This document shows positions 1 through 64,000 of a stretch of 64,000 nt of DNA, piece after piece. This stretch comes from Oscillospiraceae bacterium (GTDB taxonomy: Bacteria; Bacillota; Clostridia; Oscillospirales; CAG-382), in assembly GCA_015065165.1 (NCBI GenBank), contig SVQU01000005.1, positions 1 through 64,000 of the forward strand. Reading direction: 5' to 3'. Made by a program: the position numbers and the translations under genes. A model generated the notes under the pieces. It ran no database searches and was not told the DNA's origin. It worked only from the letters and a program-made list of their open reading frames with translations. Position 1 is the stretch's first letter. Each line of letters starts with the position of its first letter.

Positions 1-424
1 CCGAGATAAACACGATGATTTTTGAAGAAAAACGAACGTCGCCCTACAAGCGTAGGGCAGTTGAAGTTTTTCTTCAAAGCCCTTGAAAATACAATAAAAT
101 TAATTCCTTATAAAAGAAACAAGCTTCGAAAAAAACATAATGAAGCTTGTTTTTCGTTATAATATTTCTTTCAAGGGCGTAAAGGGCGTGTTTAGCGCGG
201 AGAGTTAAAAGAGATGCTAAAAGACCGAGATAAACACGATGATTTTTGAAGAAAAACGAACGTCGCCCTACAAGCGTAGGGCAGTTGAAGTTTTTCTTCA
301 AAGCCCTTGAAAATACAATAAAATTAATTCCTTATAAAAGAAACAAGCTTCAAAAAAACCATAATGAAGCTTGTTTTTCGTTATAATATTTCTTTCAAGG
401 GCGTAAAGGGCGTGTTTAGCGCGG
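1..424. repeat. Tandem direct repeat, period 224 bp (copy 1 = 1-200, copy 2 = 225-424), each copy with nested inverted repeats; copy 1 may be truncated by the window edge
   Basis: 'ccgagataaacacgatgatttttgaagaaaaacg...cgtgtttagcgcgg' occurs at 1 and again at 225 with only small differences near the aagcttc..gaagctt loop. Confidence 0.9.
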
Positions 425-426
425 TC

Positions 427-897
427 TTACTTATGGTATTTTTTGCCGGTATTAATGGCAAACGCCCTGTAAACCTGCTCGGCAAGCATAACACGGGCTA
501 ACATATGGGGGAAGGTCATTTCCGACATGGAAAGTCTGACGTCGCATTCCTTTTTTAAATTCTCGTCAAGCCCGAAGCTTGAGCCGATTATAAAACAAAT
601 AGGGCGTGATTCTGCTTTGAAAAGGTCGGCAAACTTTGTGCTGGAAAGCTGTTTGCCCTCGATACACATTGCGATTTTAACCGCCTGCTTGGGTATAGCC
701 GCCCTAATGGCGGTTGCCTCTTTCTCCAAGGCTTTTTTAATGAGCTTTTCGGAATCCTCCCCAAAGGCAGATTCTTCTTTTATACAAATTGTTTTGTAAT
801 CGCAAAAGGCTTTAAGACGCTTTATATATTCGTTTTCGGCATCCTTAAAGTATTTTTCCTTAAAATCGCCCACGTGTATAATGGTTACACTTGTCAT
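427..897 (-). CDS. rlmH: 23S rRNA (pseudouridine(1915)-N(3))-methyltransferase RlmH
   Basis: 156 aa; C-terminal 'FIIGSSFGLDENLKKECDVRLSMSEMTFPHMLARVMLAEQVYRAFAINTGKKYHK' is the RlmH SPOUT signature. Confidence 0.95.
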   Translation of the reverse strand: MTSVTIIHVGDFKEKYFKDAENEYIKRLKAFCDYKTICIKEESAFGEDSEKLIKKALEKEATAIRAAIPKQAVKIAMCIEGKQLSSTKFADLFKAESRPICFIIGSSFGLDENLKKECDVRLSMSEMTFPHMLARVMLAEQVYRAFAINTGKKYHK

Positions 898-1478
898 TTT
901 CTGTTCCTCTTAAGATTTTTGCGCTTTCTTACCGAAAAACCGAAATCTCCGATTTTTTTGCCCAAAGCAAAATAATCTCCGTGGGCATAGGCGCAAAGGT
1001 TTGCCTTTTCAAGCATCAAGCGACCTTTGTCGTCAACCAAATTTTCGTCCACCGAAACCGCAAGGATATCTGCAATAAACATATCGTGTGTGCCCAAAGG
1101 GACGATTTGCGAGGTTTTACATTCCAAAACGATAGGACATTCACCAATGCTTGGGCATTTCACCTCGAAGGATTCCTCCTTGGTTAGCTTGCAATCCGCA
1201 AACTTGTCGCACTCTCTGCCCGACTTTACACCGCAATAATCCACGGCTTTAATTATATCGGTGGTGGGAATATTAACACAGAATTCACCCGAATTTTTAA
1301 TTATATCGTAAGAAAACCTTTCGGGGCGCACCGAAATATAAAGCTTGGGCGGGTGAGAAGCCACAATGCCCGTCCAACCGATGGTAATTATGTTTGCGTT
1401 TTCGGTATCTCCGCAGGACACCAAAACCGAGGGTACGGGGGCAAGTAACGTACTGCCCTTCCATTTTTGTTTTGCCAT
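894..1478 (-). CDS. Flavin reductase family protein (FMN-binding)
   Basis: 'PVPSVLVSCGDTENANIITIGWTGIVASHPPKLYISVRPERFSYDIIKNSGEFCVNIPT' typical of the flavoredoxin / flavin reductase-like domain. Confidence 0.88.
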   Translation of the reverse strand: MAKQKWKGSTLLAPVPSVLVSCGDTENANIITIGWTGIVASHPPKLYISVRPERFSYDIIKNSGEFCVNIPTTDIIKAVDYCGVKSGRECDKFADCKLTKEESFEVKCPSIGECPIVLECKTSQIVPLGTHDMFIADILAVSVDENLVDDKGRLMLEKANLCAYAHGDYFALGKKIGDFGFSVRKRKNLKRNRK

Positions 1479-1512
1479 ATAACACCTTAAATATCTGAAA
1501 TTTCTTTGTTTT

Positions 1513-2229
1513 TTATTCCGCGGGGCAATCCTTTATAATTTCGCTTACAATTTCAAAAGCCATTCTTATCCCTGCGGTTGCAGGTACGAAAATTATGCTG
1601 GAGGGAGTTGCTCTGCCCGTAATTTCGTTTCTGCCCTCGATACATTCCTTGGGCGGTTCTTCCGAAAAAACAACCTTCAAAGCCTTAATATCCCTTGCCT
1701 TTAATTCCTTCCGCATAACCCTTGCCAAAGGGTCCCCCGCGGTGGAATAAACGTCCTTTACGGCGATTTTCGAAGGGTCGATACGGTTGCCCGTACCCAT
1801 AGATGATATAATTTCAACCCCTTTTTCCTTGGCGGTGGTAATCAACAATATCTTCGAGGTTACCGTGTCGATACAGTCGGCGATAAAATCGTAATTCGTC
1901 AGGTCGATTTCATCCTTGGTTTCGGCAGAATAGAAAAGGTTTAAAGCCTTTACGTTGCAATTGGGGTTGATATCCTTAATGCGCTCTGCCGAAAGGTCGG
2001 CTTTGGATTTGCCAAGGGTAGAGTTAAGGGCAATAAGCTGGCGGTTTCGGTTGGTTTCCGAGGCAATATCGCCATCCACAACGGTGATACTTCCCACACC
2101 GCACCGAGCCAATGCCTCGGCACACCAAGAGCCAACGCCCCCCACACCGAAAACAATAACCGATGATTTATTAAGTTTTTCTATACCCGATTCTCCCAAA
2201 AGGGGAATCGAACGTTCAAGCAAACTCAT
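1513..2229 (-). CDS. tcdA: tRNA threonylcarbamoyladenosine dehydratase (ThiF/E1-like)
   Basis: 'VIVFGVGGVGSWCAEALARCGVGSITVVDGDIASETNRNRQ' plus length and C-terminus typical of TcdA/CsdL. Confidence 0.93.
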   Translation of the reverse strand: MSLLERSIPLLGESGIEKLNKSSVIVFGVGGVGSWCAEALARCGVGSITVVDGDIASETNRNRQLIALNSTLGKSKADLSAERIKDINPNCNVKALNLFYSAETKDEIDLTNYDFIADCIDTVTSKILLITTAKEKGVEIISSMGTGNRIDPSKIAVKDVYSTAGDPLARVMRKELKARDIKALKVVFSEEPPKECIEGRNEITGRATPSSIIFVPATAGIRMAFEIVSEIIKDCPAE

Positions 2230-2236
2230 AAACTAC

Positions 2237-3958
2237 TCATTTCTCAAAAGGATTAACCGCATCAACCACGGCGGAATAGTATTTTTCATAGGTGATAAAT
2301 CCAAGGGGACTGCCCGAAGGCTTTTTAAGGTTTCTAACCCTTGTATAATCCACCTCTACGTTTCGGCTGCCACGCTTTTCGCTGTAATAGGCGGCAAGCA
2401 TCAGGGCTTCGTTATAATCTCTGTCGGTGGGTTCTTCGTTTCCGTTGGGGGTTAGAATAACGTGAGAACCATGGAAGCCTTTTATATGAAACCAAATTTC
2501 GTTTCTGTCGGCACTGCCTGTTAAACTGTCGTTTTGTTTGTTGTTTCTGCCCACGCGCACCAAAAGTCCGTCGGTGGTGGTGAAGGACAATGGCTTTGCG
2601 GCGGGGGTTTTCTTCTTTTTGCCCTGTGGGTTTTTGTCCGAAAGATATCCGCCCTCGGCAAGCTCGGTTTTAATTTCCGCCAATTCCTGCGGGCTTGCGG
2701 CGCGGTTTATAAAAGAAAGTACGCTTTCTAAATAATCACATTCCGCCAGAGTTTTTTCGATCTGTTGGGCGAGAACAACCGCTGCCCTTTTCATTTTTGC
2801 ATATTTTTTATAATACTTCTGGGCATTTTTCGCAGGTGTCAAAGAAACGTCCAAAGAAACGGTTATCTCTTCTCCCGATTCATAATCCATACCCGTAACA
2901 CTGCTGTCCCCTTGGTGTATGCGGTAAATGTTGGCGGTTATAACGTCCCCGCAAATACGCACCTCATCCATTTTTTCGGTCTCTCTAAGCTCGTCTTGTA
3001 AAAGCACCGATTTTTTTCGTGCGCGGGAAAGATGTGTGTTAACCGTTTTAACTAACTCGTGGGAATACTTCCCGATATTAACTGCTTCTTCCTTTTTTCC
3101 GAAATAATCGGTAAGGAGGGAAGAAAAGCTTTCGAAAGCCGTGGGGGTTACACCATATTGCAAAAGGGGAATAAAGGAATATTCAACCCCGTTGCCATCG
3201 CTGTCAAACACCGCGTTGGGTGAAAATTCTTTATTTTCAAGGGCGTTTTTAAGCCAATTAAACCAAACCAAAAGCTCTTTTGCATTTTCCTCGGTCAAGG
3301 TTGCATCTATATCCCCAAAGGCTCTGAAAGCAAGCTCGCGAGCCACAACGGGGGAAAAACCGAGAAAGCTTTTTAACAAAAAGTCCCTTGCCAAAAGTGG
3401 GGCTTTTTCTGTTGCCAACGCCAAAAAGGCTTTGTCATCCACAGAAAAAACCGAAATTTTGTCCTGCTTTGGGGGAAGTTCATAGGGCATACCCGAAAAT
3501 ATCGCGCGTACCCCCGAGGTGATGTCCGAAACCGAAGAAGCCGAAAGAATCCTTCCGTTTTCCTCGGTGAGTATTATGTTTGAATACTTACCCATCATTT
3601 CGGCATAGATATATTTTCGCTTGATATATCCCATTTCGTCGGCGGCATCAAAGGCGAATTTAATAATTCTTTCGTTTTCAACCCATTCCGCCCCCATAAA
3701 TTTGCCGTTTTGCAAATGCTTGCGGTAAAGCATACAGGTGGGTGTGGGTGTGTCGGGACGCGCCACCGATTCTGCGGTTATTGCCAGAATAGGGCGGGAT
3801 GCCGAGGCGGAAATAACGAAATTTCCCCTTTGTCCGTTGCCGTAAATCTGAAAATAAAAGCAGGTTTGTGAGCTTTGGTGAATCTTTTCAACCCTTGCGC
3901 CTGCCCAACTATTCAATTCCTGTGCCACTGCGGCAGAAAAAAGTCCGTCAAATGCCAT
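2237..3958 (-). CDS. rqcH: NFACT family protein, Rqc2 homolog RqcH (fibronectin-binding-like)
   Basis: N-terminal 'MAFDGLFSAAVAQELN', C-terminal 'NDSLTGSADRNEIWFHIKGFHGSHVIL' and 'DYTRVRNLKKPSGSPLGFITYEKY' typical of NFACT-N/NFACT-R. Confidence 0.93.
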   Translation of the reverse strand: MAFDGLFSAAVAQELNSWAGARVEKIHQSSQTCFYFQIYGNGQRGNFVISASASRPILAITAESVARPDTPTPTCMLYRKHLQNGKFMGAEWVENERIIKFAFDAADEMGYIKRKYIYAEMMGKYSNIILTEENGRILSASSVSDITSGVRAIFSGMPYELPPKQDKISVFSVDDKAFLALATEKAPLLARDFLLKSFLGFSPVVARELAFRAFGDIDATLTEENAKELLVWFNWLKNALENKEFSPNAVFDSDGNGVEYSFIPLLQYGVTPTAFESFSSLLTDYFGKKEEAVNIGKYSHELVKTVNTHLSRARKKSVLLQDELRETEKMDEVRICGDVITANIYRIHQGDSSVTGMDYESGEEITVSLDVSLTPAKNAQKYYKKYAKMKRAAVVLAQQIEKTLAECDYLESVLSFINRAASPQELAEIKTELAEGGYLSDKNPQGKKKKTPAAKPLSFTTTDGLLVRVGRNNKQNDSLTGSADRNEIWFHIKGFHGSHVILTPNGNEEPTDRDYNEALMLAAYYSEKRGSRNVEVDYTRVRNLKKPSGSPLGFITYEKYYSAVVDAVNPFEK

Positions 3959-3975
3959 ATATTCCTCTTGGTGGG

Positions 3976-4737
3976 TTAGATAATTTCCATTTCAGCATCG
4001 GGTTTATAGGTAAAAACAAAGGATTCTATACCCATATTTTCTATCATTTCCTTGAGAACGGGTACAATAACACGCTCTGTGCCGTAATGGGTGGCGCAAA
4101 CAAGATTCAACCCCAATTCTTTACAATCAATCAAATGGTTGTGCATAACCTCGCCGGTCAAAAATGTGTCTGCCCCTGCTTTTATTGCGGCGGCGATTTC
4201 ATCCTTACCGCAACCCGAAACCAAGGCAACACGTCTTACCTTTTTGTAGGAGTGAACTAAGATTAATTCTTCATAAGGAATTTGTATACTGTCTGACACC
4301 TGCTCGGCAAAATCCTTTAAATTGCAGGGTTCGTAATCGCCGATTCTGCCATAGGGTAAAAAGGCGGATACGTTTGTTAATCCTATGGTTTCTGCCAACA
4401 CGTCGTTTACTCCGCCCTCCATACTGTCAAGGCGGGTGTGGTAGGAAAGCACGGCGATGTTGTTCTTTATACATTCAATAACACGTTTTCCAACGCTGTC
4501 ATCGGGTGTAACCCGTCCCAAAGGCTTAAAAACAAGAGGGTGGTGGGTGATAATCACGTTGCAACCCAAATGTATTGCGTTTCGGATAGCATAGGTAGTG
4601 CAATCCAACGTGCACAACACCCTTGTTACCTCTGCGTTAGGGTCGGGAATAATCATTCTGCCATCGTTGTCCCAAGCCTCGGACAATTCGGGCGATATTA
4701 TTTCATCAAGTTTTTTTGCCAATTGTTCAACGGTCAT
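3976..4737 (-). CDS. Nif3-like dinuclear metal center hexameric protein
   Basis: 'LCTLDCTTYAIRNAIHLGCNVIITHHPLVFKPL' and 'GADTFLTGEVMHN' Nif3/YqfO signature. Confidence 0.92.
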   Translation of the reverse strand: MTVEQLAKKLDEIISPELSEAWDNDGRMIIPDPNAEVTRVLCTLDCTTYAIRNAIHLGCNVIITHHPLVFKPLGRVTPDDSVGKRVIECIKNNIAVLSYHTRLDSMEGGVNDVLAETIGLTNVSAFLPYGRIGDYEPCNLKDFAEQVSDSIQIPYEELILVHSYKKVRRVALVSGCGKDEIAAAIKAGADTFLTGEVMHNHLIDCKELGLNLVCATHYGTERVIVPVLKEMIENMGIESFVFTYKPDAEMEII

Positions 4738-4751
4738 AATATACCTCGATA

Positions 4752-4785
4752 TCTACAAAAAACCGCATAAAGCGGTTTTTTGTTT
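4752..4785. terminator. Intrinsic terminator hairpin
   Basis: 'aaaaaaccgcataaagcggtttttt' hairpin with flanking A/T runs. Confidence 0.75.
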
Positions 4786-4799
4786 AGGATATTTGAATC

Positions 4800-5744
4800 T
4801 TACTTGTTTAACATTGCCTTAACGCGCTTAACAATACCTGCGGCGTTAAGCTGATAATGCTCAAGCAACACGCCTGCGGGTGCGCTTGTACCGAAAACGT
4901 CGTTAATGCCAAGCTTGGTAAGCTTTGCGTTGCCGGTTTCGGCAAGAACGCTTGCAACTGCATCGCCAAGACCACCGATAACCGAATGTTCTTCGGCGGT
5001 AAGGATGTTGCCGGTTTTAGCGGCATATTCCTTAATAAGCTTATCGTCAAGGGGTTTAATGGTGTGGATATCGATAACAGCGGCATCAATACCGTCTGCC
5101 GCAAGGGCGGCTCTTGCCTCCATAGCGGCGGCAACCATAATACCTGTTGCAACAATGGTGATATCCTTGCCGTCGGCAAGAACGATACCCTTGCCCAGCT
5201 TAAATTCTCTTTCGCCCTTTTCGTAGAACTGGGGAACTGCATATCTGCCTAAACGCATATAAACGGGGCCGTTGTGGTGGAGAACCTCCTCTAACAAAGC
5301 CTCGGTAGAAGCAGAATCGGCGGGGCAAACAACCGTCATACCGGGGAGAGCACGCATAATTGCGATATCCTCGCAGAACTGGTGGGTTGCGCCGTCTTCA
5401 CCAACGGTGATACCTGCGTGAGAAGCGCAGATTTTAACAGGAAGTCTGGGGTATGCCACAGAGTTTCTGATCTGCTCGAATGCTCTGCCGCAAGCAAACA
5501 TCGCAAAGGATGATGCAAAGGCAGGGGTGCCGGTTGCGGCAATACCTGCGGCAACCGAAATCATATTTTCTTCTGCGATACCGCAGTTAAAGAAACGTTC
5601 GGGGAACTTCTTTGCGAAAACAGCGGTCTGTGTAGAGCCGGAAAGGTCGGCATCAAGCACGTAAAAATCATATTTTTCGCCTAACTCGGTAAGCTTTCTA
5701 CCATAGGCTACTCGGGTTGCTTCTTTTTCAGCCATTTTTAACAT
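4800..5744 (-). CDS. Transketolase family protein, C-terminal (pyrimidine-binding) subunit
   Basis: 314 aa with 'FFNCGIAEENMISVAAGIAATGTPAFASSFAMFACGRAFEQIRNSVAYPRLPVKICASHAGITVGEDGATHQ'; split transketolase. Confidence 0.93.
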   Translation of the reverse strand: MLKMAEKEATRVAYGRKLTELGEKYDFYVLDADLSGSTQTAVFAKKFPERFFNCGIAEENMISVAAGIAATGTPAFASSFAMFACGRAFEQIRNSVAYPRLPVKICASHAGITVGEDGATHQFCEDIAIMRALPGMTVVCPADSASTEALLEEVLHHNGPVYMRLGRYAVPQFYEKGEREFKLGKGIVLADGKDITIVATGIMVAAAMEARAALAADGIDAAVIDIHTIKPLDDKLIKEYAAKTGNILTAEEHSVIGGLGDAVASVLAETGNAKLTKLGINDVFGTSAPAGVLLEHYQLNAAGIVKRVKAMLNK

Positions 5745-6582
5745 CCTCCGCTGCTTTTATCCATGCATCGCGCAATTCTTTTTCGGCGATAGCATATTCA
5801 TCTTCCTTGGGCGCTTTGCCGTGCCAGGAATAGTTGTTTTCCATAAAGGAAACGCCCTTGCCCTTAACCGTCTTGCAGATGATAACCGAGGGCTTGCCGC
5901 TTTTTTTAGCTTCTGCCACTGCGTTGTCGATAGCCTCAAAATCGTGGCCGTCGATAACCTGTGCGAACCAACCGAAAGCACGGAACTTTTCGTCAACGGG
6001 GTGGGGGTTCATAACGTCTTCAACCGCGCCGTCGATCTGATATCCGTTGCAGTCTACAAAAGCAATTATATTGTCAAGCTTATATTGGTTTGCGAACATA
6101 GCCGCCTCCCAAACCTGACCTTCTTCTATTTCGCCGTCGCCCAATGCGGTGTAAACCGTCCAATCATAACCCTTGCGCTTTGCCACAACAGCCATACCGC
6201 AAGCGGTAGAAAAGCCTTGACCCAAAGAGCCTGTGGACATATCAATGCCGGGGATGGTCTTCATATCGGGGTGGCCCTGAAGCATACCGCCCAATTTACG
6301 AAGCATCTTAAGCTCCTCAACGGGGAAATAACCCTTAAGAGCAAGCGCAGAATAGAGCGCGGGACAGCAGTGGCCCTTGGAAAGGACAAATCTGTCGCGG
6401 GACTCCATCGTGGGGTCTGCGGGGTTAACGTTCATTTTGTGAAAATAAAGATAAGTGATAACGTCGGCGATAGACAGAGATCCACCCGGATGTCCGCTTT
6501 TTGCGCCGTAAACCGCCTCGACAGAGAGCATTCTCACCTTGGCGGCTCTTTCTTTCAGCATAAGAAGTGTGTTTCTTTCCAT
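5728..6582 (-). CDS. Transketolase, N-terminal (TPP-binding) subunit
   Basis: 'GHPGGSLSIADVITYLYF', 'SKGHCCPALYSALALKGYFP', 'GDGEIEEGQVWEAAMFANQYKLDNIIAFVDCNGYQIDG'. Confidence 0.93.
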   Translation of the reverse strand: MERNTLLMLKERAAKVRMLSVEAVYGAKSGHPGGSLSIADVITYLYFHKMNVNPADPTMESRDRFVLSKGHCCPALYSALALKGYFPVEELKMLRKLGGMLQGHPDMKTIPGIDMSTGSLGQGFSTACGMAVVAKRKGYDWTVYTALGDGEIEEGQVWEAAMFANQYKLDNIIAFVDCNGYQIDGAVEDVMNPHPVDEKFRAFGWFAQVIDGHDFEAIDNAVAEAKKSGKPSVIICKTVKGKGVSFMENNYSWHGKAPKEDEYAIAEKELRDAWIKAAEDVKNG

Positions 6583-6620
6583 TTTCCTGTTTCCTTTCGG
6601 ATTTAGAATCTTTTGTCTGA

Positions 6621-7532
6621 CTAAAGCCCGGCACGGCGCATCGCATCGCTGAAATACGTTGGTCTTGCCGCTTCAAACGTCAGTGTTTCACCTGTGATGG
6701 GGTGTACAAAAGAGATATATTTCGCGAACAGGCATTGACCGTCAAGCCCAAGCCCGTAACGTGCGTTTCCATATACCGTGTCCCCCGCAACGGGATGACC
6801 GATATGCGACATATGCACCCTTATCTGGTGCGTTCTGCCTGTTTCAAGAGTTAACTCAAGGTGAGTATAAAGCGCGCTTTCGCCCTTTACCTCCCAATGG
6901 GTTGTCGCCTCTTTGGAGTTTTGCAGAGTAACCGCCATTTTCTTTCTGTCGGTTTTGTGTCTGCCGATGGGGGCACAAACCGTGCCCTTTGGTTCTTTTA
7001 AATGTCCGCCCACGATTGCTTCGTATTTTCTCACAAAAGAGTGAACCGCAATCTGCTGGGCAAGACCTTGATGAGCCTCGTCGGTTTTGGCAACAATAAG
7101 CAAACCCGAGGTGTCCTTATCTATACGGTGAACAATTCCCGGTCTGACAACGCCGTTTATAGATGAAAGCCTGCCCTTGCAGTGATAAAGCAAGGCGTTA
7201 ACCAGCGTTCCGTCGGGGTTGCCGGGGGCAGGGTGAACCACCATTCCGCGGGGCTTATCCACCACCAACAGATAATCGTCCTCGTAAACGATATCAATGG
7301 GGATATTCTGGGGCGTTGCTTCAAGCTCCTTGGCTTCGGGAATTTCAATTTCCAAAACCTCGCCCGCCTGAATAAGATATTTCTTTTCCCGAGCCTTTCC
7401 GTTTACAAGCAATTTGCCTTCCGAAATAAGCTCCTGCGCGCGGGCGCGGCTTATTTCAAAGAATTTTGCCGCTGCGGCATCCAGCCTAAGCTTTTCTGCC
7501 ACGTCCTGCTCGGTAACGGTGTAGCTATTCAT
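6621..7532 (-). CDS. rluD: RluA family pseudouridine synthase (RluD-like); start moved to 'MNSYTVTEQ'
   Basis: 'PGIVHRIDKDTSGLLIVAKTDEAH' catalytic motif and N-terminal S4 domain. The longer ORF start (7616) would run well into lspA, so Met29 is preferred. Confidence 0.88.
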   Translation of the reverse strand: MNSYTVTEQDVAEKLRLDAAAAKFFEISRARAQELISEGKLLVNGKAREKKYLIQAGEVLEIEIPEAKELEATPQNIPIDIVYEDDYLLVVDKPRGMVVHPAPGNPDGTLVNALLYHCKGRLSSINGVVRPGIVHRIDKDTSGLLIVAKTDEAHQGLAQQIAVHSFVRKYEAIVGGHLKEPKGTVCAPIGRHKTDRKKMAVTLQNSKEATTHWEVKGESALYTHLELTLETGRTHQIRVHMSHIGHPVAGDTVYGNARYGLGLDGQCLFAKYISFVHPITGETLTFEAARPTYFSDAMRRAGL

Positions 7533-8112
7533 TCTCGCCCTTTTCCTCGGTGTTTTCTTGGGTGGTTTCGGCTTCTTCAATTTCTTCGCCTTGGGGTTCG
7601 GCGTTTTCCGCGCCAATCAAGGCCTCGTTTGCCGCCTTTTCCTCGGCAAGACGCTTTTCCACCTTGCTGTCGTAAAACAATACGTAAATTATCAACAACA
7701 CTGCGCCCACCGAAATAAAGCAATCGGCAATATTAAAGGTGGGGAAGTCGATAAATTCCGTGTGAAGAAAATCCACCACGTATTGAAGGCGAATTCGGTC
7801 TATCATATTACCGATACCGCCGCCCAATACCATAGCAAGGGAAATATTCATAAGCATATGGCGGTGGTAATTCTTGGCAAGAACAAATACCACCAAGCCC
7901 ATAGCCAACAGAGAAACCGTAATTAACACAACCCGTTCCGAGCCGCCGCCGTCAAGAATACTCCAACCGCCGCCGGTGTTTCGGGTGTGGTAAAAGCTCA
8001 TAAACCCTTTTATAAAGGGGATTTTATCGTGAAGCTCAATGTTTTGAACAACGATGTATTTGGTGATTTGGTCTGCAATTATGGCGAAAATCGCAATAAT
8101 TGCGGCTAACAT
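7525..8112 (-). CDS. lspA: Signal peptidase II (lipoprotein signal peptidase), acidic C-terminal extension
   Basis: 'NTGGGWSILDGG', 'GGIGNMIDRIRLQYVVDFLHTEFIDFPTFNIADCFISVGAVLL' signature. Confidence 0.94.
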   Translation of the reverse strand: MLAAIIAIFAIIADQITKYIVVQNIELHDKIPFIKGFMSFYHTRNTGGGWSILDGGGSERVVLITVSLLAMGLVVFVLAKNYHRHMLMNISLAMVLGGGIGNMIDRIRLQYVVDFLHTEFIDFPTFNIADCFISVGAVLLIIYVLFYDSKVEKRLAEEKAANEALIGAENAEPQGEEIEEAETTQENTEEKGENE

Positions 8113-10913
8113 ACCGCGTTACGGCAACGGGCACAAAGCTGTTGTCCGTCCTCATCGGGGGTGCAATCGTCCTTGTGCATCCAGCAACGAACGCACTTTT
8201 CGCCCTCTGCCACAGCAACTGCAACCGAAATGTTAGTTTCTTCGTCGGTATAAGCGTTTTCGGGAGCATTGTCCTTGGAAAGCTCAACCTTGCTAACGAT
8301 GAATATTTCGGGAAGTATGCCTTCAAATTCGGCAAATAACTTTTCTGCCTCGCCGTTGTTAGAGGTGTAAATGGTAACCTTTGCTTCCAAGGATTTACCG
8401 ATTGTTTTTTCTGCGCGGGCAATTTCAAGCGCCTTCATAACGCTGTCGCGGAGGTTGAACAATGCTTCATACTTTGCTTCGATTTCGGCAAAATCGAAAG
8501 CAGGGTTAACCTCGGGAAGTGCGTTGCAGAATACGCTGTCCAAATCGTCCTCGGCGGTGTGGCTCATAAAGCCCCAGGTTTCTTCCGCGGTGAAGGAAAG
8601 CACGGGCGCCAACAATCTTGTAAGAGCGCTTACGATGATAAACATAGCGGTCTGGGTGCTTCTGCGGGAGATATCGTTTTTATTTTCGCAATAAAGTCTG
8701 TCCTTGGTGATGTCGATGTAAAGCTTGGACATATCGATAGAACAGAAATTGTGGATATCGTGGTAAACAATGTGGAATTGATAGCTGTCATAAGCATCGC
8801 GAACGCGCTTGATAAGCTTGTTCAAGCGGGAAAGCGCCCACTTGTCGATGTCGCCAAGCTTTTCGGGTGCAACCATATCGGTAGCGGGGTTGAAATCGCT
8901 TTCAACGGTACCGAGGTTCGCAAGAAGTATACGCAAGGTGTTTCTAATCTTGCGGTAGCTTTCGGAAAGCTGTTTGAATATAGCGTCGGATGCGCGAACG
9001 TCAACACGATAGTCGCTGGATGCAACCCAAAGACGCAAAATGTCCGCGCCGTATTTTTCAATAACCGTTTCGGGCGCAACTGCGTTACCAAGGGATTTGT
9101 GCATCGCCTTGCCCTCGCCGTCAACAGTCCAGCCGTGGGTAAGAACAGCCTTATAGGGTGCTTCGGTCAATCCCGAGCCGATGCAGGTAAGCAAGGAGGA
9201 TTGGAACCAACCGCGATATTGGTCTGCGCCTTCAAGATAAAGGTCGGAGGGTCTGCCAAGTCCTTCTTCGCCGTCAAGCACCATAAAGTGGGTAGAGCCG
9301 GAATCGAACCAACCGTCCAAGGTGTCGGTTTCCTTTACAAAATGAGTCTTGCCGCACTTGGGACAAACGTATCCCTTGGGAAGAAGGTCGGAAGCCTCCA
9401 TATCAAACCAAGCGTTAGAGCCCTTTTCGGCAAAAATGTTTGCAACGCTGTCGATAGTTTCTTCAGAGCAAATAACCTCGCCGCAATCCTCACAATAGAA
9501 CACGGGAATGGGCAAGCCCCAGTTACGCTGACGGGAAATACACCAATCGGCGCGTTCGTTTATCATAGAAACCATTCTGTCGCCGCCCCAAGCAGGCATC
9601 CATTCTACGCTTTCGCAAGCCTTAACAGCCGCTTCCTTGAAAGCCTTTACCGAGCAGAACCATTGGGGTGTAGCGCGGAAGATAATGGGTTTTTTACATC
9701 TCCAACAGTGGGGATAGGGGTGGATAATTTCTTCGGATGCAAGCAATGCGCCGCTTTCCTTAAGATCATCGAGAATTGCCGCGTTGGATTTTTCATAGAA
9801 CAATCCCGCAAATTTGCCTGCCGCCTCGGTTTGGAAACCGCGGTCGTCAACGGGAACAACAATTTCGATGCCATAGCGCATACCTGTGATATAGTCGTCC
9901 ACACCAAAGCCGGGCGCGGTATGAACACATCCGGTACCGCTGTCCATGGTAACGTATTCGGCGGTAACCAACAAGCTTTCTCTATCCAAGAAGGGGTGTT
10001 GCGCCTTCATATATTCAAAATCGCCGCCCTTGAAGCTTGCGAGAACCTCCCAATTGGAAATACCCGCGTTCTTAAGGGATGCTTCGATAAGAGCATCTGC
10101 CATAATATAGCATTCGCCGCTTTCAACCTTAATAAGAGAATAAGCATCTCTGGGGTGAACGGCAATCGCCATATTACCGGGAAGTGTCCAGGGGGTGGTG
10201 GTCCAAATTACAAAATAGGTGTTGTTAAGGTCGCAATACTGAGCCAAAAGACCCTTATCGTCGGTAACCTTAAATTTAACGTAAATAGAGGTACAGGGTG
10301 CGTCCTTATATTCAATTTCGGCTTCTGCCAAAGCGGTTTCGTCGCTTGCACACCAATAAACAGGCTTCAAGCCCTTGTAGATATAGCCTCTCTTGAACAT
10401 TTCGCCGAAAACGCGAATTTCACGCGCTTCAAACTTGGGGTCCATAGTAAGATAGGGGTTATCCCAATCGCCCACTGCGCCCAAACGTCTGAAAGAAGTG
10501 CGCTGAAGGTCAACGAAATCCTGCGCGAAATCTGCACAAGCCTTGCGGAATTCCGAAACAGACATATTCTTTCTGTCAAGCTTGCTCTTTTTAATAATTG
10601 CGCTTTCAATAGGCATACCGTGGTTATCCCAACCGGGCACGTAAGGGGTATAATAACCGCCCATAGCCTTGGATTTAACGATAAAGTCCTTTAAAATCTT
10701 GTTAAGGGCAGTACCGATATGTATGTTGCCGTTGGAAAAGGGAGGGCCGTCGTGAAGAATAAAGGGAGTTTTACCCTCGTTCTTGGCAAGCATTTTCTTA
10801 TAAAGTCCGTTTTCGTTCCAGCTTTTAAGGGTTTCGGGCTCCTTGGTGGGCAAATTTGCTCTCATAGGGAACTCGGTATTGGGCAGGTTAAGTGTATCCT
10901 TGTAATCTTTCAT
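8106..10913 (-). CDS. ileS: Isoleucine--tRNA ligase
   Basis: 'HDGPPFSNGNIHIGTALNKILKDFIVKSKAM', 'KMSKS'-equivalent 'AMHKSLGNAV', C-terminal zinc finger 'CVRCWMHKDDCTPDEDGQQLCARC'. Start set at 'MKDYKDTLNLPNTEF'. Confidence 0.95.
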   Translation of the reverse strand: MKDYKDTLNLPNTEFPMRANLPTKEPETLKSWNENGLYKKMLAKNEGKTPFILHDGPPFSNGNIHIGTALNKILKDFIVKSKAMGGYYTPYVPGWDNHGMPIESAIIKKSKLDRKNMSVSEFRKACADFAQDFVDLQRTSFRRLGAVGDWDNPYLTMDPKFEAREIRVFGEMFKRGYIYKGLKPVYWCASDETALAEAEIEYKDAPCTSIYVKFKVTDDKGLLAQYCDLNNTYFVIWTTTPWTLPGNMAIAVHPRDAYSLIKVESGECYIMADALIEASLKNAGISNWEVLASFKGGDFEYMKAQHPFLDRESLLVTAEYVTMDSGTGCVHTAPGFGVDDYITGMRYGIEIVVPVDDRGFQTEAAGKFAGLFYEKSNAAILDDLKESGALLASEEIIHPYPHCWRCKKPIIFRATPQWFCSVKAFKEAAVKACESVEWMPAWGGDRMVSMINERADWCISRQRNWGLPIPVFYCEDCGEVICSEETIDSVANIFAEKGSNAWFDMEASDLLPKGYVCPKCGKTHFVKETDTLDGWFDSGSTHFMVLDGEEGLGRPSDLYLEGADQYRGWFQSSLLTCIGSGLTEAPYKAVLTHGWTVDGEGKAMHKSLGNAVAPETVIEKYGADILRLWVASSDYRVDVRASDAIFKQLSESYRKIRNTLRILLANLGTVESDFNPATDMVAPEKLGDIDKWALSRLNKLIKRVRDAYDSYQFHIVYHDIHNFCSIDMSKLYIDITKDRLYCENKNDISRRSTQTAMFIIVSALTRLLAPVLSFTAEETWGFMSHTAEDDLDSVFCNALPEVNPAFDFAEIEAKYEALFNLRDSVMKALEIARAEKTIGKSLEAKVTIYTSNNGEAEKLFAEFEGILPEIFIVSKVELSKDNAPENAYTDEETNISVAVAVAEGEKCVRCWMHKDDCTPDEDGQQLCARCRNAVC

Positions 10914-10917
10914 CTTA

Positions 10918-11649
10918 TCAGTTTTTGGGTGCGTTTGCACCGTCTCCCATCATATATTTGAGATAATCGTCTTCGGCTTTCTTTGCTTCGTCGGAAAGCT
11001 CGGGTTGGTTGGGAATTTCCTCGGGTTTGCTAACCTCGGCGGTTTCCTCAACCGTTTCTTCTATGTTTTCATAGGGCGCTTTGTCGGGTTGAAGCTCACG
11101 CACGCTCTTACGGCGCTGTTCTTCTTCCTCTATACGGGTTTTAACGTCGTTAAATATACCCGCAACCAAAGCATCGTCGTTGGGAAGCACGATGTCGTCT
11201 ATTTCGTTAACGCTTAAATCCTTAAGCTCGGCGATATGCTTGCCGTAAAGCTCGTAAACCTGATTTTTGAAATCGATAATACGGGTTCTTATGGTCCAAG
11301 CCTTTTCTTTTTCTGCCTGAAGCTGTTGGCGGAATTCGGCAATAACGCCGTCGCAACGGTCTTTAATTGCCCCTGTGATTATGTCGGCGCGCTCGTTGGC
11401 ATCGGCAATAATCTTTTCTGCCATCTTCTGGGCGGAAACAAGTGTGCTTCTGATAGATTCTTCTTCGTCTTTGATTTCATCCAAATTGGTAACAACAATT
11501 CTCAATTTGCGTTCCAATTCGTTGTTTTCGCGGTATGCTTCTGTATATTTTTCAAGGACAAATTCCAAATATTCGTCAACCTCTTGGGGGCTGTAACCCT
11601 TAAAGGTTTTCTGAAACTGTTTGTTCTTCAGTTCGTGAGGTGCAAGCAT
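10918..11649 (-). CDS. divIVA: DivIVA domain-containing protein
   Basis: 'MLAPHELKNKQFQKTFKGYSPQEVDEYLEFVLEKY' canonical DivIVA N-terminus. Confidence 0.93.
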   Translation of the reverse strand: MLAPHELKNKQFQKTFKGYSPQEVDEYLEFVLEKYTEAYRENNELERKLRIVVTNLDEIKDEEESIRSTLVSAQKMAEKIIADANERADIITGAIKDRCDGVIAEFRQQLQAEKEKAWTIRTRIIDFKNQVYELYGKHIAELKDLSVNEIDDIVLPNDDALVAGIFNDVKTRIEEEEQRRKSVRELQPDKAPYENIEETVEETAEVSKPEEIPNQPELSDEAKKAEDDYLKYMMGDGANAPKN

Positions 11650-11802
11650 CTTTAAGCCTTCCTTTTCGTTATATTCGTTTATATAAATTCAGATTGTTTT
11701 CAAGGTCGGGGGACGCTTTAATGACGAAAATCCAATTAAAACGTCCGAAATGCGCTTGGATTATATCTCCGAAACGCCCGAAAGCACTGCTGTTTCGTTT
11801 GT

Positions 11803-12078
11803 TTAAAACGAAACCGGCAGTGCGGATTGAACAAGTATTAATACCAAATAGGTTGCCATAAAAGAGAAATCAATGGGTGAATCCTCTATCCCGGGTATGT
11901 GGGAAAGGGCAAGCCTGATGGGGTAAACGACAGGTTCGGTAACTATCGAGCAGAAAACGAGAAACCCCGATTCCTCCTCCGAGAAAAAGCCAATAAGAAC
12001 GCGCAAAAACAGCAAAAGCATAAGTGCGCTGAGAAAAACGTGTACCGAACGCATCATCACAAATAAAAGCTGGTCCAA
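11803..12078 (-). CDS. YggT family membrane protein
   Basis: Small two-TM protein between sepF and divIVA; 'ALMLLLFLRVLIGFF...VTEPVVYPIRLALSHIPGIEDSPIDFSFMATYLVL'. Confidence 0.85.
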   Translation of the reverse strand: MDQLLFVMMRSVHVFLSALMLLLFLRVLIGFFSEEESGFLVFCSIVTEPVVYPIRLALSHIPGIEDSPIDFSFMATYLVLILVQSALPVSF

Positions 12079-12117
12079 TATCGGTCAAACTCCGTTGCGG
12101 GTCATCCCCGCGGTAAT

Positions 12118-12588
12118 TTAGTTAAAAAGGTCTCTGGGTTTTGCAGCGGCGGGCACTTCTTCAACGGGTTGTTCTGCCTGTTCGCTGGAAACCTCAACGT
12201 TCTTGGGGGTAACAACGTAGGTAGCGTTTGCAACCTTTCTTACCTTACCCTGAATAGCGAAAACCACACCGCCCAAGAAGTCGATAATTCTCTTGGTGGT
12301 TTCCTTGTTGGTGTCTTCAAGGTTAAGTACAACGGTTCTTCTTGCAAGAAGATGCTCGCCGATCATCTGAACTTCGTCAAATCTTTCGGGTTTAACAACC
12401 TTCATTTCAAGAGAAGCGCCGGAAGAAATGCTGCCGGTGGATTTAGAAGCGGGCGCGCTCTTTGCGGCAGGTGCTGCCACAGGCGCTGCTTCTTCTACGG
12501 TTTCTTCTTCTTCACCTTCGTAAGCTTCGTCTAATTCGAAATCTTCTTCACTTCTGAAAAGGTCGCTGAAACGGTTCATAAATCCCAT
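12118..12588 (-). CDS. sepF: Cell division protein SepF
   Basis: 'MGFMNRFSDLFRSEEDFE' start and 'RRTVVLNLEDTNKETTKRIIDFLGGVVFAIQGKVRKVANATYVVTPKNVEV' SepF domain. Confidence 0.94.
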   Translation of the reverse strand: MGFMNRFSDLFRSEEDFELDEAYEGEEEETVEEAAPVAAPAAKSAPASKSTGSISSGASLEMKVVKPERFDEVQMIGEHLLARRTVVLNLEDTNKETTKRIIDFLGGVVFAIQGKVRKVANATYVVTPKNVEVSSEQAEQPVEEVPAAAKPRDLFN

Positions 12589-12631
12589 AATAAAAATCCT
12601 CCAAATATGTTTAAACTTTAATTTTTCAAAA

Positions 12632-13324
12632 TTATCTGTCTGCCGCAGGATAAACTCTTGCGCCGAAAATGGCACTGCCCAACCTGACAAGGTTGGAACC
12701 GCAATCCACTGCGGTAAGGTAATCGTTGCTCATACCCAGCGACAAAACCTCCATAATACTATTATCTACATTTTTGCCCGATATGTCAATAAATATTTTG
12801 CTCATTTTTCGAAAATATTCCCGATTATCTTCGCTTTTTTCACATTTTGGCGGTACAGCCATAAGTCCTTTAAGCCTTAAGTGGGGCAAAGAGGTTAAAA
12901 AATCGCAAAATTCATAAATTTTTTCGGGGGTGATTCCCGATTTGGATTCCTCACCGCCGATATTAATTTCTGCCAAAATCGGCATAACTATCCCGTGTTT
13001 TGCCGCCTGACGTTCGATTTCCAGCGCCAAGGATTCTCTGTCCACCGATTGTATAAGGTCCACCTTGTCGATTATATACTTCACCTTGTTGGTTTGCAAA
13101 GCGCCGATAAAGTGAATTTCGGTTTTGTTGCGGTTGATATATTCGTATTTTTCCAAAAGCTCGTTAACACGGTTTTCGCCGATAAGGCTTATGCCGCAAT
13201 CAAGGGCGAAATTTATGGTTTCGGGCGGTATGGTTTTGGTTGCCGCCAAAAGCCGTGCCCTTCCGCCGATTTCGCCTTGTATACGCGCAATATTCTCGGC
13301 AATTTGTTGGTTAGTGTTCATCAA
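12632..13324 (-). CDS. YggS family pyridoxal phosphate-dependent enzyme (PLP homeostasis)
   Basis: 'LLAATKTIPPETINFALDCGISLIGENRVNELLEKYEYI...IHFIGALQTNKVKYIID' and 'LSLGMSNDYLTAV'. Confidence 0.93.
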   Translation of the reverse strand: MMNTNQQIAENIARIQGEIGGRARLLAATKTIPPETINFALDCGISLIGENRVNELLEKYEYINRNKTEIHFIGALQTNKVKYIIDKVDLIQSVDRESLALEIERQAAKHGIVMPILAEINIGGEESKSGITPEKIYEFCDFLTSLPHLRLKGLMAVPPKCEKSEDNREYFRKMSKIFIDISGKNVDNSIMEVLSLGMSNDYLTAVDCGSNLVRLGSAIFGARVYPAADR

Positions 13325-14703
13325 TCAATTCTCATTCCGTCGTAAATATCGTTACCGTCCACAACCACCGCATCGTGCAACGACAAATAGGTTTTTGATG
13401 CATAAGCAATATCCCGTCTGTTGGGATATGCAGGGTCGGTGGGGATGGCGCAAATCGTATAACTGCCATAGGAATATATAATCTCGGTAGGCTTAAAAAC
13501 AATCTTGGTGCCCACAACGGCATAAACACCCGTAACGCCGTCTTTAACGCGTATCGCGTTGGTGCTCACACGCAATCCCTCATAGCTTTCGCAGGGGATT
13601 TCCACCGTTTGGCAACGGGAAAAGTCAAACCCGCTTGGGAGCTGCTTTGTACTGAAAATAAGAATGGTAACGTCCTTGTCGCTTCGGGTAATTCTGCGCT
13701 CTACCGTCATATTAATTTCGGTATTGTTGGAATATTGGAATACGATGGGATAAATACCGCCGTTAACAAAATGCTCGGCGGTGCGTTTATCCAGCGAAAC
13801 GGCGATATACCAAGTAGAGCTCGAAATTAATTTCCCTGCCGAGTTATCGATAACCGATTGGTCTGCCACCGCAGAGGAAAGGCTGTCGAAATTCTCGGCG
13901 TTTAATTTTTTAAGCCTGTCAAGGGTGAAAAAGTTTTCGTATCCGTCCACCGAGGAATAGAAATAACCGCTTTCGGGTGAGGTTGCCGCGTGGCTTGTAC
14001 CCGAAAGAGATGCGTTAAGGCTGATTTTTTCCTTTTTAAGCTCGTTAAGCTCTTTGGAATAATTAGCCGACTGCATTATCGCCTGACGGCGGTTCATAAG
14101 AATCAAAAGTTCTTCTTTTTCTCTTAAAATCTTATCAAATTCGCTTTTGTCTGCCTGACGAAGCATAGAAAGTGTAAGCTCGCTTATCTGTTTGTCAAGC
14201 ATAACGATGTTTGTGGTGGAAGCGCCTGTGGAAAGACTGCTTTTCTCCAAAACGGCGATTCTTTTGTCGATTTCCTGAATCCTCTGTTGAATCTTTACGT
14301 CGTTGGGATTGGAATAAACCATAGCGATTTCCTGCCCCAAATGTACCTTTGTTCCGTCCTCCACCATATAACAGTTTGTGCCTTTTTCGGTGGCGGGGAT
14401 AATCTTTTCGTCGCGGAAGAGATATGCCGTAACCTCGGCGCGGTCGGAAATATTAACGTAGGAGGCATTTTCGGTATCAAGCAAGGTGCCCACGTTTAAC
14501 ACCAGCTGCAAAAACACGTAAGCCACAATGGCAACGGCAATTACCGCCGAGCCGAATTGGGCGAAAAAGCGTTTCGACTGTTCGAAAAAACGGTCTGCAA
14601 AGGAGGTTTTTCTTTTTAAACCTTTTGTGGTGGCAACAGAATTTTCGTTTCTTTTTGCCACAGAATTGCTTTTGCTTTGTGCGGGCTTTCTTTTATTTTC
14701 CAA
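13321..14703 (-). CDS. HlyD family efflux/secretion adaptor-like membrane protein
   Basis: Basic N-terminus, single TM, 'MVEDGTKVHLGQEIAMVYSNPNDVKIQQRIQEIDKRIAVLEKS' biotinyl-lipoyl-like plus coiled coil; next to sepF/yggS. Confidence 0.7.
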   Translation of the reverse strand: MENKRKPAQSKSNSVAKRNENSVATTKGLKRKTSFADRFFEQSKRFFAQFGSAVIAVAIVAYVFLQLVLNVGTLLDTENASYVNISDRAEVTAYLFRDEKIIPATEKGTNCYMVEDGTKVHLGQEIAMVYSNPNDVKIQQRIQEIDKRIAVLEKSSLSTGASTTNIVMLDKQISELTLSMLRQADKSEFDKILREKEELLILMNRRQAIMQSANYSKELNELKKEKISLNASLSGTSHAATSPESGYFYSSVDGYENFFTLDRLKKLNAENFDSLSSAVADQSVIDNSAGKLISSSTWYIAVSLDKRTAEHFVNGGIYPIVFQYSNNTEINMTVERRITRSDKDVTILIFSTKQLPSGFDFSRCQTVEIPCESYEGLRVSTNAIRVKDGVTGVYAVVGTKIVFKPTEIIYSYGSYTICAIPTDPAYPNRRDIAYASKTYLSLHDAVVVDGNDIYDGMRID

Positions 14704-14737
14704 AATTGTCCTCCTTTCTGCAAATTCGGGGGTTGCT

Positions 14738-15631
14738 TTAAATGGTAATAATTTCGTTCACGTCAGCGCGGTTAAACCAGGTCATTTGCCGTTTTGCATA
14801 ATGGCGGGTGTTAAGGCAAATCGCCTGTTTTACGCTTTCGATGTCGGTTTCGCCCTTGAAATAGGGGTAAAACTCTTTATATCCGATAGCCTGTGATGCG
14901 GTAGGTGTGCTTTCCAAACCCATTTGGTAAAGGCTTTTAACCTCCTCCTCCAAGCCCAAATCGAACATTTTTCCAACGCGCCTGTCGATTCGCTCATATA
15001 AGGTTTCCCGTTCATCGGGGCGGATATAAACTATATATGGGTCGTAAATGCTTTCTTTTAAACGGCTTTTTCTGTCGGCTTCGGTCTTGGTTTCGCCCGT
15101 TTTCAAGTAAATTTCCAACGCCCGCGCAACCCTTTTTATATTGTTGGGGTGTATAGCTTGGGCAGATTCGGGGTCCACCTCTCTAAGCCTTTGGTGTAAA
15201 GCCTCTGCGCCGAATTCTTTTGCAAAGGCAAACAATTCCTCGCGCAATATCGGGTCGTCCTCGGTGGCGGAAAGCTCTGTGCCCGAAATAAGTGTGTCGA
15301 TATAAAGGCCTGTGCCCCCTGCAATTATGGGCATCTTCCCGCGGGAATAAACGTCGTTAATCGCCTTTGATGCCAATTCTACAAACCGCGCCGCCGAGAA
15401 AATTTCGGTTATATCGGCAACGTCGATAAGATGGTGGGGGATTTCAGCCATTTCTTCGGCTGTGGGCTTTGCCGTGCCGATATCCATTTTGCGGTATATC
15501 TGCATAGAATCACCGCTGATAATCTCTCCGCCAAGCTCTTTTGCCTTTTTTAATGCATATTCGCTTTTGCCTGATGCCGTCGGTCCGACAACCACAATTA
15601 AAGGTATTTTGCTCATTTTTATATAATCCAA
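14738..15631 (-). CDS. miaA: tRNA dimethylallyltransferase
   Basis: 'PLIVVVGPTASGKSEYALKKAKELGGEIISGDSMQIYRKMDIGTAKPT' MiaA signature. Confidence 0.95.
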   Translation of the reverse strand: MDYIKMSKIPLIVVVGPTASGKSEYALKKAKELGGEIISGDSMQIYRKMDIGTAKPTAEEMAEIPHHLIDVADITEIFSAARFVELASKAINDVYSRGKMPIIAGGTGLYIDTLISGTELSATEDDPILREELFAFAKEFGAEALHQRLREVDPESAQAIHPNNIKRVARALEIYLKTGETKTEADRKSRLKESIYDPYIVYIRPDERETLYERIDRRVGKMFDLGLEEEVKSLYQMGLESTPTASQAIGYKEFYPYFKGETDIESVKQAICLNTRHYAKRQMTWFNRADVNEIITI

Positions 15632-15748
15632 TTGGGAAAATTAAAGCGCAGAAGGGATATTACTGCACTTTTAATTCTATCACATTAAAACCTAATGTTC
15701 AATGGTTTTGAAAAAAGTTTTCAATTATTTATTTTTCTGCTTTCGCTA

Positions 15749-15777
15749 TTTACAATTTGTTTCTGTATGTATATAAT
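15749..15777 (+). promoter_or_regulatory. Sigma-70/SigA-type promoter (TTTACA-N17-TATAAT)
   Basis: tttaca 15749-15754, tataat 15772-15777, upstream of the MBL-fold gene. Confidence 0.7.
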
Positions 15778-15812
15778 GTAGATAATAATTGCTTTCAAGG
15801 AGAATATGGTTT

Positions 15813-16439
15813 ATGAAGGATATGATTGTAAAACGTGTCCCCGTAGGTACGTTAGGGACAAACTGTTATATAATAAAAGACCGCGACAGCCGTGATGCGG
15901 TGGTTATCGACCCGGGCGCAGACCTTACGGTTATTCAGGATGCCTTGCACAGGGCAGATGCAATTTGCCGTTTGATTCTGTTAACCCACGGTCATTTCGA
16001 CCATATCCTTGCCGTGGGTGATTTAAGAGGCAACAGCATTCCCGTGGGTATTCACGAAAAGGACGCTCATTTCCTTACCGAGAGGGATATGTTCAGTGCA
16101 ATTATCCCCTATGACCCCCGTCCCTTCGAGGGGGCGGAATATACCTTTTCAAAAGAAGGGGAATATTCCGTGGCGGGATTTGATTTCTACGTGATTCCCA
16201 CCCCCGGGCACACCCCCGGCAGCGTTTGCTATATGTTCGACGGTATGCTGTTTACGGGCGATACGCTGTTTAAACGCAGTATCGGCAGAACCGACCTTGG
16301 CGGTGATGAAACCGCTATGATGCGTTCGCTTCGCGCTTTGCGAAATCTCCCCGGCGATTACGACGTTTATCCCGGACATGACGCCCCCACAACCCTTGAA
16401 AACGAACGAGAAAACAACCCGTATTTAAGAAATGCATAA
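15813..16439 (+). CDS. MBL fold metallo-hydrolase (glyoxalase II-like)
   Basis: 'TNCYIIKDRDSRDAVVIDPGAD', 'LLTHGHFDHILAVGDL', 'TPGHTPGSVCY', 'FTGDTLFKRSIGRTDL'. Start at MKDMIVKRV. Confidence 0.93.
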   Translation: MKDMIVKRVPVGTLGTNCYIIKDRDSRDAVVIDPGADLTVIQDALHRADAICRLILLTHGHFDHILAVGDLRGNSIPVGIHEKDAHFLTERDMFSAIIPYDPRPFEGAEYTFSKEGEYSVAGFDFYVIPTPGHTPGSVCYMFDGMLFTGDTLFKRSIGRTDLGGDETAMMRSLRALRNLPGDYDVYPGHDAPTTLENERENNPYLRNA

Positions 16440-16454
16440 ATCGGAGGATAAATT

Positions 16455-18188
16455 ATGAATATTACATACGGCGTAAAGCCCGAAACCTTCAAGCTTGTTT
16501 GGGGCAATAAATCCGAAATGAACATACAAAAGGTGGCAGAAATGCCCAAGGCAATATCCCTTGTTTCGGGCAAAAGGGATACTGCTTGTTTTCAGTTGGT
16601 TATCACCGCGGACGAGCCTTATGCCCTTAATTTATCCAAATCGCCTTGGTTTTCCCAAAACCCAAAGCGTAAAAATTTGCGTGTTTCCGCAGAAATGCCC
16701 TTTCCTTGCCAAATGAACCATATCGGTCTTTTGGCTTGCGACGACGGCTTAAAGCGCGGGGATATTTTGCTTGATAAAAGCGTTGTAGAGGCAGAATATG
16801 ATGAAATTCTTTCGGTGTTCTGCGAAATGGCAATCCCCGAAAATGCCGAAAAGGGAAGCTACAAGGGTAAGCTTAAAATTTACGAAAACTATGGATTCTC
16901 CCGCGAGGAATTGGTGGGAGAAATCGAGGTTTCTCTTGAGGTTTACAATTACGTATTTCCCGAAAATGCCCATAACGGATTCCATCTTGATTTGTGGCTT
17001 CACCCCTCCAATATTGCCCGTCAACACGGGGTTGAGCTTTGGAGCGACAAGCATTTCGAGATTTTAGAGCCCTATTGCAAATCTATGGGGGATTTGGGCG
17101 TGAAATCGGTTACGGTTATCGCCTCTGAAATTCCTTGGAACGGTCAGGCTTGTCAGGACGAACAGCGAAATTCTGCCAACCTGTTCGAATATTCTATGAT
17201 TCCCGTTACCCGCAAAGCCGATGGCAGCCTTTTCTTTGACTATTCCGTAATGCAAAGATATATCGATTTGTGCGCAAAGTGCGGTGTTGAGGAATGTATT
17301 TCGGTTTTCGGTCTTGTGAACGTTTGGGACATTAAGGTTTACGGCGACGAGCGTACCGCCCCCGATTATCCCGACGGAACACATATCCGCGTTTACGATG
17401 AAAAAACGGGTGTTTTCGATTATCTCCGCACCGCCAAGGAAATCGATGAATATGTAAAATCCCTTGAAAGCTATTTTATCAGCACCAACCAGATAGACAG
17501 AGTGCGTATTGCCGCCGACGAGCCTGCGGATATCGAAAAATACCGCAAGAGCCTTGAGCATATAAAATCGGTTGCCCCCGCATTCAAATATAAAACCGCT
17601 ATTAACCACGCGGAATTCGTTAAGGAATTCGGCAAAGATATTTACGATTTCGCTCCCTATATTTCGGCAATGTTCAGCGAATACGATGCTTTAATGGGCT
17701 TCCGCGCCGAAATGCCCGACAAGCGTTTTCTCTATTACGTTTGCGGATTCCCCGAGGTGCCCAACAATTTGTTAAGAAGCGAGCTTATCGACGGATATTA
17801 CATCGGTATTCTCTGCGCTTATGCGAAAATGGACGGATTTTTGCGTTGGTCCTACACCTGCTGGAGCGATTTCCCTCTTGAAGACCAACGATACGGCGTT
17901 CTTCCCGTTGGAGATTTGTGCTTTGTATACCCCTCCTCTGTGGGCACGCCTTTGCTTTCTCTCCGTTGGAAGTCTTTGTTTAGGGGCGTTCGCTTCTTCA
18001 CCCTTTTAAAGCAGGCTGAAAATAAAAAGCTTGATAAAATTCTTGACGAGGCATATTCTTTGGTTATGCGTGAAAGAGAAATTGCCAAGCTTTATGCAAA
18101 CTGGGACAGAGAAAAGGTTATGAGCCTGGATATCGAGGATTACAACAAGGCTTTGGCATTGCTTATGACCGCCTTGGGTGAAAAATAA
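16455..18188 (+). CDS. DUF4091 domain-containing protein (putative glycoside hydrolase-like)
   Basis: 577 aa; 'GFHLDLWLHPSNIARQHGVELWSDKHFEILEPYCKSMGDLGVKSVTVIASEIPWNGQ...' and C-terminal 'GFLRWSYTCWSDFP' resemble DUF4091 proteins. Confidence 0.75.
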   Translation: MNITYGVKPETFKLVWGNKSEMNIQKVAEMPKAISLVSGKRDTACFQLVITADEPYALNLSKSPWFSQNPKRKNLRVSAEMPFPCQMNHIGLLACDDGLKRGDILLDKSVVEAEYDEILSVFCEMAIPENAEKGSYKGKLKIYENYGFSREELVGEIEVSLEVYNYVFPENAHNGFHLDLWLHPSNIARQHGVELWSDKHFEILEPYCKSMGDLGVKSVTVIASEIPWNGQACQDEQRNSANLFEYSMIPVTRKADGSLFFDYSVMQRYIDLCAKCGVEECISVFGLVNVWDIKVYGDERTAPDYPDGTHIRVYDEKTGVFDYLRTAKEIDEYVKSLESYFISTNQIDRVRIAADEPADIEKYRKSLEHIKSVAPAFKYKTAINHAEFVKEFGKDIYDFAPYISAMFSEYDALMGFRAEMPDKRFLYYVCGFPEVPNNLLRSELIDGYYIGILCAYAKMDGFLRWSYTCWSDFPLEDQRYGVLPVGDLCFVYPSSVGTPLLSLRWKSLFRGVRFFTLLKQAENKKLDKILDEAYSLVMREREIAKLYANWDREKVMSLDIEDYNKALALLMTALGEK

Positions 18189-18706
18189 TGAACGAAACTC
18201 TAAAAACTCTCACCGCGCGCAGAAGTGTAAGAAGTTATAAATATAACCAAGTTCCCAAGGAAATTATAGACCAAATTCTCCAAGCGGGGCTTTATGCCCC
18301 CACGGGGCGTAACAGCCGCGACACACTTTTTCTTGTTGTAACAAACAAGGAAATCAGGGATAAAATGTCAAAAATGAACGCCGCCGTTATGGGAACGGAC
18401 AGCGACCCCTTTTACGGTGCGCCCTGCGTTATCGTTGTCTTTGCCGACAGAACAAGACACACTTATGTGGAGGACGGCTCTGTTGCTATGGCAAACCTTA
18501 TGAACGCGGCGTTTTCCTTGGGTGTTGATTCCTGTTGGATTCACCGCGCCAAAGAGGTTTTCGAAACCGAGGAGGGCAGAAATCTTGCCCGTTCCTTGGG
18601 TGTGCCGGATAATTATATCGGCATAGGAAACTGTATCTTGGGTTATGGCGATTGCCAATTGCCAAAGCCCGCCGAAAGAACTCAACCGATTATTTTTGCA
18701 GAATAA
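18188..18706 (+). CDS. Nitroreductase family protein
   Basis: 'LTARRSVRSYKYNQVPKEIIDQILQAGLYAPTGRNSRDTLFLVVTN'. Confidence 0.93.
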   Translation: MNETLKTLTARRSVRSYKYNQVPKEIIDQILQAGLYAPTGRNSRDTLFLVVTNKEIRDKMSKMNAAVMGTDSDPFYGAPCVIVVFADRTRHTYVEDGSVAMANLMNAAFSLGVDSCWIHRAKEVFETEEGRNLARSLGVPDNYIGIGNCILGYGDCQLPKPAERTQPIIFAE

Positions 18707-18730
18707 AAAATTAAAAAGGAAGACAAACAA

Positions 18731-20071
18731 ATGGGAAAAATCACTTTTATGGGCGCAGGCTCAACGGTTTTTGCTAAAAACGTTCTTGGCGACGTTATGT
18801 GCTCGCCTGCTCTTTGCAATTTCGAGATTGCCCTTTACGACATCAACGCTAAAAGACTTGAAGAATCCTTGGTGATGATTCAGGCATTGAATAAGAATAT
18901 AAACGAAAACAGAGCTACAATAAAGGCTTATTTGGGTGTTGAAAACCGCAAAGAGGCTTTAAGAAACGCGGATTTTGTTGTAAATGCAATACAAATCGGC
19001 GGTTACGAGCCCTGCACGGTTACCGATTTTGAAATACCTAAAAAATACGGCCTGCTTCAGACAATCGGCGACACCACGGGTATCGGCGGTATATTTCGCG
19101 CTCTGCGCACTATACCGGTTATGGCAGATTTCGCCAAGGATATGGAGGAGGTTTGCCCCAACGCTTGGTTTTTAAACTATACCAACCCTATGGCTATGCT
19201 TACCGGCTTTATGCAAAGATACACCAAGGTGAAAACCGTTGGTCTTTGCCACAGCGTTCAGCATTGCTCAAGAGGTCTGCTTAACGATTTGGGCATAGAA
19301 TTTAAAGAGCCGATTCAGGAAAGAATCGCAGGTATAAATCACATGGGCTGGCTGTTAGAGCTTCACGATGCCGACGGCACCGATCTTATGCCCTTGGTAA
19401 GACAAAAGGCTTGCGAGGTTTTGGAAAATCCCCCCACCGAGGAGGGATATTACGATTTGGTTCGTTATGAATATATAAGAAGATTCGGTTATTATTGCAC
19501 CGAATCCTCCGAGCATAACGCCGAATATAACAATTTCTTTATAAAGAGCAAATATCCCGAGCTTATTAAAAAATATCATATTCCCCTTGACGAATATCCC
19601 CGTCGTTGTATATCCCAGATTGAAAATTGGAAAAAGACAAGAGAGGATTATATCTCGGGCGAGCCCTCACATAGCCGCACTGTGGAATATGCTTCTCATA
19701 TTATGGAGGCTATCGTTACCGACGTACCCTTTAAAATCGGCGGTAACGTGCTTAACACCAACCACGCTTTAATCCCCAACCTTCCTGCCGAGGCTTGTGT
19801 GGAGGTGGCTTGCTTGGTTAACCGAAACGGCGTTCAGCCCTGCGCTCAACCCCCGTTGCCTATTCAGCTTGCGGCAATGAATATGACCGAAATCAACGTT
19901 CAGCTTCTTACAATCGAGGCTGCCGTAACCCGCAAAAAGGAATATATTTATCAAGCGGCTATGCTTGACCCTCATTGTTCCTCCGAGCTTTCTATCGACG
20001 ATATTATCGCTATGTGCGACGAATTGATAGCCGAGCATCAAAAGGGCGGTTGGTTGCCCGAATATAATTAA
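18731..20071 (+). CDS. Family 4 glycoside hydrolase (alpha-galactosidase/alpha-glucosidase-like, NAD-dependent)
   Basis: 'KITFMGAGSTVFAKNVLGDV', 'LNYTNPMAMLTGFMQRYTKVKTVGLCHSVQ' (NPM and CHS motifs), 'GINHMGWLLEL'. Confidence 0.92.
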   Translation: MGKITFMGAGSTVFAKNVLGDVMCSPALCNFEIALYDINAKRLEESLVMIQALNKNINENRATIKAYLGVENRKEALRNADFVVNAIQIGGYEPCTVTDFEIPKKYGLLQTIGDTTGIGGIFRALRTIPVMADFAKDMEEVCPNAWFLNYTNPMAMLTGFMQRYTKVKTVGLCHSVQHCSRGLLNDLGIEFKEPIQERIAGINHMGWLLELHDADGTDLMPLVRQKACEVLENPPTEEGYYDLVRYEYIRRFGYYCTESSEHNAEYNNFFIKSKYPELIKKYHIPLDEYPRRCISQIENWKKTREDYISGEPSHSRTVEYASHIMEAIVTDVPFKIGGNVLNTNHALIPNLPAEACVEVACLVNRNGVQPCAQPPLPIQLAAMNMTEINVQLLTIEAAVTRKKEYIYQAAMLDPHCSSELSIDDIIAMCDELIAEHQKGGWLPEYN

Positions 20072-20097
20072 TTCGGCGGTTTTTGGGAGAAAAAACA

Positions 20098-20520
20098 GTG
20101 AAACAATTTTTGGCTAAGTTTTTCGATATCACCTTTTGGAAATTTATAATCGTGGGTGTTATAAACACCCTTTTCGGAACGGGAATTATGTTTCTGTTCT
20201 ATAACGTTTTCCATTTAAGTTATTGGATATCCTCTGCATCCAACTATTTTTTCGGCAGCATTTTAAGCTATGTGCTTAATAAATTCTTCACCTTTAAAAA
20301 TAAGGATAATTCCAAAGAAACGGTTATCAGATTTATTATAAACATAAGCCTTTGCTATTTGTTGGCATACGGTATCGCAAAGCCTGCCGTAAGGGCGGTG
20401 CTTTCATCGGCAACCGTAAAGCTGCAGGATAATATTTCTATGCTGGTGGGTACCTGTCTGTTCACAGGCTTTAACTATATCGGTCAAAGATTTTTTGTTT
20501 TTAAAAAGAACGAAGAATAA
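20098..20520 (+). CDS. GtrA family protein (start probably GTG at 20098; ORF track uses TTG at 20083)
   Basis: 'FWKFIIVGVINTLFGTGIMFLFYNVFHLSYWISSASNYFFGSILSYVLNKFFTFKNK' GtrA signature. Confidence 0.85.
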   Translation: MKQFLAKFFDITFWKFIIVGVINTLFGTGIMFLFYNVFHLSYWISSASNYFFGSILSYVLNKFFTFKNKDNSKETVIRFIINISLCYLLAYGIAKPAVRAVLSSATVKLQDNISMLVGTCLFTGFNYIGQRFFVFKKNEE

Positions 20521-20531
20521 ATTGAAACTTC

Positions 20532-20559
20532 TTGACAAATTTTTAAAAAGTGATATACT
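20532..20559 (+). promoter_or_regulatory. Promoter upstream of the thrS leader (TTGACA-N16-TATACT)
   Basis: ttgaca 20532-20537, tatact 20554-20559. Confidence 0.7.
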
Positions 20560-20561
20560 TG

Positions 20562-20783
20562 GTTTAAGGTATGCTAAAAAGCAGAACAAGTTTGTTGAAA
20601 AACGCCTTTACAGAGAGTTTGCGCCGCGGGCTGAAAGCGCAGATAAGAAACGGTTTAATAAATACCGCCTGCTTTGTGCCGAAAATTTTATAAAAAGTTA
20701 AAAGTACGGGTGGAACCGTGCGGATTTTTTAGAATTTGCACCCCGACGATTTACAGTTAATCTGTAAACCGTCGGGTTTTTAT
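20562..20783 (+). ncRNA. T-box leader of thrS
   Basis: T-box sequence 'agtacgggtggaaccgtgcgga' (~20704-20724) followed by terminator 'cccgacgatttacag ttaat ctgtaaaccgtcggg tttttatttt', directly upstream of thrS. Possible Thr specifier ACC in 'aaataccgcc'. Confidence 0.9.
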
Positions 20784-20820
20784 TTTGTTTCGCAGCATTT
20801 ATCTGCGGGAAAGGAATTTT

Positions 20821-22752
20821 ATGAAAGTTATCATTAACAACAACGAATTTAACGTTGAAAACGGTCTTACCGTTTACGATGCCGCCAAGGAAGCCGAGCT
20901 TATCTCCCGTGCGGTTATCGCCGCAAAGGTAAACGGCAACGTTTGCGCTCTTAACACTTCTGTTAACGATGGCGACGTTATCGACCTTCTCACCTTTGAA
21001 AATGCCGAGGGCAAACAGGTTTTCCGCCACACCGCGGCGCACATTCTTGCCCAGGCGGTAAAGCGTCTTTACCCCGAAACCAAGCTCACAATAGGTCCTG
21101 CCGTTGAAAACGGTTTCTATTACGATTTCGACAGCGAAGTTCCTTTCACTCCCGAGGTTTTAAAGAAGTTAGAGGACGAAATGAAGAAGATTGTTAAAGA
21201 AAATCTTCTTATCGAACGCTTCGAGCTTCCCCGTAACGAGGCTATCGCATTTATGGAAGAAAAGGCAGAGCCCTATAAGGTTCAGCTTATAAACGAATTG
21301 CCCGAGGATGCTGTTATCAGCTTCTACCGTCAGGGCGAATTTGTTGACCTTTGCGCAGGCCCCCACCTTTTCTCCACCGGCGCGGTTAAGGCTATTAAGC
21401 TTATGCAGTGCACCGGCGCATATTGGAAGGGCGACCAGAACAACAAACAGCTTCAGCGTGTTTATGGCTGTGCTTTCCCCAGCAAGGACGAGCTTAAGGA
21501 TTATATCACCCAGCTTGAAGAAGCAAGAAAGCGCGATCACAACAAAATCGGCAGAGAGCTTGAATATTTTACCACCGTTGACGTTATCGGTCAGGGCTTG
21601 CCCATTCTTATGCCCAAGGGTGCAAGAACTATTCAGCTTTTACAGCGTTGGATAGAGGACGAGGAACAAAAGCGCGGTTATCTTCTTACCAAAACTCCTC
21701 TTATGGCAAAGCGCGAGCTTTATAAAATTTCGGGCCACTGGGACCATTACCGCGACGGTATGTTTATTATGGGCGATGCCGAGGATGAAACCAAGGAATG
21801 CTTTGCGCTTCGTCCTATGACCTGTCCTTTCCAATATCAGGTTTTCCTTAACAAACGCCGTTCTTACCGCGATTTGCCTATGCGTTTGGGCGAAACCAGC
21901 ACACTTTTCCGTAACGAGGACAGCGGCGAAATGCACGGTCTTATCCGTGTTCGTCAGTTCACCATTTCCGAAGGACACCTTATTCTCCGTCCCGACCAAT
22001 TGGAGGAGGAATTCAAGGGTTGTGTTGACCTTGCAAAATACTGCCTTGAAACTCTTGGTCTTTGGGAGGACTGTACCTTTAGATTCTCTCAGTGGGACCC
22101 CAACCGTACCGATAAATACGAGGGTACCCCCGAGCAATGGAACGAAGCGCAGGACGTTATGGCAAGAATGCTTGATGCTATCGGCATAGATTATGAAATC
22201 GGCATTGACGAAGCCGCTTTCTACGGTCCCAAGCTTGATATTCAGTGCAAAAACGTTTTCGGCAAGGAAGATACTATCGTTACCATTCAGATAGATATGC
22301 TTCTTGCCAAGAAGTTCGGTATGGAATACGTTGACAGCGAAAACAAGCTTGTTAACCCCTATATCATCCACCGCACCTCTATGGGTTGCTATGAAAGAAC
22401 CCTTGCGTTGCTTCTCGAAAAATATGCAGGCGCGCTTCCTATGTGGATGTCGCCCACTCAGGCAACCGTTATCCCCGTTAACGGCGATATGAACGGCTAT
22501 GCCGCCGAGGTTGCCAAGGCTATGGAAAATATGGGCATCCGCGTTCGTCTTGACGACCGTAACGAAACCATGGGTAAACGTATCCGTGAAGCACAGCTTG
22601 AAAAGATTCCTTATATGATCATCGTTGGCGCAAAGGAGCAGGAGGAAAAAACCGTTTCTGTTCGTAACCGTAAGGGCGAGGACCTTGGGGTTATGCCTAT
22701 AAACGATATGCTTGTTAAGTTCGTTACCGAAATTAACGAAAAAGCAAGATAA
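20821..22752 (+). CDS. thrS: Threonine--tRNA ligase
   Basis: TGS domain 'MKVIINNNEFNVENGLTVYDAAKEA', 'RHTAAHILAQAVKRLYPETKLTIGPAVENGFYYDFD', 'RPMTCPFQYQVF', anticodon domain. Confidence 0.95.
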   Translation: MKVIINNNEFNVENGLTVYDAAKEAELISRAVIAAKVNGNVCALNTSVNDGDVIDLLTFENAEGKQVFRHTAAHILAQAVKRLYPETKLTIGPAVENGFYYDFDSEVPFTPEVLKKLEDEMKKIVKENLLIERFELPRNEAIAFMEEKAEPYKVQLINELPEDAVISFYRQGEFVDLCAGPHLFSTGAVKAIKLMQCTGAYWKGDQNNKQLQRVYGCAFPSKDELKDYITQLEEARKRDHNKIGRELEYFTTVDVIGQGLPILMPKGARTIQLLQRWIEDEEQKRGYLLTKTPLMAKRELYKISGHWDHYRDGMFIMGDAEDETKECFALRPMTCPFQYQVFLNKRRSYRDLPMRLGETSTLFRNEDSGEMHGLIRVRQFTISEGHLILRPDQLEEEFKGCVDLAKYCLETLGLWEDCTFRFSQWDPNRTDKYEGTPEQWNEAQDVMARMLDAIGIDYEIGIDEAAFYGPKLDIQCKNVFGKEDTIVTIQIDMLLAKKFGMEYVDSENKLVNPYIIHRTSMGCYERTLALLLEKYAGALPMWMSPTQATVIPVNGDMNGYAAEVAKAMENMGIRVRLDDRNETMGKRIREAQLEKIPYMIIVGAKEQEEKTVSVRNRKGEDLGVMPINDMLVKFVTEINEKAR

Positions 22753-22767
22753 CTAAACAATAACGAC

Positions 22768-22874
22768 AGAGCATTTTGGGTTGGGTATCCCCCCCGAAAT
22801 GCTCTTTTGTTTTATATTGAATTTCACGAAAAGTAAAATATAAAAACAAAAAGAGCCTTAAAAGGCTCTTTTTT
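22768..22874. terminator. Two intrinsic terminator hairpins between convergent thrS and mscL
   Basis: 'gagcatttTGGGttgggtatccccCCCGaaatgctctttt' and 'aaaaagagccttaaaaggctctttttt'. Confidence 0.75.
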
Positions 22875-22884
22875 ATAACGAATC

Positions 22885-23358
22885 TTATTTGCTGTTCTTT
22901 TCGAGAAGCTCTTTGATATCGTTAAGGGTTGCAAGGGTTTTTTCCTCAACGGTGGGTTCTGCGGGTGCTTCTGCTTCTTCAACAACCTCTTCTGCCTTTT
23001 TAAGGTTTTCAAGCTTGGTGCGCATACCAACAAACATCTTGATTACAATGAACATACAAAGCGCAACAATAAGGAAGTCGATTATGTACATAATAAACTG
23101 ACCGTATTTAATAGCAACCTCTGCAACTGCCGCAACGGTACCGTCCTCGCTTGCGGGAACAGCCTCTGTGATGACATATTTCATATCTGCAAGAGATTTG
23201 GTGTTACAAAGAGCGCCGATAGCGGGCATAATGATGTCGGCAACGAGAGAGGAAACGATTTTACCGAAAGCACCGCCCATGATAACGCCCACAGCCATAT
23301 CAAGGATGTTGCCCTTGGTGATAAATGCTTTGAAATCCGAAATAAATCCTTTTTTCAT
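22885..23358 (-). CDS. mscL: Large-conductance mechanosensitive channel
   Basis: 'MKKGFISDFKAFITKGNILDMAVGVIMGGAFGKIVSSLVADIIMPAIG' MscL signature. Confidence 0.95.
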   Translation of the reverse strand: MKKGFISDFKAFITKGNILDMAVGVIMGGAFGKIVSSLVADIIMPAIGALCNTKSLADMKYVITEAVPASEDGTVAAVAEVAIKYGQFIMYIIDFLIVALCMFIVIKMFVGMRTKLENLKKAEEVVEEAEAPAEPTVEEKTLATLNDIKELLEKNSK

Positions 23359-23465
23359 AATAAAACCTTTCTTAACACGCCTTTTTTCGACAATAACGGC
23401 GCATTGTTTAAAATAGATTGTTAACCAACGGGTTATTGCCGTTGGTTTTTGCCTTTAAAAGCTTT

Positions 23466-23660
23466 TTAAAGTGCAGCGTTAAGCTTTGCAAGCAATTCTT
23501 CGGCGTTCTGACCGTGAGCACTGCAAGCATCGGCAATACTTTCGCCGCGGGACATAGGGCAGCCAAGACAGTGCATGCCTATTTCAAGGAAATACTTTGC
23601 AAGCTCGGGCTTTGCATCGAGCACGTCCCCAACAAGCATATCAGCAGTAATTTTTGTCAT
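23466..23660 (-). CDS. DUF1858 domain-containing protein (hybrid-cluster-associated redox disulfide-type)
   Basis: 'MTKITADMLVGDVLDAKPELAKYFLEIGMHCLGCPMSRGESIADACSAHGQNAEELLAKLN'. Confidence 0.88.
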   Translation of the reverse strand: MTKITADMLVGDVLDAKPELAKYFLEIGMHCLGCPMSRGESIADACSAHGQNAEELLAKLNAAL

Positions 23661-23706
23661 TTCTGTTTCTCCTTTCGTTGGTGTTATTTATTTTTTACTT
23701 TTTTAA

Positions 23707-26589
23707 CTACTCGTCATCCGACTCGTCTTCATCATCGAGGTTGTCTTCATCGTCGAGGTTATCCTCGTCATCCATGTCGTCCTCGCTGTAATTATCCTCG
23801 TCGTTCAGATAATCGTCATAGTCATCTTCGTCATAGTAGTCATCTTCGTCGCAGTTATCTTCATCATAACCGTCTTCGTCTTGGGTGTATTCCTCCATAA
23901 CCTCAAACTCATCCTTGGGCTTCTTTTTTGAAGAAACAGGGGACAAGAAGAACCTTGCGGTCTGCGCGAAAATGAAATATCCCACCGACAAAACCAACGC
24001 CACCGTAAGATTTGCCAAGGTAGGCACGGCATAGCCAAACCAACGGTGTCCGGGGATGGTAAATATCAAAATAGCGATAAACAGAAGAACTCCCAAGCCG
24101 CAAAGATAAAGCAAACGGTTGCCGAATCGTTTTGTGGCAATTACACCGCCGTGTCCGCCCACCGAGCAGGCATAGAAGAACAAAAGCAGGGTGAGGGCAA
24201 TCATGGTGCAGGTATAACTGAACGTTGCGGCGTGTATAACAAAAAGCACGATACCGCCGCCGGTAGAGAACATCAAGGGATAAATAAAATCGTTTAAAAC
24301 AGGGGTTTTTCGGGTGAAATACGCTTTGTGCCGTATGTTTTTGATATGTCGCGGCTCGAAAGCCAAGGCAATTGCAAAAACAAGGTTAAAGAGTATACCG
24401 CCAAACAAAACGTCCTGCGCCCGAAGGGGCGGAATTTGGTTGTAGCAAGCGGAAAACACCGAAGCTACAAGCATAATGATAATCGCGGCGGGAAGATAGG
24501 TAACCACCGAGGCGATTCTTCGGCAAATGGTTTTGGCGTTTAAAATACCGTCGGCAATAAGGTTTATACCCTTGCCCAACAGCATGGCGTCTGCTGTTTG
24601 CCTTAAGGTATCGCAAGAGCTTTCGGGCACAACCGAAACGTCTGCCTTGCTCATAATGGGAAGCTCGTTGATTCTTTCCGCAGTGGCTGTAACAGTGCGC
24701 TTGTTGTCCTGGCGAAGGCTTATTATATCCAGCCATTCGTTATCATCAATATTCAAGAATAAATTATAATATGATGCGTTTGCGATAAACAACCCTCTGT
24801 CGCAGGAGCGAATCTGCTCTGCGGTTATTATCTGCGCTTCGTCGGTGATTATACCTGCGTTTTTGGCAGAATTAAGGGCGGTGTAATAAGCATCGTTAGA
24901 GTTAAGTATAGTTTCTATTTCCGCGCCGCTGCAACGGTAAACCGCCTCGGCAACGCCGGGGTCGAGAGAACCCGAAAAGGAAATAAAGCCTTTAAATATA
25001 AGCCTTTGCTCGGCATCGATATCCCTTAAATTCGCCGCATCGGTTTCGCCGCAGGCAACCGCCAAAAGATAACTGTTGGTTCTTGCCGCATCCTCTGTGG
25101 CGGTGAGAATCTTCTTGCGGGTAAAGTCGCTTAATTTATAATCCGCGCCGTCCAATGTATAACCCGCGCAACGGGAAAGTATGTTTTCGGGCGAACCGCG
25201 GACGATAACCGTGTTTTTTCCGTTGTGAAGCGTTAGTATTCGGGAAATATCACCCGAAAGGGTATATTCCGCATCAAGGCGGATATATTGGTCGTGAATA
25301 GGTCCGATGGTTTTTCCCCATTCGCCGAAATATTCAACAATAGCATCGTCAAGAGGAAGCCCCTTATATTCGGGCAGACCTCTTTTGCGCTTTTTCTCCG
25401 CCGATGTAATCTTTCTCGCATCCGAGCAAACCAGCATAAGCTTTAAAAGCTCAACCGCCGCATCGTCGGGGCGTTTTTCTCTATCGTAATTGCGGCAGGA
25501 GAAATAAAGACCTGTAAGCGAAATGCGTTTGGGCGGGAACGCAAGGTTTTTACCGCAGGCGATGGTATCGGTTTTTGCTAACGTTTGAATACAGTTGTAA
25601 TTTTTAACAACCATACCGTCCTGCGCCATACTCTTTGCACCAAAGCCCAAAGCCGAAGCACAAAGAGAAACCATACTGTCGCAAAGCGAGCTTGCGCCTA
25701 TTGCCAACGAACAGATAAACCAATTTGTAATATCCGCCCCTGCGGCAACACCAACGGCAAGAAGCACAAAGCAAACTATAACCGATGCGATAGAAACAAA
25801 CCTGCAAAGCTCCGAAACGTATTTTAAAATATCGGGAAGCGTGTTTTCACGGTCGGCGCGCATTCGGCGTATAAGGGTTTCCTTACCCGTTCGGCAAACA
25901 ATTGCACTGCAATGCCCCGAGGTAACTATACTGCCCGCGTAAATCATATTTTCGCAAACAGATTCCCCCCCGTGGGAGATATATCTGCCCGTTTTGTGAA
26001 CACTGCCCGAAACCCCGCTTATATGAGATTCCAACACCGAAAGCGCCAAATCGTCAATTAAACGGCAGTCGGCGGGGACCATAGAGCCTTCCTCAAGCAT
26101 AACTATATCGCCGGGAACAAGCAAACGGCTGTCTATAACCGTTTCCTCGCCGTTTCGAACCACCTTTGCCTTAAGCGAGGAATATTTCTTCGGTAATCTT
26201 AAAGCGATACTTGCGCGGAATTCGGCAAAGGCATTAAAAAATATAATACCGCCGATAATCAACGTCATAAACAGATAGGTGTATTCATAAGGTCTGAAGA
26301 TATACATCAATAAGGAGCAAAGAAGCAGAAAAGGGGAGGTAAGCCCTTTTATCTGGTTCTTAAGGCTTTCTCTAAAGGAAAGCCGAAATTCGCTTCTTAT
26401 CTCATTCGCCCCGAAAATCCTGCGAGCCTTTTTAATCTGCTTTTCGGTTTTGCCTAAAATAAGGTCGCTTTCCAATGCCTCGGCAACCTCAATGGGGCTC
26501 ATTTCCTCGGGGGAAAAGCTAACGAATTCATCCTGTTCACGGTTGGAAACGGTTTTTGTTTTTAAATTGTCATTTCCGTTTTGTGTCAT
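23707..26589 (-). CDS. P-type ATPase-fold membrane protein lacking canonical catalytic motifs (predicted pseudo-ATPase), with poly-acidic C-terminal tail
   Basis: A-domain context 'LLVPGDIVMLEEGSMVPADCRLIDD', N-domain 'VIVRGSPENILSRCAGYT', TM topology and length fit P-type ATPases, but DKTGT, TGES, PEGL, TGD and GDGVND positions are replaced (see findings). Confidence 0.8.
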   Translation of the reverse strand: MTQNGNDNLKTKTVSNREQDEFVSFSPEEMSPIEVAEALESDLILGKTEKQIKKARRIFGANEIRSEFRLSFRESLKNQIKGLTSPFLLLCSLLMYIFRPYEYTYLFMTLIIGGIIFFNAFAEFRASIALRLPKKYSSLKAKVVRNGEETVIDSRLLVPGDIVMLEEGSMVPADCRLIDDLALSVLESHISGVSGSVHKTGRYISHGGESVCENMIYAGSIVTSGHCSAIVCRTGKETLIRRMRADRENTLPDILKYVSELCRFVSIASVIVCFVLLAVGVAAGADITNWFICSLAIGASSLCDSMVSLCASALGFGAKSMAQDGMVVKNYNCIQTLAKTDTIACGKNLAFPPKRISLTGLYFSCRNYDREKRPDDAAVELLKLMLVCSDARKITSAEKKRKRGLPEYKGLPLDDAIVEYFGEWGKTIGPIHDQYIRLDAEYTLSGDISRILTLHNGKNTVIVRGSPENILSRCAGYTLDGADYKLSDFTRKKILTATEDAARTNSYLLAVACGETDAANLRDIDAEQRLIFKGFISFSGSLDPGVAEAVYRCSGAEIETILNSNDAYYTALNSAKNAGIITDEAQIITAEQIRSCDRGLFIANASYYNLFLNIDDNEWLDIISLRQDNKRTVTATAERINELPIMSKADVSVVPESSCDTLRQTADAMLLGKGINLIADGILNAKTICRRIASVVTYLPAAIIIMLVASVFSACYNQIPPLRAQDVLFGGILFNLVFAIALAFEPRHIKNIRHKAYFTRKTPVLNDFIYPLMFSTGGGIVLFVIHAATFSYTCTMIALTLLLFFYACSVGGHGGVIATKRFGNRLLYLCGLGVLLFIAILIFTIPGHRWFGYAVPTLANLTVALVLSVGYFIFAQTARFFLSPVSSKKKPKDEFEVMEEYTQDEDGYDEDNCDEDDYYDEDDYDDYLNDEDNYSEDDMDDEDNLDDEDNLDDEDESDDE

Positions 26590-26608
26590 GGGTTTATACC
26601 CCTAAAAA

Positions 26609-28891
26609 TCATTTTTCGGTTGAAACAACCACGCCTTCGTCCTTAACGTCGGCATAAAGCTTTGAAACAGAATCGCGGTAGGAGTTAACGATAACCTCTG
26701 CAAGCTTATCCTCTACCTCGGTCTGAATAAGTCTGCGCAGATTTCTTGCGCCGTATTTTTCGGAATAACCCTTTTCCGCAAGATAATCCACCAGCTTTTC
26801 GCCGTATTCAAAGCTAATGCCCTTTTCCTCAAGCACCGAAACAAGGTCGCCAAGCATAATTTTGGTGATAGCCTTGAAGTTTTCGGTATTCAAGCGGTTG
26901 AACACAACGATTTCATCAACGCGGTTGATAAATTCGGGACGTAAAAATCCTTCCAAAGCCTTCATAACACGGCTTTGCTCGTTTTGCTGTACGCTTTCGC
27001 CAAAGCCTGCAACAGAATTACCCTCGCTGCTGCCCGCGTTGGTTGTCATTATAATAACGGTGTTTTCAAAATTAACCTCTTTGCCGTGGGCGTCGGTAAT
27101 TCTGCCGTCGTCAAGAATCTGCAAAAGTATATTCATAACGTCGGGGTGCGCCTTTTCGATTTCGTCAAACAAAACCACGGTGTAAGGCTTTCTGCGGATT
27201 TTCTCGGTTAACTGTCCCGCCTCGTCATAACCAACGTAACCGGGAGGCGAACCGATAATTCTCGAAACCGAATGCTTTTCCATAAATTCGCTCATATCAA
27301 GGCGGATTAATGCCTCGGGAGAATCGAAAAGATATCTTGCAAGCACCTTAACAAGCTCGGTCTTGCCCACACCCGTGCTGCCTGCAAAAATAAAGGAAAC
27401 AGGCTTCTTTTTATAGGAAATACCCGCGCGTGAACGTTTTATCGCCCTTGCGACGGTTTCCACCGCCTTGTCCTGACCGATAATACGTTCCTTAACCGCT
27501 TCCTCAAGACGGCGAATCTTTACAAATTCGTTTTCGCTGATATTGGTGGCGGGTACACCCGTCCAAACCTCGATAACCCTTGCAATTTCATCGTCGTTAA
27601 GCTCTAATTTATCTCTTTCCAGCGAAAGCTCGTTAAATTTTTCTTCCTTTTGTAAAATTGCGGTTTTTAAATCCGCGATTCTGCGGTAATAGCCTTCCTC
27701 GGGCTCTGCCTTTGCCTCCAATGCGCCAAGCTCATCTCTAAGCTTCTTCAACTCGTCCGAAACAAGGGCGATTTCGTTAATAATAGGAGAGTGCATTGCC
27801 ATATGCGAGCAAGCCTCGTCCATAAGGTCAATGGCTTTGTCGGGCAAAAATCTGTCGGTAATATATCTTTCGGAAAGCACAACCATTCTGCGAAGGAGAT
27901 AATCGGGGATGGTGATTCCGTGGTGCTTTTCGTAATATTTCTTAATTCCCGCAAGAATCTTAATGCTGTCCTCAATGGAAGGCTCGCCAATCATAACCGG
28001 CTGAAAACGTCTTTCCAAAGCGGCGTCCTTTTCGATATATTGGCGGTATTCCTTAAGGGTGGTTGCGCCGATAAGCTGAATTTCACCGCGGGAAAGGGCA
28101 GGCTTAAGAATATTCGCGGCGTTCATACCGCCCTCGGCGTTACCTGCGCCGACGATAGCGTGTACCTCATCGATAACCAAAATAACGTTGCCCGCCTTTT
28201 TGGTTTCTTCAATAAGACCGCGCATGCGGTTTTCAAACTGACCTCTGAACTGTGTACCTGCCACAACGGCTGTCATATCAACCAAATAAACCTCTTTGCC
28301 CTTAAGCTTATAGGGTACGTCCCCTGCGGCAATTTTTTGAGCAAGTGCTTCTGCTACGGCGGTTTTACCTACACCGGGTTCGCCGATAAGACAGGGATTG
28401 TTCTTTTGTCTGCGGGTGAGAATCTGAATAACACGCTCTAATTCGCTGTCTCTGCCAACGATGTTGTCAAGCTTGTTTTCTCTTGCTCTTTCGGTAAGAC
28501 AAATGCAAAAATCTCTAAGATAGCTTGCGCCTCTTTTGCCCTTTTGCTTGGGAGAACCCTGCTTTGCATCGCCGTTTTGGTTGTTATCTTCGGCTTCCGC
28601 AGGCTTGTTGCCGCCGAAAAATGCGTTGATGTCTATAGAGGGTGCTCTGCCCTCGTCATCCTCGCCCTCCTCGCCGTCCATAGGCATAAGGCCGTTCATA
28701 CCCTCGCTTATGGCGTCCAATTCCTCGGGACTTATATTCATTTGGTTTAAAATATCATCAATAGGCTTAATGCCCATTTCACGGGCGCATTTAATGCAAT
28801 AACCCTCGCTTGTTATTTTTCCGCCCTCGTTTTTCTGAACGAAAATTATGGCGGGGCGTATATTACAACGGGAACATCTCTTTAAATCCAT
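26609..28891 (-). CDS. ATP-dependent Clp protease ATP-binding subunit, ClpE-like (N-terminal zinc finger)
   Basis: N-terminal CxxC..CxxC 'CSRCNIRPA...GYCIKCARE', two AAA+ domains (GEPGVGKTAVAE; GSTGVGKTELVK), UVR-like linker. Confidence 0.88.
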   Translation of the reverse strand: MDLKRCSRCNIRPAIIFVQKNEGGKITSEGYCIKCAREMGIKPIDDILNQMNISPEELDAISEGMNGLMPMDGEEGEDDEGRAPSIDINAFFGGNKPAEAEDNNQNGDAKQGSPKQKGKRGASYLRDFCICLTERARENKLDNIVGRDSELERVIQILTRRQKNNPCLIGEPGVGKTAVAEALAQKIAAGDVPYKLKGKEVYLVDMTAVVAGTQFRGQFENRMRGLIEETKKAGNVILVIDEVHAIVGAGNAEGGMNAANILKPALSRGEIQLIGATTLKEYRQYIEKDAALERRFQPVMIGEPSIEDSIKILAGIKKYYEKHHGITIPDYLLRRMVVLSERYITDRFLPDKAIDLMDEACSHMAMHSPIINEIALVSDELKKLRDELGALEAKAEPEEGYYRRIADLKTAILQKEEKFNELSLERDKLELNDDEIARVIEVWTGVPATNISENEFVKIRRLEEAVKERIIGQDKAVETVARAIKRSRAGISYKKKPVSFIFAGSTGVGKTELVKVLARYLFDSPEALIRLDMSEFMEKHSVSRIIGSPPGYVGYDEAGQLTEKIRRKPYTVVLFDEIEKAHPDVMNILLQILDDGRITDAHGKEVNFENTVIIMTTNAGSSEGNSVAGFGESVQQNEQSRVMKALEGFLRPEFINRVDEIVVFNRLNTENFKAITKIMLGDLVSVLEEKGISFEYGEKLVDYLAEKGYSEKYGARNLRRLIQTEVEDKLAEVIVNSYRDSVSKLYADVKDEGVVVSTEK

Positions 28892-28909
28892 TTTCTGAAA
28901 AACACCTCT

Positions 28910-29467
28910 CTAATTTGCTTTATTAAAGACGTTTAAATTATATTTGCCCTTAAACTCTTTAAAATAATACATAGAAAGGGCGAAACTCATACAAATAACC
29001 ATAATCGCTACCACAACTATATCCAAGGTGGCGTTGCTTCTTATCATAAGGCGCAAAAAGGCGCAAACAAACAAAATCACCGTGGAAAGCTTACCGAACC
29101 AGCTTGCCGCAACAACAATATTACGCTCTTTTTTAATCCTTACCGATGCGTAAAGCATACCGAATTCCTTTAGGAATAAAAGGAAAACTACAATAAAATA
29201 TATATAGTTCTCCAAAGCAAAGCAAAATGCCGCCGCAAGCTGCATTATTTTGTCGGCTATCGGGTCAAGAATCTTGCCCACGTCGGTAATCCATCCGTTG
29301 CGTCTTGCCAGATAACCGTCCAATGCGTCGGTTATCCATGCCGTTACGTATATTATAGCCGCCACGTGAGCTTTATATTTGAAATAGCCCACTACAAACA
29401 AAGGAACCATAAACAAACGTAATACAGAAAGCATATTGGGGATTTGTCTTTTAAAATTTGAACTCAT
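28910..29467 (-). CDS. pgsA: CDP-alcohol phosphatidyltransferase family protein (PgsA-like)
   Basis: 'NMLSVLRLFMVPLFVVGYF', 'WITDALDGYLARRNGWITDVGKILDPIADKIMQ' (DGxxAR...GxxxDxxxD). Confidence 0.9.
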   Translation of the reverse strand: MSSNFKRQIPNMLSVLRLFMVPLFVVGYFKYKAHVAAIIYVTAWITDALDGYLARRNGWITDVGKILDPIADKIMQLAAAFCFALENYIYFIVVFLLFLKEFGMLYASVRIKKERNIVVAASWFGKLSTVILFVCAFLRLMIRSNATLDIVVVAIMVICMSFALSMYYFKEFKGKYNLNVFNKAN

Positions 29468-29488
29468 AAAACCTTATTTAATCCTAAA

Positions 29489-30199
29489 TTACATAAAGAA
29501 TGAAAAAATATCTATTTCGTTAAAAAACTTGAACAACAAGGTCTTTTCGGGAGCAAGGTTTGAAATAAAGTCGCTGCCCAAAAAGTCTGCGTTTGCAATA
29601 ATAAGATTTGCGATAAAGCAGAACAGCAAAACGCGAATAGCCGCCAGAACAACGCCCACAACGATACCCAAAAGCTTGTTGCAGGCATTAAGCACGGGCA
29701 AACGGAAAATCTGGTCGAGAATAAACGCGACTATCATAAGTATAATACGTGTGCCTATGTAAATAGCTACAATTGCCACCGCCATGGCGATGGTATGTAT
29801 AATAGGCTCGGCAATTTTTTCTGCCAATCTTGCGGTTGCTTCTTCCATACCCGAAACAACCTTATCCTCGTACCAATCGTTAAGGTTTTCGCTGTCTATA
29901 CCCGCAAGGGAAAGAAGATTGTTAAATTCTTCGCTCTTTCCGTCCAAAAGATTATCAATATCAAAAGAGCCGTCAAGCAAAATGTCGCTTATTTTTTCCT
30001 CGGTGGCGGTTCTTATAGAATCTCCAACGGGGGTTTGCTTTATAACCTCCGCCAAAGGTGTTGCAAAGGCGGCGGTAAGTGCAATAGCGATAATAAACGC
30101 AGATGCGCTTATGGCTGTCTTTACAAAACCGTTTTTTGCGGCGAAGTAAATTGTAAGACCTGCGATAAGAACAATGATAATATCAAGTGTCCAGGACAT
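29489..30199 (-). CDS. CvpA family membrane protein
   Basis: 'MSWTLDIIIVLIAGLTIYFAAKNGFVKTAISASAFIIAIALTAAFATPLAEVI' and C-terminal TM block. Confidence 0.8.
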   Translation of the reverse strand: MSWTLDIIIVLIAGLTIYFAAKNGFVKTAISASAFIIAIALTAAFATPLAEVIKQTPVGDSIRTATEEKISDILLDGSFDIDNLLDGKSEEFNNLLSLAGIDSENLNDWYEDKVVSGMEEATARLAEKIAEPIIHTIAMAVAIVAIYIGTRIILMIVAFILDQIFRLPVLNACNKLLGIVVGVVLAAIRVLLFCFIANLIIANADFLGSDFISNLAPEKTLLFKFFNEIDIFSFFM

Positions 30200-31435
30200 T
30201 TAGTTTTCCTCCTTAGGCTGGAAAGTGTTGAGGTCAAACACCTCGGCTTGGTTTTCGGCGAACAAAATTATATTGTCGTCGCCCTTAATAAGCGAGGTGT
30301 AGGATGTGGGTACGGAATAGGAAATGCTTTCGTCGGTTTCAAAATTAAAGACAGTTAATGCGCCGGGTGAAAGCACGTAATAGGCGTTTTCGGTGATAAC
30401 CGAATCCGAAACCGAAAACGGGAAATCGTGAGAGAAAATTTCCTCTGCGTTTAAATTGTAAATTACGGTATTGGTACCGCCCGAAAGCCCATCCAAGGCA
30501 TAGTTAAGCAAAATTCTGTCGTTTTCCACTCTGCCGGAAAGCAGGTTTTTGTTTGCAAAAGAAATTTCGCCTATAAGGTTGTTTTCGTTGTCAAAACTGC
30601 GAAGTCTGTCGCTGGTCATAAGACAAAAACCGCTGTCGGTGTAATATACACCCAAGGGTATTTCTCCCACAAACTTTTCTTCGAAAACAGCATCCTCCGA
30701 GCTTGTGCTCATTTTGGAAAGCAGTGTTACTATGTTACCGTTTTCGGAATAATGGAAGGCGGATATAACCTCGTTCCCTTTGGGAGAAATATCCACAAAG
30801 TCAACGTATTTATCCCCCAACAGCTTAGAATAAATCAAACGGAATTCCTTATCGTAAACATAAACCGCGCTGCGATAACCCTTTGCCGAGCTTGCGGCGA
30901 CAAACCCGCCGTCTTCCGAAGCGGCAAGCCAATATATAGGATAGTCAAAGGAGAGGGTGGATATGCGGGAATAGGAATTGAAAATACGCAACTCCTTGCC
31001 GCCCAAATCGTAACAGAAAAGGTTTATCCCGTTGTTTTCAACCTTGGGGTGGTCAAGAGAAAACGCCTCGCGAAGTATGGTTTCTCCGTCCCAGCCGATA
31101 ACCGTAAGCCCGTTTTCGTTAAGCACCGCAAGGTCGCCCTTAAAAATCAAGCCTCGGTTGCCCTCACTGCCGTCGAATGCAAGCAAACTGCCTGTTTCGC
31201 GCTGTTCCTCCTCGGCAGGGTTGATAAACTTAAGCATATACCTGAAGTTTTCCATAGATATTTCGCTTGCGTGAAAAGCCAGCGAATATACTGCAAAGGC
31301 AACCGCAAAAATTATACAAGCGTAGCGTATAACCGCGCTGATTCGCGCCAGTTTCAAATAATGGCTGTTAACCGACGGCAGTTCCCGCTTTTTGCGAGAC
31401 GTCCGTTTATCCTTAAATACCGAAAAAGCTCCCAT
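30200..31435 (-). CDS. DUF5711 family protein (membrane-anchored beta-propeller-like)
   Basis: N-terminal basic/TM segment then beta-rich repeats 'GLIFKGDLAVLNENGLTVIGWDGETILREAFSLDHPKV'. Confidence 0.7.
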   Translation of the reverse strand: MGAFSVFKDKRTSRKKRELPSVNSHYLKLARISAVIRYACIIFAVAFAVYSLAFHASEISMENFRYMLKFINPAEEEQRETGSLLAFDGSEGNRGLIFKGDLAVLNENGLTVIGWDGETILREAFSLDHPKVENNGINLFCYDLGGKELRIFNSYSRISTLSFDYPIYWLAASEDGGFVAASSAKGYRSAVYVYDKEFRLIYSKLLGDKYVDFVDISPKGNEVISAFHYSENGNIVTLLSKMSTSSEDAVFEEKFVGEIPLGVYYTDSGFCLMTSDRLRSFDNENNLIGEISFANKNLLSGRVENDRILLNYALDGLSGGTNTVIYNLNAEEIFSHDFPFSVSDSVITENAYYVLSPGALTVFNFETDESISYSVPTSYTSLIKGDDNIILFAENQAEVFDLNTFQPKEEN

Positions 31436-31475
31436 TTACGGCTCCTTTCTTTATAAATCAAAACTGTGTTTATTA

Positions 31476-32225
31476 TTAAAACTCAAAATCCTTGTAAAAC
31501 ACCCTGTTAAGCATAAGTCCCTTTGCAGGGGCGGTGGTTCCCGCATTGGCGCGGTTTTTGGAAATAATAATTTCCTCCATAGAGGGCATTTCGGCTCCGC
31601 TTGCCTTTTCGGCAACGGTACCCGCAACAATTCTTACCATATTATACAAAAATCCGTCGGCGGCTATTGTTAAAGCAAGTATATCGCCTTGTCGCTCAAT
31701 GTTGCAATATTTTATCTCGCGCACCGTGTCGACAATCTTCGAGCCGCTTGCCATAAATGCGGCAAAATCCTTTTTGCCAACCAATTCGTCGCAAAGCTTT
31801 TGGGCGATTTTTTCGTCTATATGCCGTGTGAACTGCCAAGCGGTGGCTTCTTCAAAAGGGTTTCTTATTTTGCTGTTGTAAATGCGATAGATATATTCCT
31901 TGCCCAATGCATCGTATCTGGGGTGGAACCCCTCGGGGGCGTTTAACGCCGAAACAATGGCAATATCACTTGGCAATGCGGTGTTAATTGCCTGGGGTAA
32001 AGCCTCGCAGGGGATTTCGGGAAGCTCTCCGCAAACCAAAGCCACAAAGCCCTTTGCGTGCACACCCGAATCGGTACGGCTGCAACCCGTAAGGCTAACC
32101 TTAACACCGAAAATCCTCTCGCATGCCTTTTGTACCGTTTCCTGAACGGTAGGCTTGTTTGGCTGAACCTGCCAACCGCAATAGTCAGCGCCCATATATG
32201 CTATTTTCAAAATATAGCCCTTCAA
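31476..32225 (-). CDS. truA: tRNA pseudouridine(38-40) synthase
   Basis: 'YMGADYCGWQVQPNKPTVQETVQKA', 'GCSRTDSGVHAKGFVAL'. Confidence 0.95.
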   Translation of the reverse strand: MKGYILKIAYMGADYCGWQVQPNKPTVQETVQKACERIFGVKVSLTGCSRTDSGVHAKGFVALVCGELPEIPCEALPQAINTALPSDIAIVSALNAPEGFHPRYDALGKEYIYRIYNSKIRNPFEEATAWQFTRHIDEKIAQKLCDELVGKKDFAAFMASGSKIVDTVREIKYCNIERQGDILALTIAADGFLYNMVRIVAGTVAEKASGAEMPSMEEIIISKNRANAGTTAPAKGLMLNRVFYKDFEF

Positions 32226-32280
32226 TGGTAAACTCCCTTTGAATTATAGGTTTATTTTTTTAACCGGTTAAGAACAAATT

Positions 32281-33099
32281 TTAAATTAAAAAGTAAATTT
32301 TATTAAGAAAAACAATTCCCACGATAACCGCCGTAACGCAGAAAAGGAAAACATAATCCGAAGCCGAGGCTTTCATAACCTTAAGCTTGGTTCTGCCCTC
32401 TCCGCCGTGATAACAGCGACATTCCATAGCATCCGCCAATTCCTCCGCCCTGCGTACCGCCGAAACGAACAAGGGGATAAGTATGGGGATTAAAGCCTTA
32501 ACACGGCTTATAATATTTCCGCTTTCAAAATCGGCACATCTTGATTTCTGCGCCGAAATGATTTTGTTTGTTTCTTCAATCAAGGTGGGGATAAAGCGTA
32601 ATGCGATAGACATCATCATTGCGAATTCGTGCACGGGCACGCCGATTTTCTTCAAGGGCGAAAGCAGACTTTCGATAGAATCGGTAAGCTCTAATGGGCT
32701 GGTGGTAAAGGAAATTAACACGCTCGTACCCAAAACCAGTGAAAGAAGCCTTATAAGCATCATCACCGCGTTGCGTATGCCCTGCTTGTAAATTTTTATA
32801 AACCCTAACTGAACCAAAGGGTCGCCGCCGCCCGCAGTGAAAAATAAATTTATCACCGCGGTGAAGATTAAAACGAATATCAAGGGCTTTACGGATTTAA
32901 TAAGCACCGAAAACCTTACACCCGAGCAAACCATAAGAAACAAGGTTAAACCCATTCCCAACAAAACCGCGGGAACGCTGTTTGCCATAAGTATAATGAC
33001 CAGATATTCTATCATCATTATCATTTTTATCCGCGGGTCGGTGCGGTGAAGCAACGAATTGCCGGGATAATACTGACCGAAGGTTACGTCTTTAAGCAT
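32281..33099 (-). CDS. ecfT: Energy-coupling factor transporter transmembrane protein EcfT
   Basis: 'GQYYPGNSLLHRTDPRIKMIMMI', 'AQKSRCADFESGNIISRVKALIPILIPLFVSAVRRAEELADAMECRCYHGG'. Confidence 0.93.
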   Translation of the reverse strand: MLKDVTFGQYYPGNSLLHRTDPRIKMIMMIEYLVIILMANSVPAVLLGMGLTLFLMVCSGVRFSVLIKSVKPLIFVLIFTAVINLFFTAGGGDPLVQLGFIKIYKQGIRNAVMMLIRLLSLVLGTSVLISFTTSPLELTDSIESLLSPLKKIGVPVHEFAMMMSIALRFIPTLIEETNKIISAQKSRCADFESGNIISRVKALIPILIPLFVSAVRRAEELADAMECRCYHGGEGRTKLKVMKASASDYVFLFCVTAVIVGIVFLNKIYFLI

Positions 33100-33952
33100 T
33101 ATTTATACCTAAAATTTTCTCTAACATATTCTTTGCGTATTTAACCGTATATACGTCCGAGCTTTCGCATATACCGCGCTTTTTAAGCTCGATAAAAAGC
33201 TTTGTTATCTGGGGCAAATCCAAATCGGCGTCAAAAAGCTTTTCCGCCTGCATAAATATTTCCTCGGTTGTGCCCTGCATATACACCTCGCCGTTTTTCA
33301 TAACCAAAATACGGTCGGCATATTTTGCGATATCCTCCATACTGTGGGAGATAATTATCAAGGTTGCGCCGTAGGTGTTTTTATATTCCTGCAAGCCGCC
33401 CAAAATTTCCTCTCTGCCCCTGGGGTCCAGTCCGGCGGCTGGCTCGTCCAAAACCAAAACCTCGGGGCGCATCGCCAAAACACCCGCAATAGCGGCGCGG
33501 CGCTTTTGACCGCCCGAAAGCTCAAAGGGCGAACGCTTAAGCTCCCTCTCGCTCAATCCGCAAAACCTCGCGGCAAGGGCAACGCGCTCTTTAATTTCGG
33601 CGTCCGACAATTTAATGTTCTTCGGCCCGAAGGCGATGTCTGCCTCTACGGTTTCGTCAAAAAGCTGATATTCGGGATATTGAAAAACCAAACCCACGCG
33701 GCTTCTTATCTTAACCATTTCCTTGGGCTTTTCCCAAATATCCCTGCCACCTAAAAGAACCTTGCCCGATGTGGGGGTTAAAAGTCCGTTTAAAAGCGAA
33801 GCAAGGGTGCTTTTTCCGCTGCCCGTATGACCGATTATTCCCGTTGTCATCCCTTTGGGGAATTCAACGTTTATATTGTTAAGCGCGGCTTTGCGAAAGG
33901 GTGTGTTCTCTCCGTAAATAACGCTTATATCCTTAAGTTCAATTGCGTTCAT
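33092..33952 (-). CDS. ecfA2: Energy-coupling factor transporter ATPase (EcfA2)
   Basis: 'GHTGSGKSTLASLLNGLLTPTSG', 'LGLVFQYPEYQLFDETVEADIAFGPKN', 'SGGQKRRAAIAGVLAM'. Confidence 0.92.
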   Translation of the reverse strand: MNAIELKDISVIYGENTPFRKAALNNINVEFPKGMTTGIIGHTGSGKSTLASLLNGLLTPTSGKVLLGGRDIWEKPKEMVKIRSRVGLVFQYPEYQLFDETVEADIAFGPKNIKLSDAEIKERVALAARFCGLSERELKRSPFELSGGQKRRAAIAGVLAMRPEVLVLDEPAAGLDPRGREEILGGLQEYKNTYGATLIIISHSMEDIAKYADRILVMKNGEVYMQGTTEEIFMQAEKLFDADLDLPQITKLFIELKKRGICESSDVYTVKYAKNMLEKILGINNA

Positions 33953-33961
33953 ATCCTGTTC

Positions 33962-34807
33962 CTAATCGGACCTTGTGTTTTTATAAAGCTTGGTGATAAC
34001 CTCTGCGGCATCCATTGCGTGTAAAACTCCGCGGGGGGTGTCCGCACCGTCTTTTTCAAGAAGATATAAAAGCTCGGTAACCTGCGGAACGTCCAAAGCC
34101 ACCGAATGGAGCTTTTCTACCTGTGTGAAAATTTCCTCGGGTGTGCCGTCCGCGACAATCTCCCCTTGGTTCATAACCACAATTCTGTCGGCTTCCACCG
34201 CCTCGTTCATATAATGGGTTATGGTTACAACGGTAATCCCCATTTCCTTGTTAAGACGCTTCATAGCGGCGGTAATTTCTTTTCTGCCGTTGGGGTCTAA
34301 CATAGAGGTGGCTTCGTCGAAAATAATACATTCGGGGCTCATTGCCAAAACGCCCGCAATGGCAATCCTTTGCTTTTGACCGCCCGAAAGCTTATAGGTG
34401 GCGTGGCGGGCATATTCCGTCATACCGACGGTTTCAAGGGCAGAATCAACCCTTTTGCGAATTTCCTCCCTTGGCAAACCCAAATTTTCGGGAGCAAAGG
34501 CAATATCCTCTTCCACAACGCTTGCCACAAGCTGGTTGTCGGGGTTTTGAAAAATCATACCGCATTTTTTGCGTATCTCAAAGGATTTTTCCTCATGGGC
34601 GGTATCAAGCCCATCCACCAAAACCTTTCCGCTTGCAGGCAAAAGTATCCCGCACAAAAGCTTGGCAAGGGTGCTTTTCCCACAGCCGTTGTGTCCTAAA
34701 ACGGCGACAAAACTGCCTTTTTCAATTGTAAGGTTCAATTTGTTTATAACGTTAGGTTCTGCGGGTGAATAAGAAAAGCTTAAATCCCGCGCTTGGATAA
34801 AAGACAT
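33962..34807 (-). CDS. ecfA1: Energy-coupling factor transporter ATPase (EcfA1)
   Basis: 'GHNGCGKSTLAKLLCGILLPASG', 'GMIFQNPDNQLVASVVEEDIAFAPENLGL'. Confidence 0.92.
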   Translation of the reverse strand: MSFIQARDLSFSYSPAEPNVINKLNLTIEKGSFVAVLGHNGCGKSTLAKLLCGILLPASGKVLVDGLDTAHEEKSFEIRKKCGMIFQNPDNQLVASVVEEDIAFAPENLGLPREEIRKRVDSALETVGMTEYARHATYKLSGGQKQRIAIAGVLAMSPECIIFDEATSMLDPNGRKEITAAMKRLNKEMGITVVTITHYMNEAVEADRIVVMNQGEIVADGTPEEIFTQVEKLHSVALDVPQVTELLYLLEKDGADTPRGVLHAMDAAEVITKLYKNTRSD

Positions 34808-34841
34808 ATTTTGCTCACTCTATCTAAAATAATCCTTTGGT

Positions 34842-35699
34842 TCAGGGCATCCAACGGCTTGCCGCGCCGCAGGGGAGAAATTCTCCGCTTTCCTCAATGG
34901 GAAGCCCCAATTCCTCGCTGACAACACTTCCGCCGAAGCGTTTTGTGTGTTTTCTTAATATATATCCGTTGGTGGCAGGGGAAAGACCTGTGGTGTAAGA
35001 GTTCAAAAGAACAAACAAGGGGTTGTCCGAAAGAACCTGACAAACAAGCTCTACAAAATCGTCAAGACTTTCCTCGATAATCCATTTTTCCCCGTTGGGA
35101 CCTCTGCCGAAGGAGGGCGGGTCTAAAATAATCGCATCGTATTTATTACCGCGGCGGATTTCTCTTGCCACAAACTTAAAACAGTCGTCGGCGATATAAC
35201 GAATTCTGTCGTTGGGTATACCCGAAAGCTCGGCGTTTCTCTTTGCCTTTTGGATAATCTTCTTGGAAGCATCCACGTGGCAAACGAAAGCCCCCGCCTT
35301 TGCCGCGGCAACGCTTGCGCCGCCTGTATATGCAAAAAGGTTGAGAAGCTTTATTTCACGTCCGCTTTCTTTAATAAGCTTGGAAAACCAATCCCAGTTT
35401 ACCGCCTGCTCGGGGAACAATCCCGTGTGCTTAAATCCCATTGCGGAGATACCGAACTTAAGGTCGCCGTAGGAAATAATCCATTCCTCGGGCACGTCCT
35501 TTTTAATCCAATCGCCCCCGCCCGAACGGGAACGGCGGTATATGCCGTCTGCCTTTTTCCAGCCTTTGTGGTTTTTCTCGCCGTGCCAGATAACCTGCGG
35601 GTCGGGGCGCACCAAGGTGAAATCCCCCCATTTTTCCAAACGTTCCCCGTCGGCTGTGTCCAACAAACGGTAATCCTTCCAATTGTCTGCTTTAAACAT
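34842..35699 (-). CDS. Class I SAM-dependent methyltransferase (RlmI/RlmK-like)
   Basis: 'LLNLFAYTGGASVAAAKAGAFVCHVDASKKIIQKAKRNAELSGI', 'YDAIILDPPSFGRGPNGEKW'. Confidence 0.88.
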   Translation of the reverse strand: MFKADNWKDYRLLDTADGERLEKWGDFTLVRPDPQVIWHGEKNHKGWKKADGIYRRSRSGGGDWIKKDVPEEWIISYGDLKFGISAMGFKHTGLFPEQAVNWDWFSKLIKESGREIKLLNLFAYTGGASVAAAKAGAFVCHVDASKKIIQKAKRNAELSGIPNDRIRYIADDCFKFVAREIRRGNKYDAIILDPPSFGRGPNGEKWIIEESLDDFVELVCQVLSDNPLFVLLNSYTTGLSPATNGYILRKHTKRFGGSVVSEELGLPIEESGEFLPCGAASRWMP

Positions 35700-35742
35700 A
35701 AATTAACTCCGTAAACGCAAAGGGGCAATATCCCCTTGCGTA

Positions 35743-36822
35743 TTATAAACTGTCGCCAAAACTCATTTGGTCTGCCATAGAATCGGGCACTTCCAATCCA
35801 AGGTGTCGATATGCACCTGCGGTAGCGCAACGCCCTCTCGGTGTGCGGTTAAGAAATCCAAGCTGTAAAAGATAAGGCTCGTAAACGTCCTCCAGCGTTA
35901 CCGATTCCTCACCGATAACCGCCGCCAGAGTTTCAAGCCCAACAGGGCCGCCGCCGAAATGCTTGATAATTGCGGTTAACATTCTTCTGTCCACCGCGTC
36001 TAATCCAAGAGCATCCACCTCCAAAGCGTCAAGCGCCTTGCGGGTGATGGGAAAATCGATAACTCCGTTACCCTCTACAATGGCAAAATCCCTAACTCGC
36101 TTTAAAAATCTGTTGGCAATACGGGGAGTGCCTCGCGAGCGCAAGGCGATTTCATATGCGCCGTCGGCGGTAATGGGAACACCCAAAATACCTGCGGAAC
36201 GGGTTATAATAAGCGCCAATTCCTCGGGGGTGTAAAGCTCAAGACGGAAAATCATTCCGAATCTGTCTCTCAAGGGTGAGGAAAGCTGTCCCGCCCTTGT
36301 GGTTGCGCCTATAAGGGTAAATGGCTTAAGAGGTATGCGTATAGACCTCGCCGAAGGCCCCTTGCCCATCATAAGGTCAAGGGCAAAATCCTCCATTGCG
36401 GGGTATAAAACCTCCTCCACCTGTCTTGGGAGGCGGTGAATTTCGTCGATAAATAAAATATCGTTTCTTTCAAGGGTGGTAAGCAAAGCCGCAAGGTCGC
36501 CCGCCTTTTCAATAGCAGGGCCGCTGGTTACCTTAAGGTTAACCCCCAATTCTCCCGCCACAATGCAGGAAAGGGTGGTTTTGCCCAAGCCGGGTGGGCC
36601 GTGAAGCAAAACGTGGTCAAGGCTGTCGCCCCTTGAGGCGGCGGCTTTGATGAATATGGAAAGGTTGTCCTTAACCTTTTGCTGACCAACGTATTCCGAA
36701 AGGCTTTTCGGTCTTAACGAGAACTCGTTTTCCGAATCCTCTGCCGAAAATTCCGCGCCGGTTATACGGCTTTCAAAATCGAAATCCTCGGAATAATCGG
36801 GTATTTTAGAATTAATAGGCAT
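35743..36822 (-). CDS. ruvB: Holliday junction branch migration DNA helicase RuvB
   Basis: '[50 protein letters not shown]'. Confidence 0.96.
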
Positions 36823-37419
36823 TTATCGTCCCGACTCCTTTCCCAAAATTCTAAGGGTTTGTGCAATAAGCTCCTCCAAGGGAAGGGAAGAATCCAAACG
36901 CTTGAGCACGTCTATAACAGTACCGCGGGGGAAGCCGTAAACCGCAAGTGTATCAACCACTTGGGTAAGCTTTTCGTTATCCTTGGGGGCAGAAGCGGGC
37001 AATTCTGCCGAAGTGCCCGTGATTTTATCCTTAAGCTCGATAATAAGCTTTTGTGCGGTTTTAAGACCAACGCCGGGGGCGGTGGAAATGGTTTTTGCAT
37101 CGTTATTGGCAATAGCACTACGCAGAGCATCAGGGGAAAGTGTGCCTAAAATCGCCGTTGCCGCCTTGGGGCCGATGCCCGAAACCGAAATAAGCTTGGT
37201 GAAAAGCTCTAATTCGTCCTCCTCGGCAAAGCCGTAAAGGGAAATATTATCCTCGCTGACAGCCATATAGGTGTATAAAAGAATATCCTTGCCCACCTTT
37301 TGGGAAATCTTCGCCCCAGTGGCGACAGATATACCCAATTTAAAGCCGACGCCGCCGCAGTCTATAACGGCGAAATCGCTTTTTATGTCAGCCAAGGTGC
37401 CGTGGATGAAATGTATCAT
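36823..37419 (-). CDS. ruvA: Holliday junction branch migration protein RuvA
   Basis: 'MIHFIHGTLADIKSDFAVIDCGGVGFKLGIS', HhH 'LISVSGIGPKAATAILG', 'GVGLKTAQKLIIELKDK'. Confidence 0.95.
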   Translation of the reverse strand: MIHFIHGTLADIKSDFAVIDCGGVGFKLGISVATGAKISQKVGKDILLYTYMAVSEDNISLYGFAEEDELELFTKLISVSGIGPKAATAILGTLSPDALRSAIANNDAKTISTAPGVGLKTAQKLIIELKDKITGTSAELPASAPKDNEKLTQVVDTLAVYGFPRGTVIDVLKRLDSSLPLEELIAQTLRILGKESGR

Positions 37420-37448
37420 AAGCTTTTTCCTTTCACATAGGGGGAGGA

Positions 37449-37925
37449 TTAATAACCGTTAATTCTCGTGCCGTGGCACAATGCAAGGGCAAGGGCATCG
37501 GCAACGTCGTCGGGCTTTGGGGTTTCTTTTAAATTAAGCATAAGACGGACCATATATTGAACCTGCTGTTTTTCCGCCCTGCCATAACCCACCACCGAGC
37601 TTTTTACCTCGAGAGGGGTATATTCGTAAATATCCACACCGCATTTGTACGCCGCAAGAAGAATAACGCCTCTAGCCATGGCAACGTCAATGGCGGTGGT
37701 GGTGTTGCTGTTGAAAAACAGTTCTTCAATCGCCATACAATCGGGCTTGTAACGCTCTAACAGCGCTATCATATCGTTATAAATATCGTCAAGGCGTTTT
37801 TCTATCATCTGCTTGGGCGCGGTGGTAATTGCGCCGTATTCTATTGCGCGGTATTTGTCGCCGTTTTTTATAACCAACCCGAAGCCTATTGTGGCAAGTC
37901 CGGGGTCGATTCCCATAATAAGCAT
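37449..37925 (-). CDS. ruvC: Crossover junction endodeoxyribonuclease RuvC
   Basis: 'MGIDPGLATIGFGLV', 'AIEELFFNSNTTTAIDVAMARGVILL', 'KPDDVADALALALCH'. Confidence 0.95.
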   Translation of the reverse strand: MLIMGIDPGLATIGFGLVIKNGDKYRAIEYGAITTAPKQMIEKRLDDIYNDMIALLERYKPDCMAIEELFFNSNTTTAIDVAMARGVILLAAYKCGVDIYEYTPLEVKSSVVGYGRAEKQQVQYMVRLMLNLKETPKPDDVADALALALCHGTRINGY

Positions 37926-38107
37926 AGAACCTACTCCTATAATAAATCATCATATTCTACCATATAATTATATAATAGTCAACCGAGCGAACAAGATTTT
38001 TCGCAATTTCCCATTATATTTTTTACAAAAAAACTATTGTGTTTTTTCAAAAATCTGTTATTATAAGTGAGAACACTTCGGTGTGTAATTAAGAAAGGAC
38101 GATTTTT

Positions 38108-38338
38108 ATGCAGATTATTGACAAAGTAAAAGAAGTTATCGCAAAACAGTTGAGAATTGATATTTCCGAAATCTCGGACGATTCCGCAGTTGTTGAAGAC
38201 CTTGGCGCAGACAGCCTTGATATCGTTGAAATGCTTATGACTCTCGAGGACGAAATGAACATCACCATTCCCGATGATGCAACCGGTCTTAAGACCGTTA
38301 AGGATATCGCAACCTTTATAGAAAATGAAGCCGAATAA
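38108..38338 (+). CDS. acpP: Acyl carrier protein
   Basis: 76 aa; 'VVEDLGADSLDIVEMLMTLEDEMNITIPDD' phosphopantetheine site DSL. Confidence 0.95.
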   Translation: MQIIDKVKEVIAKQLRIDISEISDDSAVVEDLGADSLDIVEMLMTLEDEMNITIPDDATGLKTVKDIATFIENEAE

Positions 38339-38999
38339 AAAAGCGGTTGTTTTTGATTTAGACGGCACGGTTTTGGACACAATCGCCGATATAGCCGCCG
38401 CCGTAAACCGCGCTCTTGTTGCTTTCGGTTTTTCCGAAAGAACGGTTGAAGAGGTGCAGGGCTTTTTGGGTAACGGCTCGTTAATGCTTATCAAACGCGC
38501 CACGGGTTGCTTTGATAACGAGGATTTGTGCCTTAACGTTCGCGCCCGCTTTCGCCAGGAATACGAAAAGGATATGTGTAACCTCACAAAGCCCTATGAG
38601 GGTATGTGCGGTTTGCTTTCGGCATTGTCCCAAAAGGGTATAAAGGTGGCAGTGGTTACGAACAAAGACCACCGTTGTGCCGAGCCTATGATAAAGCATT
38701 ATTTCGGCGAAACCGTACATATTTGTAAAGGCGTTGGGAAGGATAACGAAAGAAAACCCAACCCCGAAAACACCCTTTGGGCGCTTTCTCAATTGGGAAT
38801 TACTCCCGACGAGGCTGTTTTTGTCGGGGACGGTATGGCAGATTTGCAGGTTTCCCAAAACGCCCAAATCGATTTTGTTCCCGTTGGTTACGGCTATACA
38901 TCCCCCGAAAAGCTTTTTTCGGAATGCGGAATAACCCCCGCTATGGATGTTCCCGCCTTGGCAAAAGCCTTGTGGGACTATTGCGGATTTGAAAATTAA
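38325..38999 (+). CDS. HAD family hydrolase (phosphoglycolate phosphatase-like)
   Basis: 'AVVFDLDGTVLDTIADIAAAVNRAL', 'VVTNKDHRCAEPMIKHYF', 'VFVGDGMADLQVSQNA'; overlaps acpP by 14 nt. Confidence 0.9.
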   Translation: MKPNKKAVVFDLDGTVLDTIADIAAAVNRALVAFGFSERTVEEVQGFLGNGSLMLIKRATGCFDNEDLCLNVRARFRQEYEKDMCNLTKPYEGMCGLLSALSQKGIKVAVVTNKDHRCAEPMIKHYFGETVHICKGVGKDNERKPNPENTLWALSQLGITPDEAVFVGDGMADLQVSQNAQIDFVPVGYGYTSPEKLFSECGITPAMDVPALAKALWDYCGFEN

Positions 39000-39144
39000 T
39001 AAAAATTAAGGAACGGTTTTGCGCTGTTCCTTGTTTTATGCATAAAATTATGTATAAAATGCAAAATATACACCGATATACAGAATATACAGAAAAATAT
39101 ACAACAAAAAGTTGATTTTTCTGAATATTTTTTCATTTTTGCTA

Positions 39145-39173
39145 TTGACAAATGTATTTTTGGGGTATATAAT
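39145..39173 (+). promoter_or_regulatory. Consensus SigA promoter of argG (TTGACA-N17-TATAAT)
   Basis: ttgaca 39145-39150, tataat 39168-39173. Confidence 0.85.
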
Positions 39174-39215
39174 GCAAGAGCAAAATGAAACAAATTATTT
39201 TCGGAGGAAGAAAAA

Positions 39216-40436
39216 ATGAACAAAGAAAACATCAAAAAGGTCGTTCTCGCTTATTCCGGCGGTCTCGACACTTCTATAATTATTCCTTGGCTTAAGGAAA
39301 ACTATAACAATCCCGAAATTATTGCCGTTGCAGGTAACGTAGGTCAGGCTGACGAGCTTGAAGGTCTTGAAGAAAAAGCAATCAAAACCGGTGCGAGTAA
39401 ACTTATCGTTGCCGACCTTGTTGATGAAATGGTTGACGAAATTATTATTCCTGCTCTTAAAATGGACGCTAAATATGAAACCTATTTGCTCGGTACCGCG
39501 TTTGCGCGTCCCGTTATCGGCAAGAAACTTGCCGAAATCGCGATTGCCGAAGGTGCGGACGCTGTCTGCCACGGCGCAACCGGTAAGGGTAACGATCAGG
39601 TTCGTTTCGAACTCGCCATCAAACGCTTCGCTCCCGAAATGAAGATAATCGCTCCTTGGCGCGAATGGGATATCAAATCTCGTGACGAAGAAATCGATTA
39701 CGCGGAAGCACATAACGTTCCTCTTAAAATCTCGCGTGAAACTAACTATTCCAAGGATAAAAACATCTGGCATTTGAGCCACGAAGGTTTGGATCTCGAA
39801 GATCCTGCAAACGAGCCGCTTTATGATAAACCCGGTTTTCTTGAAATGGGCGTTTCGCCTATGATGGCTCCCGATGAACCTACGTATATTTCTATCGATT
39901 TTGAAGCGGGCGCTCCTGTTGCATTTAACGGCGAAAAGATGAAAGCATCGAAGATCATCGCTGAACTTAATAAAGTCGGCGGCGCAAACGGTATCGGTAT
40001 CATCGACATCGTAGAAAACCGTTTGATCGGTATGAAAGACCGCGGCGTTTATGAAACTCCCGGCGGAACGATCCTCTATTTCGCTCATGAAATGCTTGAA
40101 ATGCTTACTGTTGATAAGGACACTCTCCACGTTAAGCAAAAGTTGGCTGTTGACTATGCAGACCTTATTTATAACGGTAAATGGTATTCTCCCTTGCAGG
40201 AAGCACTCACCGCTTTTGCAAACGAAAGCAATAAGTACGTTACAGGTACCGTTAAACTGAAACTCTATAAGGGTAATATCATTCCTGCTGGAACTACTTC
40301 TCCCTATTCTTTGTATTCCGAAACCTTAGTTACCTTCGACGAAAGCGATTACGACCAAAAACAAGCAGAAGGGTTTATCAACCTTTGGGGTCTTCCCACT
40401 CAGGTTCAGGCGCTTCGCGAACAGGGCAAACTTTAA
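39216..40436 (+). CDS. argG: Argininosuccinate synthase
   Basis: '[24 protein letters not shown]', '[19 protein letters not shown]', 'SREEIDYAE' context. Confidence 0.96.
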
Positions 40437-40470
40437 GCACTAACCTAAAATCTTAAACGGAGAAAACATA

Positions 40471-41844
40471 ATGGCGGTCAAAATGTGGGCGGGCAGAACC
40501 GCCGGTGCAACCGACAAATTGGCAGACGATTTCAATTCCTCTATACATTTCGATTGCAGAATGTATAAGCAGGATATAATGGGAAGCATGGCGCACGCGG
40601 CAATGCTTGGAAAACAGAATATTATTTCCCAAACCGAAGCGGAACAGCTTATTGCAGGATTAACCGATATTCTTGCGGATATCGATTCCGGCAAGCTTGA
40701 AATCGCTATGGACTGCGAAGATATACATATGTTCGTAGAGCAGGTTTTAACCGAAAGATTGGGCGATTTGGGCAAGAAGCTTCACACCGCAAGAAGCCGT
40801 AACGACCAAGTGGCACTTGATTTGAGAATGAACCTTCGGGACGAGGCAGAAACCATAATCGGTCTTATTTCCGACAACGTGAAATCTCTGCTTTCGGTTG
40901 TAAAGGACAATAAAACCACAATTCTCCCCGGTTATACCCATCTTCAGAGAGCGCAACCCATAACCTTTGCTCATCATCTTCTTGCTTATTGTATGATGCT
41001 TTTAAGGGATATGGACAGATTCTCGGATATGAAGAAGCGTATGAACGTTTCTCCCATAGGCTCCTGCGCCTTGGCGGGAACTACCTATGATACCGACAGA
41101 TATTTCGAAGCCGAAAAATTAGGCTTCGACAGCATTTGCCTTAACAGTATCGACGGTGTATCCGACAGAGATTTCGTTGTGGAATTTATTTCCTGCTGCT
41201 CGGTGCTTATGATGCATCTTTCCAGACTTTCCGAGGAATTAATCCTTTGGTCCAGTTGGGAATTCAAGTTCGTTGAGCTTTCCGACAGCTATACCACGGG
41301 ATCTTCCATAATGCCCCAAAAGAAAAACCCCGATATGGCAGAGCTTATAAGAGGTAAAACCGGCAGAGTTTACGGCGACCTTATGGGTATTCTCACCACA
41401 CTTAAAGGCTTGCCTCTGGCATATAATAAAGATATGCAGGAGGACAAAGAATGTGTGTTCGATGCAGTCGACACCGTTAAAATGTGCCTTATGGTTATGG
41501 CGAATATGATTGCCACAATGAGAGTTATCCCCGAAAATATGAAGCGTGCCGCACAGGAAGGCTTTATAAACGCCACCGATTTGGCAGATTACCTTGTGAA
41601 AAAGGGTATGCCCTTTAGGTCGGCTTATAAAATCTCGGGTACCATCGTTGCCGAATGTATCTCTAAAAAGCTGGTTCTCGAAACCTACCCCCTTGAGGAA
41701 TACAAAAAGCACAGCGACCTTATATGCGAAGACGTGTATAACGAGATTTCCTTGGAAACCTGTGTGGAAAAGCGTATTTCGGTTGGCGGAACAGGGCTTG
41801 AATCCATAGAAACTCAAATTAAGTTTGTCGAAGAACAATTGTAA
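40471..41844 (+). CDS. argH: Argininosuccinate lyase
   Basis: 'LHTARSRNDQVALDLRM', 'GYTHLQRAQPITFAHHLLAY', 'TGSSIMPQKKNPDMAELIRGKTGRVYG'. Confidence 0.96.
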   Translation: MAVKMWAGRTAGATDKLADDFNSSIHFDCRMYKQDIMGSMAHAAMLGKQNIISQTEAEQLIAGLTDILADIDSGKLEIAMDCEDIHMFVEQVLTERLGDLGKKLHTARSRNDQVALDLRMNLRDEAETIIGLISDNVKSLLSVVKDNKTTILPGYTHLQRAQPITFAHHLLAYCMMLLRDMDRFSDMKKRMNVSPIGSCALAGTTYDTDRYFEAEKLGFDSICLNSIDGVSDRDFVVEFISCCSVLMMHLSRLSEELILWSSWEFKFVELSDSYTTGSSIMPQKKNPDMAELIRGKTGRVYGDLMGILTTLKGLPLAYNKDMQEDKECVFDAVDTVKMCLMVMANMIATMRVIPENMKRAAQEGFINATDLADYLVKKGMPFRSAYKISGTIVAECISKKLVLETYPLEEYKKHSDLICEDVYNEISLETCVEKRISVGGTGLESIETQIKFVEEQL

Positions 41845-41918
41845 AAACAATTGCTGAAAAAGCGTTATATAAATCACATAAAATAAATAAAAATCAAACA
41901 TGAAAGGTATTTTTTAAA

Positions 41919-42686
41919 ATGAAAAAAATTCTCGCACTTTTACTTACCGTAGTTCTTTTGGCTACCTGCCTTGTAGGCTGTGGCACAAAGGGCGCAACCC
42001 TTGACGACGTTAAAAAAGCAGGCAAAATCACCATCGCAACCAGCCCCGACTTTCCTCCCTTTGAAAGCCTTGAAAACGGCGAAGTTGTAGGTATCGAAGT
42101 TGAAATTATGAAGCTTATCGCAAAAGACCTCGGCGTTGAATGCGAATTCGTTCAGATGGACTTTGACTCTGTACTTATCGGTATCGAAGCAGCAAAATAC
42201 AACTGCGCTATGTCCGGTATCACCGTTACTCCCGACCGCGAAAAGAATATGCTCTTCACCAAGCCCTACTACGTAGCAGCTCAGGCTATCGTTGTTAAGG
42301 AAGACAGCGCTATCAAGGCTAAGGCTGACCTTACCGGCAAGAAGGTTTCTGTTCAGACAGGTACCACCGCAGAATCCGGCTGTCAGGATGAAGGCCTTGA
42401 GGTTATGGCATTCACCGCTAACGCAGATGCAAAAGCAGCTCTTACCACCGGCAAGGTTGACGCTTGGGTTGTTGATAACCTCACCGCTGTTCAGATGGTT
42501 GAAGAAGGCGACGGCTTGAAGATTCTTGACGAAAATATGACCGAAGAACCCTATGCATTCGCATTTGCAAAGGGCAGCGAAAGCCTTGTTGAAGCTATCG
42601 ACGCTTCTCTCCAGAAGTATATCGCTGACGGCACCGTTGAAAAAATCTTCGAAGATTTCGGCGAAAAGTATTCCAAGCCCGAATAA
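41919..42686 (+). CDS. Amino-acid ABC transporter substrate-binding lipoprotein
   Basis: Lipobox 'LLATCLVGCG', 'KITIATSPDFPPFESLENGEVVGIEVEIMKLIAKDLGVECEFVQMDFDSVLIGIEAAKYNCAMSGITVTPDR'. Confidence 0.93.
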   Translation: MKKILALLLTVVLLATCLVGCGTKGATLDDVKKAGKITIATSPDFPPFESLENGEVVGIEVEIMKLIAKDLGVECEFVQMDFDSVLIGIEAAKYNCAMSGITVTPDREKNMLFTKPYYVAAQAIVVKEDSAIKAKADLTGKKVSVQTGTTAESGCQDEGLEVMAFTANADAKAALTTGKVDAWVVDNLTAVQMVEEGDGLKILDENMTEEPYAFAFAKGSESLVEAIDASLQKYIADGTVEKIFEDFGEKYSKPE

Positions 42687-42703
42687 TAAAGAATAACGAA
42701 TAA

Positions 42704-42742
42704 CAAAAAGGGCTGTTACAAGCTACGTAAACAGCCCTTTTT
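42704..42742 (+). terminator. Hairpin terminator between substrate-binding protein and permease genes
   Basis: 'aaaaagggctgttacaagctacgtaaacagcccttttttc'. Confidence 0.75.
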
Positions 42743-42765
42743 TCGGTTATAAAGGAAAAAGATTA

Positions 42766-43449
42766 ATGAATTGGTTTGACAAACTTCACGAAACCTTTAT
42801 CGTGGGCGAAAGATATAAATGGCTGCTCGAGGGTTTCCTGAACACGATTATAATTACTTTAGGCGCACTTTTAATCGGTGTGGTTATCGGCGCAATTATT
42901 GCTGTTGCAAAATATTTTTGCGAGGGCAATAAAAAACTGCGCTTTGTAAACTGGATTTGCGATTTGTACACCACCGTAATCCGCGGTATTCCCGTTACGG
43001 TATTGCTTTTGGTGTTTTTCTATATTGTTCTCGTTTCCTCCGAGGGTATCACCGTTGCAATTATTACCTTTGGTATAAACTCGGGCGCATATATGGCAGA
43101 GCTTATCCGAAGCGGTATTAACGCCGTTGATAAAGGTCAGATGGAAGCCGCAAGAAGCTTGGGACTTTCCAAATTTCAGGCTATGTATAAAATCATCTTC
43201 CCTCAGGCAATTAAAAACATTCTTCCCGCTATCGGCAACGAATGTATCGCCCTTTTAAAGGAAACCTCGGTTGCGGGTTACGTTGCTATCGTTGACCTTA
43301 CCCGTGCGGCAACAAACATAAGAAACAAAACCTTCGATGCGGTTAACCCTATTTTGGTTCTCGCTTTGATTTATCTTGTTCTTGTTGTACTTATGACAAA
43401 GCTTCTTGCTGTCTTTGAAAAAAGATTACGCAAGAGCGATGGGAGGTAA
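42766..43449 (+). CDS. Amino-acid ABC transporter permease
   Basis: 'YKWLLEGFLNTIIITLGALLIGVVIGAIIAVAKYF', 'RSGINAVDKGQMEAARSLGLSKFQAMYKIIFPQAIKNILPAIGNECIALLKETSV'. Confidence 0.93.
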   Translation: MNWFDKLHETFIVGERYKWLLEGFLNTIIITLGALLIGVVIGAIIAVAKYFCEGNKKLRFVNWICDLYTTVIRGIPVTVLLLVFFYIVLVSSEGITVAIITFGINSGAYMAELIRSGINAVDKGQMEAARSLGLSKFQAMYKIIFPQAIKNILPAIGNECIALLKETSVAGYVAIVDLTRAATNIRNKTFDAVNPILVLALIYLVLVVLMTKLLAVFEKRLRKSDGR

Positions 43450-43455
43450 ATAAAT

Positions 43456-44193
43456 ATGGAAAAATCTACCATAATCAGTGTAAAAAACCTCCAAAAGAAG
43501 TTTAATGATAACGCTGTTTTAAAGGGCGTTAGCATTGATATTAAAAAGGGCGACGTGGTTTGTGTTATCGGTGCTTCGGGCTCGGGTAAATCCACCTTTT
43601 TGCGTTGCTTGAATATGCTTGAAACCCCCACGGGCGGCAATATTGTTTTCGACGGTGTGGATTTAACCGACGATAAAACCGACCTTAACCTTCACCGTCA
43701 AAAAATGGGTATGGTGTTCCAGCAGTTCAATCTGTTCCCCCATATGACTATTCTTGAAAACCTTACCTGCGCCCCCGTTATGCTTAAAAAGGCAACCAAG
43801 GAAGAAGCCGAAAAGAAGGCAAAAGAGCTTCTTGCCCGCGTTGGTCTTGCCGATAGGGCAGATGCTTATCCCAACCAGCTTTCGGGCGGTCAGAAACAGC
43901 GCGTTGCCATTGTCCGCGCCCTTTGTATGGAGCCCGACGTTATGCTTTTCGACGAGCCTACCTCTGCTTTGGACCCCGAAATGGTTGGCGAGGTTTTGGA
44001 CGTTATGCGTGAATTGGCAAGCGAGGGTATGACGATGGTGGTGGTAACCCACGAAATGGGCTTTGCCCGTGAGGTTTCCAACCGCGTTGTGTTTCTGGAT
44101 GACGGCGTTATCGCCGAGGAGGGCACTCCTGCCGAGGTCTTCGGCGCGCCTAAATGCGAACGCTTGCAAAACTTCCTTGCAAAAGTACTTTAA
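43456..44193 (+). CDS. Amino-acid ABC transporter ATP-binding protein
   Basis: '[23 protein letters not shown]', '[26 protein letters not shown]', '[43 protein letters not shown]'. Confidence 0.95.
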
Positions 44194-44207
44194 TAGAGGT
44201 GAAACCT

Positions 44208-45191
44208 ATGTCTTTAAAAGGAAAAAGCTTTCTTAAGCTGCTTGATTTTACCCCTGCGGAAATTCAAGGATTTATAGATTTGGCTATCGAGCTGAAAAAT
44301 AAAAAGAAAAACGGTATTCTTCACCGTGATTTCGTTGGCAAAAACATCGCTTTGATTTTCGAAAAGACCAGCACGCGTACCCGCTGTGCCTTTGAGGTTG
44401 CGGCGGCGGATTTGGGCATACATCCCGTTTATCTCGACCCCACAGGCTCGCAGATAGGCAAAAAGGAAAGTATTGCCGACACCGCGCGGGTCCTTGGCAG
44501 AATGTTTGACGGTATCGAATACCGCGGTTTTGGTCAGGAAATCGTTGAAGAATTGGCGAAATATGCGGGAGTACCCGTTTGGAACGGTCTTACCAACGAA
44601 TTCCACCCCACCCAGATTCTTGCGGACTTTATGACGATTATCGAGCATTTCGGCTCTCTTAAGGGCAAAAAGCTTGTTTATATGGGCGATGCAAGATATA
44701 ATATGGGCAATTCCCTTATGGTGGGATGTGCAAAAATGGGTATGCATTTCGTTGCCTGCGCGCCTAAAAAATATTTCCCCAATGCAGATTTGGTGGCGCA
44801 ATGCCAAGAAATCGCAAAGGAAACCGGCGCAACCCTTGAATTTATCGAAAATCCCCTTGAAGCAACCAAAAATGCTCACGTTATTTATACCGACGTTTGG
44901 GTTTCTATGGGTGAGCCCGCATCGGTTTGGGAGGAAAGAATCAAAGAGCTTTCTCCCTACCGCGTTACAAAAGAGCTTATGGATAACGCAGGTGAACAAT
45001 GCAGATTTATGCACTGCCTGCCCGCGTTTCACGATTTGGGCACGGTTATCGGCAGAGAAATCTACGAAAAGTTCGGCATAGATTGTATGGAGGTTACCCA
45101 CGAGGTTATCGAGGGTGAAAAATCCATAGTCTTTGACGAAGCCGAAAACCGTATGCACACCATAAAGGCGGTTATCGCTTCTACTCTTTAA
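44208..45191 (+). CDS. argF: Ornithine carbamoyltransferase
   Basis: '[49 protein letters not shown]', 'MHCLPAFHD'. Start at [12 protein letters not shown]. Confidence 0.93.
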
Positions 45192-45382
45192 ATCTTAATA
45201 ACCGTATAAAACGGCAATACCGAGCTTTCGTTCGGCGTTGCCGTTTTTTGTTTGCAAACCGCTTTACACAAGATATTGGGTTGTGTTTTTTTAAAAAGCA
45301 GACGGCTTTGAACCTTTTGTACGAAAACAATCAAATGCCTTTGGTAATAGTGCTGAAAAAATAATCGCGGGTAGATTTGGAT

Positions 45383-45411
45383 TTGACATATAGGTAGTTT
45401 TATGGTACTAT
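45383..45411 (+). promoter_or_regulatory. Promoter (TTGACA-N17-TACTAT) upstream of the first GH25 gene
   Basis: ttgaca 45383-45388, tactat 45406-45411. Confidence 0.65.
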
Positions 45412-45471
45412 TATTATCAGGAAATAATGCGGTTTTTCGCGTTTCTGATAACATTTAAGAGGAGAAAACTT

Positions 45472-47673
45472 ATGAAATTATTTAAGCGTATGTTTGCTTT
45501 GTGTCTCGTTCTTGCGATGATGTTTACCGCAGTAATCGCAACGGGCGTGTTCTCTGCTTCGGCAGTTCCCGGCGCGGGTCTTCAGCAAACCACATTCCGT
45601 TCCTACGGTGCGGATATTTCTTTCTGGAACGTATCCGTTTCCAGCGGTAACGATTATTCCAGAGTTGACTTTGCAAAAATGAAGGCTTCGGGTTGCCAAT
45701 ACGTAATTTTGCGTATCGGTTACGAGGCAAGAGCTACCCGCCAGAACGTTATAGATACAGCGTTTATTGAATATTACAAGCGCGGCCGTGCGGCAGGTAT
45801 GCCTATGGGCGTATACTTCTATCAGCTTGGCGATACATATGAAAAAGCGGTTGAGGACGCTCAGTGGGTTATCAACGTTATCGAAGAAAACAATATGTAT
45901 TTTGAATACCCCATTTATTACGACATAGAAGATATGGAATACGGCGACAAGCCTGTAAATCTCGGTAAGGCCGCGATGGAACAGCTTTGCTTGGGTTGGT
46001 GCGAAACCCTTGAAGCCGCAGGCTATTTCCCCGGTATCTACGGCGGCAGTTGGTCTGTTTTGGATAAGCTTTCTGCCGATTTCAAATCTAAATACGACCT
46101 TTGGTATGCGGCATATCCCAGCGCGCAGAACCCCCATTTGACCACCGATAAAAGTGGTTATTGCGGTATGTGGCAGTATGCGGCATCCGGCTATAACTAC
46201 GATGGTGTTCCCGCAAACGCAAGCCTTGACGTAAACGTTTGCTATAAAGACTATCCCGCAATTATGAAGCAATACGGCTATAACAACTGCGGCGACCCCG
46301 AGCTTGAAGCGGCAAAAACCGAGTTGAAAACGCTTATGGGTAAGGTTGAAGCAGCCACCTATAAGACCTATACCGATTCGGCTATTTCCACCCTCCGTAC
46401 CGCTTATAACGAAGCGGCGGCTTTAATCGCTAACGATTCTGCCACCAAGGATGCGGTAAATGCGGCTAAGACCAAGCTTCAGACCGCATATAACAACAAG
46501 GGTACAAATGCCGCAAAGGGTATTTATATCAACACCGTTAATACTCGTGTAAACAACGGTCAGGGTGTTGTCTTTACCCCCTCCTTCGGCGAAATCTCCA
46601 CCAACACCGCAAACCATTCCTGGACAGCTAATGTCGTTGCGAAATGGGACGTTAACGTGGGCGCTTACGTAATCAAAAGCGTTTCCAACGGTAACGGTGC
46701 CGATGCAAGCTTAACTCCCTCTGTTACCCTTGCTTCCGATGAAATTTTCATCGCCGTACATAGCTGGGAAGACGGCGTGAGCGCGGCGGATAACCCTGTT
46801 GCAGGCAGTTCCCAGAACTATAGAGATGCGATTGCGTTGGCAAACGGCAATTATAAGTTAACCTTAAACGGCATTAATTTGCAGACAGGTAAGGCAGAGG
46901 TTTGTGCTTATATCGCTATTGAGGATATGGGCGCAAGCGTTCCTTCCAATAACATCACTTACGGTAAGTCCTATACCTCTGCGGGTATTTATGCCGAAAA
47001 CGGTGCTCAGCTTTATCCCGATACCAACGGCAAAGAGCTTACCGACGGCAGAACTCCTATTGCCGAAGCAAGCTTTGATAACGCTGCTTTCGTAGGCTTT
47101 AACGCAGGTGCCGACGAATACGTAAGAGACGGCTATGCCTCTGTTACCGTTGACCTTGGCAAGATTTACGAAATCAATAAATTCAATGCCAACGTTGCTT
47201 CGAAATTCAATGAAGATGCGGGCATACTCGCTCCCAAGGAGGTTTCGGTTTACGTTTCCTATGATAACGTAAAATGGTATTCCGCAGGCTCTGTTAACCC
47301 TGTTGACAGCGCTTCTGCAAGTACCGTTAACGCAGAAATCACTCCCGAAAGCGCAGTTTATGCAAGATACGTTCAGTATCGCTTTGTAGGTAACGGCAAC
47401 TGGATTATGGTTTCCGAGGTTGAGGCTTTCGGCTCGGCTGCTTCCAATCCTCCCTCCACCCCCGTTCCCGTTCCCGATAACGGCGGAGTGCTTGGCGATA
47501 TCGACGGCAACGGCGAAGTTAACTCTATGGACTACGTAATGCTTAAGCGTGTATACTTCGGCATTTATCCTCTCGAGAGCGATTCTATTGGCGATATCGA
47601 CGGCAACGGCGAAATTAACTCTATGGACTACGTAATGCTCAGACGTGTGTTCTTCGGTATTTACAGCGCTTAA
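45472..47673 (+). CDS. Secreted GH25 lysozyme-family protein: signal peptide, GH25, helical linker, module X, discoidin-like domain, type I dockerin
   Basis: Signal peptide 'MKLFKRMFALCLVLAMMFTAVIATGVFSASA'; GH25 'YGADISFWN...EYPIYYDIEDME'; dockerin 'GDIDGNGEVNSMDYVMLKRVYFG...GDIDGNGEINSMDYVMLRRVFFG'. Confidence 0.92.
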   Translation: MKLFKRMFALCLVLAMMFTAVIATGVFSASAVPGAGLQQTTFRSYGADISFWNVSVSSGNDYSRVDFAKMKASGCQYVILRIGYEARATRQNVIDTAFIEYYKRGRAAGMPMGVYFYQLGDTYEKAVEDAQWVINVIEENNMYFEYPIYYDIEDMEYGDKPVNLGKAAMEQLCLGWCETLEAAGYFPGIYGGSWSVLDKLSADFKSKYDLWYAAYPSAQNPHLTTDKSGYCGMWQYAASGYNYDGVPANASLDVNVCYKDYPAIMKQYGYNNCGDPELEAAKTELKTLMGKVEAATYKTYTDSAISTLRTAYNEAAALIANDSATKDAVNAAKTKLQTAYNNKGTNAAKGIYINTVNTRVNNGQGVVFTPSFGEISTNTANHSWTANVVAKWDVNVGAYVIKSVSNGNGADASLTPSVTLASDEIFIAVHSWEDGVSAADNPVAGSSQNYRDAIALANGNYKLTLNGINLQTGKAEVCAYIAIEDMGASVPSNNITYGKSYTSAGIYAENGAQLYPDTNGKELTDGRTPIAEASFDNAAFVGFNAGADEYVRDGYASVTVDLGKIYEINKFNANVASKFNEDAGILAPKEVSVYVSYDNVKWYSAGSVNPVDSASASTVNAEITPESAVYARYVQYRFVGNGNWIMVSEVEAFGSAASNPPSTPVPVPDNGGVLGDIDGNGEVNSMDYVMLKRVYFGIYPLESDSIGDIDGNGEINSMDYVMLRRVFFGIYSA

Positions 47674-47687
47674 AATAAACCTTTTCA

Positions 47688-47719
47688 AAGAGAAAGACGT
47701 TTTCCGCCTTTCTCTTTGT
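47688..47719 (+). terminator. Intrinsic terminator
   Basis: 'aaagagaaag acgttttccgc ctttctcttt' perfect 10-bp stem. Confidence 0.75.
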
Positions 47720-47782
47720 GGTTAATATATATCAGAATTTTTGAAAATAAATTTCAGCGAAATTAAAAAAGGAGCATACATA

Positions 47783-50134
47783 ATGAGTATGATTAAAAGA
47801 ATCTGCGCCTTTGTTCTTATGCTTACCTTGGTTGTGGGCTCGATGGCTTTTGTTGTTCCCAAGGCAACGTTAGAGGCAGATGCTATTTCGGGCGCAGGCG
47901 CACCCACAAACCTTAACTATTACGCTTTGGGTATTGATATTTCCGCGTGGCAGGCAGGCGGCGGTAACAACACCGCTTTGGTTGACTTTGCAAAGCTTAA
48001 AGCAAGCGGCTGTAAATTTGTAATTCTTCGTATAAGCTACGGCAAATCTATCGATAAGGCTTTCGTTTCCTTCTATAACAAGGCTCGTGCGGCAGGTATG
48101 CCCTTGGGCGTTTATATGTACGGTCTTTCCACCACCCGCGCAGGCGCAGTGGAGGATGCAAATTGGGTTATCAACGTTATCGAAAACTACGGTATGTATT
48201 TCGAATATCCCATTTATTATGATATAGAAGAACAAAAACAGATAAACCTTTCGGCTTCCGCAAAGAACGCTCTTTGCGAGGGCTGGTGCGACACCTTGTA
48301 TGCTGCAGGTTATTTCCCCGGTATCTATGCGGGTAAAAGCCAGATTATGTCCTCCTTGACCAGCACGTTCAAGGCTAAATATGACCTTTGGATTCCTCAC
48401 GTTAAGTCGGTTGACGAATATGCTTCTCAGTATACCCATACCTCTATTGCATATAACCAACAGGGCTTCAGTATGTGGCAGTATTCCTGGTCCAACATCA
48501 AAAACGGTTCTTCCTACATCTATAACGGCGTATACAGAAGCGGTACAACCCCCGTTTATGCTCTCGACCTTGACGTTTGCTATAAAGACTATCCTACCAT
48601 TATGAAAACCTACGGTTATAACAACTGCGGTACGGACGAAAAGGCAAACCTCGGCAAAACCATTACCTCCGCAAAGGAAGTAAGATACAGCGATTATACC
48701 CAGAACGAATTGGATACCCTCCGTTCGGCTTATGATACCGCCGTTTCGGTTTACAATTCTGCTTCTTCTTCTCAGTCGGATTATAAAACCGCAAGAGAAA
48801 ACCTTGAAAATGCAGTTAAGGGCACAGGCACTAATTCTTCGCTTTCCAAGGGTAAATCCTACACCTCTGTCGGCTCTGACAGAGAAGATATATATGATGA
48901 CGACAATATCCGTCTTACCGACGGCGTAAAGGGCTTTATTGACCCCGGTACGGATAAATATGCAGGCTTTACAAATTCCGCCGAAATTGTTGTTGACCTT
49001 GGCGAAAGCAAATCCTCTAACCTTTATACCGTTTATATGGCGGCGGGGGAATGGGGTATTGCAATTCCTACCGAGGAACAACTTACGGTTGAAATTCTCG
49101 GTTCGGACAGCGCCACAAGCGGTTTCACCTCCTTGGGCACTACGAATAAAATCGTAAACACCAACAAAAACGGCAACTGGAATTTAATGACGGTTACCCT
49201 TGATAACGAAACTGCGGCAAACAAACGCTATATTAAGTTCAAAATCACCACCACGGCTGCCAACGGATTTATCTGGCTTGACGAGGTCGAGGTTAACTCG
49301 GGCAACGCAAAGCTTAGCGGCGGTGTATATATCAGTGGCATGAACGAATTTATCAACGCCGGCGATTGCCATATCTTCACCTCCTCCTTTGGTACTATCA
49401 CCATGGAAAATGCAAACCACACCTGGACGGGTAACCTCCGCGCTAAATGGGATTCCCAACAGAATGCCTACGTGGTTACCGAGGTTGTAGGTGGTAACGG
49501 TAACGCTCCCGAAATTACCCTTGCAAGCGACGAAATTCTTATTGCCGCCCATAACTGGGAAACAGGCGTAACCGAAGGCGCGGTTGCAGGCAGTGCGGCA
49601 AACTCTGCGGCAGTGTTCGCGGCAAAGCCCGGTGATATTGTTGAGCTTTCGGGTATTGACGTTGCAAACGGCAAAATCAGCGCGGCGGCTTACGTTAAAA
49701 TAATCAGCTCTGCCCAAACCGAAGAGCCTCACGTTCACACCCCCGGTCCCTTCAATTGCGAAACAGGTCAAATCTGTATCTCTTGTAACGAGGTTCTTAT
49801 AGAGGCAGGCTCTCACGACGATGGCAAATGGGTTCCCGGCGACGAAGAGGGTGTTCTTGAGCTTCAGTGTACCAAATGCGGCGAGGTTCTCGACACCAAG
49901 CTTAACCAAACACAGGTTGGCTTGCGCGGTGATATCGACGGCAACGAAGTAATCAACGCTATGGACTATATAATCCTTAAGCGCTACTATTTCGGCATTT
50001 ATCAGCTGGAAGTAGACCAGATTCTTAAGGGAGATATTGACGTAAGCGCAGAGGTTGACGCTATGGACTACGTTCTTCTTCAGCGTTGCTACTTCAGCAA
50101 ATACACTATGAAAGACGAAGTTGTATATAAATAA
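47783..50134 (+). CDS. Secreted GH25 lysozyme-family protein 2: signal peptide, GH25, linker, discoidin-like domain, module X, CxxC segment, dockerin
   Basis: 'YALGIDISAWQAGGGNNTALVDFAKLKASGCKFVILRISYGKS...FEYPIYYDIEEQ'; dockerin 'GDIDGNEVINAMDYIILKRYYFG...GDIDVSAEVDAMDYVLLQRCYFS'. Confidence 0.92.
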   Translation: MSMIKRICAFVLMLTLVVGSMAFVVPKATLEADAISGAGAPTNLNYYALGIDISAWQAGGGNNTALVDFAKLKASGCKFVILRISYGKSIDKAFVSFYNKARAAGMPLGVYMYGLSTTRAGAVEDANWVINVIENYGMYFEYPIYYDIEEQKQINLSASAKNALCEGWCDTLYAAGYFPGIYAGKSQIMSSLTSTFKAKYDLWIPHVKSVDEYASQYTHTSIAYNQQGFSMWQYSWSNIKNGSSYIYNGVYRSGTTPVYALDLDVCYKDYPTIMKTYGYNNCGTDEKANLGKTITSAKEVRYSDYTQNELDTLRSAYDTAVSVYNSASSSQSDYKTARENLENAVKGTGTNSSLSKGKSYTSVGSDREDIYDDDNIRLTDGVKGFIDPGTDKYAGFTNSAEIVVDLGESKSSNLYTVYMAAGEWGIAIPTEEQLTVEILGSDSATSGFTSLGTTNKIVNTNKNGNWNLMTVTLDNETAANKRYIKFKITTTAANGFIWLDEVEVNSGNAKLSGGVYISGMNEFINAGDCHIFTSSFGTITMENANHTWTGNLRAKWDSQQNAYVVTEVVGGNGNAPEITLASDEILIAAHNWETGVTEGAVAGSAANSAAVFAAKPGDIVELSGIDVANGKISAAAYVKIISSAQTEEPHVHTPGPFNCETGQICISCNEVLIEAGSHDDGKWVPGDEEGVLELQCTKCGEVLDTKLNQTQVGLRGDIDGNEVINAMDYIILKRYYFGIYQLEVDQILKGDIDVSAEVDAMDYVLLQRCYFSKYTMKDEVVYK

Positions 50135-50148
50135 TATTCGGAAAACGC

Positions 50149-50180
50149 TGTACCGCACCCCCAAAAAAGTGCGGTACAAT
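50149..50180 (+). terminator. Intrinsic terminator-like hairpin
   Basis: 'tgtaccgcac cccaaaaaa gtgcggtaca' perfect 10-bp stem. Confidence 0.65.
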
Positions 50181-50210
50181 GTTTAAAAACACAAGAAAAG
50201 AGGATATTCT

Positions 50211-52166
50211 ATGAGAATATTAAAAAAATCGGTCAGTCTGCTTTTGGTTATAGCAATGCTTTGCTCTTGTTTTATGTTTTTGGGTATAAATGCTTCGGCA
50301 TTGTCCCCTTTGCCCCACCTTCTTCAAGCGGACGAGCCTTGGGGCTCATACCTTGTGGGCGGTGCTACGATTGCCCGTACGGGTTGTGGTATCCTTTCGT
50401 TGGTAAATTGCGTGGGTTATCTCACAGGCAAACGTATGGACGTTGTAGAATGTGCTGAATGGGCATATAGCGTAAAGGGCTTTAACAACTATTCCAATAG
50501 CCTTGGTACCTATCGATTGGTTCTTTATCCTAAGGTTCAGGCAAAATACGGCGCAGAATATGGCTTCACAGTAGATTGTAATACCGGCGATAGCGGTTGG
50601 TGGGTTTCCGACGCAAGCAGCAAAGTTCTTAAAAACCACCTTGCAAACGGCGGTGTGGCAATCGGTATGATTCCCGGCCACTTTATCGCTATGGTTGATT
50701 ACGATGCAACCACCAATAAATTCCACGTTCTCGACAGCGCGCCTGCCGCATACAGGGGCACCTCCTCTAACCGTGGCGACGTTTGGCTTTCCGAAAGCCA
50801 TTTTACCGAATCCGCAGGCTATAGCTATCAGCTTCAGTGGTTCTGTCTTCTTTCTGCAACAGGCACTCCCGCAGACGAGCAGGATAACGAAAAGGAATAT
50901 CTCGAACAGGCTATCGCAAATGCAGAAACCGCTCGTTACGATAACTATAGCGAATCTGCCCTTAACAGCCTTCGTTCTGCATACAACAGCGCTTTGACGG
51001 TTCTTAATTCTTCATCCTCTACCAGCGAGAATTATAAATCCGCCCGCGAAGCATTGGAATCTGCAATTAACTTTACCCCCTCGATTTCGGTGGGCAAAAC
51101 CTACACCGCCACCGCGACAAACCGCGGGGACGATTATGATGACGACGGTAAAAAGCTTACCGACGGCAAAAAGGGCTCTAACGCTCCCGATACGTCGGCT
51201 TATGCAGGCTGGAAGAATCAAACCGAGATTGTTATCGACCTTGGCAAGGCTAAAGCCTCAAATTATTACAACGTATATCTTGCAGGGGGCGATTGGGGTA
51301 TAGAAATTCCCAAGGATGGGGAATTTAACGTTGCGGTTTCTTCTTCAAACGACGGAACCAATTTCACCTCTGTGGCAAGCTCGTCTACCCTCGTTAAATC
51401 CAAGCTTAACGGCTTGTGGGAAATTCTTAAGGTTACCGCCGTTTCTCAAAACAGCGTAAATGCAAGATATATTAAGTTCACCATTACCTGCACCGCAAAG
51501 AATAACTTTATCTGGTTGGATGAGGTTGAGGTTTGCTCGGGCGACCTTCTTCTCGGCGGCGGCGCGTATATCAATAAGATGAATAAAAAGGTAACTTCCG
51601 GCGATTGCGTTGTGTTTACCCCCGATTTCGGCACAATCAGCACAACCACCGCAAACCATACCTATACTAAGAACATCCTGGTTAAGTGGAGCAACGAAAA
51701 GGATGCCTACGTGGTTCAAACCATAAGCGACGGTGTTGCAAACCTCCCTGCGGAATTAACTCTTGCTTCTGACGAGCTTCTTATTTCCGCCCACGATTGG
51801 GAAACCGGCGTTTCCGAAAACCACGTAGAGGGCAGTGCGGTTAACGCAGGTTATATTGCTTCCGCAAAGGTTGGCGATATCGTTTATTTAAACGGCGTTG
51901 ATGCCGATAACAACAAGCTTTCGGTTGCTTCTTACTTAAAGCTTGAAGCGTCCCAATCCGATACAAATCTCGGCGATATCGACGGCAACGGCGCGATAAA
52001 CTCTATGGATTACGTGATGCTTCGTCGCATGTTCTTCGGTATTTATGAAATCGCTAATGAAGCGGTTGGCGATATCGACGGCAACGGCGCAATCAACTCT
52101 ATGGACTACGTGATGCTTCGCCGTGTGTTCTTCGGTATTTACTCTATCAGTGTTGATTCCTTTTAA
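50211..52166 (+). CDS. Secreted C39-like (papain-fold) peptidase: signal peptide, C39-like domain, linker, discoidin-like domain, module X, dockerin
   Basis: 'LPHLLQADEPWGSYLVGGATIARTGCGILSLVNCVGYLTGKRMDVVECAEWA', 'GGVAIGMIPGHFIAMVDYDATTNKFHVLDSA' (Cys/His/Asp); dockerin 'GDIDGNGAINSMDYVMLRRMFFG...GDIDGNGAINSMDYVMLRRVFFG'. Confidence 0.85.
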   Translation: MRILKKSVSLLLVIAMLCSCFMFLGINASALSPLPHLLQADEPWGSYLVGGATIARTGCGILSLVNCVGYLTGKRMDVVECAEWAYSVKGFNNYSNSLGTYRLVLYPKVQAKYGAEYGFTVDCNTGDSGWWVSDASSKVLKNHLANGGVAIGMIPGHFIAMVDYDATTNKFHVLDSAPAAYRGTSSNRGDVWLSESHFTESAGYSYQLQWFCLLSATGTPADEQDNEKEYLEQAIANAETARYDNYSESALNSLRSAYNSALTVLNSSSSTSENYKSAREALESAINFTPSISVGKTYTATATNRGDDYDDDGKKLTDGKKGSNAPDTSAYAGWKNQTEIVIDLGKAKASNYYNVYLAGGDWGIEIPKDGEFNVAVSSSNDGTNFTSVASSSTLVKSKLNGLWEILKVTAVSQNSVNARYIKFTITCTAKNNFIWLDEVEVCSGDLLLGGGAYINKMNKKVTSGDCVVFTPDFGTISTTTANHTYTKNILVKWSNEKDAYVVQTISDGVANLPAELTLASDELLISAHDWETGVSENHVEGSAVNAGYIASAKVGDIVYLNGVDADNNKLSVASYLKLEASQSDTNLGDIDGNGAINSMDYVMLRRMFFGIYEIANEAVGDIDGNGAINSMDYVMLRRVFFGIYSISVDSF

Positions 52167-52175
52167 TCGAATTTT

Positions 52176-52207
52176 TACAGAAAAGGGCTTTTCATAAGCC
52201 CTTTTTG
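52176..52207 (+). terminator. Intrinsic terminator
   Basis: 'aaaagggcttttcataagccctttttg'. Confidence 0.75.
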
Positions 52208-52601
52208 TTTTTTGTCTTGTTTTATTGTTTTTGTTTTATTATGGGGATTTTTGAAAAAATACCCCTGAATAACCCCGCAAAACCATATTTTGCGGGGACC
52301 CCGAACCCCAAAAAACCTTTATCCCCGAAAATTACATTTTCGGATTCTGTCATCCAAAACAAACACCCCCCTTGTCCTGTCATCCCGTGCGCAGGCGGTA
52401 AAACCGCCGAAGCCGAGGAATATACAAACGAGTTTGTTTTTCGGAACGTCGAGGACGCCGTTCCCTACATTTCATAATTTTAAGGGAATCTCTCAAAGTG
52501 GTTTTGTCATCCCGAACCAACCTCACAAGCCAAAGGATATGGCGACAAATTTGTATAATTTTGTAGGGGTCGGCGTCCTCGACGACCCGCAAGGCACAAA
52601 A

Positions 52602-52633
52602 AAGACAGAGACTTTTACCTCTGTCTTTTATTT
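52602..52633 (-). terminator. Intrinsic terminator of pyk
   Basis: 'gacagagacttttacctctgtc' hairpin with an A-run on the + strand (U-run on the minus-strand transcript). Confidence 0.7.
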
Positions 52634-52644
52634 GGTTATTCAAA

Positions 52645-54057
52645 TTAAATGGTTTCGATTTTTATAAGGTCGGTATTGCCGGATTTACCGTCGGTATGAC
52701 CGCCGGTGATAATTATTTTGTCCCCTGCTTTAAGCCCCAACGCTTCCTTGGCAATCTTCTTCGCGGTGTAGAAAAGCACCTCTACCGAGGGGTACATCTC
52801 GCAAAGGGTGGGTTTAACGCCCCAAGAGAGAGAAAGACGTCTAACGGTTTTCTCGTCCACCGCCAAGCCAACAATGTCAACGGGGGAACGGAAACGGGAA
52901 ATCATTCTCGCCGTCATACCCGAAAGGGTACAAGCCACAATCGCCTTTGCGCCGATGTCGATAGCAAGACCGCAAACCGCGTGGGATGTGGCGTCCACAG
53001 TGTTTTTAATACGGAATTCCGCCCCGCGGAAACGCTTTTCATAATGAATATTTTGCTCGGTATGCAAAGCAATTCTTGCCATAGCCTCCACCGATTCTAC
53101 AGGATAATTGCCCGCCGCGGTCTCGCCCGAAAGCATTATCGCGCTGGTGCCGTCGTAAACCGCGTTGGCAACGTCGGAAATCTCCGCACGGGTGGGGCGG
53201 GGGTTGGTTATCATCGATTCAAGCATTTCGGTGGCGGTGATAACGCGCTTGCCCAACAAACGGCATTTTGTAATAAGCTGCTTTTGAATAGCGGGTAATT
53301 CTTCATAAGGTATCTCAACACCCATATCGCCTCTGCCAATCATAATGCCGTCGCATTCTGTGCAGATTTCCTCGATGTTGTCGATACCCGCGCGGTTTTC
53401 GATTTTTGCAATAAGCGAAAAATCGTCGCATCCGTTAGATCTTAGAAAAGCCGAAACCGCTTTTAGGTCCTCCACTTGGGAAACGAAGGAACAGGCGATA
53501 AAATCCACGCCCTGCTCGATACCGAAAAGCAAATCCTGTTTGTCCTGCTCGCTCAGATATTCGCTTTTTAACACCTTGTTGGGGAAGGACATACTTTTTC
53601 TGTCGCTTATAACTCCGTTGTTTAAAACCTCGCAAACCACGTTGTCGCCTTTAATTTCCATAACGCGGAAGTTCAAAAGACCGTTGTTAACCAAAACGCT
53701 GTCGCCCGCGTTAAGCTCTTTCGCCAAATTTTTATAGCTAACCGAAACGATTGTGTTATCCCCCTCGATATCCTCGGGAGTAAATGTAAAAACATCTCCC
53801 TGACAAAGGGTTTCCTTTCCGTTTTTAAACCTGCCAATACGATATTCGGGCCCCTTTGTGTCCAACAAAATACCAATAGGCAAGCCCAAGCGGGTTCTAA
53901 CCGCTTTTATCATCTCAATGCGTTTTTTGTGTTCCTCGTGTGAGCCGTGAGAGAAGTTAAGTCTTGCTACGTTCATCCCCGCAAGACACATTTTTTCAAG
54001 GGTTGCCTCGTTTGAGCAAGCGGGACCGATTGTGCAAACGATTTTGGTTTTTCTCAT
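52645..54057 (-). CDS. pyk: Pyruvate kinase
   Basis: 'MRKTKIVCTIGPACSNEATLEKMCLAGMNVARLNFSHGSHEEH', 'IMIGRGDMGVEIPYEELPAIQKQLI', 'VITATEMLESMITNPRPTRAEISDVANAVYDGTSAIMLSGETAAG'. Confidence 0.96.
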   Translation of the reverse strand: MRKTKIVCTIGPACSNEATLEKMCLAGMNVARLNFSHGSHEEHKKRIEMIKAVRTRLGLPIGILLDTKGPEYRIGRFKNGKETLCQGDVFTFTPEDIEGDNTIVSVSYKNLAKELNAGDSVLVNNGLLNFRVMEIKGDNVVCEVLNNGVISDRKSMSFPNKVLKSEYLSEQDKQDLLFGIEQGVDFIACSFVSQVEDLKAVSAFLRSNGCDDFSLIAKIENRAGIDNIEEICTECDGIMIGRGDMGVEIPYEELPAIQKQLITKCRLLGKRVITATEMLESMITNPRPTRAEISDVANAVYDGTSAIMLSGETAAGNYPVESVEAMARIALHTEQNIHYEKRFRGAEFRIKNTVDATSHAVCGLAIDIGAKAIVACTLSGMTARMISRFRSPVDIVGLAVDEKTVRRLSLSWGVKPTLCEMYPSVEVLFYTAKKIAKEALGLKAGDKIIITGGHTDGKSGNTDLIKIETI

Positions 54058-54172
54058 AATAAGACCTCCGATAAAAAAAGAATTTCCCGGTGGCGGAAAA
54101 TTCTGAAAAAGCGTTATATTGACATAAATAGGATATTAAATATCCTATGCCAGACTCCACCACTTATGTCAA
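54058..54172 (-). promoter_or_regulatory. Structured 5' leader of pyk with an intrinsic terminator just upstream of the Shine-Dalgarno (candidate attenuator/riboswitch)
   Basis: Minus strand: GACATAAGTGGTGGAGTCTGGCATAGGATATTTAATATCCTATTTATGTC ... AGAATTTTCCGCCACCGGGAAATTCTTTTTTTT ... CGGAGG ... ATG. Terminator arms at 54079-54088 and 54095-54104. Confidence 0.75.
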
Positions 54173-54176
54173 CACA

Positions 54177-54205
54177 ATTATATTATCCCTTGTGCCAAAA
54201 GTCAA
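54177..54205 (-). promoter_or_regulatory. pyk promoter (TTGACT-N17-TATAAT on minus strand)
   Basis: Minus strand 'TTGACTTTTGGCACAAGGGATAATATAAT'. Confidence 0.75.
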
Positions 54206-54281
54206 GGGGATTTAGCCATAACTTGTTGTGCTTTTTTTGTTTTTATGGTAGAATAAGTAAAATCGGTTTTGGAGAAGGAAA

Positions 54282-54974
54282 ATGAAAGAAAACGAATATA
54301 CAATAAAGCCTATTGCCTATATAAAAAATGCCCTTAACACAAAGTTCGGCGTGCCAAGACAAAGCGGTCTTGCCAAGGAATTAATTTCGGAAATAGTTTT
54401 CCAGCCTGAATATCGAAATCCCGAAGCCTTGCGGGGGATAACCGATTTTTCCCATTTTTGGCTTATTTGGGGCTTTTCGGAGGCAAGGCGGGATGATTGG
54501 TCGCCCACGGTTCGTCCGCCCCGTTTGGGTGGCAACGAAAGGGTAGGGGTGTTTGCAACCCGTTCGCCCTATCGTCCCAATTCTCTTGCTCTGTCCTGTG
54601 TTAAGCTAGAGGGTATAAAAAAAGATAATACCTTGGGGGACATAATCGAGGTTTCGGGGGCAGACCTTATGAACGGCACTCCCATTTACGATATAAAGCC
54701 TTATCTCCCTTATGCCGATTGTATTCCCGATGCGTCAGGAGGATTTGCCCCCGACGGCGGCAAGGTTTTAAGGGTTGCTTTTGATTCCCCAATCCCTGCG
54801 GATATGACGGAAAAGGACAAATCGGCTTTAACCGAAATACTTTCCCGCGACCCGCGCCCTCAATATCACGATGATGCAACCCGTGTTTACGGAATGTCTT
54901 TTGGTAAATACGAGGTGAAATTCCGCGTTGAAAACGAAGATTTGTTCGTTGTGGCAATAACAGCTGAAAAATAG
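54282..54974 (+). CDS. trmO: tRNA (N6-threonylcarbamoyladenosine(37)-N6)-methyltransferase TrmO (TsaA/VirR-like)
   Basis: 'VFATRSPYRPNSLALSCVKLEGI' and 'LRGITDFSHFWLIWGF' TsaA domain motifs. Confidence 0.92.
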   Translation: MKENEYTIKPIAYIKNALNTKFGVPRQSGLAKELISEIVFQPEYRNPEALRGITDFSHFWLIWGFSEARRDDWSPTVRPPRLGGNERVGVFATRSPYRPNSLALSCVKLEGIKKDNTLGDIIEVSGADLMNGTPIYDIKPYLPYADCIPDASGGFAPDGGKVLRVAFDSPIPADMTEKDKSALTEILSRDPRPQYHDDATRVYGMSFGKYEVKFRVENEDLFVVAITAEK

Positions 54975-55068
54975 TGTTAAAACCGCCCTAGGGCGACAAA
55001 AAACGCTTGATAAAACGCTGAAAATGTGGTAAAATTTTACTTGTAAGTATGCAGAAAAGAGGTTTTTT

Positions 55069-55704
55069 ATGAACTGTAATAAATGCGGAAAGCCTGTTGG
55101 AGAAAACGCAACCTTTTGCGAAAGCTGCGGCGCTCTTTGCGGTAACAATCTTTTCGTTTACAGCAGAGCAAAATATTTCGATTCACCGCTGTGCTCCAAG
55201 AAATCCAAAACCTTAACCACCGTGGGTTGGGTGTTGGTTGCGGCTGTTGCGGTGTGTCTTTTGGGCGTTCTTTTTATGTCTATGCAGGCGGTTCCGCCCG
55301 CTTTGGATGCACTTTCAAAATGCGAATCCGTAGGCGAGGTTATAAGAACTATGGAAAGCCTTTCAGGAGCACCTCTGGGGCTTACCGAAGAGGATTTAAT
55401 GATGTTTAATGCCGACGTTAGTGAATTAATAGAAACTATCGGTTTGATATTTGTCATCACAATCGTGGTTTCGTCGGTTATGGCTTTGGCGGTTATATGG
55501 CTTTCTATCTTCACCGTGTATAAAAAGAGCTTTAAATGTTCCGTTTGGGCGGCAATTCTTTGTGCTTTTTCGGTTTCGAACCTTTTGGTTTTCGGTATGA
55601 GCATAGGTCTTACCTTTATTGCCAATGCTTGGAATAAAGAATATAAAGAATATTGCGCGAATCCCCGTATGGCAGAGGGAAATTCTAATTTTAACTTTTC
55701 TTAA
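55069..55704 (+). CDS. Zinc-ribbon domain-containing membrane protein
   Basis: N-terminal 'MNCNKCGKPVGENATFCESCGALC' zinc ribbon followed by TM helices. Confidence 0.8.
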   Translation: MNCNKCGKPVGENATFCESCGALCGNNLFVYSRAKYFDSPLCSKKSKTLTTVGWVLVAAVAVCLLGVLFMSMQAVPPALDALSKCESVGEVIRTMESLSGAPLGLTEEDLMMFNADVSELIETIGLIFVITIVVSSVMALAVIWLSIFTVYKKSFKCSVWAAILCAFSVSNLLVFGMSIGLTFIANAWNKEYKEYCANPRMAEGNSNFNFS

Positions 55705-55721
55705 AAAGTGAGGATATATAA

Positions 55722-57866
55722 ATGGATATTATCGGAAAAATAGCAGAAGAACTTAAAATAAGAGTAACTCAGGTTGAAGCGGCGGTTAATCTTATCGACG
55801 AGGGCAACACAATTCCCTTTATCGCAAGATACCGTAAAGAAGCTACAGGCTCGTTGGACGACGAAAAATTGCGCGAGCTTGGCGAAAAGCTGGAATTTTA
55901 CCGTGCGTTGGACGCAAGACGTGCCGACGTGCACCGCCTTATCGACGAGCAGGGAAAGATGACCGAAGAACTTGCCGCGGCTATCGAAAACGCGAAAACC
56001 CTTTCGGAATTAGAGGACATTTACCGTCCTTACCGTCCCAAACGCCGCACCCGTGCTACCATTGCGGCAGAAGCAGGTCTTACCCCCTTGGCAGAGCTTA
56101 TGCTCGCGCAGGAAAAGGGCGTTGATATCCTTGCCGAGGCAGAAAAGTTCCTAAACCCCGAAAAGAAGATTGAAACCGCCGATGATGCTATTGCAGGCGC
56201 AAAGGACATTATCGCCGAGCAGATTTCCGACAATGCCGATTACCGCAAATGGATTCGCGAATTTACATACCGCACCGGCAAGCTTGTTTCCAAGGCAAAA
56301 ACCGAGGAAGATAGCGTTTACCGCCTTTATTACGATTATAACGAGCTTCTTTCCAAAATGCCCTCCCACCGTGTTCTTGCGGTGGACCGTGGCGAAAAGG
56401 AAGGTATCCTTACCGTTAAGGTAGAGGTTGAAAAGGAAAAGGTGTTCGCTTATTTAAGAAGTCAGGTGCTTCTTGCCCACCATTGCTCGTCTACCGATTA
56501 CGTTGGAGAAGCATCCGATGATGCTTACGAGCGTCTTATTGCCCCCTCGGTTCAAACCGAAATGCGTAACCTTATCACCGACAACGCCCAGGAACAGGCG
56601 ATTCGCGTTTTCGGCGAAAACCTAAAAAATTTGCTTATGCTTCCTCCCGTTAGGGGCAAGGTGGTTATGGGCTTCGACCCCGCTTACCGTACAGGCTGTA
56701 AAATCGCCATTGTTAACGATGTGGGCGACGTTCTTGATACCACCGTGGTTTATCCCACCCCTCCTCAGAACAAAACCGAAGAAGCAAAGGCAAAGCTTAC
56801 TCAGCTTATAAATAAGCATAAGGTTGATATTATCTCTATCGGTAACGGTACCGCATCTAAAGAAAGCGAAATTTTCGTTGCGGGTATGATAAAGGAAATC
56901 GACCGTCCCGTTAGCTACATAATGACAAACGAGGCAGGTGCTTCGGTTTATTCGGCTTCCAAATTGGCAAGCGAGGAATTCCCCCAGTTCGACGTTTCTT
57001 TAAGAAGTGCGGTTTCCATCGCCCGCCGACTTCAAGACCCGTTGGCAGAATTGGTTAAAATCGACCCCAAGGCTATCGGTGTAGGTCAATATCAGCACGA
57101 TATGGAGCAAAAAGCGCTCGATACCTCCTTGGCAGGTGTTGTGGAATCCTGCGTTTCGGGTGTTGGTGCAGACCTTAACACTGCTTCGGTAAGCCTTCTT
57201 TCTCATATCGCAGGTATTAATTCCAAGGTTGCGAAAAGCATTTATGAATACCGCACCACCGTTTCCCGCTTTAAAACCCGCGCAGAGCTTTTAAAGGTTA
57301 AGGGTATCGGCGAAAAGGCATATAAACAGTGTGTGGGCTTCCTTCGTGTGCCCGAAAGTAAAGAGGTTTTGGATAACACCTCGGTTCACCCCGAAAGCTA
57401 CGGCGCGGCTTATTCCTTGCTAGCACTTTTAGGGTTCGAAAAAGAGGACGTGCGTTTGCGTAAGCTTGGCGAATTGAAGCAACGTCTTGAATCTCAGGGC
57501 AAGGCAAAAATCGCCGAACAATTGGGTATAGGTATACCCACCCTTGACGATATCGTTTCCGAGCTTGAAAAGCCCGGTCGCGACCCTCGTGATGAGCTTC
57601 CTCCCCAGATTTTGCGTACCGATGCTATGGATATTTCCTCTCTTAAAACGGGTATGGAATTTGTGGGCACCGTGCGTAACGTTGCCGATTTCGGCGCATT
57701 CGTTGATATCGGTGTGCATCAGGACGGCTTGGTGCATATAAGCAAGCTTTCGGATAAGTTTGTTAAACGCGCTGCCGACGTGGTTAAGGTTGGGGACATT
57801 ATAAAAGTTCGCGTTATCGACGTTGACGTTGCAAAAAAACGTATTTCTCTTGAAAAAATACGTTAA
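55722..57866 (+). CDS. tex: Tex family RNA-binding transcription accessory protein
   Basis: 'NTIPFIARYRKEATGSLDDEKLRELGEKL', 'DPAYRTGCKIAIVNDVGDVLDTTVVYP', C-terminal S1 domain. Confidence 0.95.
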   Translation: MDIIGKIAEELKIRVTQVEAAVNLIDEGNTIPFIARYRKEATGSLDDEKLRELGEKLEFYRALDARRADVHRLIDEQGKMTEELAAAIENAKTLSELEDIYRPYRPKRRTRATIAAEAGLTPLAELMLAQEKGVDILAEAEKFLNPEKKIETADDAIAGAKDIIAEQISDNADYRKWIREFTYRTGKLVSKAKTEEDSVYRLYYDYNELLSKMPSHRVLAVDRGEKEGILTVKVEVEKEKVFAYLRSQVLLAHHCSSTDYVGEASDDAYERLIAPSVQTEMRNLITDNAQEQAIRVFGENLKNLLMLPPVRGKVVMGFDPAYRTGCKIAIVNDVGDVLDTTVVYPTPPQNKTEEAKAKLTQLINKHKVDIISIGNGTASKESEIFVAGMIKEIDRPVSYIMTNEAGASVYSASKLASEEFPQFDVSLRSAVSIARRLQDPLAELVKIDPKAIGVGQYQHDMEQKALDTSLAGVVESCVSGVGADLNTASVSLLSHIAGINSKVAKSIYEYRTTVSRFKTRAELLKVKGIGEKAYKQCVGFLRVPESKEVLDNTSVHPESYGAAYSLLALLGFEKEDVRLRKLGELKQRLESQGKAKIAEQLGIGIPTLDDIVSELEKPGRDPRDELPPQILRTDAMDISSLKTGMEFVGTVRNVADFGAFVDIGVHQDGLVHISKLSDKFVKRAADVVKVGDIIKVRVIDVDVAKKRISLEKIR

Positions 57867-57882
57867 ATATGCAAAATTTCTA

Positions 57883-57935
57883 TTGAATTTATGCAAAAAT
57901 AGGTATATAATAACACCGCTATATAATAACACGGC
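57883..57935 (+). promoter_or_regulatory. gdhA promoter region with duplicated -10 (TTGAAT-N17-TATAAT, then a second TATAAT 16 bp downstream)
   Basis: Direct repeat 'tatataataacaccgc' (57904-57919) / 'tatataataacacggc' (57920-57935). Confidence 0.75.
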
Positions 57936-57945
57936 AAATAAATAA

Positions 57946-59319
<1,374 letters not shown>

Positions 59320-59671
59320 GGCGCTTCGCTTTCCATTGAAAACACACGGTTTTCAATGGGGATTGTGAGTTTCGTTCGCTCGCGCCAAGTTTGTGCGCGG
59401 CACTTCGTGCCTTGTCCAAACTTGCGAAACTCTAAGGAATAAAAATCGACGCACGTGTCGCCGATTTTTATGGAGATTTCATTGTATGACGCTTCGCTTT
59501 CGAAGAAAAACGCTTGTTTTTCTTCGGTTTAGCACCTTCGTTCGCTCGCGCCGAATTTGTGCATAAATGTCCAAATTCGCGAAGGTGTAAGGTATAAAAA
59601 TCAACTTATGGGGTCCTCGCAAAATGCAATTTTGTGGGGTGTGAATCTAATGTCCTTGATTTTTATGGGAA
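59320..59671. repeat. Two degenerate tandem copies of a multi-stem inverted-repeat element (A ~59320-59471; B ~59488-59671)
   Basis: Same order of four paired stems in both copies; shared spacer 'ttcgctcgcgc'; see findings for coordinates. Confidence 0.85.
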
Positions 59672-59801
59672 TTTAAATATAAAACGGGCAAATCCTTTGC
59701 CCGTTTTGTTTTAGGTGAGCAAGACTCTGCATTCACCTATTTTGTAGAGGACGGCGTCCTCAACTATTGGTTGTAAACCAAAATACACAACGGAGGTCTT
59801 T

Positions 59802-59924
59802 ATGGCTAAAAGAAGAAAACAAAAACGATTTTTTATGAAGAAAAAGAATTCGGTGATTTTGTTCGTTCTTTCTCTTTTGGCGTTTATCGGCGCATTCGCA
59901 CTGTTGGTTTATATGAACAAATAA
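59802..59924 (+). CDS. Small single-TM protein (40 aa), not in the ORF track
   Basis: RBS 'cggagg' then ATG: MAKRRKQKRFFMKKKNSVILFVLSLLAFIGAFALLVYMNK*; polybasic N-terminus plus one hydrophobic helix. Confidence 0.65.
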   Translation: MAKRRKQKRFFMKKKNSVILFVLSLLAFIGAFALLVYMNK

Positions 59925-59930
59925 ATATAA

Positions 59931-60004
59931 CCCAAAGGTCTAGAGCCTTTGGGCGGTCATAACAAAAAATACTGTCGAAGGTAAAAACACTTTCGACAGT
60001 ATTT
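59931..60004. terminator. Two terminator hairpins between the convergent small ORF and CarD-like gene
   Basis: 'cccaaaggtctagagcctttggg' and 'actgtcgaaggtaaaaacactttcgacagtattttg'. Confidence 0.7.
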
Positions 60005-60021
60005 TGCTTTTTATAAAATTT

Positions 60022-60522
60022 TTAACAACCCATTTTTTCGATAACTCGTTCGCTCACGTTAGATTTTGAAATTTCCAACGCGGCGGCAAGCTCGCCGAAA
60101 AGCAAATCCTCGGATTTTTTCATAAATCTTTCGTCAATGGCGGAAAGCTTCTTTTTGCTTTCAATAAGGCCCTTGCGCTTGTGATAAATAGAAACGATAA
60201 GCGAAACCAATTCATCACAATCGTGGGTTTTAATTATCTTATCGTATATTTCCGAAACAACTCTTGGTGCGCCTTGGGGGAGAGTTTTGGGTTCAACGGT
60301 AGAAAAACTGTTTATCAACGCCTCTGCTTCGTCCACCGTAACGATAGGACGCATATAAACGTTGCTGTTATCTGCAGGGGTGTAGATAACACAACTTTGA
60401 TAAAGGGGTTGAAGCTTATAGCAGCTTGTAATTTCTCCTAAAAAGGGGCGTTCCTCTATCCCTTCCACACGGCAAACGCCGGTTTCTCCGTAAATAATAA
60501 GCTCACCAATAGAGAATTTCAT
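60022..60522 (-). CDS. CarD family transcriptional regulator-like protein
   Basis: Start at 'MKFSIGELIIYGETGVCRVEGIEERPFLG...CYKLQPLYQSCVIYTPADNSNVYMRPIVTVDEAEALI' (CarD/CdnL N-terminal domain). The longer ORF start lacks support. Confidence 0.85.
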   Translation of the reverse strand: MKFSIGELIIYGETGVCRVEGIEERPFLGEITSCYKLQPLYQSCVIYTPADNSNVYMRPIVTVDEAEALINSFSTVEPKTLPQGAPRVVSEIYDKIIKTHDCDELVSLIVSIYHKRKGLIESKKKLSAIDERFMKKSEDLLFGELAAALEISKSNVSERVIEKMGC

Positions 60523-60856
60523 AGACTTAACCTCGAAAAATAGACACACGGGAGAAACGAAACCGAAAAACGAAACCGAACCGAAATGATTAAAAACAAC
60601 CCGTGTGAAACTGTAATTAACCAAAAGATTCGGCGTGAATGTTATGTGAAAATCGAATTCGAAAAACCGAATATCGACATAAAATACAAACATAACAACA
60701 CTTTAACATTATAGCACAAAAAGAATTTTTCCGCAAGGAAAAAACAACAAAAAATTCACTAAATTTTAATATATTATTTTCTTAAAATGTGCACAAATTG
60801 TCCCGAAAACAAAAACAGCCGTGTTTTTGTCGGCTGTTTCTTTGGTGGAAATATAA

Positions 60857-61540
60857 TTAAACAAGTTCGGGGGTGGAAAGGATATTCTTTTGAAAAACCT
60901 CTTTTATAAGAGTATGTCCCTCGGGGCTGGGGTGCATTCCGTCGACTCCGATCATATTTAGCATACTGTGATGGCAAAGGAAGTTACTGCGAAGGTCCAA
61001 AATGGGGCATTTCGCCAAATTCGCAACCCTTTCGGCGATATGGCTGTAATATTCCTGCCAACGGGCGATACGGTTTATATCCCCAAGCCAATTAAGAATA
61101 TTATCGAAATTAAGCCCTTTGGAAACCCAGTTCATAAATCTTTCGGAATCGATAGGCACAAGGTTGCAAACTGCCACGGTTGCGCCCTTTTGACGGGCAT
61201 AATCTATCATCTTAAGGTAAACCTCTTGAAACTTCTCGGCGGTGGTGTTGGGAAGAAACTCGCCCTTGGGGTTATTCGAAACCTCCGACCAATTATAATT
61301 ACAATCGTTTCCGCCGTATTCAAGAATAACAACGGTGTCCTTGTCGCAATCGCCAAGGGTGTCCTTCATAATTTCAAACCCTTGCTCAATGGTGGCGCCC
61401 ATTTTGCAGTTGTTTTCAACTTCAATGCCGTTTTCAGCCAGTTCATTAAACCTATATCCGAAAAGCTTATAGCGGTTAAGCTCCTCGTTAAACATAACAC
61501 CCTTTAAAATAGAGTCGCCGTAGATTTTAATTTTTTTCAA
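60857..61540 (-). CDS. SGNH/GDSL hydrolase family protein
   Basis: 'IKIYGDSILKGVM', 'VVILEYGGNDCNYNW', 'DGMHPSPEGH' block V. Confidence 0.88.
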   Translation of the reverse strand: MKKIKIYGDSILKGVMFNEELNRYKLFGYRFNELAENGIEVENNCKMGATIEQGFEIMKDTLGDCDKDTVVILEYGGNDCNYNWSEVSNNPKGEFLPNTTAEKFQEVYLKMIDYARQKGATVAVCNLVPIDSERFMNWVSKGLNFDNILNWLGDINRIARWQEYYSHIAERVANLAKCPILDLRSNFLCHHSMLNMIGVDGMHPSPEGHTLIKEVFQKNILSTPELV

Positions 61541-61840
61541 CAGAAATCATCCTTTTCGTTATATTAAGTTCGTTATATTAAGCGCGTCGGGAGGTAGTTA
61601 AAATCCGCCCTCGACGGTTATAAAAGCGCGTTGATTATATCAACGTAAAAAGTCTAACCCAAATCTCCCCAAAAGTCCACCTACACCTGTGAAAACCAAC
61701 CCCACCGCTGGGGTTCGGGGCGGTAGAGAAAAAATTCTACACCTCTACTGTGGGTAGAAAACCTTGAAAAATCAAGGTTTTTAAGGCTTGACAAGGGCTG
61801 TTGAAAGTGATATATTAAATACGGAAGGAGTTGTTGCGGA

Positions 61841-62440
61841 ATGACGGATTATAAAAGAATTATCGCAAATAATATATCCGAGCTGCGCAAAGCGGTGCCT
61901 TATACTCAGGCAGAGCTTGCCGAAAAATTGAATTATTCCGACAAGGCTGTTTCCAAATGGGAGCGAGGGGAATCTATCCCCGACGTGGTTGTTCTTAAAC
62001 AGATTGCGGATTTGTTCGGCGTTACTGTGGATTATCTTTTAGAAGAGGTTCACCCCTTGCGTGGCACTATGCAAAGTGTACCCAGACAGCTAAAGCGCAA
62101 CAGAATACTTATAACAGGTTTGGCGTGTATGCTGGTTTTCCTTATCGCCACCTTTGTTTTTGTGGTTATGGATTTGGCAACCGCGGTGGGCGGGATTTGG
62201 CTTGCTTACGTTTATTGTGTTCCCATTTGTTCTATATTGCTTATTATTTTTAATTCCATTTGGGGCAAAAAACGGCTTAATTTCGCTTTTATATCCCTTT
62301 TGGTGTGGAGTATTCTTGCTTGTATTTATCTCACCATAGGAAACTATAACAATTGGATTATCTTCGTTATCGGGATTCCCGCCCAGGTTATCATTCTTAT
62401 GTGGTCGGGGATTAAGGCTCGCTTTAAAAAGAAGGATTAA
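61841..62440 (+). CDS. XRE family (HTH) transcriptional regulator with C-terminal TM helices
   Basis: 'IIANNISELRKAVPYTQAELAEKLNYSDKAVSKWERGESIPDVVVLKQIADLFGVTVDYLLEE'; upstream promoter ttgaca-N17-tatatt. Confidence 0.92.
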   Translation: MTDYKRIIANNISELRKAVPYTQAELAEKLNYSDKAVSKWERGESIPDVVVLKQIADLFGVTVDYLLEEVHPLRGTMQSVPRQLKRNRILITGLACMLVFLIATFVFVVMDLATAVGGIWLAYVYCVPICSILLIIFNSIWGKKRLNFAFISLLVWSILACIYLTIGNYNNWIIFVIGIPAQVIILMWSGIKARFKKKD

Positions 62441-62471
62441 GGCAATCAGGCTTAATGGCAAGGAGTTAATA

Positions 62472-62777
62472 ATGTACAAGGTAATAATTGAACTTAAAAA
62501 GGATATTTCTGAAGACGTGCTGAAAAAACTGACCGAGACCATAAACTCGGCGTTTGATAATCGGCTTGGCACTATCGCTAATTCTCATATTTCTTCCCCA
62601 TATCGCTTTGTATTTGTCGGTGGTGAAGAAGAATTCACTTGCTTGCAAATTGGATTGTTGGCTTTGGGTGAAGAAAAAACTTTTATGTCGAATGTTGCCG
62701 TTTGGGAATGGGCAGACGATGATGAACCCGAAGAAGCTGAAAATTTGATTGAAATTTACTCTAAACCCGTAAGGTAA
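62472..62777 (+). CDS. Hypothetical protein (101 aa)
   Basis: ORF with plausible RBS 'aaggag'; no family recognised. Confidence 0.6.
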   Translation: MYKVIIELKKDISEDVLKKLTETINSAFDNRLGTIANSHISSPYRFVFVGGEEEFTCLQIGLLALGEEKTFMSNVAVWEWADDDEPEEAENLIEIYSKPVR

Positions 62778-62854
62778 TTGATGTGGCAAATAAAGTAAGG
62801 TAAGTTACTTTCGACCTCGATACCAACGCGATTGAAAAGATTGAAGCATAAAAA

Positions 62855-62888
62855 ATCACGGTTCTTTAATTTGAACCGTGATTTTTGT
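62855..62888. terminator. Bidirectional terminator
   Basis: 'aaaaatcacggttctttaatttgaaccgtgattttt'. Confidence 0.75.
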
Positions 62889-62902
62889 TTTATGGGTGAA
62901 GT

Positions 62903-63784
62903 CTATTCCGCGTTGTAAAAATACACATACCCCGAATATTCCTCGGTGGCATTAAGGTCGCCCGCGTTGGTGATTTCGGTTTTAACAAGGTTGCCCACGC
63001 TGTCATAGCTGTAACCCCAATCGCCGATGTGTATATTGGTGGTTGACTTTGCTACCTTGGCAAGATTGCCGTTTTCGTCATAATCGTTGGTGTATTCATA
63101 GGTTATAGACGAAGGCTTGCTGCCTTCCTCGCCGTCCTCAATAAGAACAAACTCCCGCGTGATGTTACCTTGCTCGTCGTAAAGGTATTCATAGGTGTTC
63201 TTTTCGTTTTCGGGAAAACTTCGTATTTGCTTTTTCAGCCTTCCGTCTTTGTCATAGGTGTTTTCGTACACAACGGTAGTGCCTGCGGTATAGTTCCAGG
63301 TAAGCTTAACTGCTTTGCCGTTTTCGTAGGTGTAATTCACCACACAGCTTTCCGCGCCCTCGCTTGTGTGATATTCCGCAACAAGCAAACCGTTTTCGTC
63401 ATAGGCATATTCAATCGCCGAAACGTATCTTTCGCCCCCGGAAATGCCCAAATAATCCTCCCGCACGAGCAACCCTTTTTCGTTGTATTCGTAAAGGATT
63501 TCCTCAGTTTCGCCACCGTTTGTATAGGTGTTTTTAAAGCGGGTGTATTTTACGGCAAAGTTATCCAAAACAGCCTTAACCCGTTGGTCGTTTCGCTGTG
63601 GATAGAGAAGCGCATAGGCTTCTTTATACTTCATTTCGGAAATAAGCGCGTTTGCATCTTCCAAAAGCTTATCCGACACACCCGAGGATTCATCAGAGGT
63701 GTTTGCTTTTTGGCAAGCCGAAAGGGAAAATACAGCGAAAACGCAAATAAGCAAGGCTAAAAGCCTTTTTGTTATGTTCTTCAT
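62903..63784 (-). CDS. Lipoprotein with RHS/YD-like repeats
   Basis: Lipobox 'FAVFSLSACQ'; repeated 'YEYNEKGLLVRE', 'YAYDENGLLVAE', 'YEYLYDEQGNITRE', 'YDENGNLAK', 'YSYDSVGNLVK'. Confidence 0.75.
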   Translation of the reverse strand: MKNITKRLLALLICVFAVFSLSACQKANTSDESSGVSDKLLEDANALISEMKYKEAYALLYPQRNDQRVKAVLDNFAVKYTRFKNTYTNGGETEEILYEYNEKGLLVREDYLGISGGERYVSAIEYAYDENGLLVAEYHTSEGAESCVVNYTYENGKAVKLTWNYTAGTTVVYENTYDKDGRLKKQIRSFPENEKNTYEYLYDEQGNITREFVLIEDGEEGSKPSSITYEYTNDYDENGNLAKVAKSTTNIHIGDWGYSYDSVGNLVKTEITNAGDLNATEEYSGYVYFYNAE

Positions 63785-63785
63785 A

Positions 63786-64000
63786 TTAAAGACCAAAACG
63801 CATCTTATAAGAAGTAAGAGTGTTTTGCATCAAAATTGCAATAGTCATAGGACCGACACCGCCGGGAACGGGGGTAATAAAGGATGCCTTTTCCTTGCAG
63901 GCTTCGAAATCGATATCGCCCACAAGCTTATCGCCAACGCGGTTAATGCCCACGTCGATAAGCACGGCGCCGTCCTTAACCATATCTGCGGTAATCATAT
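63786..64000 (-). CDS. folD: Bifunctional methylenetetrahydrofolate dehydrogenase/cyclohydrolase FolD, C-terminal part (runs off the window)
   Basis: '[56 protein letters not shown]' FolD C-terminal signature. Confidence 0.93.

Follow-up and report, generated by a model that had tools for sequence, protein, structure and literature searches.

A probable P-type ATPase-derived membrane pseudoenzyme encoded directly behind a Clp unfoldase gene in three families of one Clostridia order

Few membrane enzymes are understood as well as the P-type ATPases, of which hardly any catalytically dead members are known, and this raises the question of what is done by a protein that has the architecture of such a pump and none of its catalytic motifs. 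The gene concerned lies in a window of 64,000 nucleotides (positions 1 to 64,000 of contig SVQU01000005.1) from a gut bacterium of the Oscillospiraceae. The original prediction, made from the letters of the window, was that an intact 960-aa frame encodes a full-length P-type ATPase-fold protein with all catalytic motifs replaced, and that this reflects selection for a non-transport role and not a pseudogene. Structure prediction, an HMM alignment, a search for the same losses in other species and dN/dS were proposed as checks, with an unrelated fold or orthologs with intact DKTGT as grounds for giving the idea up.

23707..26589, minus strand: pseudo-P-type ATPase gene, 960 aa, with ten predicted membrane helices and A, P and N domains present

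The frame is indeed intact, running from an ATG at 26589 to a stop at 23707 by ORF reading in the window. In Pfam the protein matches PF00122 (the A-domain block) at E=1.5e-27, PF00689 and PF00690 over their cut-offs, and the N-domain family weakly. Its best solved relative is LMCA1, the Listeria Ca2+-ATPase, matched over residues 45-755 at E=2e-44 (phmmer); a profile of the family matches it from profile position 41 to 891 at E=3e-116. When profiles of the family and of canonical pumps were aligned with hhalign, 857 columns were covered at probability 100. The M, A, P and N domains all match P-type ATPases. The pseudo-ATPase is certainly a member of the P-type ATPase superfamily by descent and over its whole length, of type II (LMCA1/SERCA/SPCA), and the proposed HMM alignment, by Pfam and by family profile, came out as predicted.

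An AlphaFold2 model of the pseudo-ATPase based on 33 alignment rows (pLDDT 75.6, pTM 0.72) contains ten membrane helices and A, N and P domains, with TM-scores of about 0.77 to SERCA E1 and 0.73/0.81 to LMCA1 E1; every PDB match listed is a P-type ATPase, and most of the best are structures of E1 states. Other P-type ATPases, taken from IMG/VR contigs, make up 26 of the 33 rows, so that the model serves mainly to show that the sequence is compatible with the fold and less as independent evidence for it; with the seven close rows alone the pLDDT was 35.7. By sequence and by this model, whose alignment includes canonical pumps, the protein is P-type with ten helices, and nothing pointed to an unrelated fold.

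In P-type ATPases the Asp of DKTGT is the phosphate acceptor, TGES is the motif behind dephosphorylation, and Mg and ATP are coordinated by GDGxND and TGD. The corresponding stretches of the window protein are as follows, f1 being one of three GTDB families in which we found homologues.

25855..26184, minus strand: A (actuator) domain, residues 136-245, the best-kept scaffold
26008..26019, minus strand: SGVS replacing TGES, the dephosphorylation motif, residues 191-194 (phmmer, MAFFT, hhalign)
25669..25686, minus strand: LCDSMV replacing TM4 PEGL (PEGL to CDSM; alignment columns)
25537..25560, minus strand: ACGKNLAF replacing CSDKTGTL (DKTGT to GKNLA, residues 346-350; phmmer, MAFFT, hhalign)
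25186..25203, minus strand: VRGSPE, the KGxPE-like N-domain motif; Lys515 is Arg here and Lys in 19/44 f1 relatives
24877..24906, minus strand: LNSNDAYYTA replacing the TGD loop (TGD to SND; MAFFT, hhalign)
24733..24735, minus strand: Trp619 replacing the invariant P-domain Lys684; conserved in f1
24658..24684, minus strand: TAERINELP replacing TGDGVNDAP (phmmer, MAFFT, hhalign)
23710..23919, minus strand: acidic C-terminal tail, residues 891-960, lineage-specific and of low complexity

A functional P-type ATPase would carry a phosphorylatable Asp in DKTGT, TGES in the A domain, and TGD and GDGxNDxP in the P domain, and the window protein has GKNLA, SGVS, and SND and AERINELP, respectively. 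Nor are the ligands of a type II Ca2+-ATPase present: TM4 PEGL reads CDSM, and TM6 NxxxD has become GxxxN, the aligned positions reading GGILFN. Since none of DKTGT, TGES, TGD and GDGxND remains, the window protein cannot credibly be assigned a P-type cycle. An alignment artefact was considered and rejected, as phmmer, MAFFT and hhalign agree on the motif columns. The claim that all catalytic motifs are replaced stands for the motifs but not for every residue, some single ones surviving in f1. The A-domain context was correctly described as preserved (R145, G160, D161, G168, P172, D174, E187, K199, G225 and G235 are kept, and the sites of this domain that are invariant in canonical pumps are retained in f1 and mostly in f17), and in VRGSPE Lys515 is changed to Arg; the adenine-stacking Phe487 of the adenine pocket is gone in the alignment.

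Two local features deserve mention. Next to the site where the phospho-acceptor used to be, f1 but not f17 conserves a Cys, residue 345 (window 25555-25557), which might conceivably serve as an alternative reactive residue. The acidic Asp/Glu tail is encoded by short tandem repeats (window 23725-23772 and 23813-23880) and differs strongly in length from species to species; it is not present in f17 or most other genera, and we rejected this lineage-specific element as a core feature of the protein.

Is the loss peculiar to one strain? We found 67 homologues in three families of one Clostridia order (46 in f1, 16 in f17 and five in f20). Relatives occur in all 23 same-genus genomes searched, in 9 of the 13 f1 genera searched (they are missing from g3, g4, g7 and g9), and in 16 genomes of f17 and five of f20. 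DKTGT, complete TGES and complete GDGVND are missing from all 67, apart from motifs cut by contig ends, and the motifs are intact in the 44 canonical P-type sequences that we read in this order and class. The motif positions are lost across species, as anticipated, every relative with intact DKTGT that we read belonged to the separate canonical group, and strain-specific loss is rejected.

What replaced the motifs is itself patterned. In f1 the replacements are conserved (MC-x-K-x3-FPP, C-D-S, YYTA and Trp for Lys684), M344, C345, F351, P352, Y568 and W619 are newly fixed, and A218, C232, P252, A547 and G599 are novelties common to f1 and most of f17. The f17 replacements differ from those of f1 (D/N/H-S-x-x-Y/F is an example), and those of f20 are different again. 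Of 198 columns invariant in canonical pumps, f1 keeps 29, many of them in the A-domain scaffold. The phosphorylatable Asp column holds Asp in 12/67 homologues, never within DKTGT, and the Asp is missing in 55/67; because it survives in those 12, and because scattered GDGxND remnants persist in f17, some lineages may retain residual activity. As a separate observation, members from f1 genus g2 (L041, L044, L082, L084, L089 and L090) read CDKx-x-AFP, keeping Asp-Lys and having lost TGT, TGES and GDGVND; if residual phosphorylation exists anywhere in the family, these members are the likeliest to show it.

On an unrooted tree of pseudo and canonical sequences, made by a quick search and containing several long branches, a single branch with SH-aLRT 100 separates the two kinds, and each of f1, f17 and f20 forms one group. 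This topology would fit one origin of the family. Profile searches of the order and class beyond these three families returned canonical pumps only, among the sequences read; as scoring in these large searches was limited to the top two candidates of each genome, and f20 was reached only via clp, divergent members elsewhere may be missed.

The gene is plainly maintained. For 16 close pairs dN/dS (NG86) was 0.057-0.195, below 1 as the original prediction required, with the distal P domain (0.03-0.10) and the A domain (0.01-0.16), the very places of catalytic loss, generally the most constrained parts and TM5-10 the least constrained region in most pairs. Across seven genomes, where synonymous sites are near saturation, the ratio was similar to that of pgsA and mscL, above that of clp and below that of cvpA. 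The family is under strong purifying selection in all three families of bacteria, and the loss of catalytic residues is common to species in which dN/dS is well below 1. A decaying pseudogene or an assembly artefact might be suspected from the lost motifs, yet long intact frames in nearly all relatives, these low ratios, the occurrence in dozens of separate genomes and the conserved new motifs leave that explanation next to no probability, and the frames together with dN/dS led us to reject a pseudogene. Selection for a non-transport role thus gains support from the shared loss, dN/dS and the fold, the role itself being something that we infer. We consider it highly probable that the protein is a membrane pseudoenzyme derived from a P-type ATPase with a selected non-pumping role.

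There is a debated precedent for a protein of this kind, and it bears on whether the pseudo-ATPase could still be a transporter. The closest precedent, human TMEM94/ERMA, resembles P-type ATPases but has DKQGI and GSSANL and lacks TGES (PMC12134183, PMC13322241). One group has reported ATP-driven Mg2+ transport by ERMA (PMC13322241), whereas TMEM94 has been argued from structure not to be a P-type Mg2+ ATPase (PMC12134183); the structural papers are divided over this one debated dead-pump case. Both TMEM94/ERMA and the pseudo-ATPase have P-type architecture, lack TGES and have GDGVND replaced (GSSANL in the human protein), and for the former hydrolysis or transport is debated (PMC12134183, PMC13322241). 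Unlike the pseudo-ATPase, which is bacterial, lies beside Clp and mostly lacks the Asp, TMEM94/ERMA is a eukaryotic ER protein that keeps it in DKQGI, a motif that on inspection does not occur in the pseudo-ATPase; the likeness is drawn from descriptions of TMEM94/ERMA. The bacterial family has gone further than TMEM94: the Asp is gone from the majority of its members, and at least one f20 protein has also lost most of the N domain.

By analogy with what has been claimed for TMEM94/ERMA, the pseudo-ATPase could still carry out transport, either by running a non-canonical cycle or, independently of ATP, as a channel, exchanger or protein that handles lipids. The ten helices of the AlphaFold2 model are in keeping with this, as are the single residues that survive in f1 (Lys352 in 36/46, Asp627 in 39/46 and, at the alignment column of Glu309 in TM4, an acidic residue in 40/46) and the reported, though disputed, Mg2+ movement by ERMA (PMC13322241; PMC12134183). 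However, TM6 NxxxD is gone, with GxxxN in f1, TM5-10 is least constrained in most close pairs, the replacements are not alike in f1, f17 and f20, and the f20 copy L204 (684 aa) is without most of its N domain, so that we regard transport as unlikely.

The strongest functional lead is the fixed place of the gene behind a Clp gene, which the original prediction did not include. The pseudo-ATPase gene forms the 3' end of a DUF5711-CvpA-PgsA-Clp cluster:

30200..31435, minus strand: DUF5711 protein gene
29489..30199, minus strand: CvpA-family membrane protein gene
28910..29467, minus strand: PgsA-like CDP-alcohol phosphatidyltransferase gene
26609..28891, minus strand: ClpE-like AAA+ unfoldase gene, 760 aa, its stop 19 bp before the pseudo-ATPase start

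In all 65 readable flanks (45/45 in f1, 15/15 in f17 and 5/5 in f20) the Clp gene is the immediate upstream neighbour and has the same strand; the two further flanks are interrupted by the end of a contig or by Ns. The gap between the genes has a median of 36 bp in f1, and in 8/15 f17 flanks they overlap by 1-4 bp, a pattern of the kind expected for translational coupling. The window Clp has an N-terminal CxxC...CxxC, two intact AAA+ modules and AGF at the ClpP-loop position; we call the neighbouring Clp ClpE-like on account of the two modules and the N-terminal motif. As both Walker A/B pairs are kept in the Clp proteins, and x-G-F occupies the ClpP-loop position in nearly all, these unfoldases appear to be active. 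On the downstream side, about 350 bp lie between the pseudo-ATPase gene and mscL, which probably does not belong to the Clp cluster. RNA families and tRNAs were searched for in the window and none were found.

The cluster also exists without a pseudo-ATPase gene, in f2, f3, f7, f14, f16 and f1 genus g4, and other families have unrelated genes downstream. Clp, therefore, does not need the pseudo-ATPase, which was either added to the end of the cluster or lost from it. Adjacency to clp outlasts all other neighbours, even where pgsA or mscL lie elsewhere.

Given that a dead pump is kept under strong selection right behind a Clp gene in three families, a non-pumping job is probable. While pseudoenzyme status is well supported, we infer the link with Clp. 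The whole P-type architecture is retained, and the residues that would phosphorylate, dephosphorylate, coordinate Mg/ATP or form the ion site in TM4 have been replaced. Our working model is that the protein would not run the E1/E2 phosphorylation cycle and, with less certainty, that it may work with the unfoldase of its own gene cluster. It would act as a membrane-embedded adaptor, anchor or sensor that brings the unfoldase to the membrane, with or without ClpP; alternatively, it might present membrane substrates or signal for them. In either case the conserved A-domain/P-domain headpiece may offer a docking or ligand surface. We favor a membrane partner of Clp as a ten-helix anchor and a large conserved cytoplasmic headpiece are encoded with the unfoldase. 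Judged from gene order, the partnership as such falls just short of an even chance in our estimation, whereas for the whole statement, a non-pumping P-type-derived pseudoenzyme whose most likely role is that of membrane partner of a Clp unfoldase, we put the balance slightly in favor. A fuller scenario, in which the P-type scaffold lost catalysis a single time, in a common ancestor of the three Clostridia families, and was recruited as ten-helix partner of a ClpE-like unfoldase, the old pump headpiece docking it in a membrane-tethered unfolding or proteolysis system, is tentative and less likely than not.

Gene order within one bacterial order could reflect shared expression only. If so, the pseudo-ATPase might be a sensor of a nucleotide, metal or lipid acting alone, with clp a transcriptional neighbour only. 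A strongly kept A-domain scaffold and N-domain Gly516 would suit such a sensor, and the cluster also has membrane and lipid genes (CvpA, PgsA); the loss of Phe487 from the adenine pocket and the persistence of clp beyond every other neighbour make it very unlikely.

It is also conceivable that the protein is paired, as pseudoenzyme with enzyme, with the cell's own canonical P-type Ca2+-ATPase and tunes its activity or assembly. Membrane helices are a route of regulation for native P-type pumps, and a canonical type II pump is found in 38/39 f1 genomes with the pseudo gene vs 2/11 without it (Fisher p=2e-7, a test that ignores shared ancestry). Those 11 negative genomes, however, come from four genera only, which implies few independent events, and no canonical match at E<=1e-60 was obtained in 2/16 f17 genomes (G156, 94% complete, and G812) or in f1 genome G010 (85%). 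Strict dependence on a canonical pump is weakened by these three genomes; gene order, moreover, ties the pseudo-ATPase to clp and not to a pump, and we rate such a pairing decidedly unlikely.

Turning back to the preferred reading, a membrane partner of Clp, several known systems offer comparisons. LMCA1 (lmo0841, a bacterial type IIA Ca2+-ATPase), SERCA and SPCA share the domain order, ten helices and fold, and give the best sequence and structure matches, but in the pseudo-ATPase their catalytic motifs and TM4 PEGL and TM6 NxxxD Ca2+ ligands are all replaced. Its neighbour gene, with a zinc-type motif and two AAA+ modules, is of the ClpE/ClpC type, unfoldases that work with separate adaptors (MecA, McsA/McsB). 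Known Clp adaptors of this sort are small soluble proteins, and the candidate ten-helix, pump-derived partner would be new. The iRhoms, membrane pseudoproteases, keep a whole enzyme fold, have lost catalytic residues and have a new regulatory role under selection; they resemble the pseudo-ATPase, by description, in the kept membrane enzyme fold and lost catalysis, although the fold is different. Searches of the open-licence literature turned up no bacterial pseudo-P-type ATPase. A bacterial family so widespread, without the catalytic motifs yet under strong selection, provides a clean, manipulable system for roles of the pump scaffold beyond pumping and, if the Clp partnership is true, a new route would bring regulated protein unfolding to the bacterial membrane. 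Automatic annotation of these genes as cation-transporting P-type ATPases would mislead.

The most degenerate members, both still behind clp, are the f20 proteins L204 (genome G093), shortened as described above, and L205 (genome G110), which at 1155 aa is greatly expanded. A search of a viral collection with the pseudo profile returned no relatives, and many IMG/VR contigs classed as viral (L208-L240, up to 355 kb) carry full-length P-type ATPases that match a canonical profile.

Follow-up and report, generated by a model that had tools for sequence, protein, structure and literature searches.

Several kinds of small mobile DNA resemble the element described in this study. IS1272, a member of the IS1182 family, targets terminator stem-loops, and the family, together with the MITEs derived from it, inserts into stem-loops, above all terminators (PMC4923244). 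IS1272 deletes the target stem-loop and makes no duplication; its authors have also drawn an alternative pathway that doubles the complete stem-loop through joining at the 5' feet (PMC5678879). IS1549 and IS1634, of the IS1634 family, make long direct repeats of variable length, 8-514 bp (PMC2266710). The REP and BIME sequences, with their RAYTs, are palindromes tagged with GTAG and CGTC (PMC3733652), and bcr1 of Bacillus cereus, BOX of pneumococcus, ERIC and NEMIS are intergenic repeats of 100-200 bp that fold, look mobile and often lie in UTRs (PMC3446304; PMC2267715).

The feature studied here is located directly downstream of gdhA in a ruminant-gut Clostridia bacterium, within a window of 64,000 nucleotides, which is the whole stretch of DNA that was analysed. 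It is likely to consist of two copies, one abutting the other, of a mobile DNA element that is non-autonomous and MITE-like in behaviour. This reading draws on the dispersal of the element and its different copy numbers between genomes, the presence of arrays, occupied and empty orthologous sites, direct repeats, abutment to terminators, and covariation of the Watson-Crick type.

The element shares with the IS1549 and IS1634 elements the long and variable flanking repeats, but a transposase of the IS1634 family is present in none of the 24 genomes of the window's genus. Like REP and BIME sequences, it is a small dispersed intergenic palindrome near gene ends, but it is far larger, has several hairpins and no tag, and most of its carriers lack a Y1 transposase. 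It resembles bcr1, BOX, ERIC and NEMIS in size, folding and location, but the sequences and hosts differ, and extreme covariation by double changes and long direct repeats have not been reported for these repeats in the open-licence literature, where bcr1 was compared through secondary descriptions. The element also resembles the IS1182-derived MITEs, in that the outer ends of the elements in families f13 and f14 (CAGNNTGTCGA/TCGACAGNCTG) and the duplication of whole terminators match local IS1182-family elements. However, the window's genus has neither such ends nor the transposase, and its duplications are longer, variable and mostly not hairpins. Furthermore, a multi-hairpin interior with covarying stems has not been described for MITEs in the open-licence literature. 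Judging from sequence comparisons, the element may thus be considered a variant of the small mobile intergenic repeats, for which we found no earlier description in that literature.

Structure of the two copies downstream of gdhA

The gdhA gene (57973-59319, forward strand), which is named after the original prediction and its sequence as a glutamate dehydrogenase gene, ends with a stop codon at 59319 and has an orthologue in 23 of the 24 genus genomes. The original prediction described a tandemly duplicated four-stem element in the 352 nt that follow. All arms that it quoted were recovered where it had placed them, and the tandem arrangement was confirmed, although the limits are better set at 59320-59487 for copy A and 59488-59680 for copy B, both on the forward strand, with the boundaries of copy A being set by comparison with other copies. 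The stems are far beyond chance: the 352-nt stretch contains eight perfect inverted repeats whose arms measure 8 bp or more and add up to 75 bp, whereas 500 dinucleotide shuffles had on average 0.5 repeats (4.3 bp) and at most 43 bp, with none reaching 75 bp. The covariance model identified no third copy in the window.

The element is roughly 155-165 bp long and consists of at least four hairpins, the loops of which are conserved, and of an AT-rich tail that is conserved as well. The order in the aligned copies is H0, H1, the linker TTTTGTGAG, H2, the linker AAGGT, H4 and the tail ATTTTATTGTAT. H0 is a short GC-loop-GC hairpin, and H1 is a variable stem with an A-tract and a T-tract. H2 has the form NNNTTCG/CGAANNN and is placed around H3, which contains an inner hairpin, and a mini-hairpin of 2 bp in TTCGCTCGCGCC, in which columns 19-20 covary with columns 25-26. 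In H4, an A-C mismatch is conserved, and the loop holds the motif NANGCRCNTGTC. The element contains no ORF, and no terminal inverted repeats are recognisable in the window's genus, where the 5' end is TCGCTTCGCTCTC and the 3' end is ATTTTATTGTAT.

Copy A extends from H0, directly after the gdhA stop codon, to the end of the tail TTCATTGTAT, and is matched by the covariance model at 59360-59473 (120.8 bits, E 2.7e-28). Its H0 (59320-59333), the short 5' hairpin GC-TTC-GC in the context GCTTCGCTTTC, is conserved in the genus copies and holds the piece gcttcgctttc, which had been singled out as conserved and unpaired. H1 (59334-59358; CATTGAAAAC/GTTTTCAATG) corresponds to the predicted stem 1. 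H2 (59367-59432; GAGTTTCG/CGAAACTC) encloses the mini-hairpin (59378-59385) and the nested H3 (59386-59424; CAAGTTTG/CAAACTTG), with the inner hairpin GGCAC/GTGCC (59399-59411) inside the latter. H4 (59439-59471; ATAAAAATCGACG-CACGTGT-CGCCGATTTTTAT), corresponding to the predicted stem 4, contains both the conserved A-C mismatch and the loop motif, which is also found in other families. The 3' end is formed by the tail GGAGATTTCATTGTAT (59472-59487), in which ATTTTATTGTAT is conserved.

Copy B abuts copy A and ends at the foot of the gdhA terminator. It was found by blastn as well as by the covariance model, with a match at 59526-59668 (74.6 bits) that is 143 positions long rather than the usual 114 or so. 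The copy contains H1 (59501-59526; CGAAGAAAAAC/GTTTTTCTTCG), H2 (59533-59587; CACCTTCG/CGAAGGTG) and, within it, H3 (59552-59579; CGAATTTG/CAAATTCG), followed by H4 (59594-59666; ATAAAAATCAA/TTGATTTTTAT). The extra hairpin of this copy (CCTCGCAAAAT/ATTTTGTGGGG; 59615-59639) is an insertion nested in H4, and similar nested hairpins occur in L152, L017 and other copies. It belongs to a type, CCCC-AAAA..TTTT-GGGGACCCC, that in some copies replaces H1 or interrupts H4 or H3. Hairpins of the form CCCC-AAAA..TTTT-GGGG followed by ACCCC were also observed, free-standing or nested, at five other loci (L009, L010, L012, L016 and L017), and families f3 and f20 usually have this hairpin as their H1.

The 3' end of copy B adjoins the 5' foot of the probable intrinsic terminator of gdhA (59681-59712, forward strand; AAAACGGGCAAA-TCC-TTTGCCCGTTTT followed by GTTTT), which was assigned from its sequence and the list of junctions and was missed by a simple terminator scan. 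Since this terminator is located behind the element, the element is probably transcribed in the gdhA 3' UTR, and both copies would then be part of the gdhA mRNA, forming a structured 3' UTR ahead of the termination site. The element would also give the 3' UTRs of many genes of rumen and hindgut Clostridia a structured segment. Further downstream, at 59803-59925 on the forward strand, there is a 40-codon ORF, MAKRRKQKRFFMKKKNSVILFVLSLLAFIGAFALLVYMNK, with a basic start and one transmembrane stretch, and a similar small ORF is located directly after gdhA in G015 (L171).

Covariation of the stems

That pairing rather than sequence is conserved, as the original prediction proposed from two copies, is strongly supported by the alignment of 132 distinct copies. 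In this alignment, 95.1% of the cells pair, and both sides have changed in 31 of the 35 pairs. The covariation score was 0.572, as compared to 0.169 +/- 0.005 for the shuffled alignments, and double changes were seen in 1122 cells as compared to 385 in the shuffles, with only 17 one-sided changes, although the size of the effect is inflated by an alignment that was fitted to the structure and by the relatedness of the copies. The score fell to 0.13-0.16 when partners were slid by one column, and the first set of 25 copies, which was checked by hand, gave the same picture. H1 alone is represented by 58 different stem sequences in 71 copies, nearly all of which are complementary.

The covariation is real, but it is not RNA-like. 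G-U (G-T) pairs make up 22 of 4307 cells (0.5%), as compared to 40 A-C mismatches when the fixed A-C of H4 is left out. RNase P RNA from 14 genus genomes, which served as the G-U control in place of tRNA because the fetched loci contained only two tRNAs, showed the usual G-U-rich pattern, with 80 double and 46 one-sided changes. Terminators provided a weak control, as the asymmetry in 206 hairpins was mild (52 G-T and 28 A-C). The scarcity of both one-sided changes and G-U pairs suggests that both strands need Watson-Crick pairs, or that the arms are mutually corrected. The pairing of the element is therefore probably kept mainly at the DNA level.

These pair statistics bear on the suggestion in the original prediction that the element is a 3' UTR structure or a non-coding RNA, with hairpins that are selected as RNA in a 3' UTR or small RNA regulating or stabilising the upstream mRNA. 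The element is in sense orientation behind genes in 93 of the 119 classifiable copies, it starts right after the stop codon and ahead of the terminator, and it has conserved loops and strong covariation, as a functional RNA would. For the comparable bcr1-bcr18 repeats of B. cereus, moreover, about half of the cases are transcribed within a UTR or an operon (PMC3446304). However, G-U pairs show no excess over A-C, unlike in RNase P RNA, and the opposite strand folds equally well, with an RNA folding z-score of -4.6 for the opposite strand of copy A, as compared to -3.8 for copy A itself and -3.6 for copy B. Close relatives also differ in whether the element is present at the same gene, copies are found in antisense orientation and within arrays, and there is no Rfam match in the window at the gathering score. 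Selection for an RNA structure is thus quite unlikely as the reason for the pairing, even though some copies may act in 3' UTRs. Among the options in the prediction, the evidence favours the non-autonomous hairpin repeat, which agrees with the dispersal, the arrays, the occupied and empty sites and the long direct repeats. More generally, strong covariation need not mean functional RNA, since covariation tests can also be passed by DNA elements; missing G-U pairs are the warning sign.

In H4, the A- and T-tracts seem to have been exchanged as a matched pair, from AAAA/TTTT to TTTT/AAAA, without intermediates. Among the 132 copies, 66 have a U-tract after the stem and 65 have the reversed polarity (TTTTT...AAAAA). 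This bears on the idea that H4 is an intrinsic terminator, possibly bidirectional, and the element a portable terminator cassette. In copy A, the G+C-rich core of H4 is followed by TTTTTAT, and the terminator scan flags H4 as terminator-like, but the reversed copies have no such tract after the stem, and a separate terminator is located behind the element at gdhA and at other sites, which makes a cassette extremely unlikely. In the alignment columns 214 and 277 of H4, a conserved A is opposite to a C in 80 of 131 copies and to a T in 51. The A-C mismatch on the element strand corresponds to a G-T wobble on the other strand, and is a possible strand mark.

Distribution of the element

The genome of the source bacterium (G000; 1.67 Mb) contains about 25-30 copies. 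A blastn search of this genome gave 25 matches; on contig C1, five nearly identical copies form a tandem array. A covariance model of the element core, of the kind that the original prediction had put forward as a check for further copies, yielded 27 matches in this genome and 10-41 in most carriers. At least one match was obtained in 14 of the 24 genomes of the genus, and across the order in 32 of 247 genomes, representing 16 of 126 sampled genera, with lower scores and more divergent forms outside the genus. An exact-pattern scan of named genomes retrieved ruminant-gut "Clostridia bacterium" MAGs and one MAG labelled Proteobacteria, which could be misbinned.

Another repeat, GTAGGGGCGATTCACGAATCGCCC, which is REP-like with GTAG beside a palindrome, is common around the element (L006, L009, L015 and L049, on contigs of G000 and G006). 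It has no match within two mismatches in the window.

Insertion sites and flanking direct repeats

The gdhA 3' site was compared in 23 genomes. The element is present in G000, G018, G002 and G009, rearranged in G022, and represented by a divergent copy in G021 and by a remnant in G020, while the site is empty in six genomes (G005, G012, G006, G007, G014 and G019). Considering all sites, a same-strand stop codon is located within 6 nt of the start of H0 in 24 of 78 copies, as compared to 0 of 23 when the neighbour is antisense. Behind H4, the first terminator starts at a distance of 0-19 nt in 11 of 121 copies and of 20-39 nt in four, after which there is about one per 20-nt bin, so that for 11-15 of the 121 copies of the window's genus the tail adjoins a terminator foot. 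The proximity to stop codons and terminators may be explained by insertion at the foot of terminator hairpins, since terminators closely follow stops. In families f13 and f14, the insertions are at terminator stem-loops, and the whole terminator is duplicated.

The ends of the element are flanked by direct repeats of 22-160 bp, of which the 5' repeat ends at H0 and the 3' repeat starts at or near the end of the tail. Direct repeats with a local-alignment score of at least 40 were found for 20.5% of the 132 copies as compared to 1.4% of the controls with mismatched flanks. In the other families, f13 and f14 among them, 13 of 25 copies but none of the controls had flanking repeats at this threshold. 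These repeats mostly correspond to a complete terminator hairpin, whereas most repeats in the window's genus are not hairpins. About 80% of the genus copies have no flanking repeat, either because of their age or because none was made. Several of the repeats contain a ribosome-binding site and a start codon, as in genes that we take from the encoded N-termini to be dnaE (up to codon 19), rlmH and rpiB. At these sites, the upstream repeat copy is a gene fragment and the downstream gene is intact, and long duplications thus explain how insertions that interrupt an essential gene, for example dnaE, within its first codons can be survived. In two species, the same insertion, with diverged flanking repeats, is found after codon 9-10 of a gene encoding MAKQHWKGGALLAPVPAV... 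(L109 in G002:C28 and L113:1493 in G005:C62), and was either inherited or made twice.

Alternatively, the direct repeats could have arisen not as target-site duplications but through slippage of replication, or a switch of template, at the hairpins, which would duplicate the locus in tandem, with one element being lost later. Arrays with a unit of element plus flank (G000:C1, L137 and L224) are in line with this explanation, as is the 5' repeat copy at L113 (rlmH), which contains the tail of the element. Remnants of the element are present outside the repeats at L027, L071, L105 and L152, and those at L027, L071 and L152 suggest that local tandem duplication explains part of the repeats. However, neither flank holds a remnant at L122 (dnaE) or in the terminator cases of G207 and G255, where this explanation would call for an exact loss, and it leaves the spread to new sites and genomes unexplained. 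As a general account of the repeats, local duplication is therefore unlikely. At L152, we also considered that stem arms had been copied from the target, and rejected this in favour of a better explanation, in which an older copy has left a remnant that is connected with a terminator through CTGTCCTT.

Candidate mobilising enzymes and mechanism

To identify the mobilising enzyme, four enzyme types were searched for, with the reservation that many genomes are incomplete, so that single absences mean little; G000, which is 97% complete, contains none of the four. The IS1634 family was rejected on its absence from the genus. The Y1/RAYT type (PF01797) was identified in 2 of the 14 carriers and reverse transcriptase (PF00078) in 5, and both were rejected since neither tracks the presence of the element. 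The single Y1 gene near a copy, at L128, is located behind a separate terminator. The IS1182 transposase (NF033551) was identified in none of the 14 genus carriers, and the end pattern of the IS1182 type, CTTTTTCGACAGNCTG, is absent from G000 and G012.

Movement by a single-strand transposase (HUH/Y1, REP-RAYT-like) or by SINE-like, target-primed reverse transcription would account for hairpins that look recognised by shape, for the lack of a terminal inverted repeat in the genus and for the long variable duplications. In a few cases (L122 and L113), the tail resembles the start of the repeat, and there are extra bases at the 5' junction. In addition to the distribution of the enzymes, however, the aligned copies contain no GTAG or CGTC tag, and the strict Watson-Crick pairing speaks against an RNA intermediate. 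Both routes are considered very unlikely.

The families f13 and f14 provide direct support for another mechanism. The f14 genomes contain intact IS1182-family elements with the ends CAGACTGTCGAA/TTCGACAGTCTG, located between two copies of a terminator hairpin (L258 and L259). The short elements of f13 and f14 have the ends CAGcgTGTCGA.../...TCGACAGTCTG, which are nearly those of L258, the comparison being within the same family of genomes and not always within the same genome. The flanking repeat of the insertion sequences L258 (G037:C44) and L259 (G176:C8) is a complete stem-loop of about 31-34 bp. No pairs of IS1182-type ends 1-2 kb apart were found in G207, G255, G238 and G244, which only contain the ends of the short element. 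The many natural insertions with whole terminators duplicated correspond to the outcome of the alternative pathway in the IS1272 model (PMC5678879).

On the basis of these ends and duplications, an IS1182-type mechanism is well supported for the f13 and f14 elements, and it is only our best guess for the window's genus. The likeliest process would be a structure-dependent transposition of the IS1182 type that uses stem-loops as targets, with direct support only in the related families. At gdhA, the mobile element would have inserted behind the stop codon and ahead of the terminator, where the terminator stem-loop has its foot, and a tandem duplication would then have given copies A and B. The pairing may be kept because a transposition or repair machinery handles the DNA hairpins, as cruciforms or single strands, or because the arms are corrected against each other. 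Taken further, and only as a tentative possibility, the copies could belong to an order-wide class of DNA elements whose recognition and copying rely on the shape of several hairpins. In such a class, stems would be rewritten in matched pairs while loops are fixed, and an uncharacterised enzyme would duplicate 20-160 bp of the target, restoring the genes or terminators that are cut.

Finally, three species of the genus (L010 in G000, L055 in G005 and L053 in G020) have the element at the 3' end of their queA gene, and an element array is located at the same position in another family (L224 in G131). The ends of queA are duplicated at these sites, and the queA 3' end is either a hot spot or the site of a very old insertion.
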